DNA of 47,589 bases from Azoarcus sp. (GTDB taxonomy: Bacteria > Pseudomonadota > Gammaproteobacteria > Burkholderiales > Rhodocyclaceae): positions 1 to 47,589 of the forward strand of contig JAIRXQ010000032.1 in NCBI GenBank assembly GCA_031268195.1, read 5' to 3'. The position numbers were made by a program, and so were the translations under genes. Each line of letters starts with the position of its first letter. Within the stretch, counting starts at the first letter, position 1. Shown piece after piece: positions 1-47,589 of the stretch. Under the pieces are notes generated by a model. It saw only the letters and a list, made by a program, of their open reading frames with translations. It searched no databases and was not told where the DNA came from.

Positions 1-70
1 CTTCGACCAGACGCACCGCTTCCTGCTTGAATTCGTACGTGTAACGCGCACGAGTCGCTTTGTTCGTCAT
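1..70 (-). CDS. IS3-family transposase OrfA, N-terminal fragment
   Basis: The visible residues begin MTNKATRARYTYEFKQEAVR, the usual opening of IS3/IS911-type OrfA proteins. These start with a basic stretch and an EFKxEAVRL helix leading into a DNA-binding helix-turn-helix. A good ribosome binding site, AAGGAGA, lies just upstream of the ATG at 70-68. Only about 23 codons are inside the window, so it cannot be said whether the gene is intact or whether an orfB follows. It points away from gltD, toward the left edge. Confidence 0.7.
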   Translation of the reverse strand, partial: MTNKATRARYTYEFKQEAVRLVE

Positions 71-132
71 CTCATTCTCCTTGCTTTGATTACATCACAT
101 CGCAAGGGATACGTTTTTCAGGGGCAAGGTCA
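1..132 (-). mobile_element. End of an IS3-family insertion sequence, running off the left edge
   Basis: Read on the minus strand, a TG-initiated end TGACCTTGCCCCTGAAAA (starting at 132) lies about 60 bp upstream of a transposase start codon. IS3-family elements typically begin with TG followed by a pyrimidine-rich inverted repeat containing CCCC and then orfA, so the layout fits. The other end is outside the window, so the repeat cannot be matched to its partner and the target duplication cannot be checked. The host sequence would resume at about 133, some 40 bp beyond the gltD stop codon. Confidence 0.6.
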
Positions 133-173
133 GATTGGCAAAACTGCGTGATTCACCTCCAAAAAAAGAGGCT

Positions 174-1640
174 TCAACGCGGCAGAACGCTGCTTCCCAT
201 CAGGAACTCGTCTACTGCCCGTGCACATTGACGGCCTTCGCGGATGGCCCACACCACGAGCGATTGACCGCGCCGCATGTCCCCTGCTGCGAAAACCTTG
301 GGGATGTTGGTGGCGTAGCCGCCGCTGGCTTCGGTGCTGGCTTGTGCGTTGCCGCGGGGGTCTTTTTTGACGCCGAAGGCGTCCAGCACGCTTGCCACGG
401 GGTGGGTGAAGCCCATGGCGAGGAAGGCGCGTTCGGCGGGAAAGACTTCCTCGCTGCCCGCCACTTCGCCCATGCGGCCTTCGTTCCACTCCAGGCGCAC
501 CGTTTTGACGCCGGTGAGTTTGCCGTCCTTGCCGATGAATGCTTTGGTGGCAATCGAGTATTCGCGCTGGGTTTCGCCTTCGAGGTGCGAGGACGAGGTG
601 CGCAGCTTGGTGGGCCAGTAGGGCCACACCAGGGGTTTGTTTTCGCGTTCGGGCGGTTGCGGCATCAACTCGAATTGGGTCACGGTTTTCGCGCCGTGAC
701 GGTAGCTGGTGCCGACGCAGTCGGAGCCGGTGTCGCCGCCGCCGATGACCACGACGTTGCAGTCTTTGGCGGAGATGGGATTAGCGCCATCGCCCGCGAC
801 TGCATGGTTTTGCGGGATGAGGAATTCGAGCGCGAAATACACGCCTTCGAGTTCACGCCCTGGCACGGGCAGGTCGCGCGGCGTCTCGGCGCCGCCGGTG
901 AGCACCACGGCGTCGAATTCGGCGAGGATATCGGCGGCGGGCACGGTTTCTTGCGCGTCGCTGGCAACGCCTTTGGGCAATTCTTTGGCGCCGACGAGCA
1001 CGCCGGTGCGAAAAGAAACGCGCTCGGCTTCCATCTGCGCGACGCGGCGGTCGATTTGCGCCTTGTCGAGTTTGAAGTCGGGAATGCCGAAGCGCAGCAG
1101 GCCACCGACGCGGTTGTTTTTCTCGAACACGGTCACATCATGCCCGGCGCGCGCAAGTTGCTGCGCTGCCGACAGTCCGGCCGGGCCGCCGCCGACTACG
1201 GCCACTTTCTTGCCGGTCCTGGCGGGCGCCGGTTGCGGCTTCACCCAACCTTCTGACCATGCCTTGTCGATGATGGCTTCTTCGATCGACCTGATGCCGA
1301 CGGCCTCGGCGTTGTAGCCGAGCGTGCACGCGGCCTCGCAGATCGCGGGACAGACGCGGCCGGTGAATTCGGGGAAATTGTTGGTCGAGTGCAGCACGGC
1401 GGCGGCGCGTTGCCAGTCGCCCTTGAATACGAGGTCGTTCCAGTCCGGAATGATGTTATTGACCGGACAGGCATTGGTGCAAAACGGCACGCCGCAATCC
1501 ATGCAGCGCGCGCCTTGTACCTTGACCTTGTCGTCGGTCAGTGTCCGCACGAACTCTTTGTAATTGCCGAGGCGTTCGGACACGGGCAGGTATTCCTGCG
1601 GCTGGCGCTGAAATTCGAGAAATCCGGTGGGCTTGCCCAT
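174..1640 (-). CDS. gltD: Glutamate synthase (NADPH) small subunit GltD
   Basis: GltD supplies electrons from NADPH through FAD and Fe-S clusters to the large subunit GltB, which makes two glutamates from glutamine and 2-oxoglutarate. The 488 residues are close to the family size of about 470. An N-terminal Fe-S region holds [19 protein letters not shown] and CPAICEAAC. An FAD-binding [10 protein letters not shown] follows at about 150, then a second dinucleotide motif [11 protein letters not shown] at about 300. The C-terminus holds an [16 protein letters not shown] segment typical of the flavin domain. It lies 3 bp downstream of the gltB stop, so the two are surely cotranscribed. An IS end lies about 40 bp past its stop codon, and no clear intrinsic terminator is visible there. 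Confidence 0.97.
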
Positions 1641-1643
1641 TTT

Positions 1644-4600
1644 TTATGCAACCTCCCGTTGCTGCTGGCGTTGCGCGGCGATTTCGTCGAGCACGCGACG
1701 GTATTCGTTCGGCATGATCTTGACGAAGCGGCCGCGACAGCCTTCCCAGTTGTCGAGGATGTGGCGGGCGCATTCGCTGCCGGTGAAGCGGGCATGGCGT
1801 TCGATCAGGCCCTTGAGGATGACTTCGTCGCGCATCGAGAGATGGTCGATGTCGATGCGCGCGCCGTTGGCGAATTCGCTTGCGGCGGCGGCGATGGTGG
1901 CGTCCGGCTCGGGCAGCGCTTCAAGTTTGACAGACGCCTGATTGCACAATTCCTTGAAATCGCCCGTGGCATCGAACACGTAGGCGACGCCGCCCGACAT
2001 CCCGGCGGCGAAGTTGCGCCCGGTGGCGCCGAGCACCACCACGGTGCCGCCGGTCATATATTCGCAACCGTGGTCGCCCACGCCCTCGATCACCGCGACC
2101 GCGCCGGAGTTGCGCACCGCGAAACGCTCCCCGGCCACGCCGGAGAAATACGCTTCGCCCTCGGTCGCGCCGTAGAGCACGGTGTTGCCGACGATGATGT
2201 TGCTGCTGGAGGCGCCCCGGAAATCGCGCGCCGGTTTGACGAGGACACGCCCGCCCGACAGTCCTTTGCCGACATAATCGTTGCCCTCGCCGGTCAGCTC
2301 CAGCGTGATGCCGCGCGCGAGGAAGGCCCCGAACGACTGCCCTGCCGTTCCCGCGAGGCGGATGCGGATGCTGTTTTCCGGTAGCCCCGCCCGCCCGTAT
2401 TTGGCGGCGAGCGCGCCGGAGAGCATGGTGCCGACGGTGCGGTTGATGTTCTTCACCGGCAGGTCGATTTCCACCTGTTCGCCGCGTTCGATGGCGGGCG
2501 CGGCGCGTTTCAGGAGTTCGTTGTCGAGCGCTTTGTCCAGACCGTGCGCCTGCCGTTCGAGATGCAGCCGCGCGACGCTGGCGGGCGCTTCGGGGCGGTA
2601 GAAGATGTTGCTGTAGTCGAGCCCGCGCGCTTTCCAGTGCGTGATGCCCTTTTTGATGTCGATGAGGTCGCTCCGTCCGATGAGTTCGTCGAACTTGCGG
2701 ATGCCCAGTTGGGCCATGAGTTCGCGTACTTCTTCCGCGACGAAGAAGAAGTAATTCACCACATGTTCGGGCTGGCCGGTGAAGCGGCGGCGCAGCACCG
2801 GGTCTTGCGTGGCGACTCCGACCGGGCAGGTGTTGAGGTGGCACTTGCGCATCATCACGCAGCCTTCGACCACCAGCGGCGCGGTGGAGAAGCCGAATTC
2901 GTCCGCACCGAGCAGTGCGCCGATCACCACGTCGCGGCCGGTTTTCATCTGGCCGTCGACCTGAAGCCGCACGCGGCCGCGCAGGCGGTTGATGACCAGC
3001 GTTTGCTGCGTTTCGGCCAGACCCAGTTCCCACGGCGCGCCTGCGTGCTTGATCGAGGACAAGGGCGAAGCGCCGGTGCCGCCGTCGTGACCGGAGATGA
3101 CGATGTGATCGGCCTTGGCTTTGGCGACCCCGGCGGCGACGGTGCCGACGCCGACTTCGGAGACGAGCTTGACCGAAATATCCGCGCGCGGATTGACGTT
3201 TTTCAGATCATGGATGAGCTGCGCCAGATCTTCGATGGAGTAGATGTCGTGGTGCGGCGGCGGCGAGATCAGGATGACGCCCGGTACCGAATGGCGCAGG
3301 AAACCGATGTATTCCGAAACCTTGTGGCCGGGCAGCTGGCCGCCCTCGCCGGGTTTCGCGCCCTGCGCCATTTTGATCTGGATCTGGTCGGCGTTGGCGA
3401 GGTATTCGGCGGTGACGCCGAAGCGCCCCGATGCCACTTGTTTGATCGAAGAGCGCAGCGAATCGCCCGCCGCGAGTTCGATGTCACGCTCGACTCTTGA
3501 CTCGCCGATCAGCTGCGACAGCTTCATTGCCTGCGTGACCGGTTTGAAACGGCGCGGATCTTCGCCGCCTTCGCCGGTGTTGGAGCGTCCGCCGATACGG
3601 TTCATGGCGATGGCGAGCGTGGTGTGCGCCTCGGTGGAGATCGAGCCGAGCGACATCGCGCCGGTCGCGAAACGCTTGACGATTTCGCGCGCCGGCTCCA
3701 CTTCGTCGAGCGGCACGGGCGCCGCAGCGGGCTTCAGTTCGAACAGGCCGCGCAGGGTCAGGTGGCGACGGCTTTGATCGTTGATGATCTTTGCATATTC
3801 CTTGTAAGTGTCGTACTTGCCCGCGCGCGTCGAATGCTGGAGCGTGGCGATGGCTTCCGGCGTGAGCATGTGCTCGTCGCCGCGCACGCGGTAAGCGTAT
3901 TCGCCGCCCGGATCGAGCATGTCGACCAGCACCGGGTCGGCCCCGAATGCCTTCTTGTGCAGGCGGATGGCTTCTTCCATCGCCTCGAAAACGCCGATGC
4001 CCTCGACCTTGCTGGAGGTGCCGTTGAAGTAGCGGTCGACGAACGCCTGTTGCAGACCGACGGCCTCGAAGATTTGCGCGCCGGTATAGGACATGTAGGT
4101 GGAGATGCCCATCTTGGACATCACCTTGCGCAAGCCCTTGCCGATCGCCTTGACGTAGTTGTGGATGTACGTCTCGCCCTGCTCGCCGCCACCGGCAAGC
4201 TGGCTCATGGTTTCCAGCGTGACGTAGGGGTGGACGGCTTCCGCGCCGAAACCGGCGAGCACGGCGAAATGGTGCGTTTCGCGCACGCTGCCGGTTTCGA
4301 CCACCAGGCCGGCGCGGGTGCGCAGGCCCTGCGCGACCAGATGCTGATGGATGGCGGACAGCGCCAGCAACGCCGGGATCGCCACTGAACCGGCGTCTAC
4401 CTTGCGGTCGGAGACGATGAGAATGTTGTTGCCTTGCAGGACGGCGCTTTCCGCCTCGGCGCACAGCGATGCCAGCCGCGCTTCCACGCCCTCGCGTCCC
4501 CACTGCGCCGGGTAGCAGATGTCCAGTTCGGCGGAGCGGAATTTGTCGTGGGTGTAGCGCGCGATGTTGCGAATCTTCGCCATGTCCGCGAAGTCCAGCA

Positions 4601-6308
4601 CCGGCTGGGTGACTTCGAGCCGGAACGGGGGATTGATCTCGTTGATCTCCAGCAGATTGGGTTTCGGCCCGATGAAGGAGACGAGCGACATCACCAGTTG
4701 CTCGCGGATCGGGTCGATCGGCGGGTTCGTCACCTGCGCGAACAATTGGCGGAAATAGTTGAACAGCGGCTTTTCCTTGCCGGAGAGCACCGCGAGCGGG
4801 GAGTCGTTGCCCATCGAGCCGGTGGCTTCCTCGCCGCTGCGGCCCATCGGTTCGAGGATGAATTTGATGTCCTCCTGCGTGAAGCCGAACGCCTGCTGGC
4901 GGTCGAGCAGGCTGGCGCCGGAGGTAGGCGCGCAGGAGGCCGCACAATCGAGCTCATCGAGCTTGATATTGATCTTCTCCAGCCAGTCGCCGTAGGGGCG
5001 CGCGCGCGCCAGCGAATCCTTGATTTCCTTGTCATCGATGATGCGGCCCTGATCCATATCGATCAGGAACATCTTGCCCGGCTGCAAGCGCCACTTCTTG
5101 ACGATCTTGCTGTCGGGAATCGGCAGCACGCCAGCCTCGGAGGCCATCACCACGAAATCGTCGTCGGTGATGAAATAGCGCGCCGGACGCAACCCATTGC
5201 GATCCAGCGTCGCGCCGATCTGGCGTCCGTCCGTAAACGCCACGGCAGCGGGGCCGTCCCACGGCTCCATCATCGCGGCGTGATATTCGTAGAAAGCGCG
5301 GCGCGGCGCATCCATCTGCGCATGCGATTCCCACGCCTCGGGAATCATCATCAAGAGCGCGTGGGCCATCGAATAGCCGCTCATCACCAGCAGTTCCAGC
5401 GCGTTGTCGAAGGCGGCGGAATCGGACTGGCCTGGATAAATCAGCGGCCAGATCTTCCTTAGATCTTCGCCCAGCAGCGGCGAGGAGACGCCTTTTTCCC
5501 GTGCGCGCATCCAGTTATAGTTGCCGCGCACCGTGTTGATTTCGCCGTTGTGGGCAATGTAGCGGAACGGCTGCGACAGGTTCCACTTCGGGAAAGTGTT
5601 GGTGGAGAAGCGCTGATGCACCAGCGCCAGCGCCGAGATGGCACGAGGGTCGGTGAGGTCGGTGTAATAGACCCCCACCTGCGGCGCGAGCAGCAGCCCC
5701 TTGTAGCCGACGGTGCGCGCCGAGAACGAAGTGGCGTAATACGCCTCGCCGTGCTTGAGCTTTAGCGCACCGATGGCGTTGGCGGCGCGGCGGCGGGCCA
5801 CGAACAGTTTGCGTTCCAGCGCCTCGGTGACCATCACATCCGGGCCGCGGCCGACGAAGAGTTGGCGGATCACTGGCTCGGTGGCCTTCACCGCCGGCGA
5901 CATCGGCATCTCACGGTTCACCGGCACGTCGCGCCAGCCCAGGACGGTCTGCCCCTCGGCGCGCACGGCGCGTTCGAGCGCTTCCTCACAGGCGAGCCGG
6001 GTGGCGGCTTCCTGTGGCAAAAATACCATCGCCACGCCGTATTCGCCTTCGGGCGGTAGCGTCACACCTTGCCTGGCCATCTCCTCGCGGTAGAGCGCAT
6101 CGGGGATCTGGATCAGGATGCCCGCGCCGTCGCCCTGCAAGGGGTCGGCCCCCACCGCGCCGCGGTGGTCGATGTTTTTCAGGATTTCCAGACCTTGCAA
6201 AACGATTTCGTGCGACTTCTTGCCCCGGATATGGGCGATGAAGCCCACGCCACAGGCGTCGTGTTCATTTGCCGGGTCGTAAAGTCCCTGCTTCCGCGGG
6301 AGATCCAT
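1644..6308 (-). CDS. gltB: Glutamate synthase large subunit GltB
   Basis: GltB hydrolyses glutamine in an N-terminal Ntn amidotransferase domain and channels ammonia to an FMN/3Fe-4S synthase domain that aminates 2-oxoglutarate. I chose the ATG at 6308 ([12 protein letters not shown]), giving about 1554 residues, because GAGGA lies 8 bases upstream. The longer open frame (to 6374) starts with TTG inside the leader terminator. The maturation cysteine is in DACGVGF, so the propeptide would be about 18 residues. Downstream are the [13 protein letters not shown] and [15 protein letters not shown] segments of the synthase domain, the Cys-rich [11 protein letters not shown] cluster region, and a C-terminal glycine-rich beta helix (GGTVVVLG). 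gltD follows immediately. Confidence 0.97.
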
Positions 6309-6356
6309 CGCTCTATCCTCGAAACGTCTTTCTAGCCGTGTTTGCCGAGCGGGCAC

Positions 6357-6402
6357 AAAAAAGCCGGGCGACAAAAAACCGGGCGCGCTGGCGCCCCGGC
6401 TT
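6357..6402 (-). terminator. Intrinsic terminator/attenuator in the gltB leader
   Basis: On the minus strand CCGGGGCGC pairs across a CA loop with GCGCGCCCGG (6399-6379, one bulge), followed by six T. A second CCCGGCTTTTTT copy (6368-6357) can pair with the upstream AAGCCGGG. The structure sits between a good promoter (6474-6446) and the gltB ATG, so it can stop leader transcripts. It could also just terminate the hydrolase gene upstream. A GGCGCGC stretch 5' of the hairpin can pair with its 3' arm (GCGCGCC) and would act as an antiterminator. Confidence 0.65.
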
Positions 6403-6445
6403 CGCGCGCCTCTTGGCCACCGGAACCACTCGAACGGGAGCGGCG

Positions 6446-6474
6446 AATATACCCCCGTCGGCCGCGTGGTTCAA
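6446..6474 (-). promoter_or_regulatory. sigma70-type promoter for gltBD
   Basis: The minus strand reads TTGAAC, 17 bp, TATATT, a close match to the sigma70 consensus with ideal spacing. Transcription should begin near 6440, giving a leader of about 130 nucleotides that contains the terminator described separately. Confidence 0.65.
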
Positions 6475-6546
6475 GCAGTTTTGCAGTGCGGCAAGTCTAT
6501 GATGTATAGGTTAAATTTGGCTTTTCCCTCCGTCACGCTTCGCGTG

Positions 6547-6575
6547 CCGCCTCCTTTGGGGAGGGCGGTTTTTTT
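6547..6575 (+). terminator. Plus-strand terminator-like hairpin with no matching gene
   Basis: CCGCCTCC and GGAGGGCGG form a stem (one bulged base) around a TTTGG loop and are followed by seven T on the plus strand. A smaller CACGC-TTC-GCGTG hairpin lies just before it. No plus-strand gene precedes it here, so it may be a dispersed repeat or may serve an unannotated short transcript. The rest of 6475-6632 holds nothing else I can recognise. Confidence 0.4.
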
Positions 6576-6632
6576 GAGGCACCCTCCGGGAGGCGCGGCC
6601 CGCGAAGCCGACCGGGGGCGGAGGTTTCGGAA

Positions 6633-7511
6633 TCAGCGAAAAACCACCGAGCGCCGCTTTTTCTGGGCGAAAAGCCAGTCCCACGTCCCCTCGTCGCTCA
6701 TGGCGCGGGCGGGGTCATGGCCCATGTCGGGGAAAAGGCTCAGTTTCGGATGCCCGCCCGCCGCGCGGAGCGCCACATCCATGCGCCGCGCCGCCGCCGG
6801 GTAAACGTTGCGGTCCTGCTCGCCGTGGAAAATCCGGATCGGCGTGCGGTAATAAAGCGACGCCTTGGCCGGATCGCCGTTGCCCGCGATCGGGATGGCC
6901 GCTGCGAACAGATCGGGCTGCATTTCCAGCGCGCGATAGACGCCCATGCCGCCCATCGAAAAACCGACGATGTAGATGCGATCCCGGTCGATCGGATAGC
7001 GCTGCCCGGCCTGCGCCACCCAGCCCAGCATCATCTCCAGCGGGCCGGGACGTTCAGGTGCGGCGGGCGGCTCGAAGAGCGCGGGCGCTGTGTGCGGCTT
7101 CATCGTGTATTCGACGATTTTCCGGTACGGTATTCCCCACCATGAATCGGGCGGGCATTGCGGCACGAACACGAAGGCCGGGTAACGTTCTCGCCACGCG
7201 GGTTGGGCCAGATTCAGGACGTGCGCTCCCATCTGCTGCTTGTTGTCCGTGCCGCGCTCGCCAGAACCGTGCAGATAGATCAGCAGCGGATATTTTCGCC
7301 CCGCGTCCACAGCCTCCGGCGGCATGAAACGGAACGGCAGCTTCCGCCCGCCCGCCTGCACCATGCCGGAGCCGAACGACAACGCCAGCCTGGCGTGCGC
7401 CTCGGCCAGCGCCTGTTCCTGAGCCTGCAAGGCCGTCTTGCCGGGTTCCTGCGCCCGGATGGGCGTGGACATCGAAACGACGGCAGCCAGCAAGATTGCA
7501 ATCCTTCGCAT
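6633..7511 (-). CDS. Secreted alpha/beta-hydrolase (esterase/phospholipase-like)
   Basis: The product probably hydrolyses an ester or similar bond in the periplasm; the substrate is unknown. The 292 residues start with a Sec signal (MRRIAILLAAVVSMSTPIRA). The catalytic domain has YLHGSGERG (oxyanion region, about 79), the nucleophile elbow GFSMGG (about 188), an acid candidate in HGEQDRNV (about 235) and the catalytic His in GHDPAR (about 265). The arrangement matches the dienelactone-hydrolase/PHB-depolymerase type group with an HGSGERG motif. The gene stands alone upstream of the gltBD promoter. The spare Trp- and Pro-rich insertion around 115-150 is probably a lid. Confidence 0.85.
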   Translation of the reverse strand: MRRIAILLAAVVSMSTPIRAQEPGKTALQAQEQALAEAHARLALSFGSGMVQAGGRKLPFRFMPPEAVDAGRKYPLLIYLHGSGERGTDNKQQMGAHVLNLAQPAWRERYPAFVFVPQCPPDSWWGIPYRKIVEYTMKPHTAPALFEPPAAPERPGPLEMMLGWVAQAGQRYPIDRDRIYIVGFSMGGMGVYRALEMQPDLFAAAIPIAGNGDPAKASLYYRTPIRIFHGEQDRNVYPAAARRMDVALRAAGGHPKLSLFPDMGHDPARAMSDEGTWDWLFAQKKRRSVVFR

Positions 7512-7609
7512 GCGTTTTCTCGTTGGATGCGGGAAAGCACCATTCTCACCCCATTGCGTCCGGCAAGCGTGTTTCCGGTGCAGGGCAATCGCACGAACCC
7601 AGCTTGCCG

Positions 7610-7935
7610 CTACACCTCCATGCCGAACAAGTGTACGCGATAGAGATCGGAAGTTGCGGCGACGAGTCGTCGCACCTTGATGCCGCCTTTGCGCGGGATG
7701 GGATCGAGACGAATGAGATTGACCGTCATGTGCTTGAGCACAGCGAGATTGTGCGCTGCATGCCTGGTGCGCGCCCGCATCTGGTCATCGCCAAAGGCGA
7801 CATCCATACACCAATGCTGGCCTGCGTGCCCATCGCATCGATCGTCACGATACATCCTTCGAGAGCGAGCGTTTGCAGCAGAGTCGGGATCGCCGTCTTT
7901 TCGTTGGACTTTTAGTCGTAGTCTGCTTGCCGTCT
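7610..7935 (-). pseudogene. Decayed ISAs1-family transposase with internal deletion
   Basis: Two pieces of one ISAs1-type transposase lie in different minus-strand frames. The upstream piece (about 7905-7821) encodes AIPTLLQTLALEGCIVTIDA followed by MGTQ, the family's central catalytic Asp region. The downstream piece (about 7819-7610) encodes HWCMDVAFGDDQMRAR, AAHNLAVLKHMTVNLIRLDP and the C-terminus. In intact proteins these blocks are separated by more than a hundred residues, so an internal deletion joined them out of frame near 7820. The N-terminal third is also missing. A 109-codon open frame crosses the scar, but it is a by-product and not a functional gene. Confidence 0.8.
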
Positions 7936-8219
7936 CCATGAATCGCTCCAGAAAGACAGAAAACTACATAAAACAAAAGGCTGTGAACAGTCCCCGGTGT
8001 AAGCCTTGGTGCGTAAACGAAAAAATGTCAGCGTGTACGATGGCGGCATTCATGCGATTGCCCTACGCTGGAGGGCGAATGTGAATGTATCTCCCGGCAG
8101 GTTTTCGCGGACGGGGTTTTCCGGGTTTTCGGCCACGCCGACCCGGAGGGGCGCATCGAGCCGGGCAACGCTCCGGAAGGCGTTCCGAGAATGATCGAAC
8201 GCGTGCGGCGCAGTCGAGC

Positions 8220-8249
8220 TTGTCGCGCATGCCACGGCTCTTATACAAT
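8220..8249 (+). promoter_or_regulatory. sigma70-type promoter upstream of tpiA
   Basis: TTGTCG is followed at 16 bp by TATACA, or at 18 bp by TACAAT, directly upstream of tpiA. Either reading places the transcription start about 20 bases before the chosen ATG. The interval 7936-8219 before it shows no recognisable gene. Confidence 0.5.
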
Positions 8250-8278
8250 CGCGCGTTTTCGTGGACGCATTCTTGCAC

Positions 8279-9028
8279 ATGGCACAAAAGCATAAACTCG
8301 TTGCCGGTAACTGGAAGCTCAACGGCGGCCTTGCCGCGAATGCGGCACTTCTTGGGGCGCTCGAGGCCGTGGCCGGGGTGGAGGTGGCTGTGTGTCCGCC
8401 GTTTCCGTATCTGGCGCAGGCCGCTTCGCTCCTGAAAGGCGTCGCGCTGGGGGCGCAGTCGGTGAGCGAGTTCCAAAGCGGCGCGTATACGGGCGAAGTG
8501 AGCGCGGAAATGCTCGCGGAGCTGGGTTGCAAATTCGCCATCGTCGGGCATTCCGAGCGGCGGGCGCTGTTCGGAGAGGACGAGGCGAGTGTGGGACGGA
8601 AGACGGCGGCAGCGTTGCGGGCGGGGCTGGTGCCCATTGTCTGTGTGGGCGAGTCGCTGGCCGAGCGCGAGGCGGGGCAGGCGTCGGCGGTGATTCGCCG
8701 TCAGCTGGATGCCGTGCGCACGGTCGTGGGCACGCCGGCATTCGCCAGGCTGGAGATCGCCTACGAGCCGGTATGGGCCATCGGCACCGGGCGCGCGGCC
8801 ACGGCAGCGCAGGCACAGGAGGTTCATGCCGACATCCGACGCTGGCTCGGTGAGCAGGGGGCGGACGCGAAGGCGGTGCGTATCCTCTATGGTGGCAGCG
8901 TCAAGGCCGACAACGCGGCGGAGTTGTTTGGGATGCCGGATGTCGATGGCGGCCTGATCGGCGGCGCGGCGCTGGTTGCGCAAGATTTCATGGCCATCTG
9001 CCGGGCGGCGGTGGCGCAAGGGGCCTGA
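8279..9028 (+). CDS. tpiA: Triosephosphate isomerase
   Basis: TpiA interconverts dihydroxyacetone phosphate and glyceraldehyde 3-phosphate in glycolysis and gluconeogenesis. The 249-residue TIM barrel has all landmarks. They are the substrate lysine in AGNWKLNGG (about 11), the catalytic His in FAIVGHSERR (about 95), the catalytic Glu in AYEPVWAIGTG (about 165), and the phosphate loops LYGGSVKADN (about 208) and DGGLIGGAAL (about 230). An in-frame GTG lies six codons upstream, but the ATG at 8279 (MAQKHKLVAGNW) gives the normal N-terminus. No good Shine-Dalgarno precedes it. secG follows after 32 bp and is probably cotranscribed, a common proteobacterial pairing. Confidence 0.97.
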   Translation: MAQKHKLVAGNWKLNGGLAANAALLGALEAVAGVEVAVCPPFPYLAQAASLLKGVALGAQSVSEFQSGAYTGEVSAEMLAELGCKFAIVGHSERRALFGEDEASVGRKTAAALRAGLVPIVCVGESLAEREAGQASAVIRRQLDAVRTVVGTPAFARLEIAYEPVWAIGTGRAATAAQAQEVHADIRRWLGEQGADAKAVRILYGGSVKADNAAELFGMPDVDGGLIGGAALVAQDFMAICRAAVAQGA

Positions 9029-9060
9029 ACGCGGGCCCGGACGGTTTTTTCGAGGTAACG

Positions 9061-9474
9061 ATGGGTAATTCGACTTGGTTCAATTTGTTGCTGCTCATAC
9101 AAGTCATCGCGGGGCTGGGGGTGATCGGCCTCGTGCTCATGCAGCATGGCAAGGGCGCGGATATGGGCGCGGCCTTCGGCAGTGGCGCCTCGGGCAGCCT
9201 GTTCGGCGCATCCGGCTCGGCCAATTTCCTGAGCCGCACGACGGCGGTGCTGGCAACGGTGTTCTTCGTCGCCAGTCTGGGGCTGGCGTATCTGGCTAGC
9301 CATCGCGAGGCGGCTCCGGCCCACATCATGGAAGGTGTCAGCGTGCCAGCGGCGCAAGAAAAGCCGGCGGTTCCGGCAGCGAATGATTCCGTCCCTGCCG
9401 CTTCCAGCGCCGAAACGGCGGAACCTGTGGCGGGAGAAGGCGCCCCATCGAACGAGGGCGCCATTCCCGAATAA
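9061..9474 (+). CDS. secG: Preprotein translocase subunit SecG
   Basis: SecG is the small inner-membrane partner of SecYE that aids SecA-driven protein export. The 137 residues contain two membrane helices (about 6-24 and 58-78) joined by the conserved loop QHGKGADMGAAFGSG (about 28-42) and SGSANFLSR. The C-terminal 55 residues are an Ala/Pro/Glu-rich tail, longer than in E. coli SecG (110 residues) but common in betaproteobacteria. A GAGG lies a few bases before the ATG. tpiA upstream and tRNA-Leu plus nuo downstream is the usual neighbourhood. Confidence 0.95.
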   Translation: MGNSTWFNLLLLIQVIAGLGVIGLVLMQHGKGADMGAAFGSGASGSLFGASGSANFLSRTTAVLATVFFVASLGLAYLASHREAAPAHIMEGVSVPAAQEKPAVPAANDSVPAASSAETAEPVAGEGAPSNEGAIPE

Positions 9475-9535
9475 GCGCGAGGGCATGCGGAGAACGGTAT
9501 GCGACGCTTGTGATGCACCGTTCCCGTCGTTCCTT

Positions 9536-9564
9536 TTGCGCAATGCGGCAAAAAAACATAGAAT
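9536..9564 (+). promoter_or_regulatory. Promoter of tRNA-Leu
   Basis: TTGCGC and TAGAAT are separated by exactly 17 bp, with the -10 box ending 13 bases before the tRNA 5' end. The spacing fits a short precursor leader. Confidence 0.6.
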
Positions 9565-9577
9565 CGCGATTTCTCGT

Positions 9578-9662
9578 GCCGACGTGGTGAAATTGGTAGA
9601 CACGCTATCTTGAGGGGGTAGTGGCGAAAGCCGTATGAGTTCGAGTCTCATCGCCGGCACCA
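9578..9662 (+). tRNA. tRNA-Leu, anticodon GAG
   Basis: The 85-nt sequence folds as a class II tRNA. It has acceptor GCCGACG with CGCCGGC (one A-C mismatch at the fifth pair), D arm GTG/CAC, and anticodon stem CTATC/GGTAG around the loop TTGAGGG, giving anticodon GAG, which reads CUC/CUU. A long variable arm and the T arm ATGAG-TTCGAGT-CTCAT follow. Discriminator A is at 9659 and the CCA end is encoded. Confidence 0.95.
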
Positions 9663-9696
9663 TTTATGAGAAGTTGCAGCTTGCTTGAGTGTTGAG

Positions 9697-9717
9697 CGCC
9701 CGCATGTCGCGGGCGTT
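9697..9717 (+). terminator. Hairpin after tRNA-Leu
   Basis: CGCCCGC and GCGGGCG form a perfect 7-bp stem around a 5-nt loop, followed by only two T. It is a plausible but weak terminator between the tRNA and the nuo operon. A candidate -35/-10 pair for nuoA downstream (TTTTCA, 17 bp, CATACG near 9759-9788) is too weak to call. Confidence 0.4.
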
Positions 9718-9837
9718 CGTACGAAGGGCAAATGGAAAACACCATAGGCAACCGGGTTTTCATGCCTCGGGCGCTGTCACATACGAACACACGAATCGCC
9801 GCTATGTCGTGGGACATCGGCGTGGGAGCAACGGGTC

Positions 9838-10212
9838 ATGTTAGAGAACTATCTGCCGGTTCTGCTGTTCATACTCGTCGGACTTGCCTTCGGCGTCGGG
9901 CCGTTTTTTCTCGGTAAGGCGCTTGGGCCGAACAAGCCGGATGCCGAAAAGCTCTCCGCCTACGAATGCGGTTTCCCCGCCTTCGAGGACGCGCGCATGA
10001 AGTTCGACGTGCGCTACTACCTGCTCGCCATCCTGTTCATCCTGTTCGATCTGGAAATCGCCTTCCTTTTCCCGTGGGCGACGGTGTTTCGGGAGTTCAT
10101 CGTCGTGGGCGCGGCGGCTTGGTTCGTGTTCGGTTCCGCAATCGTCTTTCTCGCTGTTTTGGTCATCGGCTATATCGTCGAGTGGAAGAATGGCGCGTTC
10201 GACTGGGAGTGA
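9838..10212 (+). CDS. nuoA: NADH-quinone oxidoreductase subunit A
   Basis: NuoA is a small membrane subunit of complex I at the junction of the peripheral and membrane arms, near the quinone channel. The 124 residues have three membrane helices (about 5-28, 60-80, 90-112). The family motif [20 protein letters not shown] lies in the first loop and the acidic patch [11 protein letters not shown] in the second helix. GGGAG lies upstream of the ATG. It opens the 14-subunit operon, 12 bp before nuoB. Confidence 0.97.
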
Positions 10213-10224
10213 GGTGAAGTATTC

Positions 10225-10704
10225 ATGAGCATCGAGGGCGTCTTTCGTGAAGGTTTCGTGACCACATCGTTGGATGCGGTCATCAACTGGACGCGCACCG
10301 GATCGTTGTGGCCGGTGACGTTCGGGCTGGCCTGTTGCGCGGTGGAGATGATGCATTCGGGCATGTCGCGCTACGACCTCGACCGTTTCGGCATCATGTT
10401 TCGCGCCAGCCCCCGCCAGTCCGACCTGATGATCGTCGCGGGTACGCTGACCAACAAGATGGCCCCGGCGCTGCGCCGGGTGTACGACCAGCTCGCGGAA
10501 CCGCGCTGGGTGATGTCGATGGGCTCCTGTGCCAACGGCGGCGGCTACTACCACTATTCCTATTCCGTGGTGCGCGGCTGCGACCGCATCGTGCCGGTCG
10601 ATGTTTACGTGCCGGGCTGTCCGCCGACGGCGGAAGCCTTGCTCTACGGATTGTTGCAACTCCAGAACAAGATCCGGCGCACGAGCACCATCGCGCGCCG
10701 ATAA
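10225..10704 (+). CDS. nuoB: NADH-quinone oxidoreductase subunit B
   Basis: NuoB carries cluster N2, the last Fe-S cluster before ubiquinone, at the membrane interface. The 159 residues contain the four ligands in CCAVEMM (about 35), GSCANGG (about 100) and GCPPTAEAL (about 131). The quinone-site surroundings ([19 protein letters not shown]) are intact. The N-terminal [20 protein letters not shown] is the usual betaproteobacterial start. nuoC begins 15 bp later. Confidence 0.97.
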
Positions 10705-10719
10705 AGGATCGAAGCCGAT

Positions 10720-11328
10720 ATGAGCGCCAAACTCGATCGTTTGAAGAAAGTTTTACGGATCGTCGTGGGCGCGCGGTTGCGCACGCTCATCGAGGATCGC
10801 GGCGAGCTCACCGCAGAGGTCGCCGCGGCCGACTACTTCGAGGTTGCCCGCATTTTGCGTGATCACGCCGATCTGAAATTCGAGCAGTTGATCGACCTCA
10901 CCGGGCTGGACTATTCCACCCACGCCGACGCCGCGCGCGCGCGCGGCAAGCGTTTCGCCACGGTGCTGCATCTGCTTTCCTATGCCCACAACTGGCGGCT
11001 GCGCCTGCGCACGTTCGCGGAGGACAACGCCTTTCCGGTGCTCAATTCGATCTGCGAGCTGTGGCCCGCTGCCAACTGGTACGAGCGCGAGGCGTTCGAC
11101 CTCCTGGGCATCGTCTATCGCGGCCACGAGGATTTGCGTCGCATCCTCACCGATTACGGCTTCGAGGGCCATCCGCTGCGCAAGGACTTCCCGGTGTCGG
11201 GTTACGTCGAAATGCGCTACGACGCCGAAGCGGGCCGGGTGCTCTATCAGCCAGTGACGATCGAGCCGCGTGAGAACACGCCGCGCATCGTGCGCGAAGC
11301 AAGCTACGGGGGCAGTGCTCATGGCTGA
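10720..11328 (+). CDS. nuoC: NADH-quinone oxidoreductase subunit C
   Basis: NuoC is a 30-kDa peripheral-arm subunit that stabilises the NuoB/NuoD quinone module. The 202 residues contain the family signature [20 protein letters not shown] (about 114) and the C-terminal [19 protein letters not shown]. It is a separate gene here, unlike the nuoCD fusion of E. coli. The stop overlaps the nuoD start. Confidence 0.96.
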
Positions 11329-12580
11329 GACGGAGATTCGCAACTACACGCTCAACTTCGGCCCGCAGCACCCGGCGGCGCACGGCGTGCTGCGCATGGT
11401 GCTCGAACTCGACGGCGAAGTGGTCGAACGCGTCGATCCGCATATCGGGCTGCTCCATCGCGGCACCGAAAAGCTTGCAGAGGCGCGCACCTGGGTGCAG
11501 TCCGTGCCGTACATGGATCGCCTCGACTACGTTTCGATGATGTGCAACGAGCACGCTTACTGCCTCGCGGTGGAAAAGCTCCTGGGTGTCGATGTGCCGG
11601 AGCGCGCGCAGTACATCCGGGTAATGATGGACGAGGTGACGCGCATCCTCAATCACCTGATGGGCATCGGCTCGCACGCCTTCGATATCGGCGCGATGAC
11701 GATGATTCTCTACACCTTCCGCGAGCGCGAAGACCTGATGGACGTGTATGAGGCCGTCTCTGGCGCGCGCCTGCACTCGGCCTACTACCGGCCCGGCGGC
11801 GTCTACCGCGATCTGCCGGAGACGATGCCGAAATACCAGCCCAACCGCTTCAAGAACGAAAAGACGGTGGCGAAGCTCAACGAGGCGCGCGAAGGTTCCT
11901 TGCTCGATTTCCTTGCAGACTTCACCAATCGTTTCCCGAAATGTTGCGACGACTACGAGACGCTCCTGACCGAGAACCGCATCTGGAAGCAGCGCACGGT
12001 GGGCGTTGGCGTGGTGTCGCCCGAACGGGCGCTGGCGCTCGGTTTCACCGGCCCGATGCTGCGTGGTTCGAACATTGCGTGGGACTTGCGCAAGAAGCAG
12101 CCTTACGAGGTGTACGACCGCGTGGATTTCGATATCCCCGTGGGCAAGAACGGCGACTGTTACGACCGCTACCTCGTGCGCATGGCGGAGATGCGCCAGT
12201 CGAACGAAATCATCCGCCAGTGCATCGCCTGGCTGCGCGAACATCCCGGCCCGGTCATTACCGATAACCTCAAGGTTGCGCCGCCGAAGCGCGAAAAGAT
12301 GAAGGCGGGCATGGAAGAGCTGATTCACCACTTCAAGCTCTTTTCCGAAGGCATTCATGTGCCGCCGGGCGAGGTTTACGCCGCCATCGAGCACCCGAAG
12401 GGCGAATTTGGCGTCTACGCCGTCTCGGACGGGGCCAACAAGCCGTACCGCATCAAGCTGCGCGCGCCGGGTTTTGCGCATATGGCGGCGATGGACGAAC
12501 TTGCGCGCGGCCACATGCTGGCCGATGTGACGGCGCTCATGGGCACGCTGGATCTGGTTTTTGGCGATGTCGACAGATAA
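11321..12580 (+). CDS. nuoD: NADH-quinone oxidoreductase subunit D
   Basis: NuoD is the 49-kDa subunit that, with NuoB, forms the quinone-binding pocket. It is related to the large subunit of NiFe hydrogenases. The start [20 protein letters not shown] gives 419 residues; the family motif [10 protein letters not shown] is at about 13, HRGTEKLAE at about 48 and [12 protein letters not shown] at about 155. The C-terminus ends in the conserved form [10 protein letters not shown] chose the ATG at 11321, which overlaps the nuoC stop by 8 bp, instead of an upstream frame start. A VOC-family gene intervenes before nuoE. Confidence 0.97.
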
Positions 12581-12596
12581 GGAGGCAGGGCGGGTC

Positions 12597-13040
12597 ATGC
12601 TGAAAAAATTCTGTACCAACATGATGGTGGACGACCTCCACGCGACCTTCGACTTCTACCGGACGGTGCTCGGTTTCGAGCACGTCATGTCGATGCCGGC
12701 GCATGCGGAGCGTGCGGAAGATATCCTGTTCGAGTACGACGCCAGCAAGCCGCTCGTCTACGCCCTGGTCCGCCACGGCAGCATCGAACTGATGTTCCAG
12801 GCGCGCGCAAGCCTGCAAGAAGACGTTCCGGCCTTCGCAAATGCGGCGGCCACGGGTGGAACGCTGACTTTTTATTTCGAGGTCGACGATGTCGACGCCT
12901 TGGCGGCAAAGCTAAGGCCCGCGTGCGAGGTGGTGCGGGATCTGCGCGACGCCTTCTACGGCATGCGGGAAATCTATATCCGCGACCTGAATGGCTACGT
13001 CCTCTGTTTCGGGCAGGACGTGACGAAGTCCGCTTCCTGA
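12597..13040 (+). CDS. VOC-superfamily (glyoxalase/bleomycin-resistance fold) protein inside the nuo operon
   Basis: The protein has 147 residues from MLKKFCTNMMVDDLHATFDF. The pattern is a vicinal-oxygen-chelate domain with two beta-alpha-beta-beta-beta modules. An opening DDLHATFDFYRTVLGFEHV, a middle IELMFQ, then FYFEVDDVDALAAKL, and a closing MREIYIRDLNGYVLCFGQ are all typical. Candidate metal ligands are His (DDLHATF), Glu (IELMF) and a late acidic residue, but the metal set cannot be fixed by eye. The substrate is unknown. GGAGG lies 11 bases before the ATG. It sits in the same orientation between nuoD and nuoE, so it should be expressed with complex I. VOC genes are not part of the enzyme itself. 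Confidence 0.85.
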   Translation: MLKKFCTNMMVDDLHATFDFYRTVLGFEHVMSMPAHAERAEDILFEYDASKPLVYALVRHGSIELMFQARASLQEDVPAFANAAATGGTLTFYFEVDDVDALAAKLRPACEVVRDLRDAFYGMREIYIRDLNGYVLCFGQDVTKSAS

Positions 13041-13054
13041 CATGGGCGAAAAAT

Positions 13055-13540
13055 ATGTTTGACGCTGAAACGCTCCAACGATTCGACCGTGAAATCGCCA
13101 AATACCCGGCCGGGCAGCAACGTTCCGCCGTCATGGCCTGTCTCGCGCTGGCGCAAAGGGAAACCGGCTGGCTGTCGCCGGAAGCCATCGAATTCGTCGC
13201 CGGCTACCTCGGCATGCCGCCGATCGCCGCGCACGAGGTGGCGACGTTCTACAACATGTTCGAGCTTGCGCCGGTCGGGCGTCACAAGATCGTCGTGTGC
13301 ACGAACCTGCCCTGTGCGCTCTCCGGCGGCGTCCATGCCGCCGAGTACCTGAAAGAAAAACTGGGCATCGACTTTGGGGAAACCACGCCCGACGGCAAGT
13401 TCACCCTGAAAGAGGGCGAATGCATGGGCGCGTGCGGCGATGCGCCGGTGCTGCTGCACAACAACCACCGCATGTGCTGCTGCATGACCAGGGAGAAGAT
13501 CGACCGGATGTTGGCCGAACTGGAGGCGCAACCGCAATGA
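13055..13540 (+). CDS. nuoE: NADH-quinone oxidoreductase subunit E
   Basis: NuoE is the 24-kDa subunit of the NADH dehydrogenase module, with a thioredoxin-like fold and the [2Fe-2S] cluster N1a. The 161 residues show the ligand pairs CTNLPC (about 87) and CMGAC (about 123) in the correct C-x4-C and C-x3-C spacing, plus the helical N-terminal domain with [18 protein letters not shown]. The ATG at 13055 was chosen since an ATG at 13041 opens a 6-codon dead end. The stop overlaps the nuoF ATG. Confidence 0.96.
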
Positions 13541-14862
13541 GCGCGCATGCAATGATTCTTGATGGCATCGATGGTGACCGCACTTGGCGGTTGAAGGACT
13601 ACGTTGCGCGCGGCGGCTACGCGGTATTGAAAAAGATCCTTGCGGAAAAAACGCCGCCCGAAGCCATCATCGCGGAACTGAAAGCCTCCGGCATGCGCGG
13701 GCGCGGCGGCGCGGGTTTTCCGACCGGGCTGAAATGGTCATTCATGCCGCGCGCTTTCCCCGGCGACAAATACCTCGCCTGCAACTCCGACGAAGGCGAG
13801 CCGGGCACCTTCAAGGACCGCGACATCCTGCGTTACAACCCGCACGCGGTCATCGAAGGCATGATTATCGGCGCGTACGTCATGGGCTGTGCGCGCGGCT
13901 ACAACTACATCCACGGCGAAATTTTCGAAATCTACCAACGTTTCGAGGCGGCGCTGGAAGAAGCGCGCGCCGCGAACCTGCTTGGACAGCGCATCCTCGG
14001 CAGCGGTTTCTCGTTCGAGTTGTTCGCTCATCACGGCTATGGCGCCTATGTGTGCGGGGAGGAGACGGCGCTCCTGGAATCGATCGAGGGCAAAAAAGGC
14101 CAGCCGCGCTTCAAACCGCCGTTTCCGGCCGCGTTCGGGCTTTACGGCAAGCCGACCACGATCAACAACACTGAAACCTTCGCCTCGGTGCCTTTCTTGC
14201 TGCGCATGGGCGGCGAGGCGTTCCTCGCGCTCGGCAAGCCCAACAATGGCGGCGCGAAGATTTTCTCGGTTTCCGGCCATGTCACCCGGCCCGGCAATTA
14301 CGAAATCACGCTCGGCACGCCGTTTTTCGAGCTGCTGCAAATGGCGGGTGGCATGCGCGCCGGGCGCAGGTTGAAGGCGGTGATCCCCGGCGGCTCGTCT
14401 GCGCCGGTGCTGCCCGCCGACACGATGATGGCCTGTACGATGGACTATGACTCCATCGCCAAGGCGGGGTCGATGCTCGGCTCCGGCGCGGTGATCGTCA
14501 TGGATGAAACCACCTGCATGGTCCGGGCGCTGGAGCGGCTGTCGTACTTTTATCACGAAGAATCCTGTGGGCAATGCACGCCCTGCCGCGAGGGCACGGG
14601 CTGGCTCTACAGGGTGGTGCATCGCATCGAGCACGGTCTGGGGCGTGTTGAAGATCTCGACCTGCTGCGTTCGGTGGCGGGCAACATTTCGGGTCGTACC
14701 ATCTGCGCGCTGGGCGATGCGGCAGCGGGGCCGGTGCTGAGCTTCCTCAAGCACTTCGAGGACGAATTCGTCTACCACATCGAAAACAAGAAATGCCTGG
14801 TTCCGCCCTCGCTACAGGACACGGGCAGCCAAATTCCGGTCTATGTGAGCCAGTCATGCTAG
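13537..14862 (+). CDS. nuoF: NADH-quinone oxidoreductase subunit F
   Basis: NuoF binds NADH and FMN and passes electrons to a [4Fe-4S] cluster (N3). The 441-residue protein contains the glycine-rich nucleotide loop [15 protein letters not shown] (about 55), the FMN region [15 protein letters not shown] (about 87), [16 protein letters not shown] (about 173), and the cluster ligands [11 protein letters not shown] (about 346) with the fourth Cys in TICALGD. The start [14 protein letters not shown] overlaps the nuoE stop (ATGA). The stop overlaps nuoG. Confidence 0.97.
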
Positions 14863-17216
14863 ACATCGAAATCGACGGAAAGGCGGTGCAAACGCCAGAG
14901 GGCAGCACCGTGATGGACGCCGCGACCCTGGCCGGCGTCTATATTCCCCATTTTTGCTATCACAAGAAGCTGTCGATCGCCGCCAGTTGCCGCATGTGTC
15001 TGGTCCAGGTCGAAAAAGCGCCCAAGCCGCTGCCCGCCTGCGCCACGCCGGTCACGAACGGCATGAAGGTGTGGACGCGCTCCGAGGCGGCGGCGAAAGC
15101 GCAGAAAGCGGTGATGGAATTCCTGCTCATCAATCATCCGCTCGATTGCCCGGTGTGCGATCAGGGCGGCGAATGCCAGTTGCAGGACATCGCGGTGGGC
15201 TACGGCGGCACGAAGTCGCGCTTCAACGAACCGAAGCGCGTCTGGGTAAACAAGGATTTCGGTCCGCTGATTTCCTCCGATGCCAGCCGCTGCATCAACT
15301 GCACGCGCTGCGTGCGCTTTACCGCCGAAATTGGCGGCGTGCAGGAATTGGGACAGACCTACCGGGGCGACCACGCCGAGATCATGACCTTCCTCGGCCG
15401 CCCGGTGGATTCCGAACTCTCTGGCAACATCATCGATCTTTGCCCGGTCGGGGCGCTCACCTCGAAGCCGTTTCGCTTCGGCGCCCGCTCGTGGGAGCTG
15501 ACGCGACGCCGCTCGGTCAGTCCGCACGATGCGCTCGGCGCCAAGCTCATCGTCCAAACCCGGCAGGACGTGGTCAAGCGCGTGCTGCCGGGGCCGGATG
15601 AGGCGCTGAACGAATGCTGGCTCTCCGACCGGGACCGCTTCTCCTACGAAGGGCTGGCGAGCGAGCAGCGCCTGACGTTGCCGATGCGCCGCGAGGGCGA
15701 CAATTGGCATACGGTGTCCTGGCAGATCGCGCTCGAACTCGTCGCCAGCACCTTGCGCGACGTAGCCAAAGAGCAGGGCGGGCAAGCCGTGGGCGCGCTC
15801 GCCTCGCCGCACGCCACCGCCGAAGAACTCTATCTGCTGCAAAAACTGATGCGTGGGCTCGGCTCCCAGAATGTCGATTTCCGCCTGCGTCGCCGCGATT
15901 TCCGGGATGATGCCGTGCGCGCGGGCGTGCCTTGGCTCGGCATGAACGTGACCGACATCCACGACATCTCCAGCATCCTTGTGATCGGCAGCTTCCTGCG
16001 CAAGGACGCGCCGCTGCTCTGCCAGAAGGTGCGTCATTCCGCGTTGCGGCACGGCTTGCAGGTCAATACCGTCGGGCCGAACGCCGAGGATTGGCGGATG
16101 CCGATGGCGACGCGTGCGCTGGTTGCGCCATCCGGCATGGTCGATATGCTGGCCGGCATCGCGGTCGCGCTGGCAAAAAAGACCGGCAAGACGCTGACGG
16201 CGACGCTCGCCGCGCGGGCGTGCGCCGAAAACGACCTCCCGGACGCCGCCCGCGCCATCGCGCGCAGCCTCGCCGCGGGCGAAAAAGGCGCGGTGTGGCT
16301 CGGCAACCTTGCCGAACAGCACCCGCGCGCCGCCGAATTGCATCTGTGGGCGCAGGAAATCGCGCGTCTGGCTGGCGCCGCGCTCGGCTTCGTGGGTGAG
16401 GCGGCCAACAGCGTCGGCGGCTATCTCGTCAATGCCGTGCCCGGCGAGGGTGGACTGGACGCGAACGCGATGATCGCCGCGCCGCGCCACGCCTATGTGC
16501 TGCTCGGCGCGGAACCCGATCTCGATTTCGCGGACGGCGCGGCCACCGTCGCCGCGCTCTCCCGCGCCCGCCTCACGGTCGCGTTGAGCGCCTTCGATTC
16601 TCCCGGATTGCGGCAGGCCGCCGACGTGATGTTGCCGCTTGCGCCCTTCACTGAAACCTCGGGCACTTTCGTCAATTGCCTCGGCATGGCGCAGAGTTTT
16701 CAGGCCGTCGTGCCGCCGCGCGGCGAAACGCGCCCGGGCTGGAAGATTCTGCGCGTGCTCGGCAATTTGCTCGAACTGCCGGGGTTTGAGTTCGAGGACT
16801 CCGAAGCCGTGCGCGCCGAGGCATTGCCTGCCGACATTGCCGCCCGCCTCGACAACGGCATGGGTGACATCCCGGCGGGCGAGGCGGCCGCGCCGGATGC
16901 GCCGCATGGCGGACGCTTGCAGCGCGTGGCTGACGTGCCGATCTACTTTGCCGATCCGCTCGTGCGCCGCGCGGCATCGTTGCAGAAAACGGCTGATGCC
17001 GCCGCGCCCACCGCGCGCATGGCGCGTGCGACGTTGGCCGCGCTGGGCGCGGCTGACGGCGACAAGGTGCGCGTCACGGGCAGCGGCGCGGCGGTCGAAC
17101 TGACCGCCCAGGCCGACGAAGGCGTCGCGGCGGGCTGCGTGTGCATCGCCGCCGCGCATCCTGCGACGGTGGCGATCGGGCCGCTGTTTGGCGAATTGAG
17201 CGTGGAGCGAGTTTGA
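14856..17216 (+). CDS. nuoG: NADH-quinone oxidoreductase subunit G
   Basis: NuoG is the 75-kDa peripheral-arm subunit that carries several Fe-S clusters between NuoF and NuoI. The 786 residues begin [17 protein letters not shown] [2Fe-2S] ferredoxin domain ([15 protein letters not shown]) comes first, then [14 protein letters not shown] with a His/Cys-ligated cluster region, and [10 protein letters not shown] near 150. A molybdopterin-oxidoreductase-like domain makes up the remainder. Length matches betaproteobacterial NuoG, shorter than E. coli (908). The C-terminal third is Ala-rich and less conserved. Overlaps nuoF and nuoH by a few bases. Confidence 0.96.
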
Positions 17217-18292
17217 TGGACGCGATATTGCAACCGGTTGCCGACTTCTTTGGCCCCACGCTTTGGCTCGTGGTGTGGTCGCTGGTGAAAATCTTCGCCC
17301 TGCTCGTGCCGCTTCTGGTGTGCGTCGCCTATATGACTTACGCCGAACGCAAGATCATCGGCTTCATGCAGGTGCGCCTCGGCCCCAACCGCACCGGGCC
17401 GCTCGGCCTGCTGCAACCGATTGCGGACGCCCTGAAGCTGCTGTTCAAGGAAGTCGTCATTCCGAGTGGCGCCAGCAAGGGGTTGTACGTCATCGGCCCG
17501 ATCCTCGCGCTCGCCCCGTCGCTCGCGGCATGGGCGGTGGTGCCGGTGGGCGACGGGCTGGTGGTGGCCAACGTCAACGCCGGGCTGTTGCTGCTGCTGG
17601 CGATCGCCTCCATCGAAGTCTATGGCGTCATCATCGCGGGTTGGGCGACCAACTCCAAATATGCTTTCCTCGGCGCGATGCGCGCGGCGGCGCAGATGGT
17701 GTCCTACGAAGTCGCGCTCGGCTTCTCGCTCATCTGCGTGCTGATGATTTCGGGCAGCCTCAACTTTTCCGACATCGTCAATAGTCAGAACGTCGGCTTT
17801 TTCCACGACAAGGGGGTCAGCTTCCTGTCGTGGAACTGGCTGCCGCTTCTGCCGCTGTTCGTCGTCTATTTCATCTCCGGTGTGGCCGAAACCAACCGCG
17901 CGCCGTTCGATGTGGTGGAAGGCGAATCCGAGATCGTCGCCGGGCACATGGTCGAGTATTCCGGGATGGCGTTCGCGCTGTTCTTCCTGGCGGAATACGC
18001 CAACATGATCCTGGTGTCGGCGGTGACCGCGCTCTTGTTTCTCGGTGGCTGGCTGTCGCCGGTGGGCTTCCTGCCCGACGGTTTTTACTGGATGGCGATC
18101 AAGACGGCATTCTTCCTTTTCATGTTCCTGTGGATTCGCGCCACTTTCCCGCGTTTCCGCTACGACCAGATCATGCGTCTGGGCTGGAAGGTGTTCGTTC
18201 CGATCACGCTCGTGTGGGTCGTCGTGGTGGCGGTGTGGATGATCTCGCCCTGGTCGATCTGGCAGAACGTGCCGGTGATGGCCGGACATTGA
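17216..18292 (+). CDS. nuoH: NADH-quinone oxidoreductase subunit H
   Basis: NuoH is the membrane subunit that forms the quinone-access tunnel with NuoB/NuoD. The 358 residues have about eight membrane helices and the family motifs [20 protein letters not shown] (about 42), [19 protein letters not shown] (about 230) and [18 protein letters not shown] (about 310). The ATG at 17216 shares its A with the nuoG TGA stop, indicating translational coupling. nuoI follows after 11 bp. Confidence 0.97.
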
Positions 18293-18303
18293 GGAGATAG
18301 GCG

Positions 18304-18789
18304 ATGGGCGCAAAGGATTACATCGGAAGCCTGTTCCTCAAGGAACTGCTGCAAGGACTGGTCGTTACGGGGCGGCATTTTTTCCAGCGCAAGCTGACGA
18401 TTCAGTACCCCGAGGAAAAGACGCCGCAAAGTCCGCGCTTCCGTGGCCTGCACGCGCTGCGCCGCGACGAGCGAGGCGAGGAACGTTGCGTGGCCTGCAA
18501 GCTGTGCGAGGCGATCTGCCCGGCGATGGCGATCTCCATCGACGTCGCCGAACGCGAGGACGGCTCGCGTCGCACGACGCGTTACGACATCGATTATTCC
18601 AAATGTATTTTCTGTGGTTTCTGTGAGGAAGCCTGTCCGGTGGATGCCATCGTCGAGACGCCGATTTTCGAGTTTCATGGCGAGGCGCGCGGCGAGCTTT
18701 ATTACAGCAAGCAGATGCTGCTGGCCATTGGCGAGCGCTACAAAGAGCGCATCGACGCCGACAAAGCGGCGGACGCGAAGTATAGGTAA
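18304..18789 (+). CDS. nuoI: NADH-quinone oxidoreductase subunit I
   Basis: NuoI is a ferredoxin-like subunit with two [4Fe-4S] clusters (N6a, N6b) that deliver electrons to N2 in NuoB. The 161 residues hold both ligand sets, [12 protein letters not shown] (about 60) and [12 protein letters not shown] (about 101). They also carry the N-terminal amphipathic helix and the QYPEEK segment that docks on the membrane arm. In a standard operon nuoJ would follow. Here two unrelated genes are inserted first. Confidence 0.97.
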
Positions 18790-18818
18790 AGCGGCCTATT
18801 CAACAGGAAAGGAGAGCA

Positions 18819-19307
18819 ATGCCAAACATCAATACCCCATCGAGCGGCCATGTCGGCCCTTCCGCGAACATGCACCGCCAGTGGCTGCCATATACCGCCG
18901 CCGACAGCAGCGATCTGGCGATGTTGAATGTGGCAATGAACATCATCAATACACGGATAAAGGGTCACTCTCCATGCAATGCTGCATTTCAAGCGCTGCC
19001 GGGTGGGCGGACGTTTGCGGACATCTGGAACGACTCATCGGTATGGATCAGCTATAACCCGGTGTGGCGGCACGGCTACTTTGGTTCCACCTCAGGGAAG
19101 GATATCACTATCGCGAAATATGCTTTTTCGATGGGGCATTGGACGATAGCCGCTACCCTTGTTCATGAACTTGCGCATGTCAATGGCGCACCGGGCCACA
19201 ATACGCAGGCAGAAGATACGCTGAAGGCGTGCCTTCTCAGAGATCTGTACGATCCCAGTGTCATAGGAAGTCTGACTGGACCATTCAATGATCCACACAT
19301 GGCATGA
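18819..19307 (+). CDS. Putative zincin metallopeptidase (HELAH), inserted between nuoI and nuoJ
   Basis: Zinc-protease activity is inferred from the motif AATLVHELAHVNGAPGH: His116, Glu117 and His120 form HExxH. Gly123 and His127 make it HExxHxxGxxxH, one residue longer than the metzincin signature HExxHxxGxxH. Alternatively Glu132 (in QAED) could be the third ligand, as in gluzincins. The 162 residues have no signal peptide or membrane helix and two cysteines (53, 138). The rest (HMHRQW-like N-terminus, FADIWND, YNPVWRHGYF) matches nothing I recognise. A strong Shine-Dalgarno (AAGGAG) precedes the ATG. A hand count over 18901-19260 gives about 53% G+C, visibly lower than the nuo genes, which suggests transfer. 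It overlaps the TIMP-like gene by ATGA. The compact form and neighbour recall toxin/immunity pairs; function is unproven. Confidence 0.7.
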   Translation: MPNINTPSSGHVGPSANMHRQWLPYTAADSSDLAMLNVAMNIINTRIKGHSPCNAAFQALPGGRTFADIWNDSSVWISYNPVWRHGYFGSTSGKDITIAKYAFSMGHWTIAATLVHELAHVNGAPGHNTQAEDTLKACLLRDLYDPSVIGSLTGPFNDPHMA

Positions 19308-19729
19308 AGCTGGAAATGAAAAAGTTCATTTTCTTTCTGTGGTTATCCCTGTTGGCCTCGACGCAGGTGTTCGCCTGCCGCTGCCTGGAGCCGGAGGCGC
19401 GGCGGGCTTATGCCGAAGCGGACGCCGTGATTCTGGCAAGAATCGGTGCGGTGGCCGCGCCGGAGGAGAGGTCGGTGCGCATCGAGGCGGAGATGCTGCG
19501 GTCGTGGAAGGCGGGGGTTACGCGCAACGTGCTCCTGTTTACGGCGTTTCCGGAGACGGATTGCGCCTATCCCATGCGGGAAGGCGATACCCATCTCCTG
19601 TATCTCGTCAAACACCGCACGGATTCGGAAGCTTTCTGGACGGAGCGATGCATGGGTAATCTGATCGGGAAAAAGGCGGCAAAGCGCATTCAGTGGCTGG
19701 ATCGCCATGGCAAGAAATCGTCGGGCTGA
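19304..19729 (+). CDS. Secreted TIMP/NTR-like protein, putative metalloprotease inhibitor
   Basis: The 141-residue product has a Sec signal, MKLEMKKFIFFLWLSLLAST then QVFA, predicted to be cut before Cys25, leaving mature Cys1-Arg2-Cys3. In TIMPs the N-terminal Cys-x-Cys chelates the protease zinc, and Cys1 and Cys3 form disulfides. Here two further cysteines, Cys87 (TDCAYP) and Cys116 (TERCMG), fall at mature positions 63 and 92, close to 72 and 101 in human TIMP-2. The stretch AYAEADAVILARIG, the strand RIEAEMLRSWKAG, VLLFTA and HLLYLVK follow the TIMP/NTR beta-barrel pattern in order. No lipobox fits well (Phe at -2). It overlaps the HELAH protease gene by 4 bp and ends 8 bp before nuoJ. 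MKKF at 19316 is an alternative start. Direct inhibition of the neighbour is inference. Confidence 0.7.
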   Translation: MKLEMKKFIFFLWLSLLASTQVFACRCLEPEARRAYAEADAVILARIGAVAAPEERSVRIEAEMLRSWKAGVTRNVLLFTAFPETDCAYPMREGDTHLLYLVKHRTDSEAFWTERCMGNLIGKKAAKRIQWLDRHGKKSSG

Positions 19730-19737
19730 GCGCAAAC

Positions 19738-20379
19738 ATGGAATTCAAAACCTTCGTCTTCTATCTCCTCTCGGCAGTGCTCGTGCTGTCGGCGCTGCGC
19801 GTCATCACTGCCCGCAACCCGGTGCATGCGGTGCTCTTTCTGGTGCTGGCGTTCTTCAACGCCGGGGGCATCTGGCTTTTGCTGTCGGCGGAATTTCTCG
19901 CGGTCACGCTGGTGATGGTCTACGTCGGCGCGGTAATGGTGCTGTTCCTGTTCGTGGTGATGATGCTCGACATCGATTTCACGCGGCTGCGCGAGGGGTT
20001 CTGGAAATATCTGCCGGTGGGCGCACTGGTCGGCGTGGTGCTCACCATTGAAATGAGCCTGGTGCTCGGCGGCAAGTATTTCGGGCTGGAAGCCATGCCC
20101 GCGCCCGCCGCGACGCCCGCCGGTTTCAGCAATACGCGCGAACTTGGACTCGTGCTCTACACCGACTACGCATGGCCGTTTGAATTGGCCGCGCTGGTGC
20201 TGCTGGTGGCGATGATCACCGCCGTGTCGCTGACGTTGCGCAGGCGGCGCACGGACAAATGGATCGCGGCATCGGCGCAGGTTTCGGTGCACCACGAGGG
20301 CCGCATCGAATTGGTCAAGATGGCGGCGGAGAAGACAGAGCCTTCCGCTGCGGCGGACGATGCGGCGGCCCAGCCATGA
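19738..20379 (+). CDS. nuoJ: NADH-quinone oxidoreductase subunit J
   Basis: NuoJ is a membrane subunit in the proton-pumping arm. The 213 residues contain five helices and the pattern ARNPVHAVLFLVLAFFNAG (about 25) and VTLVMVYVGAVMVLFLFVVM with the pi-bulge region typical of helix 3. The Ala/Glu-rich C-terminal tail is variable in the family. I chose MEFKTFVFYLL at 19738, not the longer frame from 19693, which overlaps the preceding gene. No Shine-Dalgarno is evident before it (CTGAGCGCAAAC), so translation may depend on coupling to the inserted gene upstream. Confidence 0.94.
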   Translation: MEFKTFVFYLLSAVLVLSALRVITARNPVHAVLFLVLAFFNAGGIWLLLSAEFLAVTLVMVYVGAVMVLFLFVVMMLDIDFTRLREGFWKYLPVGALVGVVLTIEMSLVLGGKYFGLEAMPAPAATPAGFSNTRELGLVLYTDYAWPFELAALVLLVAMITAVSLTLRRRRTDKWIAASAQVSVHHEGRIELVKMAAEKTEPSAAADDAAAQP

Positions 20380-20403
20380 CGCGCACGGGGAGACACTAAG
20401 ACG

Positions 20404-20709
20404 ATGCTTTCGCTTTCTCATTACCTGATCCTCGCTGCGATCCTGTTTGCCATCGGCGTGGCTGGCATCTTCCTCAACCGGAAGAACCTGATCGTGCTGC
20501 TGATGGCCATCGAACTGATGCTGCTCGCGGTCAACATCAACTTCATCGCCTTCTCGCACTATCTGGGCGACATCCACGGACAGGTGTTCGTTTTCTTCAT
20601 CCTCACCGTGGCGGCGGCGGAATCCGCCATCGGGCTGGCGATCCTCGTGGCGTTGTTCCGCAACCGTCGCACGATCCACGTGGATGACCTGGACAGCCTC
20701 AAGGGTTAA
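20404..20709 (+). CDS. nuoK: NADH-quinone oxidoreductase subunit K
   Basis: NuoK is a three-helix membrane subunit related to MrpC antiporter proteins. The 101 residues carry the two buried glutamates needed for proton transfer, in [19 protein letters not shown] (about 36) and [18 protein letters not shown] (about 70). It is the normal length and start ([15 protein letters not shown]). nuoL begins 14 bp later. Confidence 0.97.
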
Positions 20710-20723
20710 GGACGCACGCGAAC

Positions 20724-22679
20724 ATGGACATGCAAACGCTCTCTCTCATCGTGCCGCTCGCGCCGCTGGCCGGGGCCGTCGTCGTCGGGTTGTTCGGGCG
20801 CTCGATCGGGCGCGTCGGCGCGCATCTGCTCGCCATCGCCGGGGTGCTCGCGGCTTTCGTCGCTTCGGTGCTGATTTATCAGGATTTGCCGGACGGCGGG
20901 ATCAATCAGACGATCTACACCTGGATGCGGGCGGGCGGGCTCGACTTCAGCGTCGGCTTCCAGATCGATCAGCTCACCGTATTGATGATGCTGGTCGTCA
21001 GTTTCGTGTCGCTGATGGTGCACATCTACACTATTGGCTACATGGCCGGCGATCCCGGCTATCAGCGTTTCTTCAGCTACATCTCGCTGTTTACTTTCTC
21101 GATGCTGATGCTGGTGATGGCGAACAACTTCCTCCAGCTTTTCTTCGGCTGGGAAGCCGTGGGGCTCGTCTCCTATCTGCTGATCGGCTTCTGGTTTCAG
21201 CGTCCGACCGCGATTTACGCCAACCTGAAAGCGTTCATCGCCAACCGCGTCGGGGACTTCGGCTTCCTGCTCGGCATCGGCTTGATTGCCGCCTACGCGG
21301 GCAGCCTCGATTACCAAACCGTATTCGGCAAAGCGCAAGAACTGACGGCGCTGCAAGTGCCGGGCACGGGCTGGCCGCTGTTGACGGCGATCTGCATCTG
21401 CCTGTTCATCGGCGCGATGGCGAAGTCGGCGCAGGTGCCCTTGCATGTGTGGCTGCCCGATTCGATGGAAGGCCCGACCCCGATTTCCGCCCTGATCCAC
21501 GCCGCAACGATGGTGACAGCGGGCATCTTCATGGTGGCGCGCATGTCGCCGCTGTTCGAACTCTCCCCGGCGGCGCTCTCGTTCGTGCTGGTGATCGGCG
21601 CGACAACCGCGCTCTTCATGGGCTTTCTCGGCATCGTGCAGAACGACATCAAGCGCGTGGTCGCCTATTCGACGCTCTCGCAGTTGGGTTACATGACTGT
21701 GGCGCTCGGGGTGTCGGCTTATTCGGCGGCGATCTTCCACCTGATGACGCACGCCTTTTTCAAAGCACTGCTCTTTCTCGCGGCCGGTTCGGTGATCATC
21801 GGCCTGCACCACGATCAGGACATGCGGCGGATGGGCGGGCTGTGGAAGTACATGCCGGTGACGTGGATAACCTCGCTCGTCGGCTCACTCGCGCTGATCG
21901 GCACGCCGTTCTTCTCCGGCTTCTACTCCAAGGATTCGATCATCGAGGCCGTGCATGCCGCATCGATTCCGGGTTCGGGCTACGCGCTCTTTTGTGTGCT
22001 CGCTGGTGTGTTCGTCACCGCGCTTTACTCGTTTCGCATGTATTTCCTCGTCTTTCACGGCAAGGAGCGTTTCGGACAAGCGCAGGAACACCCCGACAGC
22101 GGCGAGCATCACGGGCTGGCGCCGGGCCACAAGCCGCACGAGTCGCCGCTGGTGGTGACGCTGCCGCTGATTCTGCTGGCGATTCCGTCGGCGGCGATCG
22201 GCTGGTTGACCATCGAACCGCTGCTGTTCGGCGGCTGGCTGGACGAGGCGATCAAGACGAGCGTGGAACTGGAAAAGACCGCGCCACTGGAGATGGCGCT
22301 GCACGGTCTGCTTGGCGCGCCGTTCTGGCTGGCGGTCTTCGGCGTCGTGGCGGCATGGATGCTCTATCTGTGCAAGCCCGCATGGCCCGCGCTCGTGCGC
22401 GGCAAGTTCGAGGGCATCTACCGTCTGCTCGACAACAAATATTACTTCGACCGCTTCAACGAAATCGTTTTTGCGGGCGGCGCGCGTCTGATGGGCGCCG
22501 GCCTGTGGCGCGGCGGCGATCAAGGGGTGATCGACGGCGTTGGTGTGACGGGGTCTTCCCGGCTGGTGGCGCTGGCGAGCCGCGCCCTGGGTCTGTTCCA
22601 GACCGGACACCTGTACCAGTACGCTTTTACGATGATCGCGGGGCTGGTGTTGCTGCTGACTTTCTGGGTTCTCCTGTGA
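20724..22679 (+). CDS. nuoL: NADH-quinone oxidoreductase subunit L
   Basis: NuoL is the distal antiporter-like proton-pumping subunit with the long lateral helix. The 651 residues have about 16 helices. Conserved elements include the Glu in FGWEAVGLVSYLLIGFW (about 143), the Lys in GAMAKSAQVPLHVWLPDSME (about 230), HAATMVTAGIFMVAR (about 258) and KRVVAYSTLSQLGYM (about 310). A His-rich loop (about 460-475) lies between helices and is not unusual. The amphipathic C-terminal part spans about 540-600. Confidence 0.97.
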   Translation: MDMQTLSLIVPLAPLAGAVVVGLFGRSIGRVGAHLLAIAGVLAAFVASVLIYQDLPDGGINQTIYTWMRAGGLDFSVGFQIDQLTVLMMLVVSFVSLMVHIYTIGYMAGDPGYQRFFSYISLFTFSMLMLVMANNFLQLFFGWEAVGLVSYLLIGFWFQRPTAIYANLKAFIANRVGDFGFLLGIGLIAAYAGSLDYQTVFGKAQELTALQVPGTGWPLLTAICICLFIGAMAKSAQVPLHVWLPDSMEGPTPISALIHAATMVTAGIFMVARMSPLFELSPAALSFVLVIGATTALFMGFLGIVQNDIKRVVAYSTLSQLGYMTVALGVSAYSAAIFHLMTHAFFKALLFLAAGSVIIGLHHDQDMRRMGGLWKYMPVTWITSLVGSLALIGTPFFSGFYSKDSIIEAVHAASIPGSGYALFCVLAGVFVTALYSFRMYFLVFHGKERFGQAQEHPDSGEHHGLAPGHKPHESPLVVTLPLILLAIPSAAIGWLTIEPLLFGGWLDEAIKTSVELEKTAPLEMALHGLLGAPFWLAVFGVVAAWMLYLCKPAWPALVRGKFEGIYRLLDNKYYFDRFNEIVFAGGARLMGAGLWRGGDQGVIDGVGVTGSSRLVALASRALGLFQTGHLYQYAFTMIAGLVLLLTFWVLL

Positions 22680-22707
22680 GCGCGCCGATTTTTGACGGAA
22701 AGTGATG

Positions 22708-24192
22708 ATGACGGAAATTCCTTACCTGAATCTGGCGATCTGGGTGCCGATACTCGGCGGTGTGCTGGTACTGGCGACCGGCCCCGACACTCATGCGCGC
22801 ATGGCACGGGTCGTGGCGCTGCTGGTGGCGGTGCTCGGTTTTGCCGTGACCGTTCCGCTTTATACCGAGTTCGACGCCAGCACGGCCGCCATGCAGTTCG
22901 TGGTGGAAAAGCGGCCGTGGATCGAGCACTTCAACATTTATTACCACCTCGGTATCGACGGTCTTTCGCTGTGGTTCATCCTGCTCAATGCCTTTGTCAC
23001 CATTTTGGTGGTGATTGCGGGCTGGCAGGTGATTCAGCACCGGGTGGCGCAATACATGGCGGCCTTTCTCATCATGTCGGGGCTGATGAACGGTATCTTC
23101 GCCGCGCTCGACGGGGTGCTGTTCTACGTCTTTTTCGAGGCTTCGCTGATTCCGCTCTACCTTGTCATCGGCGCGTGGGGTGGGCCGAACCGCATGTACG
23201 CCGCGATCAAGTTCTTCCTGTTTACGCTGGCCGGTTCGCTGCTGCTGCTGCTGGCGCTGCTGTATCTCTACAACGTCACCGGCAGTTTCGACATCCTCGT
23301 CTGGCAGCGCGCGCCGCTCGCATTCGGGGCGCAGGGGCTGATCTTCCTCGCTTTTCTCGTCGCCTTCGGGGTCAAGGTGCCCATGTGGCCGGTGCATACG
23401 TGGCTGCCGGACGCGCATGTGGAAGCGCCCACCGGCGGCTCCGTGGTGCTGGCGGCCATCGCGTTGAAGCTCGGCGCTTACGGCTTCGTGCGCTTCGCGC
23501 TGCCCATCGTGCCCGACGCCTCCCTGCAATATGCGCCCTACGTGCTCGCGCTCTCGCTGGTGGCTGTGATCTACATCGGCTTCGTGGCGTTGGCGCAGAC
23601 GGACATGAAAAAGCTCGTCGCCTATTCTTCGATCGCCCACATGGGCTTCGTGACCCTGGGTTTTTTCCTGGTCAACCCGCTTGGCATCGAAGGGGCGCTG
23701 GTGCAGATGATCTCGCACGGCTTCGTGTCCGCCGCCATGTTCCTGTGCATCGGCGTGCTCTATGACCGCATGCACTCACGGCAAATTTCCGATTACGGCG
23801 GCGTGGCGAACACCATGCCCCGTTTCGCCGCCTTCTTCATGCTGTTCGCGATGGCCAATTGCGCCTTGCCCGGCACCAGCGGCTTCGTGGGCGAATTTAC
23901 CATCATCCTTGGCGCGATGAAGTACAGCTTCTGGGTTGCGTTCCTCGCCGCCACCACGCTGGTGCTCGGCGCGGCCTACACCCTGTGGATGTACAAACGC
24001 GTCGTGTTCGGCGCCGTGGCCAACGAGCGCGTGGCCGCGCTCACGGACATCGGGATGCGCGAATTTTTCTTCCTCGCCGTGCTCGCCATCTGCGTGCTGG
24101 CGATGGGCCTGTATCCCTTCCCCTTCACCGAGCCGATGCACGAGTCGGTGAATGCGCTCGTACAACACGTCATCGCTGGTAAGCTCCCGTGA
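22708..24192 (+). CDS. nuoM: NADH-quinone oxidoreductase subunit M
   Basis: NuoM is a middle antiporter-like pumping subunit. About 494 residues from MTEIPYLNLAIWVP, with the Glu in FYVFFEASLIPLYLVIGAWG (about 143), the Lys in VAFGVKVPMWPVHTWLPDAH (about 225) and MKKLVAYSSIAHMGFVTLG. Three possible starts (GTG 22702, ATG 22705, ATG 22708) are adjacent. GGAA at 22697-22700 best fits the last. Stop is 31 bp before nuoN. Confidence 0.96.
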   Translation: MTEIPYLNLAIWVPILGGVLVLATGPDTHARMARVVALLVAVLGFAVTVPLYTEFDASTAAMQFVVEKRPWIEHFNIYYHLGIDGLSLWFILLNAFVTILVVIAGWQVIQHRVAQYMAAFLIMSGLMNGIFAALDGVLFYVFFEASLIPLYLVIGAWGGPNRMYAAIKFFLFTLAGSLLLLLALLYLYNVTGSFDILVWQRAPLAFGAQGLIFLAFLVAFGVKVPMWPVHTWLPDAHVEAPTGGSVVLAAIALKLGAYGFVRFALPIVPDASLQYAPYVLALSLVAVIYIGFVALAQTDMKKLVAYSSIAHMGFVTLGFFLVNPLGIEGALVQMISHGFVSAAMFLCIGVLYDRMHSRQISDYGGVANTMPRFAAFFMLFAMANCALPGTSGFVGEFTIILGAMKYSFWVAFLAATTLVLGAAYTLWMYKRVVFGAVANERVAALTDIGMREFFFLAVLAICVLAMGLYPFPFTEPMHESVNALVQHVIAGKLP

Positions 24193-24223
24193 GCGGGCGT
24201 TTCGACAACGGACAGGTCAAAAG

Positions 24224-25732
24224 ATGAATTTCGATGCCAACTATTTTTACCCGGTGACAGCGGAAATCTTCGTGGCGCTCATGGTGCTCGCGATCATGTT
24301 GGCGACGGCCTTCGCGCGCGGCATTGCGCGCGGGCTCGCTTACGCGCTCACCCAGCTCACGCTGGTCGTGGCGGCCCTGATGACGCTGGCCGCGCTGCAT
24401 GGTGAACCTGGCACTGCCACCAACCTGTTTGCGGACGAGACGGGCTCCTTCATCAACATGTTCGTGCAGGATCGCCTGGGCGGCGTGCTCAAGTTCGCCG
24501 TCTATTGCACGATGATGGTCGCGCTGCTCTATGGGCGCGACTATCTCGCCGCGCGCAGGCTCGATCGCCCGGAATTCTTCCTGCTCGCACTGCTGGCCAC
24601 GCTCGGCATGATGGTGATGATTACCGCCAATCACCTGCTGGTGCTCTACATCGGGCTGGAGATGATGTCGCTGGCGCTCTACGCGCTGGTTGCCTTCGAC
24701 CGCGATTCGACGCGCTCGACCGAGGCCGGGATGAAATATTTCGTACTCGGCGCGGTGGCCTCGGGCCTGCTGCTCTACGGCATGTCGATGATCTACGGCG
24801 CGACCGGCACGCTGGATTTGCCCGCCGTTTCGCAGGCGGTGGCCTCCCAGACGGACAAGCGCGAAGTGCTGTTGTTCGGCCTCGTTTTCCTCGTGGCAGG
24901 CGTCTCGTTCAAGCTCGGCGTGGTGCCATTCCACATGTGGGTGCCCGATGTCTATCAGGGCGCGCCGACCGCTGTGACGCTGATCGTCTCCAGCGCCCCG
25001 AAAATCGCCGCGTTCGCGTTCGCGCTGCGCTTGCTCGTGGGCGGGCTGTCCGGGTTGGCCGCGCATTGGCAAACGATGCTGATGCTGGTCGCGGCGGCCT
25101 CCATCGTCCTGGGTAACGTCGCGGCGCTGGCGCAACGCAACATCAAACGTATGCTGGCCTATTCCGGCATCTCGCACATGGGCTTCATGCTGCTGGGGCT
25201 GTTGTCGGGCATCGTCGAAGGTAAATCGGGCCTGACGAACGATGCCTACGCCAGCGCCATGTTCTACGCGATTTCCTATGCGCTCATGACGCTGGCCGCC
25301 TTCGGCATGGTGGTGCTGCTCTCGCGCTCCGGGTTCGAAGCCGAGGACATCGAGGATTTCAAGGGACTCAACCGGCGCAGCCCGTGGTTCGCACTGATGA
25401 TGCTGTTTGTGATGTTCTCGATGGCGGGCATTCCGTTCTTCGTCGGTTTCTTCGCCAAATTCGCCGTGCTCGAAGCGGCCGTCGCGGCCGGTTATCTGTG
25501 GCTGGCGGTGCTGGCGGTGGTCATGTCGGTGATCGGCGCTTTCTACTATCTGCGCGTGGTCAAGCTGATGTATTTCGAGGAGCCGGACGTCAACGCGCCG
25601 CTCGCCGCGCCGCCCGAACTGCAAGTGCTGCTCTCGGTCAATGGCCTTGCCATCGCCGTGCTCGGCCTCATGCCGGGCGGACTGCTGCATGCCTGCGGCG
25701 CGGCAATCGAAGCTTTGCACCTCGGCAGTTGA
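24224..25732 (+). CDS. nuoN: NADH-quinone oxidoreductase subunit N
   Basis: NuoN is the antiporter-like subunit nearest to NuoK/NuoJ. The 502 residues include the Glu in LYIGLEMMSLALYALVAFDR (about 138), the Lys in GVSFKLGVVPFHMWVPDVYQ (about 225), and NIKRMLAYSGISHMGFMLLG (about 305). ATG at 24224 (MNFDANYFYPVTAEIF) was preferred to an upstream frame start lying in nuoM. It ends the complex I subunit genes. Confidence 0.97.
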   Translation: MNFDANYFYPVTAEIFVALMVLAIMLATAFARGIARGLAYALTQLTLVVAALMTLAALHGEPGTATNLFADETGSFINMFVQDRLGGVLKFAVYCTMMVALLYGRDYLAARRLDRPEFFLLALLATLGMMVMITANHLLVLYIGLEMMSLALYALVAFDRDSTRSTEAGMKYFVLGAVASGLLLYGMSMIYGATGTLDLPAVSQAVASQTDKREVLLFGLVFLVAGVSFKLGVVPFHMWVPDVYQGAPTAVTLIVSSAPKIAAFAFALRLLVGGLSGLAAHWQTMLMLVAAASIVLGNVAALAQRNIKRMLAYSGISHMGFMLLGLLSGIVEGKSGLTNDAYASAMFYAISYALMTLAAFGMVVLLSRSGFEAEDIEDFKGLNRRSPWFALMMLFVMFSMAGIPFFVGFFAKFAVLEAAVAAGYLWLAVLAVVMSVIGAFYYLRVVKLMYFEEPDVNAPLAAPPELQVLLSVNGLAIAVLGLMPGGLLHACGAAIEALHLGS

Positions 25733-25743
25733 GCGGAGCGGAA

Positions 25744-26058
25744 ATGACTGGAAATCTTGGCGTCTGGGTCGTGTTGGGGTTGGCGTTCATTGCCGCCAAC
25801 CTGCCATTTCTTTTCGAGCGCGTGCTGTTCGTGCTGCCGTCTCCCGGCGGCAAGGCGTTCGGCTGGCGCGTGCTGGAACTCGTGCTGCTCTGGCTCATCG
25901 TCGGTATCTTTGCCGCTGTGCTGGAGCAGGGCGCCTATGGTGTCGTCTACCGGCAAGGCTGGGAGTTCTACGTCGCGACGCTGTGCCTGTTCGTGGTGTT
26001 CGCGTTTCCCGGTTTCATCCACCGCTATCTCTGGCGCGGACGCCGCCGCGCCCCCTGA
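25744..26058 (+). CDS. DUF2818 membrane protein
   Basis: A 104-residue inner-membrane protein with three hydrophobic segments (about 5-25, 43-62, 75-93) and a basic C-terminus. The MTGNLGVWVVLGLAFIAANL start with PFLFERVLF is characteristic of DUF2818, which in betaproteobacteria sits directly after nuoN. Its role is unknown. The location, 11 bp after nuoN with GAGCGGAAATG, suggests a link to complex I assembly or stability, but that is inferred from synteny only. Confidence 0.9.
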   Translation: MTGNLGVWVVLGLAFIAANLPFLFERVLFVLPSPGGKAFGWRVLELVLLWLIVGIFAAVLEQGAYGVVYRQGWEFYVATLCLFVVFAFPGFIHRYLWRGRRRAP

Positions 26059-26111
26059 CTTCATCCCCTGCCTCGCCCCTGATCTCGCCCTCTGACCCTC
26101 GCCCCCGGCGT
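26053..26111 (+). terminator. C-rich, G-poor stretch, possible Rho-utilisation site
   Basis: Past the DUF2818 stop, the plus strand runs for about 55 bases with C far exceeding G (for example CATCCCCTGCCTCGCCCCTG), the classic bubble of Rho-dependent terminators. No intrinsic hairpin with a T run exists at the end of the long nuo operon, so Rho would be the natural candidate. The convergent HDOD gene ends just beyond. Confidence 0.35.
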
Positions 26112-26129
26112 GTTGCGCGGCCTCGTCTC

Positions 26130-26990
26130 CTAGCCGCATACCGCGCTGAGCATCGCATCTTTTCCGGCGCGGGTTTCTTCGAGCAGGGCATCGAGCCGCG
26201 CTTTGTCGACTCCCGCTTCCTCGCTGGCGGATACCGTCGGCGCGGCGTTGGCTTTGCTCAAGTCCTCGAACGGGTTCGAGGCATCGGAGGCGAGCGTGGC
26301 GATCTTCACGATGTCGTGCAACGCTTCGGGCGGCCAGTCGCCTTCATAAGGGCCCGCCTGATCGAGCGCCTCGACGATGTCGTCAGGCAGCTCGAACGCT
26401 TCGAGCACGGCGCGCGTCACCGGCTCCTGCCAGGAGGTGACGAATTCGGAGAAGCGTTTGAGGTCGGCTTCCAGCGCAGGGTAATTGCCGATGCGGGCGA
26501 GCAGGAAGAATTCACCGATATCGACCATCATGCCCGCCAGCATGGCGGTATCGGGGCTGCCCGCGCGCAGATGGTGGGCGAAGGCGTAGGCCCACGACGC
26601 GACATCCGCCGAATGCCGCCACAGGCGCGTGGCGATTTTGCGCAGTTCGGGCGAGTGGTGCCCCTGTGTGAGCTGTTCGGCGGCCACGGCGAAGGCCAGA
26701 CAGCGCAACGCCGCCAGGCCGATGCGCTTGACGGCGCTGTTGACGCTGGTGATGTGCACGCCGTAGGGGTTGAGCAGCATCGCGTTGGCCATGCGAATCA
26801 CCTTGGCGCTCAACACCGGCTCGGCGCGCACGACGGCCACGATATCGTCGATGGAAGAATCCGGGTCGTCGGCAAGCTGCTTGATGCGTAACGAAATGTC
26901 CATCGAGGTGGGAAAGTTCAGATGCCCTGTTTCAAGCTCGGCTTCGATTTGCGCGGCAAAGGCCCGTGTTTGTGCCCCGAAGTCTTGCAT
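26130..26990 (-). CDS. HDOD-domain signalling protein
   Basis: HDOD domains are catalytically inactive HD-related helical domains used in bacterial signalling and regulation. The 286 residues from MQDFGAQTRAFAAQIEAE contain LRIKQLADDPDSSIDDIVAV, KVIRMANAMLLNPYG and SVNSAVKRIGLAALRCLAFA, the standard HDOD core, followed by MVDIGEFFLLARI. I prefer the ATG at 26990, which has GGAG 8 bases before it; two ATGs slightly upstream are possible. It has no fused domain and no membrane helix. The C-terminal 40 residues look disordered (Ala/Ser/Glu-rich). Same strand as the SPFH and NfeD genes, 82 bp after the former. Confidence 0.88.
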   Translation of the reverse strand: MQDFGAQTRAFAAQIEAELETGHLNFPTSMDISLRIKQLADDPDSSIDDIVAVVRAEPVLSAKVIRMANAMLLNPYGVHITSVNSAVKRIGLAALRCLAFAVAAEQLTQGHHSPELRKIATRLWRHSADVASWAYAFAHHLRAGSPDTAMLAGMMVDIGEFFLLARIGNYPALEADLKRFSEFVTSWQEPVTRAVLEAFELPDDIVEALDQAGPYEGDWPPEALHDIVKIATLASDASNPFEDLSKANAAPTVSASEEAGVDKARLDALLEETRAGKDAMLSAVCG

Positions 26991-27072
26991 GGTGTGCTCC
27001 ATCGCCAACAGTGTTAGTCATGAACCCCCTGTCATGTCGGCCCTCCCATAGTGGATATTTGCGCCGACATGT

Positions 27073-27945
27073 TCATGCCCTGCCGCCGAGTTTGGCGACG
27101 TTGCCGAGCAGCCCGCCCAGTGTCTCCTGGATGTCGGCGGGCAATAGCACGACCTTTGCATTGTCCGATGAGGCAAGTTTTTGCACTGAGGAAATGTACT
27201 TCTCTCCGAGCAAATAAAGCATGGGCCCCGGCTCGGTGCCCAGCGCGGCGGTGACGCGGCGGATGGATTCGGCGGAGGCTTCGGCGAGCTGCACTTGCGC
27301 GTCGGCGTCGCGGCGCGCGGATTCGAGGCGCGCCTCGGCTTCCAGAATGGCGGATTGCTTCGCGCCCTCGGCGCGCGTGACCATCGCCTTTCTTTCACGC
27401 TCGGCGGCGGCTTGCAGCTCCATTGCCTTTTGCATCGAAGGCGAAGGCTTGATGTCCTGGATTTCCACCGATTTCACGGTCAAACCCCAGTCGATGGCCT
27501 CGTCCGCGATGCTCTCGCGCAGCCGCGCCTTGATTTTGTCGCGCGAGGACAGCGCCTCGTCAAGCTCCATTTCACCGACGATGGAACGCAGCGTGGTCAT
27601 GATGAGGTTGCGGATCGCTTCCTTGAAATTGGTCACGCCATAGACGGCTTTCACCGGGTCGGTGATCTTGATGAAGGCGATGGCGTTGGTGAGGATCACC
27701 GCGTTGTCGCGCGTGATGACTTCCTGCTCCTGCACATCGAGGATGATGTCCTTGGTGACGAGCTTGTAGGAGACTTTGTCCAGATACGGAATCAGGAAGT
27801 TGAGTCCGGGCCGCAGCGTGCCCTGGTACTTGCCGAGGCGCTCGGCGATCCATTCCTCGCCTTGCGGCACGATGCGGACGCCCTTGGCGACAGTGATGAG
27901 TACAAACAACAGGATTGCGAAGGTAATGACGAGTCCTGCTTCCAT
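27073..27945 (-). CDS. SPFH/stomatin-like membrane protein (QmcA-type)
   Basis: Stomatin/prohibitin-family proteins assemble on the membrane in large oligomers and influence membrane proteases or lipid domains. The 290 residues start with a membrane anchor (MEAGLVITFAILLFVLITVA) and the band-7 opening VPQGEEWIAERLGKYQGTL. The SPFH domain core includes PGLNFLIPYLDKVSYK and ILDVQEQEVITRDNA. An Ala/Glu/Arg-rich coiled coil (about 185-225) follows, and then the C-terminal LYLLGEKYISS. It lies 66 bp downstream of an NfeD gene, the normal operon partner. Confidence 0.93.
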   Translation of the reverse strand: MEAGLVITFAILLFVLITVAKGVRIVPQGEEWIAERLGKYQGTLRPGLNFLIPYLDKVSYKLVTKDIILDVQEQEVITRDNAVILTNAIAFIKITDPVKAVYGVTNFKEAIRNLIMTTLRSIVGEMELDEALSSRDKIKARLRESIADEAIDWGLTVKSVEIQDIKPSPSMQKAMELQAAAERERKAMVTRAEGAKQSAILEAEARLESARRDADAQVQLAEASAESIRRVTAALGTEPGPMLYLLGEKYISSVQKLASSDNAKVVLLPADIQETLGGLLGNVAKLGGRA

Positions 27946-28011
27946 GAGAAAACTCCGTGAAAAAGAAAGGGGCGTGAAGAGAAAAGGGAATGAAGAAACG
28001 AAGGCGGGCGG

Positions 28012-28452
28012 TCAGGCCCGCTCGATTTTGACGAAACGGCCTTCGACCGAGACGATTTTCACCCGCGTGCCGGCGGCGATTTCACTGTCGGCAGCGCAGA
28101 GCCATTCGTCCGCGCCGAGGATGGGGCGCTGGAAACGCACCTTGCCGCGCGCAGAAGGCGTCACCGCCTGCACCAGCACGCCCGCTTCCCCGATCACGTC
28201 TCTGGTGGCGGCACTGCGGCGGGTTTTGTCATTGATGCGGCGAAAGACGCGGAACCACAATACCGTCAACGCCGCCGAAGCCGCCGCCCACAAAAAGAGT
28301 TGTGCCGCGAGTGGTGTTCCCGGCGCAATGAGCGTCAGCAGGCCGACGAGCAGCGCCGCCAGCCCGAACCAGATGATGAAAAAGGACGGAAGCACCAGTT
28401 CCAGCACGACCAGTACGATGCCGCCCACAATCCAGTGCCACCAGAGAATCAT
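28012..28452 (-). CDS. NfeD-family membrane protein (partner of SPFH protein)
   Basis: NfeD-like proteins pair with stomatins. This is the short form with membrane helices and a C-terminal OB-fold but no ClpP-like protease domain. The 146 residues have hydrophobic segments at about 5-25, 28-45 and 52-68, and an OB-fold from about 80 (GEAGVLVQAV, GKVRFQRPILGADEWLC, GTRVKIVSVEG). It lies upstream of the SPFH gene on the same strand. Confidence 0.92.
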   Translation of the reverse strand: MILWWHWIVGGIVLVVLELVLPSFFIIWFGLAALLVGLLTLIAPGTPLAAQLFLWAAASAALTVLWFRVFRRINDKTRRSAATRDVIGEAGVLVQAVTPSARGKVRFQRPILGADEWLCAADSEIAAGTRVKIVSVEGRFVKIERA

Positions 28453-28560
28453 CGTGCCCTCCCAAGCCGCGTGCGCCCGGGATTGCGTCGTTTGTCCGGG
28501 ACGGTTTCAGTGAATCGCGCCATTATCCACGACGAAGCCGCTTTTTCGAGAGAAACCATC

Positions 28561-29043
28561 ATGCCCGCGCAAAATTGCCTCGTACGTCCCATTTGCCTCG
28601 CACGTTCCATCTCTGCCTTCGGACCTGTTCTGCTGGTGCTGGTTCTTTTCCTCGCCGCCTGTGCGAAAGACGACCCGCGCGCCGCGCTGGATGCCGCCGC
28701 CACCGAATTCCAGTCCGCGCTGGAGGCAAAAGCCACGCGCCGCGCGCTCGCTTTGCTGCATCCCGATTTTACCGCGCAGGATATTGAGGGCGACGGACGC
28801 AAGTGGGCCGAACGCACGATGACCATGATGTTCATGCGCTACAAGAACGTCACCATCGCCGTGCCGTGGCGGCGCAACACGCTCGATGCCCGTATCCAGA
28901 ATCGCGCCACGACCGAGGCCGAGGCCACGTTGCTCGGCGCGGAAGGCTTCCTGCCGGATCGCGTGCGCCATTACCGCGTGCGGCTGGAATGGCGGCGGGA
29001 GCAGGGCAGCGACTGGAAAGTGGTGCGCCTGGAGTGGAAGTGA
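28561..29043 (+). CDS. Small lipoprotein of unknown function
   Basis: The 160 residues begin with an unusually long basic N-region and a hydrophobic stretch ending in a lipobox, LFLAACAKDD (Cys about 34), so it is probably a lipoprotein. The mature part (DPRAALDAAATEFQSALEAK, then RRALALLHPDFTAQD) resembles the SnoaL/NTF2-like small alpha+beta fold often annotated as nuclear transport factor 2-like. A late VRHYRVRLEWRREQGSDWKV strand pair fits this. It is divergent from the NfeD gene and alone. Assignment to a fold is by pattern, not certain. Confidence 0.75.
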   Translation: MPAQNCLVRPICLARSISAFGPVLLVLVLFLAACAKDDPRAALDAAATEFQSALEAKATRRALALLHPDFTAQDIEGDGRKWAERTMTMMFMRYKNVTIAVPWRRNTLDARIQNRATTEAEATLLGAEGFLPDRVRHYRVRLEWRREQGSDWKVVRLEWK

Positions 29044-29101
29044 AAAAAACGGCGCATGCGCCAAAGATTGCAGGGTCGGGATGCGCCGCGCGGCGGTGCT
29101 C

Positions 29102-29141
29102 CCCAACCTGCGCCCACGAACCACGGGTTTCGCAGGTTGGG
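29102..29141. repeat. Perfect 11-bp inverted repeat
   Basis: CCCAACCTGCG (29102-29112) and CGCAGGTTGGG (29131-29141) are exact inverse complements around an 18-nt loop. The setting, between a plus-strand lipoprotein gene and the minus-strand ssuD, allows a bidirectional transcription stop, but there is no T run. It resembles dispersed REP-type palindromes. Confidence 0.6.
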
Positions 29142-29203
29142 TCAAACGGAGCGCCGCCCGACAATCAATCGTTTCGAGCGCCGCGTGAGCGGCGCGCGTG
29201 CCT

Positions 29204-30358
29204 CTAGGCGGCTTGCAGCGTTGCCGCCTGCTTGTTCGTTTGCACGATGGGCACATCGAACGCGCCGCCGGTCGTGACGTTGCCGCTGACCGTGAAGCCC
29301 TTCTTGCCCAGCAGCGGGAACACCAGTTCCGCGAACCGGACGCTTTCTTCGAGGTGCGGATAGCCGGACAGCACGAAGGTATCCGCGCCCAGCGCCTCGT
29401 ATTCGCGCAGGCGCTCGACGATCTGTTGCGGATTGCCGACCAGCGCCGTGCCCGCGCCGCCGCGCACGAGGCCGATGCCCGCCCACAGGTTCGGCCCGAT
29501 CCACAGTTTCGAGCGGTCGCCCTGATGGAGTTGCGAGATGCGCGCCTGTCCGACGCTGTCGCTGGCGCGTAGATGTGCCTGTGCCTGCGCGATCAGCTTG
29601 TCGTCCAAATGGCTGATGAGGGATTCCGCTGCCGCGACCGCTTCTTCCTCCGTTTCGCGCACGATGACCTGAAAACGCACCCCGAAGCGAATGCTGCGCC
29701 CATGTGCCTTGGCTTTCGCCTCGACATCGCGGAATTTCTCCGCGACTTGATCCAGCGGTTCGCCCCAGGAGAGGTAGGCATCGATGTGCTTGCCGGCGAA
29801 TTCGTGCGCCGCAGGCGAACTGCCGCCGAAAAAGAGTGCCGGATGTGGCTGGGTGACGGTCGGAAACAGGCTGCGGCCCTTTTCGAGCCTGAAATACTTG
29901 CCCTGGTAAGTGACCGTTTCGCCCTGCGTCAGCCGCTTCCACAAGGTCACGAATTCATCGGCCAGTTCGTAGCGCTCGTCATGGGAGAGAAACACGCCTT
30001 CGGCTGCGAGCTCTTCCTGCCATGCGCCCGGCACCACGTTGAGGATGACGCGTCCGCCCAGGGCTTCGTCGAGGGTGGCGATTTTGCGCGCGAACACGGT
30101 TGGATGCCCTTCGGCGCTCGTGCGCAGGGCCAGCAGCAGCTTGATCTTGTGGGTGACGTTGGCGAGCGTGGCCGCCGTCAGGAAAGGATCGAGGTTGCCG
30201 CTGCCGGTGGGAATCAGCAGCCCGTCGTATCCCAGATGCTCCGCGGTGGTGGCGATTTGCCGCAGATAGCCATTGGTCACCGGGCGCGCCACATCGGAGC
30301 GCCCAAGATAACGGCTGTCGCCGCCCGTCGGTAAAAACCAGAAAATTTCCGAACCCAT
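29204..30358 (-). CDS. ssuD: Alkanesulfonate monooxygenase, FMNH2-dependent
   Basis: SsuD cleaves alkanesulfonates to aldehyde and sulfite using FMNH2, releasing sulfur under sulfate limitation. The 384 residues form a luciferase-like TIM barrel with IFWFLPTGGDSRYLG at the start, TGSGNLDPFLTAATLA (about 50), GRVILNVVPGAWQEEL (about 101), and SWGEPLDQVAEKFRDV. The C-terminus contains GYPHLEESVRFAELVFPLLG. The ATG at 30358 has GAGGAGA before it. The gene is divergent from ssuA, and its flavin reductase ssuE is not in the window. Confidence 0.95.
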   Translation of the reverse strand: MGSEIFWFLPTGGDSRYLGRSDVARPVTNGYLRQIATTAEHLGYDGLLIPTGSGNLDPFLTAATLANVTHKIKLLLALRTSAEGHPTVFARKIATLDEALGGRVILNVVPGAWQEELAAEGVFLSHDERYELADEFVTLWKRLTQGETVTYQGKYFRLEKGRSLFPTVTQPHPALFFGGSSPAAHEFAGKHIDAYLSWGEPLDQVAEKFRDVEAKAKAHGRSIRFGVRFQVIVRETEEEAVAAAESLISHLDDKLIAQAQAHLRASDSVGQARISQLHQGDRSKLWIGPNLWAGIGLVRGGAGTALVGNPQQIVERLREYEALGADTFVLSGYPHLEESVRFAELVFPLLGKKGFTVSGNVTTGGAFDVPIVQTNKQAATLQAA

Positions 30359-30580
30359 TGTCTTCTCCTCGAAATGACAAAATCCATGCAAATGCACAGG
30401 GTTCGTATTGATACCCGTTGGGCGAAAAAGTACAAAAACATTTTTATTGTTTGTTTAGCAAGGTTTTATACCTATGTTTAGCAGCATCAAAGAAATAACG
30501 AGCGCATGATTTTTCAGTTTGGCGGTGAAAAGGGGCGGCGCATAGTCGAACGCTCCCGACATTGCAGAAGGAATAAACAC
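30359..30580. promoter_or_regulatory. Divergent ssuD/ssuA intergenic control region
   Basis: The 222-bp gap is markedly AT-rich between 30425 and 30530, with runs such as ACATTTTTATTGTTTGTTTA. In enteric bacteria ssu genes are controlled by the LysR regulators CysB and Cbl, which bind AT-rich sites, and the composition would suit this. No specific site or -35/-10 pair could be fixed by eye. Confidence 0.4.
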
Positions 30581-31582
30581 ATGAGCGCAATTTTCAGCGC
30601 AGTTTTCAGCATTGCCCGGCGTGCGTCCGTCAAGGCGCTGGCCGTTGCCGCGACCGCGATATTGACCGCAAGTATCGGCTTTGTCGCACAGCCCGCATGG
30701 GCACAGGCAAAAACGCAAGCGAAGGAATTTCGCGTGGGTTGGCAGAAAGGCTCCAACCTCGCCATCCTCAAAGCGCGTGGCAATCTCGACAAACGCCTGA
30801 CCGAAGCAGGCGTCAAGGTGACATGGACCGAATTTTCCGCGGGCCCGCAAATGCTGGAAGGCTTGAACGTCGGCAGCATCGACTTCGCGGCGGTCGGAGA
30901 GACGCCACCCGTGTTCGCGCAGGCCGCGGGCGCGGCGCTGGTTTATGTCGCCAATGAACCGCCTTCGCCCGGCGCCGAGAAGATCCTCGTCCAGCAGCAT
31001 TCCCCGTTCAAATCGGTAGCGGAATTGAAGGGTAAGAAAATCGTGCTCAACCGTGGCTCGAACGTGCATTACCTGTTGCTCAACGCGCTGAAGCAGGCGG
31101 GGTTGACCTATTCCGATGTGAAGGTGGTGTATCTCGCGCCGCCTGATGCGCGCGTAGCGTTCGAGAGCGGCGACGTCGACGCCTGGGTGATCTGGGATCC
31201 GTTCGCGCAAGCCGCCGTCGGGCAGATTGGCGCGCGTGTGCTGCTCAATGGGCCGGGCGTCGCGGAGAACTACAATTTCTATCTCTCAAGCGCCCCCTAC
31301 GCAAAAAACTACCCGGAAGTGCTGCGCTGGACGCTGGAAGAAATCAAGACGACGGGGGATTGGGTGATCGGGCACTTCGATGAGGCCGCCGAAATCCTCG
31401 CGCCGCAGATCAATCTGTCGAAGGACATCACGCGCGAGGCGCTTACGCACTACGGTTATGGCGTCACCTATCCGTTGAACCAGAAAGTGATCGATAACCA
31501 ACAGGCGATCGCGGACGCTTTCTACGGACTCAAGCTGATTCCGAAGAAGCTCGACGTGAAAAGCGTGGTTTGGCAGCCCTGA
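30581..31582 (+). CDS. ssuA: Alkanesulfonate ABC transporter substrate-binding protein
   Basis: SsuA binds aliphatic sulfonates in the periplasm and hands them to the SsuBC transporter. The 333-residue protein has a long Sec signal ending about residue 41 (AQPAWAQA). The NMT1/SsuA binding domain follows, with FRVGWQKGSNLAILKARG, LNVGSIDFAAVGETPPVFAQ, LKGKKIVLNRGSNVHYLL and DAWVIWDPFAQAA. AAGGA lies 8 bp before the ATG. It is opposite in direction to ssuD and separated from ssuCB by a PEP-CTERM gene. Confidence 0.93.
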   Translation: MSAIFSAVFSIARRASVKALAVAATAILTASIGFVAQPAWAQAKTQAKEFRVGWQKGSNLAILKARGNLDKRLTEAGVKVTWTEFSAGPQMLEGLNVGSIDFAAVGETPPVFAQAAGAALVYVANEPPSPGAEKILVQQHSPFKSVAELKGKKIVLNRGSNVHYLLLNALKQAGLTYSDVKVVYLAPPDARVAFESGDVDAWVIWDPFAQAAVGQIGARVLLNGPGVAENYNFYLSSAPYAKNYPEVLRWTLEEIKTTGDWVIGHFDEAAEILAPQINLSKDITREALTHYGYGVTYPLNQKVIDNQQAIADAFYGLKLIPKKLDVKSVVWQP

Positions 31583-31708
31583 AATTCAGGTGAAGGAAAC
31601 ATGTGCGCACACGAACCCAGCCCGTGCACGGTCGATCTGTACGACATGCGGTGGGGCGGTGGTAGCGCAGGGATGAAGTCCGCAGGGCCGGCCACGTATG
31701 GCGGCAAG

Positions 31709-31742
31709 AAGGGCGACGGAGTGATCCCGCCGCCCTTTTTAA
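31709..31742 (+). terminator. Intrinsic terminator after ssuA
   Basis: AAGGGCG and CGCCCTT pair, extended inward by CGG/CCG past one mismatch, and are followed by a short T run (TTTTT to 31740). It lies 127 bp after the ssuA stop. The minus-strand reading also has a short T tract, so it may additionally stop the PEP-CTERM transcript. Confidence 0.6.
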
Positions 31743-31837
31743 ACACCGATGCCTTCCATTGTTGCGCCATGACCCTGCGATCAGGCCGGAACCGACAAGC
31801 GGCATGGCCCCGCAGGGTTTGGCGCGAGCAGAACCGC

Positions 31838-32344
31838 TCAGGCGCGCGCGCGGCGGCGGCGGGCGACGGCACCCACGATACCCAGGCCCGCGAGCAGCAT
31901 GGCGTAGGTTTCGGGTTCGGGCACGGCCAGGGTGGGGGAGGACGTGATGGAGATGCTGTAGGAACCTTGGCCGCCGAGCGGGCTGCTGCCGGAAACCCAG
32001 AGGTTGTAGCTACCCGCGCCCAGGCTCGCAACATCGAATGTGCCGGTCGGCTTGTCGAACGTCGTGAGCGTCTGGCCCGTCCTGGCATCGGTCACATAGA
32101 CCGACCAGTCGCTGAGCGACGTCGTCCCCAGATAGAGGGAGAGTGTGGCGTCGCCGCTGAACGAGAACTGGAAATTGTCGGCAAATGCCTGACCGTTGTA
32201 ATAATGAAAAGTGGTGGGGTTCCCCCAGCTCGAATCGGTGTCGAACCCATAGCTACCCGTGAGCGAGACGGAGGCGGCCTGGGCCGCACCGACAAAACCG
32301 AACCCCAGTGCCGCGGTAACGGCAAATTTGGCGAGACGTTTCAT
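31838..32344 (-). CDS. PEP-CTERM domain secreted protein
   Basis: This is an exosortase substrate likely destined for the cell surface. The 168 residues from MKRLAKFAVTAALGFGFVGA carry a signal peptide cut near AAQAA. A beta-rich body follows (WGNPTTFHYYNGQAF, LSLYLGTTSLSDWSVYV, SLGAGSYNLWVSGSS), and the C-terminus is VPEPETYAMLLAGLGIVGAV followed by RRRR. That tail, made of a PEP motif, a hydrophobic helix and a basic end, is the PEP-CTERM sorting signal. GAGGAA precedes the ATG at 32344. A sigma54-type promoter and operator-like repeats lie upstream. Confidence 0.93.
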   Translation of the reverse strand: MKRLAKFAVTAALGFGFVGAAQAASVSLTGSYGFDTDSSWGNPTTFHYYNGQAFADNFQFSFSGDATLSLYLGTTSLSDWSVYVTDARTGQTLTTFDKPTGTFDVASLGAGSYNLWVSGSSPLGGQGSYSISITSSPTLAVPEPETYAMLLAGLGIVGAVARRRRARA

Positions 32345-32433
32345 TTTTGTAGTTCCTCTTTTTGTGGATCGTGAAAATTCGGCAATGCGCCCATTTCGCA
32401 CCATGCGTGGGGGGGCTGCCGATGATCCATCTG

Positions 32434-32449
32434 AGCAATTAGCGCGCCA
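32434..32449 (-). promoter_or_regulatory. sigma54 (RpoN) -24/-12 promoter for the PEP-CTERM gene
   Basis: The minus strand reads TGGCGCGCTAATTGCT, matching the RpoN consensus TGGCACG-N4-TTGCW with the required 10 bp between GG and GC. Transcription would start near 32423, about 80 bases before the ATG. PEP-CTERM genes are known to be under RpoN with the PrsK/PrsR two-component system in several betaproteobacteria, which supports the call. Confidence 0.7.
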
Positions 32450-32544
32450 ATGATGTATTTCTATGATTTATAAAAATATTTTTCGCAGCTGCGCCGATTT
32501 GCCCGGAAAAACGCTCTACAAACCGACATTTCAGTGCCGTTATG

Positions 32545-32583
32545 TTTCGGTAAACAACAATGAAAATTTCGGTAAACAACAAT
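32545..32583. repeat. Two 17-bp direct repeats with 22-bp period
   Basis: TTTCGGTAAACAACAAT occurs at 32545-32561 and again exactly at 32567-32583. A 22-bp period is two helical turns, so both copies face the same side of DNA. They lie about 120-160 bp upstream of the predicted sigma54 start, the usual position of an enhancer. They could bind the activator or another regulator. Confidence 0.7.
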
Positions 32584-32654
32584 AAAATCAAAAAAATACG
32601 CGGATTTCGCATGATTTGTACGGCATAAAAAAGTTTGAATTCGCTCTCCCGCCC

Positions 32655-32690
32655 GCGTACCGGAATGGTGTACGCCATTGATTTTCCGGC
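32655..32690. promoter_or_regulatory. Nested palindrome in the AT-rich interval
   Basis: GCGTAC (32655-32660) and GTACGC (32670-32675) are inverse complements over 9 bp, and overlapping AATGG/CCATT arms form a second one. Downstream TTCCGG pairs with upstream CCGGAA. The overlap of several symmetric elements suggests a protein-binding site or a folded RNA, but neither is shown. Confidence 0.35.
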
Positions 32691-32753
32691 GGCAAAATAT
32701 GTCATTGATTATTATGTATTTTATGTGAATATGAGCCCGCTGCGCCGGGAAAG

Positions 32754-32770
32754 TGTAAAAATTTCTGACA
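32754..32770. promoter_or_regulatory. Palindromic operator-like site
   Basis: TGTAAAAATTTCTGACA has inverted symmetry of the form TGTnAnAAnTTnTnACA (12 of 17 positions). It lies about 330 bp upstream of the sigma54 start of the PEP-CTERM gene and about 110 bp from the 3' end of ssuB. It is a candidate upstream activator site for a PrsR-like enhancer-binding protein. Confidence 0.45.
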
Positions 32771-32876
32771 TCAAGGCATTTTGGCTCACCCTTCTGTTTC
32801 ATGCCCGGCAATGTGCAGGGGAGGTTGCCTGGGCGCGGGCGAGGCCCGCGTCTTCAGGACGGGCGGACAGATGTCG

Positions 32877-33743
32877 TCATGCGACCGCACGCGCGGCGAT
32901 GAACGCAGCGTCGCTGGGCGAGTGGGGTGTCTCGCCAGGCGAGTGGGGTGTCTCGCTGAGCGAGTGGGGTGTCTCGCTGAACGAGTGGGGCGCCTCGCCA
33001 AGCAGCCGGCCCAGCACCCGGCCTTCCAGCCGGGCGAACGCGGCCTCTCCCCGGTCGCGTGGACGCGGCAAATCGACGCGCTGATCGAGTGCGATACGGC
33101 CTGCTTCGATGAGCAGGACGCGATCGGCCAGGATGACCGATTCGCTCACGTCGTGCGTGACCAGGACGGCGGTGAAGCAGTGCTCGCGCCAGACGCGCTC
33201 GATCAGGCGATGCATTTCGATGCGGGTGAGCGCATCGAGCGCGCCCAGTGGTTCGTCGAGCAACAGCAAGCGGGGGCGGTGCACGAGCGCCCGCGCCAGC
33301 GCCACGCGCTGCCGTTGTCCGCCCGACAGATTTCCCGGCCATTCCCCGGCGCGCTCGGCCAGACCGACCTGCGACAACGCTTCCAGCGCCAGCGCGCGGA
33401 CGTTGTCGCGCGAGCCTTTCAGGCCGAGGGCGACGTTGTCGACCACGTTGCGCCAGGGCAGCAGGCGGGCATCCTGGTACATGATGCGCACATCGCCGCT
33501 TGTCTGCGAAAGCGGCCCGGCCGCTGGCCCGGCATCCGTTTCGAGGCGGCCGGCCTCGATGGCGTCGAGTCCGGCGAGCAGGCGTAGCAAGGTGCTCTTG
33601 CCGCAGCCGCTGCGCCCCACGATGGCGACGAACTCCCCGGCGGCGAAATGCGTCGTCAGCGCATCGAGGACGACGCGTTCGCCAAAGTGCCGCCGGACGT
33701 TTTCCAGCCGGATGCCCAGACCGTTGCGGTTGCGTGTGCTCAT
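32877..33743 (-). CDS. ssuB: Aliphatic sulfonate ABC transporter ATP-binding protein
   Basis: SsuB powers sulfonate import with SsuC. The 288 residues from [20 protein letters not shown] contain Walker [10 protein letters not shown] (about 42), the Q-loop region [11 protein letters not shown], signature [15 protein letters not shown] (about 138), Walker [13 protein letters not shown] (about 160) and the switch His in [15 protein letters not shown] lies 7 bases before the ATG. The last 50 residues exceed the normal family end and consist of repeated ETPHS heptads. It lies 11 bp after the ssuC stop. Confidence 0.94.
32920..33003 (-). repeat. Four 21-bp tandem repeats within ssuB
   Basis: Four consecutive 21-bp units start with GAGTGGGG (plus strand, 32920, 32941, 32962, 32983). 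They differ at a few positions only and stay in frame, giving the heptads [21 protein letters not shown] and ETPHSPS when read through ssuB. Confidence 0.9.
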
Positions 33744-33754
33744 GATCCGTTTCC

Positions 33755-34534
33755 TCATGCGGCCAGAAAAGCCGTGTTCCAGCGCAGCCAGCGCCGCTCC
33801 AAACCTCGCGCCGCCAGATCGGCGGCCTTGCCCAGCGCCGCGTACAACAGGATCGCCAGGACGACCACGTTGGTCTGGAGAAATTCGCGTGCGTTCATCG
33901 CCATGTAACCGATGCCGCTGGTGGCGGAAATCGTCTCCGCCACGATCAGCGTCAGCCAGGTAAAACCGAGGGCGTAGCGCACGCCGACCAGAATGTTGGG
34001 CAGCGCGCCGGGCAGGATGACCTGCTGGAACAGCGCCCGCCCGCCGAGTCCGTAAGAGCGCCCCATTTCGATGAGTTCCGGCGGCACCGAGCGGATGCCG
34101 TGGAAAGTGTTGAGGTAGATCGGAAAGAATACGCCGAGCGCCACGAGGAAAATCTTGCCTTCCTCTCCGATGCCGAACCACAGGATGACCAGCGGAATCA
34201 GCGCCAGATGCGGCACGTTCCGCACCATCTGCAAGGTGGTGTCGAACAGGCTTTCAGCCAGCTTGTGCCCGCCGTTGATGAGCCCGAAGAAAAATCCAAT
34301 GCCGCCGCCGATGGCGAATCCCGTCGCCGCACGCGCCGTGCTCGCGCCGAGATGTTCGAGCAGTTCGCCCGACAACAACAATTGCCAGAACGCGACCGCC
34401 ACTGCGCGCGGCTCCGGCAGGATGCGCGTCGACAGCCAGCCGGACTGCACCGTGAGTTGCCAGATGGCGAGAATCGCCACCGGTACGAGCCAGGGCAGCA
34501 GGGCACGTTTACGTGCGGAAATCGTGTTTTGCAT
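33755..34534 (-). CDS. ssuC: Aliphatic sulfonate ABC transporter permease
   Basis: SsuC is the inner-membrane channel of the sulfonate importer. The 259 residues from [20 protein letters not shown] include six predicted helices and the coupling motif [20 protein letters not shown] (about 177), [20 protein letters not shown], and [19 protein letters not shown] 28 codons upstream opens a longer frame, but the ATG at 34534 with AAAGGG before it gives the family N-terminus. Followed by ssuB. Confidence 0.94.
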
Positions 34535-34715
34535 GGTTCGCCCTTTGTTGCGGCGCTGCCAACCTTGCGTGGCGAACACCTGGACGAAAAACCATACGGT
34601 GCAGGAAAGCACCCGCAAAGCAATTATTTTTGCATTGGTTATTGGGTGCGCATTGATATGTAAATCGCCTCAACAGCGATCGGAACAGGGTATGCCCTGC
34701 AACTACTCTCTGCGC

Positions 34716-35198
34716 TTACCAGAACTTCCACCACTTTCCTTCCTTGCGTTGCCGGAAGGCTTCGGCGGAACGTTTGGCCCATTCTTCATAGCTGTCGTTG
34801 CTGCCGAATTGGGCGAAGAACGTACCATATTTCCTGTCCTCGCCCTGGATGTGTTGTTTCAGCCAGCTACGCAGGAAATGCAGCAACTGGAAGCTGATCT
34901 TTGCCTGTCCCGCATGGATTTGTTCCAGCAGCGCCACAACCTCGTTGACCAAGGCGTGATGCAATTCGCGGTGCGCCGCGAAGCCGGGGAAATGCCCCTG
35001 CTGCATCAAGTTTTCTTCCAACGCAAAATGAATGCGGGTATAGTCGGCCAGCTCTTCGAGTACCCCCACACAGGCCGCAGTGCCTTTGTGTTCGTAAATC
35101 GCGGCGTGGATCTTGTTGACCAAGTTAAACAGCATTTTGTGCTGCTCGTCGATTTCCGGAATGCCGACGCTGTATTCCTCGTCGGACCACTCCATCAT
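34716..35198 (-). CDS. Bacteriohemerythrin
   Basis: Hemerythrins bind O2 at a di-iron centre in a four-helix bundle and may act in oxygen sensing or delivery. The 160 residues from MMEWSDEEYSVGIPEIDEQH contain the ligands in IDEQHKML (His), YTRIHFALEE (His, Glu), AAHRELHHALV (His, His) and WLKQHIQGEDRK (His, Asp), a full set. A Trp- and Lys-rich C-terminal tail (EGKWWKFW) is unusual. AGAGGT precedes the ATG. Stands alone between ssuC and an amidase gene. Confidence 0.93.
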   Translation of the reverse strand: MMEWSDEEYSVGIPEIDEQHKMLFNLVNKIHAAIYEHKGTAACVGVLEELADYTRIHFALEENLMQQGHFPGFAAHRELHHALVNEVVALLEQIHAGQAKISFQLLHFLRSWLKQHIQGEDRKYGTFFAQFGSNDSYEEWAKRSAEAFRQRKEGKWWKFW

Positions 35199-35504
35199 TG
35201 TATGACCTCTGGTCGTCTGCATAATTGACGCTCTGTCTCTGGTTGCCGATCTGTCGTTCTTGATACAACTAATATATTCCGGGCCTCGGGATCGCTCGCT
35301 GCCCCAGTAACTCTTTACCGCATTCTATCAGCTCGCAGGCTATAAGGTTGAAGGTGGTTTGGCACGAACTGCAGGAATAACGGATGTCCACAACAGATGT
35401 CTGTACGGTGTACGCCGTGGGTTATCCTGCGCGGGCAAATGCATTAGACTGCAAAGATTCGCCCGCATCTCGAAGGCCGGGCGTACATCGAGAGTTTCAG
35501 GATC
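35199..35504. other. Intergenic region between divergent hemerythrin and amidase genes
   Basis: No gene is visible in these 306 bp. The AT-rich centre (ATACAACTAATATATTCC near 35262) may hold the hemerythrin promoter. For the plus strand a moderate pair TTATCC, 17 bp, TAGACT (35422-35450) could serve the amidase gene. Both are weak readings. Confidence 0.35.
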
Positions 35505-36257
35505 ATGATTCGTCGCCCGTTCCGGCTTTGCCTGCCGCTTGCCTTGTGCCTGGCGCTCGTCGCCTGCGTGACGCCGCCGCGCGTCGGCAATGCCAATGCG
35601 CAATGGCATCCATCGCCCAATTTCGGGCCGCGCAAGGCTAACTACGTCATCCTGCACCATACCCATGCCGACACGCTGCAACGTGCGCTCGCTGTCCTGA
35701 GCAGCCCGCTCTCCGAGGTGAGCAGCCACTATCTGATCGACCGCGACGGCCGCGTGCTGCAACTGGTCGATGAAACGCAGCGTGCCTGGCATGCCGGGGA
35801 GTCGTACTGGGGCGGGCATCTGGATCTCAACTCTGCCTCGATCGGCATCGAGATCGTCAACAACGGCAAAGAGCCGTTTCCACAGCCACAGGTCAATGCC
35901 TTGCTGGTGCTGCTGGCCGACATCCAGGCGCGGCAAAACGTTCCACGCGCCAATTTCATCGGCCATGCCGACGTCGCGCCGGGACGCAAGGCCGATCCGA
36001 GTGCCTTTTTCCCCTGGCGCGAACTCGCCCACGCCGGTTTCGGCCTGTGGTGCGAGCCGCCTTACGAGTTGCCGCCGGATGATTTCGACGCCGTGCTCGG
36101 CCTTTCCGCTTTGGGGTACGACGTGCGCGACCCCCACACAGCCGTCTCCGCCTTCAGGCTGCATTTCGCTCACGCCGAGGGCAAGGAGCTGACCTGGGCG
36201 GATCGGGCGATGCTCTACTGTCTGGTGCAGCAGGTTAAAACGGCGGGTCGCCAGTAG
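35505..36257 (+). CDS. N-acetylmuramoyl-L-alanine amidase lipoprotein (AmiD/AmpD-like)
   Basis: The enzyme removes the peptide from murein fragments in the periplasm during cell-wall turnover. The 250 residues start with a lipoprotein signal, lipobox LALVACVTPP (Cys 21). The amidase-2 domain begins with NFGPRKANYVILHHTHAD, which holds the first Zn-ligand His. SSHYLIDRDGRVLQLVDE and IGIEIVNNGKEPFPQPQVNA follow, then NFIGHADVAPGRKADPS with the second His and the Asp ligand. A peptidoglycan-binding-like C-terminal segment follows, as in E. coli AmiD. An outer-membrane anchor is likely (no Asp at +2). Confidence 0.9.
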   Translation: MIRRPFRLCLPLALCLALVACVTPPRVGNANAQWHPSPNFGPRKANYVILHHTHADTLQRALAVLSSPLSEVSSHYLIDRDGRVLQLVDETQRAWHAGESYWGGHLDLNSASIGIEIVNNGKEPFPQPQVNALLVLLADIQARQNVPRANFIGHADVAPGRKADPSAFFPWRELAHAGFGLWCEPPYELPPDDFDAVLGLSALGYDVRDPHTAVSAFRLHFAHAEGKELTWADRAMLYCLVQQVKTAGRQ

Positions 36258-36258
36258 G

Positions 36259-36285
36259 CGCAGGGCGCGCGGCGCGCCCCCTGCG
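36259..36285. terminator. Hairpin between convergent genes
   Basis: CGCAGGG and CCCTGCG form a perfect outer stem with further GC pairing inside. It lies just past the amidase stop and before the convergent DUF2863 stop. The T tract is poor (TTCTCCC), so this is a probable but not certain terminator. Confidence 0.4.
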
Positions 36286-36326
36286 TTCTCCCGCCGCCGC
36301 CACGCTTCGCGCCCCAGGGGAGCGGG

Positions 36327-37496
36327 TCAATGCAAATGCCGGGGAATCTGCCCTTCCTCGGTTTCCGGCATCTCCGCATGCACGACTTCGCCTTCGGGCG
36401 AGGGGTAGAGCGGCGCGCCGCAGTCGTCGCAGTATTCGAGCGGGAAGCGGTGATCGAGCACCTTGATCGCGCCGATGCCGCATTCGCGCAGCACGGCTTC
36501 GATTTCGGCAGGGACATCGACCGTCTCATCCTCCGCGCCGAGCAGCGGCCAGACGACGCCGTGCACGACGTCATCGTCGCCATCCAGCGTGAAGCCGATG
36601 CGGTATTCCTCGATCTGTTCGTCCCAGAAAGGCGCGATGATCGCGCGCAGCTTGATGACCGGCACATCGAGCGAGGTGAGGAGATAGGCGACCGAGGCGC
36701 GCACCGAGTAGGAACGGCTGTTCTTGTCGGCGGCGCGGCAGGCGGCGAAATAGGATTCGGGCAGGACGAATTCAAGCGCGCAGCCGGGCAGGAGTGGGGC
36801 GAGGCAGTCGCCGCCCTGTCCGCGCCATTGCGCCAACGCATCGGCGCGGCTGCCGTCGGTCTCCTGCCAGCGAAAAACCGCGCCGTTGCGCGGTACGGCA
36901 ACCGCCGCGAGCAGGTAGCGGGTGTCGGAGAGGAATTGCGCCGTCTCCGGCATGTCGTCGGTGTCGATGTGCAAGTCTTTATTGGTGAATGCAGCACGGC
37001 CGAGCATGGATGCGAAAGCCGCGGTATCGCAATAGCCTTGCGGGAGTTGATCGGGGCTGAACAGGAAATCCGCGAGCGCGAGGTGTGCGTTTTGCGCCAG
37101 CACATGTGCGAGCAGGTGCACGCGCAGATTGGCCAGCGTCGCCGTAGGGAGCGAGCGGGCGGGAATGCGAAAGCGCGACCATGCCAGGAGCGGTGCGGCA
37201 ATGAACACGACATCATGTTCACCAGTGGGTGCGCAAGGCGTCTCGATGCGCGATTCAATGGCGTCGGCAAGCTCATCGTAGATGCGCTCGCCCCGGTTGA
37301 ACGCCTGATCGAGCGCGGTATCCAGCGTGTCCTCGTCGTTGTGCGTCAACGCCGTGTCGATGGTGGCGGTGAGGCGGGCTTCCCAGTAGCGATCCTCGAT
37401 ACGGCAGCAGGACTCGGCAAGCCCTCCCGCGAGCCACAGGAGTTCCTCGGCATGGCGGCCAATGCCGCCGCGACGTTTGCTGCGCGGTCGTTTCAT
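36327..37496 (-). CDS. DUF2863 family protein
   Basis: A 389-residue soluble protein known from betaproteobacteria but with no function assigned. The family-typical start MKRPRSKRRGGIGRHAEELL is followed by a conserved DVVFIAAPLLAWSRF, a LRVHLLAHVLAQ segment and a Cys pair CDDCGAPLYPSPEGE near the C-terminus, which could bind zinc. The ATG at 37496 was chosen over a longer open frame. Alone on its strand. Confidence 0.85.
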   Translation of the reverse strand: MKRPRSKRRGGIGRHAEELLWLAGGLAESCCRIEDRYWEARLTATIDTALTHNDEDTLDTALDQAFNRGERIYDELADAIESRIETPCAPTGEHDVVFIAAPLLAWSRFRIPARSLPTATLANLRVHLLAHVLAQNAHLALADFLFSPDQLPQGYCDTAAFASMLGRAAFTNKDLHIDTDDMPETAQFLSDTRYLLAAVAVPRNGAVFRWQETDGSRADALAQWRGQGGDCLAPLLPGCALEFVLPESYFAACRAADKNSRSYSVRASVAYLLTSLDVPVIKLRAIIAPFWDEQIEEYRIGFTLDGDDDVVHGVVWPLLGAEDETVDVPAEIEAVLRECGIGAIKVLDHRFPLEYCDDCGAPLYPSPEGEVVHAEMPETEEGQIPRHLH

Positions 37497-37555
37497 CGTC
37501 AAATTCCGTTCGGATGCTGGAGAAGCGCTACATTCTAAGCGCTCGGGGCGAACGC

Positions 37556-38392
37556 TCAAAATTCCGCATCGACGCGCACGTTTTGCATGATGGTGGCGGA
37601 GATCTCCTCGATCGATTTGGCGGTGGAATCGAGCCAGCGGATGTTTTCGCGCCGCATCAGCTTTTGCGCCGCTTCGATCTCGTAGCGGCAGTTCTCGATA
37701 CTGGCGTAGTGGCTGTTGGGGCGGCGCTCCTGCCGAATTTGCGCCAGCCTTTCGGTGGCGATCGTCAGGCCGAACAGTTTGGCGCGAAAGCTGTGCAATT
37801 CGCCGGGGAGCTTGTTGCGCTCGAAATCTTCCGGGATGAGCGGATAGTTGGCGGCCTTGACGCCGAACTGCATCGCCAGATAAAGGCTGGTCGGCGTCTT
37901 GCCGGAGCGCGATACGCCGACGAGGATCACGTCGGCGGCAACGAGGTCATCCGATGTGGACACGCCGTCGTCGTGAGTCATGGCGAAGTTGATCGCCTCG
38001 ATGCGTTTCTTATAGTCGTTGCTTTCGGCAACGCCGTGGAAACGCCCGATTTCGTGGCTCTGATGTTGGCCGAGTTCACTTTCGAGCGGCTCGATGAAAC
38101 GCTCGAACAGATCGAGAAAGAGGGCGCTGTCGTGCGCCTCGCGCAACGCGGCGGTGGTCGCGGGGTTGACCAGGCTGCTGAACACGATGGGGCGCAACCC
38201 CGTATTGCGGGCCGAATCGACGATCTGGCGGGCACAGTCGCGCGCCTTGTCGACATCGTCGATGAAGGGCATGCGCACCTGATTGAAGCGGGTTTCGGGG
38301 AATTGCGCGAGCAGGCTGTGGCCGAGCGTCTCCGCAGTGATGCCGGTGCCGTCGGAGACAAAGAATACTGTTCGGGTGAAAAGGTCGCTCAT
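37556..38392 (-). CDS. ppsR: Phosphoenolpyruvate synthase regulatory protein (kinase/pyrophosphorylase)
   Basis: PpsR (DUF299) switches PEP synthase off by ADP-dependent phosphorylation of a threonine next to the catalytic His and reverses it by phosphate-dependent removal. The 278 residues include TVFFVSDGTGITAETLGHSL, the P-loop GVSRSGKTPTSLYLA (about 150) and the LPGELHSFRAKLFGLTI segment. It is divergent from ppsA, its substrate, 152 bp away. Confidence 0.95.
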   Translation of the reverse strand: MSDLFTRTVFFVSDGTGITAETLGHSLLAQFPETRFNQVRMPFIDDVDKARDCARQIVDSARNTGLRPIVFSSLVNPATTAALREAHDSALFLDLFERFIEPLESELGQHQSHEIGRFHGVAESNDYKKRIEAINFAMTHDDGVSTSDDLVAADVILVGVSRSGKTPTSLYLAMQFGVKAANYPLIPEDFERNKLPGELHSFRAKLFGLTIATERLAQIRQERRPNSHYASIENCRYEIEAAQKLMRRENIRWLDSTAKSIEEISATIMQNVRVDAEF

Positions 38393-38544
38393 GGGCTTTG
38401 TTCTTGGCTGATGTCGAGGGTTGGCGGAAGTCGCGGGGCAGGCGGTGACGGGTGGATATTGGGGCAAACCCTGCCGTGCGCACGCAACGCCTTTACCGTA
38501 GAATTCGCATTTTGCTTTTTCTGGGCGAATTGCGGAAGCCAGTC

Positions 38545-40917
<2,373 letters not shown>

Positions 40918-40992
40918 TCTCAAGCGTTGCTCCGGCGGCAGCTGGAGCCCATGACGGGGTTGCGAAGATGGCGGCTTGCGGGCCGCCGTTTC

Positions 40993-41775
40993 TTATGGCG
41001 CGGCGTCGAACCCATTCGGGCCGATCTCTTGCCACTGTCCAGTCCGCCGATAGCCTTCGATTGGGCGGAAGTTGATCTTGTAGGCCATCTTGCGGGCCTC
41101 CGCAATCCAATAGCCGAGGTAGAGATAGGGCAGGCGCAAATGGCGGCAGGCTTCGATTTGCCAGAGGATGCCGTAAGTGCCCAATGAGGCGCGCGGCAGA
41201 TCGGGGTCATAGAAGGTATAGACGCTGGACAGGCCATCTTCCAGCTTGTCGACGACGCTGACCATGCGCAGCGTTGTGCCCGCGCGGAATTCGATGAGAA
41301 AAGATTCGACCGGGCTTTGCAGCAGGAACTGCTGATACTGCTCGCGGTTGCCGTCATCCATGCCGCCATGCAGATGGCGATCGAGTAGGTAGCGGCAGTA
41401 GAGCTGGAAATGTTCTTCCAGAAACTTCAGCGGGTATTCGCGTACGTTCAGGTCGGCGTTGCGGCGCATGGCGCGGCGCTGGGCACGGTCGGGCACGAAG
41501 CGTTCCACCGGCAGGCGTACCGGGACGCAGGCTTGGCAATCGTCGCAATGTGGGCGATAGACGTAAGTGCCGCTGCGACGAAAGCCGTGCTGGACGAGGG
41601 TGCCGTAGGCGGCGGCGAGGTCGGCATTGAAATCCTGTTCCGGCATATCGGCAGGCATTTCGATGATGCGGGTGAGCGCAACCTGCGAGCGCGCGATGCG
41701 TTCGGGCAGGTAGGAGCACACGTAGGGCGCGGTCGCGTAGAAATGGAGCGGGGCGAAGGCGTCGTTTTGGCGCAT
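40993..41775 (-). CDS. bpt: Aspartate/glutamate leucyltransferase (N-degron pathway)
   Basis: Bpt adds Leu to proteins with N-terminal Asp or Glu, marking them for ClpS/ClpAP degradation. The 260 residues from MRQNDAFAPLHFYATAPYVC have the arginyltransferase-like N-terminal Cys region SYLPERIARSQVALTRI, then HCDDCQACVPVRLPVERF (about 80), and the GNAT-like C-terminal domain with SSVYTFYDPDLPRASLGTY and LYLGYWIAEARKMAYKI. aat, with the related Leu/Phe transfer, lies just upstream on the same strand. Confidence 0.95.
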   Translation of the reverse strand: MRQNDAFAPLHFYATAPYVCSYLPERIARSQVALTRIIEMPADMPEQDFNADLAAAYGTLVQHGFRRSGTYVYRPHCDDCQACVPVRLPVERFVPDRAQRRAMRRNADLNVREYPLKFLEEHFQLYCRYLLDRHLHGGMDDGNREQYQQFLLQSPVESFLIEFRAGTTLRMVSVVDKLEDGLSSVYTFYDPDLPRASLGTYGILWQIEACRHLRLPYLYLGYWIAEARKMAYKINFRPIEGYRRTGQWQEIGPNGFDAAP

Positions 41776-41782
41776 GGTGTCC

Positions 41783-42517
41783 TCAGGCGGCAGCGAATTC
41801 GGGCGGGAAAAAATCTTGCGTGAGAGCGGCGGGCCAGTGTCCGTGCGCATCGCCCATGCGTGTCCATTTTTCGAGTCCGGCGCAGAATTCGGCGCGGGCG
41901 ATTTCGCGTGCCCCCATCGACAGCAGGTGACGGGTGCTCATCTGGCAGTCGATCACCGCGAAATTTTTGGCGTCGAGCAGCCACGCCAGATGGACGAGGG
42001 CGACCTTGGAGGCGTCGGTCTGTGCCGAGAACATGGATTCGCCAAAAAAGGCACGCCCGAGCGCCAGCCCGTAGAGTCCGCCCGCCAGCTGGCCGTCGCG
42101 CCAGCATTCGACGCTGTGAGCATAGCCGAGTTCGAACATGTGGCAGTACGCCTTCCGCATCGCGGGCAAAATCCATGTGCCGCTGCCCGGTTCGCGCGGC
42201 GCGGCGCAAGCGGCGATCACGGCGGGGAAAGCAGTGTCGATGCGCACCTCGAAGCGTTGCTGGCGCAACACCCGGCGCAGCGAGCGGTGGATGCGGATCT
42301 CACTTGGGACGAGCACCAGGCGTGGGTCGGGGCTCCACCACAGGATCGGATCGCCTGCGTTGAACCACGGAAAGAGGCCGCGCCCGTAAGCCGCGAGCAG
42401 CCATTCGGAGGAAAGCCCGCCGCCCGCGGCAACAAGGCCGTTGGGGTCGTCGAGAGCGGTGTCCGCAGGCGGGAAATCGCCGGGATCGTCGAGCCAAGGG
42501 ATCGTGCGCGGGGTCAT
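41783..42517 (-). CDS. aat: Leucyl/phenylalanyl-tRNA-protein transferase
   Basis: Aat transfers Leu or Phe from tRNA to proteins with N-terminal Arg or Lys, creating a degron. The 244 residues contain FPWFNAGDPILWWSPDPRLV (about 50), the LGYAHSVECWRDGQLAGGLY motif (about 138), ALGRAFFGESMFS (about 157) and DCQMSTRHLLSMGA. The start MTPRTIPWLDDPGDFPP is normal. It is 7 bp upstream of bpt and probably cotranscribed. Confidence 0.96.
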   Translation of the reverse strand: MTPRTIPWLDDPGDFPPADTALDDPNGLVAAGGGLSSEWLLAAYGRGLFPWFNAGDPILWWSPDPRLVLVPSEIRIHRSLRRVLRQQRFEVRIDTAFPAVIAACAAPREPGSGTWILPAMRKAYCHMFELGYAHSVECWRDGQLAGGLYGLALGRAFFGESMFSAQTDASKVALVHLAWLLDAKNFAVIDCQMSTRHLLSMGAREIARAEFCAGLEKWTRMGDAHGHWPAALTQDFFPPEFAAA

Positions 42518-42602
42518 GCGCTTATTGTGGTGAACCGTTTGATATATCGGGAGCTTACATAGTAATGAGCATGTCGTCGTGGAAGATGTGAAAAATTATC
42601 GT

Positions 42603-42631
42603 TTGTAAAAATCCCGAGGTGTGTGCATAAT
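42603..42631 (+). promoter_or_regulatory. sigma70-type promoter of the DUF2325 gene
   Basis: TTGTAA and CATAAT are 17 bp apart. The start would lie within the Fur box that follows, so repression by iron-bound Fur is easily explained. Confidence 0.65.
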
Positions 42632-42633
42632 AG

Positions 42634-42652
42634 ATTGAGAATCATTATCAAT
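42634..42652 (+). promoter_or_regulatory. Fur box
   Basis: ATTGAGAATCATTATCAAT is a 19-bp palindrome-like site with perfect ATTGA/TCAAT arms. The core AATCATTATC is identical to 10 bases of the classic Fur consensus. It overlaps the transcription start of the promoter just upstream. Confidence 0.8.
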
Positions 42653-42663
42653 TAGAGGTTTTC

Positions 42664-43059
42664 ATGAACACCGCCACTGCTTTCATCGCCCCTTCACCTA
42701 CGGACGCGCTCATCGTGGGTGCGGATCGCCTCGGCAACATCCCGGAAGTTCTCCAGCAATTCGGCATTCGTATCGCCGCCCACGTCAGCGGGCGCGACAG
42801 CAGCCATCAGCGCCGCAGCGTGGCTTCGCTGCCCGCGGGCGTGGGTATCGTCATCCTGTTTACTGATTTCATCGGACACAACGTCATGCAGGCGTTCCGC
42901 GATGCCGCCAGCCGCGCGGGGGTGAGTTTCGTGTGCTGTCGCCGTTCGGTGTGCGCGCTGCAACAGGCGCTGGGTCGCCGTGTGACGCAAGAAAAATGCA
43001 CCGGTTGCGGGGCGTGCGAGAAGTGCGAGAAAAAACCGCTGGCGCGGCGCAAGCGCTGA
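42664..43059 (+). CDS. DUF2325 protein with C-terminal Cys cluster, Fur-controlled
   Basis: The 131-residue protein has a DUF2325 domain (DALIVGADRLGNIPEVLQQF, SLPAGVGIVILFTDFIGHNV) followed by FVCCRRSVCALQQAL and a C-terminal KCTGCGACEKCEKK. That cluster of four cysteines near the end resembles a metal- or Fe-S-binding tail. Function is unknown; the family is often found near iron-uptake genes. The upstream Fur box predicts expression under iron limitation. It converges on the NlpC/P60 gene. Confidence 0.85.
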   Translation: MNTATAFIAPSPTDALIVGADRLGNIPEVLQQFGIRIAAHVSGRDSSHQRRSVASLPAGVGIVILFTDFIGHNVMQAFRDAASRAGVSFVCCRRSVCALQQALGRRVTQEKCTGCGACEKCEKKPLARRKR

Positions 43060-43078
43060 ACAACCGCGCCGCGCGGCC

Positions 43079-43954
43079 CTAGTTCGGCTGTTGCGGCGAG
43101 GGTTGCTCGATGCGCGCGGCGAGTTGAGTGCTGCGCTTGTTGTCGTCGAGGATGCGGCGGGCAGTGACGTAGCGCGTACCCCAGAAGCGGGAATAGAGCT
43201 TGTCGATGCGCACGAACTTGCCGGTGGAGGGCGCGTTCAGGAACTTGCCGTTGCCCACGTAGATGCCGACGTGGGAAATGTTCTGGCCGATCGTGTTGAA
43301 GAACACCAGATCGCCCGGCCGGAGATCGCGCAGGCCGACGCGGGAGCCTTGCGTGGCCTGTTCGATGGCGGTGCGCGGCAGGTTGATTCCCACGGCGTTG
43401 CGATACACCACTTGCACGAGTCCGCTGCAATCCATGCCGGTGAGCGGAGAAACACCGCCCCAACGATACGGCACGCCGATGTAGGTCAAGCCTTCGCCAA
43501 GCAAGCGTTGTACGGAGGAGGCTCCTGGCGCGTGCTTGATGGTCGTCAGACGGTTCAGCCCCGCCTTGGAGGCGGAGGTGACCGCTGCCGCGTAATTGGG
43601 CGTGACCACCGGGAGCAGGGACGTGCCGACTGTCACCGTCCGGGCGGTGTCCAACAGGGTGTTGGTTGCGGCGGCGACGGCGACCGGGCTGTTGTTGGAG
43701 AGTTCGCCCGGCGTGAAGACAGGCACTGGGTTGCGCGCGGCGCGGACGGCGGCGAAGGCCGCGATTGCCGCCAGACCGAATACCGGGCCGCTGCGGGCGG
43801 CGCGAACGACTGCGACTGTTCCCCGGTTGCTTTTTTCGCTTTTTTCGGAACGTACAACGGGCGCCCCTGAAGCATCTGACTCCATTGGTTTCGCGTTTAC
43901 TGTGGCGGAAACCAGCAAACACGCGACAAGAAGGGGCAAGGTCTGGTTACGCAC
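43079..43954 (-). CDS. NlpC/P60 family cell-wall endopeptidase
   Basis: The 291-residue secreted protein probably cleaves peptide stems of peptidoglycan. A signal peptide (MRNQTLPLLVACLLVSATVN) is followed by a low-complexity Ala/Val linker and then the NlpC/P60 domain. It holds the catalytic Cys in GVSPLTGMDCSGLVQVVY (about 175), the His in NISHVGIYVGNG (about 228), and the third residue in the NAPSTGKFVRI strand. The only start compatible with the signal peptide is GTG at 43954, because an in-frame stop lies four codons before. Confidence 0.9.
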   Translation of the reverse strand: MRNQTLPLLVACLLVSATVNAKPMESDASGAPVVRSEKSEKSNRGTVAVVRAARSGPVFGLAAIAAFAAVRAARNPVPVFTPGELSNNSPVAVAAATNTLLDTARTVTVGTSLLPVVTPNYAAAVTSASKAGLNRLTTIKHAPGASSVQRLLGEGLTYIGVPYRWGGVSPLTGMDCSGLVQVVYRNAVGINLPRTAIEQATQGSRVGLRDLRPGDLVFFNTIGQNISHVGIYVGNGKFLNAPSTGKFVRIDKLYSRFWGTRYVTARRILDDNKRSTQLAARIEQPSPQQPN

Positions 43955-43960
43955 CGTTAA

Positions 43961-43990
43961 ATCTTAACGGAACGCGAATAATCGTGTAAA
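43961..43990 (-). promoter_or_regulatory. Promoter right at the NlpC/P60 start codon
   Basis: The minus strand reads TTTACA, 18 bp, TAAGAT, with the -10 ending 7 bases before the GTG. Transcription should begin at or within a base or two of the start codon, which implies a leaderless mRNA. CCGTTAA-ATC-TTAACGG (43954-43970) is a perfect palindrome overlapping both. Confidence 0.5.
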
Positions 43991-44360
43991 TCGTTTTGTT
44001 GAATTTTTGGTAAGGATTTTCCCTGATGGCGCGGCACGGGTGCCATGTATCAAACCAATGATGTAGCAAAGGTTTTTGCGTTTTGAGCGGGGGCTTGCGC
44101 CGGGGGCGGGCGTCTCAAAAAGTGTACAGATTTCGAAAGGGTAGTGACGGTAATTTCACGCTCACATTCGCCGCCGCCGGGGATGATGCCGCGCAGGGGA
44201 GGGCGGTCCGCAAGATCGCGCCCCCACATGTGTTGCGCCCGCGCCAATCAACCGGCGCTTGCCAGTGGAGGGATGAGGCGGCCGCTCGGCGCGCAGCGGG
44301 CGGCGAGCCCATAAGCGCGTTTTTCACAGGCGTGTTTTATCTGGCCGCGGTGGCCGTGAT
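43991..44360. other. Intergenic region between NlpC/P60 and recJ without a convincing gene
   Basis: The 370 bp hold short open frames on both strands, none with a recognisable domain, signal or good ribosome binding site. The 117-codon plus-strand frame from 44083 runs into the 3' end of recJ and is low-complexity (Ala/Ser/Arg-rich). No strong promoter or terminator was found. Confidence 0.5.
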
Positions 44361-46058
44361 TTACGCCGCCTCGAAGTGTTCCAGCAGCAGTTGCACGTTC
44401 GAGACGCCTTTGTATTCGTTGATCTCCAGCCGGTAGGCGGCCTGGATGAGTTCTGGGGCGCGCTCGGCATGGTTGAAATGGATGGCGTCGAAGTGCACGC
44501 CGTTCAACGTGAGATCGAGCTTCAGATGGCGATCCTTCAGGATGCGCTGACGCTCGACGCGAAAAACGTTGTCGAACAGCGGTGGGGGGAAGCCTTGTCC
44601 CCACACTTCGCTTGCCAGCAGGCGCGCGGATTCCAGACTGATGTCGGCGGTGTCGAGCGCGCCGTCGGTGTCGATGCGCCGCTCCAGATCGGCGGGTTCC
44701 AGCAAGCTCGCCGCGACACTGGCGAAGGCGGCGCGAAAGGCGGCGAGATTTTCTTCGCGGATGGTCAGCCCCGCTGCCATCGCGTGTCCGCCGAAACGCA
44801 GCATGAGGCTGGGCGCGTGGTGCGCGAGCAGTTCGAGGGCGTCTTTCAGATGCAGGCCGGGGATCGAGCGCCCGGAGCCTTTCAGTTCGCCGTCCTGCCC
44901 GCGTGCGAAGGCGATGGTGGGGCGATGCAGCTTTTCGCGGACGCGCCCGGCCACCAGCCCGATCACGCCGGGGTGCCAGTCGGGCTCGAACAGGACGACC
45001 CCCGCGCTCTCGTCGTCGGCGAGCGCTTCCAGCGCGAGATGCGCCGTTCCCTGCATGTCCGTCTCGATGGCGCGGCGCGCCTGATTCAGGCGGTCGAGTT
45101 CGCGTGCCAGCGCCAGCGCGCGGTCCTTGTCGTCGGTCAGCAGGCATTCGATGCCCAGGCGCATGTCCGCGAGCCGCCCGGCGGCATTCAGGCGCGGCCC
45201 GACCGCGAAGCCGAGGTCGAACGCATTCGCCCGCGCCGCCTCGCGCCGCGCCACTGTAAACAGGGCGCGCACACCGGGCTGCATGCGTCCGGCGCGGATG
45301 CGCCGCAAGCCTTGCGTGACGAGGATGCGGTTGTTGCGGTCGAGGCGGGCGACATCAGCCACGGTGCCGAGCGCCACGAGGTCGAGCAGATCAGCCAGAT
45401 TCGGCTCGCCGCCGCCGGAAAATGCGCCGCGGGCGCGCAGTTCGGCGCGCAGGGCCAGCATGACGTAGAAGATCGCGCCGACGCCCGCCAGCGCCTTGCT
45501 CTGGAAGCCGCAACCGGGCTGGCTGGGATCGACGATCACATCCGCGTCGGGCAGGGTGTCGCCGGGGAGGTGGTGATCGGTGATGATCGTGCTCATGCCG
45601 TGTGCACGCGCCGCCGCCACGCCTTCGAGGCTGGCGATGCCGTTGTCGACGGTGATGAGCACTTCCGGCGCCAGTTCCGCCGCCAGTTCCACCATCGGCG
45701 GCGTGAGGCCGTAGCCGAGCGCGACGCGGTCGGGCACGAGGTAATGCACGTCGGCCCCGAAAGCGCGCAGCGCCCGCACGCCGAGCGCGCAGGCGGTTGC
45801 GCCGTCGCAGTCGTAATCCGCGACGATGACCATGCGCGCCCCGGCTTCGATGGCGTCGGCCAGCAGTTGCGCGGCCTCGGTCGTGCCGGTGAGCGTCTCT
45901 GGCGGCAGCAGCATCGATAGCGAGAGATCGAGTCCGCTGGCGTCTTCCACGCCGCGTGCCGCGAGCAGGCGCGCGAGTAGCGGCGGCACGCCCGCGGCGG
46001 TCAGGGCGGCGAGGGCGCGCGGCGGCACGGAGCGAGGATGGATGGCGGTGGCGGTCAT
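44361..46058 (-). CDS. recJ: Single-stranded-DNA-specific exonuclease RecJ
   Basis: RecJ degrades single-stranded DNA 5' to 3' in recombination and mismatch repair. The 565 residues contain the DHH-family motifs: VIVADYDCDGATACALG (about 75), LITVDNGIASLEG, STIITDHHLPGDTLPDADV (about 150) and LVALGTVADVARL. The DHHA1 domain SGRSIPGLHLKDALELLAHH and LMLRFGGHAMAAGLTI (about 430), and the OB-fold C-terminus follow. It overlaps the RpfE-like gene by the ATGA sequence. Confidence 0.96.
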   Translation of the reverse strand: MTATAIHPRSVPPRALAALTAAGVPPLLARLLAARGVEDASGLDLSLSMLLPPETLTGTTEAAQLLADAIEAGARMVIVADYDCDGATACALGVRALRAFGADVHYLVPDRVALGYGLTPPMVELAAELAPEVLITVDNGIASLEGVAAARAHGMSTIITDHHLPGDTLPDADVIVDPSQPGCGFQSKALAGVGAIFYVMLALRAELRARGAFSGGGEPNLADLLDLVALGTVADVARLDRNNRILVTQGLRRIRAGRMQPGVRALFTVARREAARANAFDLGFAVGPRLNAAGRLADMRLGIECLLTDDKDRALALARELDRLNQARRAIETDMQGTAHLALEALADDESAGVVLFEPDWHPGVIGLVAGRVREKLHRPTIAFARGQDGELKGSGRSIPGLHLKDALELLAHHAPSLMLRFGGHAMAAGLTIREENLAAFRAAFASVAASLLEPADLERRIDTDGALDTADISLESARLLASEVWGQGFPPPLFDNVFRVERQRILKDRHLKLDLTLNGVHFDAIHFNHAERAPELIQAAYRLEINEYKGVSNVQLLLEHFEAA

Positions 46059-47119
46059 CGCGGCACGGGCAGGGGCAGATCGTCGAGCGCGAGCGGCTTG
46101 CGCCAGAACGCGTGGCGCGCGAAGCCGCCGAGCGCGAGCTTGAAACCACAGCGGTCGCCCGGCGCGAAAAGTTGGAGCCTTTGCAGCCGTCCGCTTTGTA
46201 GCGCGCAGGCGATCGGTGCGAACCAGTCTTTTTCCAGCGCGGCGAGCGCGGCGCGCCATGCGTCGAGATCGACATGGCGCGCCGGCGCGGCGAGCGCATC
46301 GAGCACGGCCAGCACGTCGCCGTTCAGGGCCGCGTCGAGCTGCGGCGCGGCAGGTTCGATGTTTGCGAGCCGGGCGAAGCCGCGTGCGACGGGATCGGTT
46401 GCCTGCACCATCGCATAGGGCGGGCGCGGATGTTCAGGATGTTTATTCGCCCCTGCGACGAAATCGTGCGGCGGTGCGCCGTACGCCTCGCTGCCCCAGA
46501 ACCACAGGCTGTTGACGATGCGCCGACCCGCTGCCTCGCGCGCCGCGTTGACCGGATGGTTGTGCAGCGTCACTTGAATCTCGTTCAGTAGCCGTTGCCA
46601 GCGGCGGGCCTCCTCGCCCGTGGGCAGGAAATGCTGCATCGGGCGACCCGCCGCGTCGTGGAGCGTGGAAAATGCGGCGGCGGGCGGCTCCGTGAGGCGC
46701 GAGTACCAGCGCGTCGGCGCGGGCGCAGAAAATTCCCCGATGTCCCCATAGAGCTCATTGAGCGCGGCTACGAGCGCGGTCGCCTCGGCGGCGTCGATCT
46801 CGTCGGGGGCGAATTCGGAGAGCAACAGATTGCCGCTGGCAATCGACAGATGCACCGGGTCGGCGCACAGCCAATGCGCGGCGGAGGCGGAGGCGTGCGC
46901 CTCGCCCCGTCTGCGCAGCGCGGCCAGCGAAATCTCATCGCCATGGATGTCGAACAGCCGCGCCAGTTCGCGCTCGAACGGGCAGGGCGGTGTGATCGTG
47001 CGCCGTCCGCGCCCAAGCAGCCATGCGAGCGCCGGAAGTTCCAGCGCCTGCGTCGGGCGCGGCGTGAGCGGCGCGGGCCAGAGCAGGCCGGGAACGACGA
47101 GGGTGAGAGGCTTTCTCAT
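46055..47119 (-). CDS. RpfE-like conserved protein upstream of recJ
   Basis: The 354 residues from MRKPLTLVVPGLLWPAPLTP match the family that accompanies recJ in betaproteobacteria and xanthomonads. It is annotated as RpfE-type regulatory protein or (by distant similarity) phosphoglycerate mutase, but no activity is certain. Visible features are LELPALAWLLGRGRR, an ADPVHLSIASGNLLLSEF segment, WQRLLNEIQVTLHNHPVNAA and the RIVNSLWFWGSEAYGAPP region. The upstream open frame extends to 47569, yet the segment before 47119 contains a repeat element, so the ATG at 47119 is preferred. Confidence 0.85.
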   Translation of the reverse strand: MRKPLTLVVPGLLWPAPLTPRPTQALELPALAWLLGRGRRTITPPCPFERELARLFDIHGDEISLAALRRRGEAHASASAAHWLCADPVHLSIASGNLLLSEFAPDEIDAAEATALVAALNELYGDIGEFSAPAPTRWYSRLTEPPAAAFSTLHDAAGRPMQHFLPTGEEARRWQRLLNEIQVTLHNHPVNAAREAAGRRIVNSLWFWGSEAYGAPPHDFVAGANKHPEHPRPPYAMVQATDPVARGFARLANIEPAAPQLDAALNGDVLAVLDALAAPARHVDLDAWRAALAALEKDWFAPIACALQSGRLQRLQLFAPGDRCGFKLALGGFARHAFWRKPLALDDLPLPVPR

Positions 47120-47144
47120 CCAAAACAACCTCCGGTTGGAAACC

Positions 47145-47228
47145 TCCCCCTTCAGGGGGACAATTGGGCACGGGAGGGGCGTAACCCCTTCCGTGCCTGA
47201 TCGCCCGGTTACGGGCGTGGATTGAAAC
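47145..47228. repeat. Triple-hairpin intergenic element
   Basis: Three stem-loops follow directly. The first is TCCCCC-TTCA-GGGGGA (47145-47160). The second is a 12-bp stem GCACGGGAGGGG / CCCCTTCCGTGC with a 5-nt loop (47168-47196, one G-T pair). The third is CGCCCG-GTTA-CGGGCG (47202-47217). The last one belongs to a CRISPR-repeat-like unit. The size and structure suggest a small dispersed repeat element. Confidence 0.6.
47197..47228 (+). repeat. Single type I-C-like CRISPR repeat without array
   Basis: The 32-nt segment ends in GGGCGTGGATTGAAAC and contains a CGCCCG/CGGGCG stem, which are features of subtype I-C direct repeats of that length. No second copy follows at a spacer distance, and no cas gene is present in the window. 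It is an isolated unit. Confidence 0.5.
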
Positions 47229-47263
47229 ATCATCGACACCGCCAGATTCATAGCCAAGCTCGA

Positions 47264-47589
47264 ATGAAACGCGAAGCATCGGAGGTGAATGCGGAATTCC
47301 GTCAGGCTGCGCTCTTGGGCTACCCATCTTCTATCAAATTCAATCCGCCGCCACGTTTCCAGGAGACTCGTTCCGATTATCGGTACGACGAGAACTGCGG
47401 CTACCCCTGCGTCAATGTTCATGTCGACTTCAATGATAATGCCGCCGTGACTCCCGACGACACGAAGAAACTTGAGTTGCAAGTCGTCGCCTTCTATTGC
47501 CGTCATCCAACGCAACCGAAAGATGCCATATACCATATCGGAACAAATCGAAGCACATTTGAATGCCATCGAAACGGAACACCGCGTGC
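47264..47589 (+). CDS. Hypothetical protein, C-terminus beyond the window
   Basis: An open frame of 108 codons runs from MKREASEVNAEFRQAALLGY to the right edge without a stop. The middle has GYPCVNVHVDFNDNAAV and KKLELQVVAFYCRHPTQP. I recognise no family. Codon usage is less GC-rich than that of its neighbours. A long minus-strand frame overlaps it. Since a probable nucleotidyltransferase start lies inside it in another frame, this could be a spurious or overlapping reading. Confidence 0.35.
   Translation, partial: MKREASEVNAEFRQAALLGYPSSIKFNPPPRFQETRSDYRYDENCGYPCVNVHVDFNDNAAVTPDDTKKLELQVVAFYCRHPTQPKDAIYHIGTNRSTFECHRNGTPR
47523..47589 (+). CDS. Probable nucleotidyltransferase, N-terminal fragment
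   Basis: The 22 codons MPYTISEQIEAHLNAIETEH and RV resemble the start of nucleotidyltransferase proteins of the YcgL/COG3541 type, whose ACESGSRAWG catalytic motif follows the first 30 residues. The rest lies outside, so the call is tentative. Confidence 0.35.
   Translation, partial: MPYTISEQIEAHLNAIETEHRV

Follow-up and report, generated by a model that had tools for sequence, protein, structure and literature searches.

The window analysed here is the whole stretch of 47,589 nucleotides from Azoarcus sp., and at its nuoI-nuoJ junction there are two genes, on the same strand as nuoI and nuoJ, which encode a leaderless protein with a predicted zincin fold (ORF1) and an exported protein with a predicted TIMP/NTR fold (ORF2). 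With moderate confidence we propose that this pair is a T6SS-delivered periplasmic zincin toxin together with its TIMP-fold periplasmic immunity protein. T6SS would inject the zincin into a neighbouring cell's periplasm, where it would cut envelope proteins, and the exported TIMP-fold protein would wait in the periplasm of producing cells and their kin to block the zincin. For this block a free Cys1 and the Cys1-Arg-Cys3 edge would enter the active-site cleft, as with the TIMPs of animals, which are textbook inhibitors. The nuo operon would be a mere well-expressed landing site.

The gene pair in the nuo operon

The features of the junction are listed below, in positions of the window.

18304..18789, + strand: nuoI, upstream gene of the host operon
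18807..18814, + strand: GAAAGGAG, candidate Shine-Dalgarno-like sequence 5' of the zincin gene (by inspection)
18819..19307, + strand: ORF1, zincin gene, 162 aa, without signal peptide
19164..19178, + strand: HELAH zinc-binding/catalytic motif, zincin residues 116-120 (from sequence; invariant in 18 of 18)
19212..19214, + strand: Glu132 codon, possible third ligand of the zinc (17 of 18 have Glu, 1 has Asp)
19304..19729, + strand: ORF2, gene of the TIMP-like exported protein, 141 aa (likelier start at 19316, 137 aa)
19316..19375, + strand: signal peptide of ORF2, ending in VFA (hydrophobicity; cleavage site by inspection)
19376..19384, + strand: Cys-Arg-Cys, mature N-terminus of ORF2 (invariant in 16 of 16)
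19738..20379, + strand: nuoJ, downstream gene of the host operon, ATG start

The initial annotation placed two non-nuo genes between nuoI and nuoJ, which is confirmed by the coordinates and common strand of the open reading frames. It also described an ATGA overlap of the two genes. This is correct with the ATG at 19304, from which the signal peptide counts 24 residues, but not with the likelier ATG at 19316, which leaves 8 nt between the genes and gives a signal peptide closer to the type of the relatives. Over 12 pairs, for which the starts were picked by eye, zincin and partner are -8 to 76 nt apart. The G+C content is 0.538 for ORF1, 0.601 for ORF2, 0.595 for nuoI, 0.626 for nuoJ and 0.627 for the window, so the lower G+C attributed to the insert belongs mainly to ORF1.

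The dN/dS values among three genus members (NG86) were 0.09-0.32 for ORF1 and 0.26-0.36 for ORF2, with dS saturated in some pairs. YN00, for the pairs where it was computable, put ORF1 at 0.19 and ORF2 at 0.24 and 0.61. These ratios, and the fact that the two genes are neighbours again in other genomes, indicate that the gene pair is more than chance. No Pfam or NCBIfam model reached its cut-off for either window protein. The nuo operon also carries a second non-nuo gene, a VOC (glyoxalase-superfamily) gene at window positions 12531-13037, between nuoD and nuoE.

Predicted folds of the two proteins

The zincin fold expected for ORF1 was found in its predicted model: zincins came on top of the structural matches, and the best among those listed were aspzincins (AsaP1, deuterolysin). 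HExxH is present in all 18 aligned zincins, and in the window zincin HELAH lies on a helix of residues 107-121. Metzincins have the motif HExxHxxGxxH/D, in which the third ligand is the sixth residue past the second His, and a Met-turn. The near-metzincin motif HExxHxxGxxxH read earlier in this protein proved weaker than claimed, since the His of GAPGH misses the metzincin spacing by one position and only one of the 18 aligned zincins has it. The column of the third metzincin His carries no His in any of the 18, with Gly, Ala, Asn or Met instead. No conserved Met column follows HExxH in this alignment, and the window zincin and nine others of the 18 have no Met within 40 residues past the motif. 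The metzincin reading is therefore ruled out by motif conservation.

The motif of aspzincins carries Asp. The zincins here differ from these M35 enzymes (AsaP1, deuterolysin) in that the conserved candidate for the third ligand is Glu132 in an AE motif, and the Pfam Aspzincin model had no match over cut-off, with one of the 18 members reaching E 0.21. When the zincin profile was compared with PDB, neither VgrG2b nor any zincin chain was matched. Its sole matches were two pilin chains at profile positions 29-89 (PilA5, E 0.0043; a relative, E 0.21), which were taken as probable chance matches. Hydrophobicity revealed no leader on the 18 zincins. No fusion to a delivery domain (VgrG, PAAR and Rhs included) was seen in the open frames of the zincin matches, which are 62-211 aa long.

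In contrast with the leaderless zincins, the 16 partners have hydrophobic leaders. ORF2 had been described as exported with a Cys-x-Cys N-terminus, which is matched with its hydrophobic leader followed by Cys-Arg-Cys, and the predicted structure bears out the TIMP/NTR (NTR/OB) fold as well. By inspection there is no lipobox; the partner looks like a substrate of signal peptidase I, and its N-terminal Cys1 is probably free. Zinc chelation by Cys1 is a hypothesis that fits the modelled fold and is suggested by it and by a Cys1 that is likely free.

The mature window partner has exactly four Cys, at positions 1, 3, 63 and 92. Four Cys are found in all 16 aligned partners, with possible pairs 1/~62 and 3/~90. 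The N-domain of TIMPs has six Cys in three disulfides, so with four Cys the third N-domain disulfide is missing here. Cys ~62 and ~90 of the partner correspond to Cys 70 and 99 of animal TIMPs. The partner is like animal TIMPs (N-TIMP, PF00965) in its fold and in the Cys-x-Cys mature N-terminus behind a signal peptide; it differs in having no C-terminal domain and in that the protease encoded with it is no metzincin. By sequence alone the kinship is weak. The PF00965 search suggested in the initial annotation gave matches at E up to 1 in four of 16 partners (best E 0.0036), none over cut-off and none for the window partner, and the partner profile matched a TIMP in PDB at E 0.21.

A wider exported family with CxC after the leader, kin of the partner, is present without zincin (L063-L067, L069, L070). 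Among 398 genomes of the phylum, 12 were found with such exported CxC proteins without zincin, and the genome of the window is one of the 12.

Linkage, distribution and loss

Genome contigs were scanned with two short conserved zincin patterns, an incomplete search, which gave 18 zincin loci in Alpha-, Beta- and Gammaproteobacteria, Acidobacteriota and Planctomycetota. A TIMP-like gene lies directly after the zincin gene at 11 of the 18, in the three proteobacterial classes and Acidobacteriota. Two loci (L017 and L018, from genus members G019 and G007) supplied partners among the five profile seeds, and without them the linkage is 9 of 16. Nuo genes are beside the zincin at these two loci only and at none of the other 16, within 3.5-12.5 kb per locus. 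Zincin and partner are thus neighbours at loci without nuo genes, a point that the initial annotation had proposed to check. In 12 pairs the distances of zincin and partner are correlated (Mantel r 0.61, p 2e-4), in part perhaps through common descent, and the partner diverges faster, with a mean identity of 0.30 vs 0.43 for the zincin.

There is no TIMP-like neighbour at seven of the 18 loci (L023, L024, L025, L026, L028, L030, L034), and two loci found later, L057 and L059, have no TIMP-like gene in their genomes. Of these nine genomes without linked partner, three (G804, G809, G815) carry TIMP-like genes at other places, and in the remaining six none was found. G809, the genome of L028, has five TIMP-like genes, none adjoining its zincin. 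In this Pyrinomonadaceae MAG the zincin without TIMP-like neighbour (L028:5995-6465) has an sdhA-like gene on one side and an sdhB-like gene on the other, so that here too a respiratory operon holds an insertion. At L057:975-1493 (genome G262) the zincin is followed by an overlapping gene for an unrelated exported protein without Pfam match. This protein is a candidate for another type of immunity protein, and the antidote looks as though it had been swapped. L059 has no obvious partner next to its zincin. In Aquisphaera insulae (L024:6508-7488) an alpha-acetolactate decarboxylase with a lipoprotein-like N-terminus comes after the zincin.

The zincin is rare: with the window's own genome counted in each case, it was found in 2 of 369 genomes of the class and in 2 of 398 of the phylum. 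Searching phage and plasmid collections with the zincin by tblastn gave no match, and none was found in the viral contigs scanned. Carriage by phage or plasmid is ruled out for those collections and contigs only, other mobile elements being outside this scope.

We compared the junction in those genomes of the genus, 14 in all, where nuoI and nuoJ share a locus. Three have the pair, two the TIMP-like gene alone, two a short remnant and seven a gap of 18-39 nt with no trace of the insert. Both remnants align with the 3'-terminal part of intact inserts (G016 vs G008, E 6.6e-14; G017 vs G019, E 1.7e-8). At a non-nuo site, behind a phosphomannomutase gene, G009 has the first 47 zincin residues and then an intact TIMP-like gene. 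The window's own genome has a second copy behind a lytic transglycosylase gene (L002:1036-1662, contig C80), in which the TIMP-like gene is intact and a C-terminal piece of the zincin is left, and in G018 the TIMP-like gene is present and a zincin match absent. An intact zincin was identified in 3 of the 21 genus genomes, each with its partner, and there are several cases of partners without intact zincin. So the zincin is lost before the partner, as one would expect of a toxin gene and its immunity gene.

A tree of nuoI+nuoJ from the 14 genomes unites G007, G008, G012, G016, G017 and G019 (support 90/91), all of which carry either the pair, the TIMP-like gene or a remnant at the junction. G000 joins G002 and G005, whose junctions are empty; in the tree of mature partners its nuo copy is placed with the other nuo copies at weak support (47/46). 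The history of the junction may be an ancestral insert with losses, recombination, or two insertions at one site.

T6SS association, alternative readings and related systems

VipB is the sheath protein of T6SS. It was present in 33 of 39 genomes, that is, 17 of 21 in the genus, a frequency that gives no discrimination within it, and 16 of 18 zincin genomes outside; it is found twice in the window's own genome. In background samples it was detected in 38 of 200 phylum genomes and in 35 of 190 genomes from the class of G730, which is taken to be Alphaproteobacteria. All seven alphaproteobacterial zincin genomes (G730 included by inference) have VipB vs 34 of 189 (p 1.1e-5), in a comparison unmatched for genome size or phylum and with non-independent members among the 18 zincin genomes (three Roseibium/Labrenzia, two Pyrinomonadaceae). 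G801 and G802, both with the pair, had no VipB match in assemblies of unstated completeness.

In Mesorhizobium (L032) the pair is inside a T6SS cluster, with TssF and a ClpV-like ATPase directly upstream and VipB 8 kb from the TIMP-like gene on the same contig. By eye, no T6SS genes adjoin the pair at other loci. The L021 pair has AHH nuclease/Imm11 cassettes on one side and a TPS-domain exoprotein on the other, in a genome without VipB match. These cassettes are two in tandem (L021:2022-4431), one with a shortened first gene piece. The toxin/immunity-like behaviour suspected in the initial annotation is supported by the loss pattern at the nuo junction, the AHH/Imm11 and T6SS neighbours and the co-occurrence of VipB.

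That annotation knew of no described bacterial zincin/TIMP operon, which is contradicted by Mtz-Tim, a metzincin and TIMP-like lipoprotein of Listeria and other Firmicutes described in 2021 (PMC8235301). According to that report, Mtz-Tim has the same gene order, a metalloprotease gene and directly downstream a gene for an exported TIMP-like protein, it is patchy and mobile in distribution, and Mtz cleaves its partner and alters the cell wall. The pair here could likewise serve producer-side envelope remodelling, with protease and partner acting mutually and on their own envelope and no delivery. We consider this improbable, because Mtz is a Sec-exported metzincin with Met-turn, whereas the zincins here have neither Sec signal peptide nor metzincin motif, and because the association with T6SS is strong. 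Mtz and Tim are reported to be consistently paired, whereas the inhibitor is alone in several of our genus members, and Tim in Listeria is a lipoprotein, unlike the presumed signal peptidase I substrate here; the setting here, Gram-negative with T6SS, also differs (PMC8235301).

A toxin-immunity cassette delivered by other routes, for example two-partner secretion (CDI-like), or in a host-dependent way, would make the co-occurrence with T6SS incidental, and the surroundings of the L021 pair speak for this. This is also unlikely in view of VipB in 16 of the 18 zincin genomes, the pair within a T6SS cluster and the short frames without delivery-domain fusions. Some zincin loci have no TIMP-like neighbour, the wider CxC family lacks zincin, and two genus members in the genome collection are presumably termite-gut MAGs, judged by their isolate names. 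These points would suit a housekeeping protease or a zincin effector against eukaryotes (e.g. gut protists), and the TIMP-like protein would then be unrelated or a general periplasmic inhibitor. The chance of this is small, as it is opposed by direct linkage at 11 of 18 loci in the three proteobacterial classes and Acidobacteriota and by the correlated divergence of the 12 pairs, which shared ancestry may partly explain. The site within the nuo operon, a junction at which three genus members have the pair, could mean an accessory pair for maturation or turnover of complex I. This has hardly any probability and is ruled out by the seven of 14 junctions that are empty without trace and the 16 of 18 zincin loci where nuo genes are missing within the DNA examined.

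T6SS metallopeptidase effector-immunity pairs were already described (PMC6899460, PMC12992299). The VgrG2b C-terminal domain with PA0261 (Tpe-Tpi) resembles the proposed pair: it is a leaderless zinc metallopeptidase domain acting in the periplasm with T6SS, and its exported immunity protein with cysteines is encoded downstream, as stated in PMC6899460. The zincin here differs in that no VgrG, PAAR or Rhs fusion was seen and its profile matched no zincin chain in PDB. VgrG2b was absent among the best 50 structural matches listed for the zincin, and such absence excludes nothing. Polymorphic-toxin cassettes are similar in the small standalone toxin-type domain with downstream partner and as neighbours in L021, and differ in that no Pfam/NCBIfam model reached cut-off for the window proteins. 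The "TimP" named among the references of PMC12494544 is an unrelated Salmonella toxin. The accessible parts of PMC6899460, PMC11148199, PMC12494544, PMC8235301 and PMC12992299 do not describe a T6SS-associated TIMP-fold immunity protein, and a leaderless non-metzincin zincin with TIMP-fold partner and T6SS was not found in the literature within reach, most subscription journals and all preprints lying beyond it.

The zincins represent a family that no Pfam or NCBIfam model covers, among the models compared. If our proposal is true, the pair would be a new class of effector-immunity pair. A Gram-negative N-TIMP-fold family with probably free Cys1 and a linked protease makes the origin of this inhibition testable, that is, whether TIMP-type protease inhibition is older than animals or has arisen twice. 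It is possible, and we say so tentatively, that bacteria of several phyla protect themselves by true TIMP-type inhibition, with Cys1 of the NTR fold chelating, in the periplasm, the zinc of a T6SS-delivered non-metzincin zincin. If so, the TIMP mechanism that animals use on matrix metalloproteases would have a prokaryotic reservoir in the bacterial CxC/NTR proteins.
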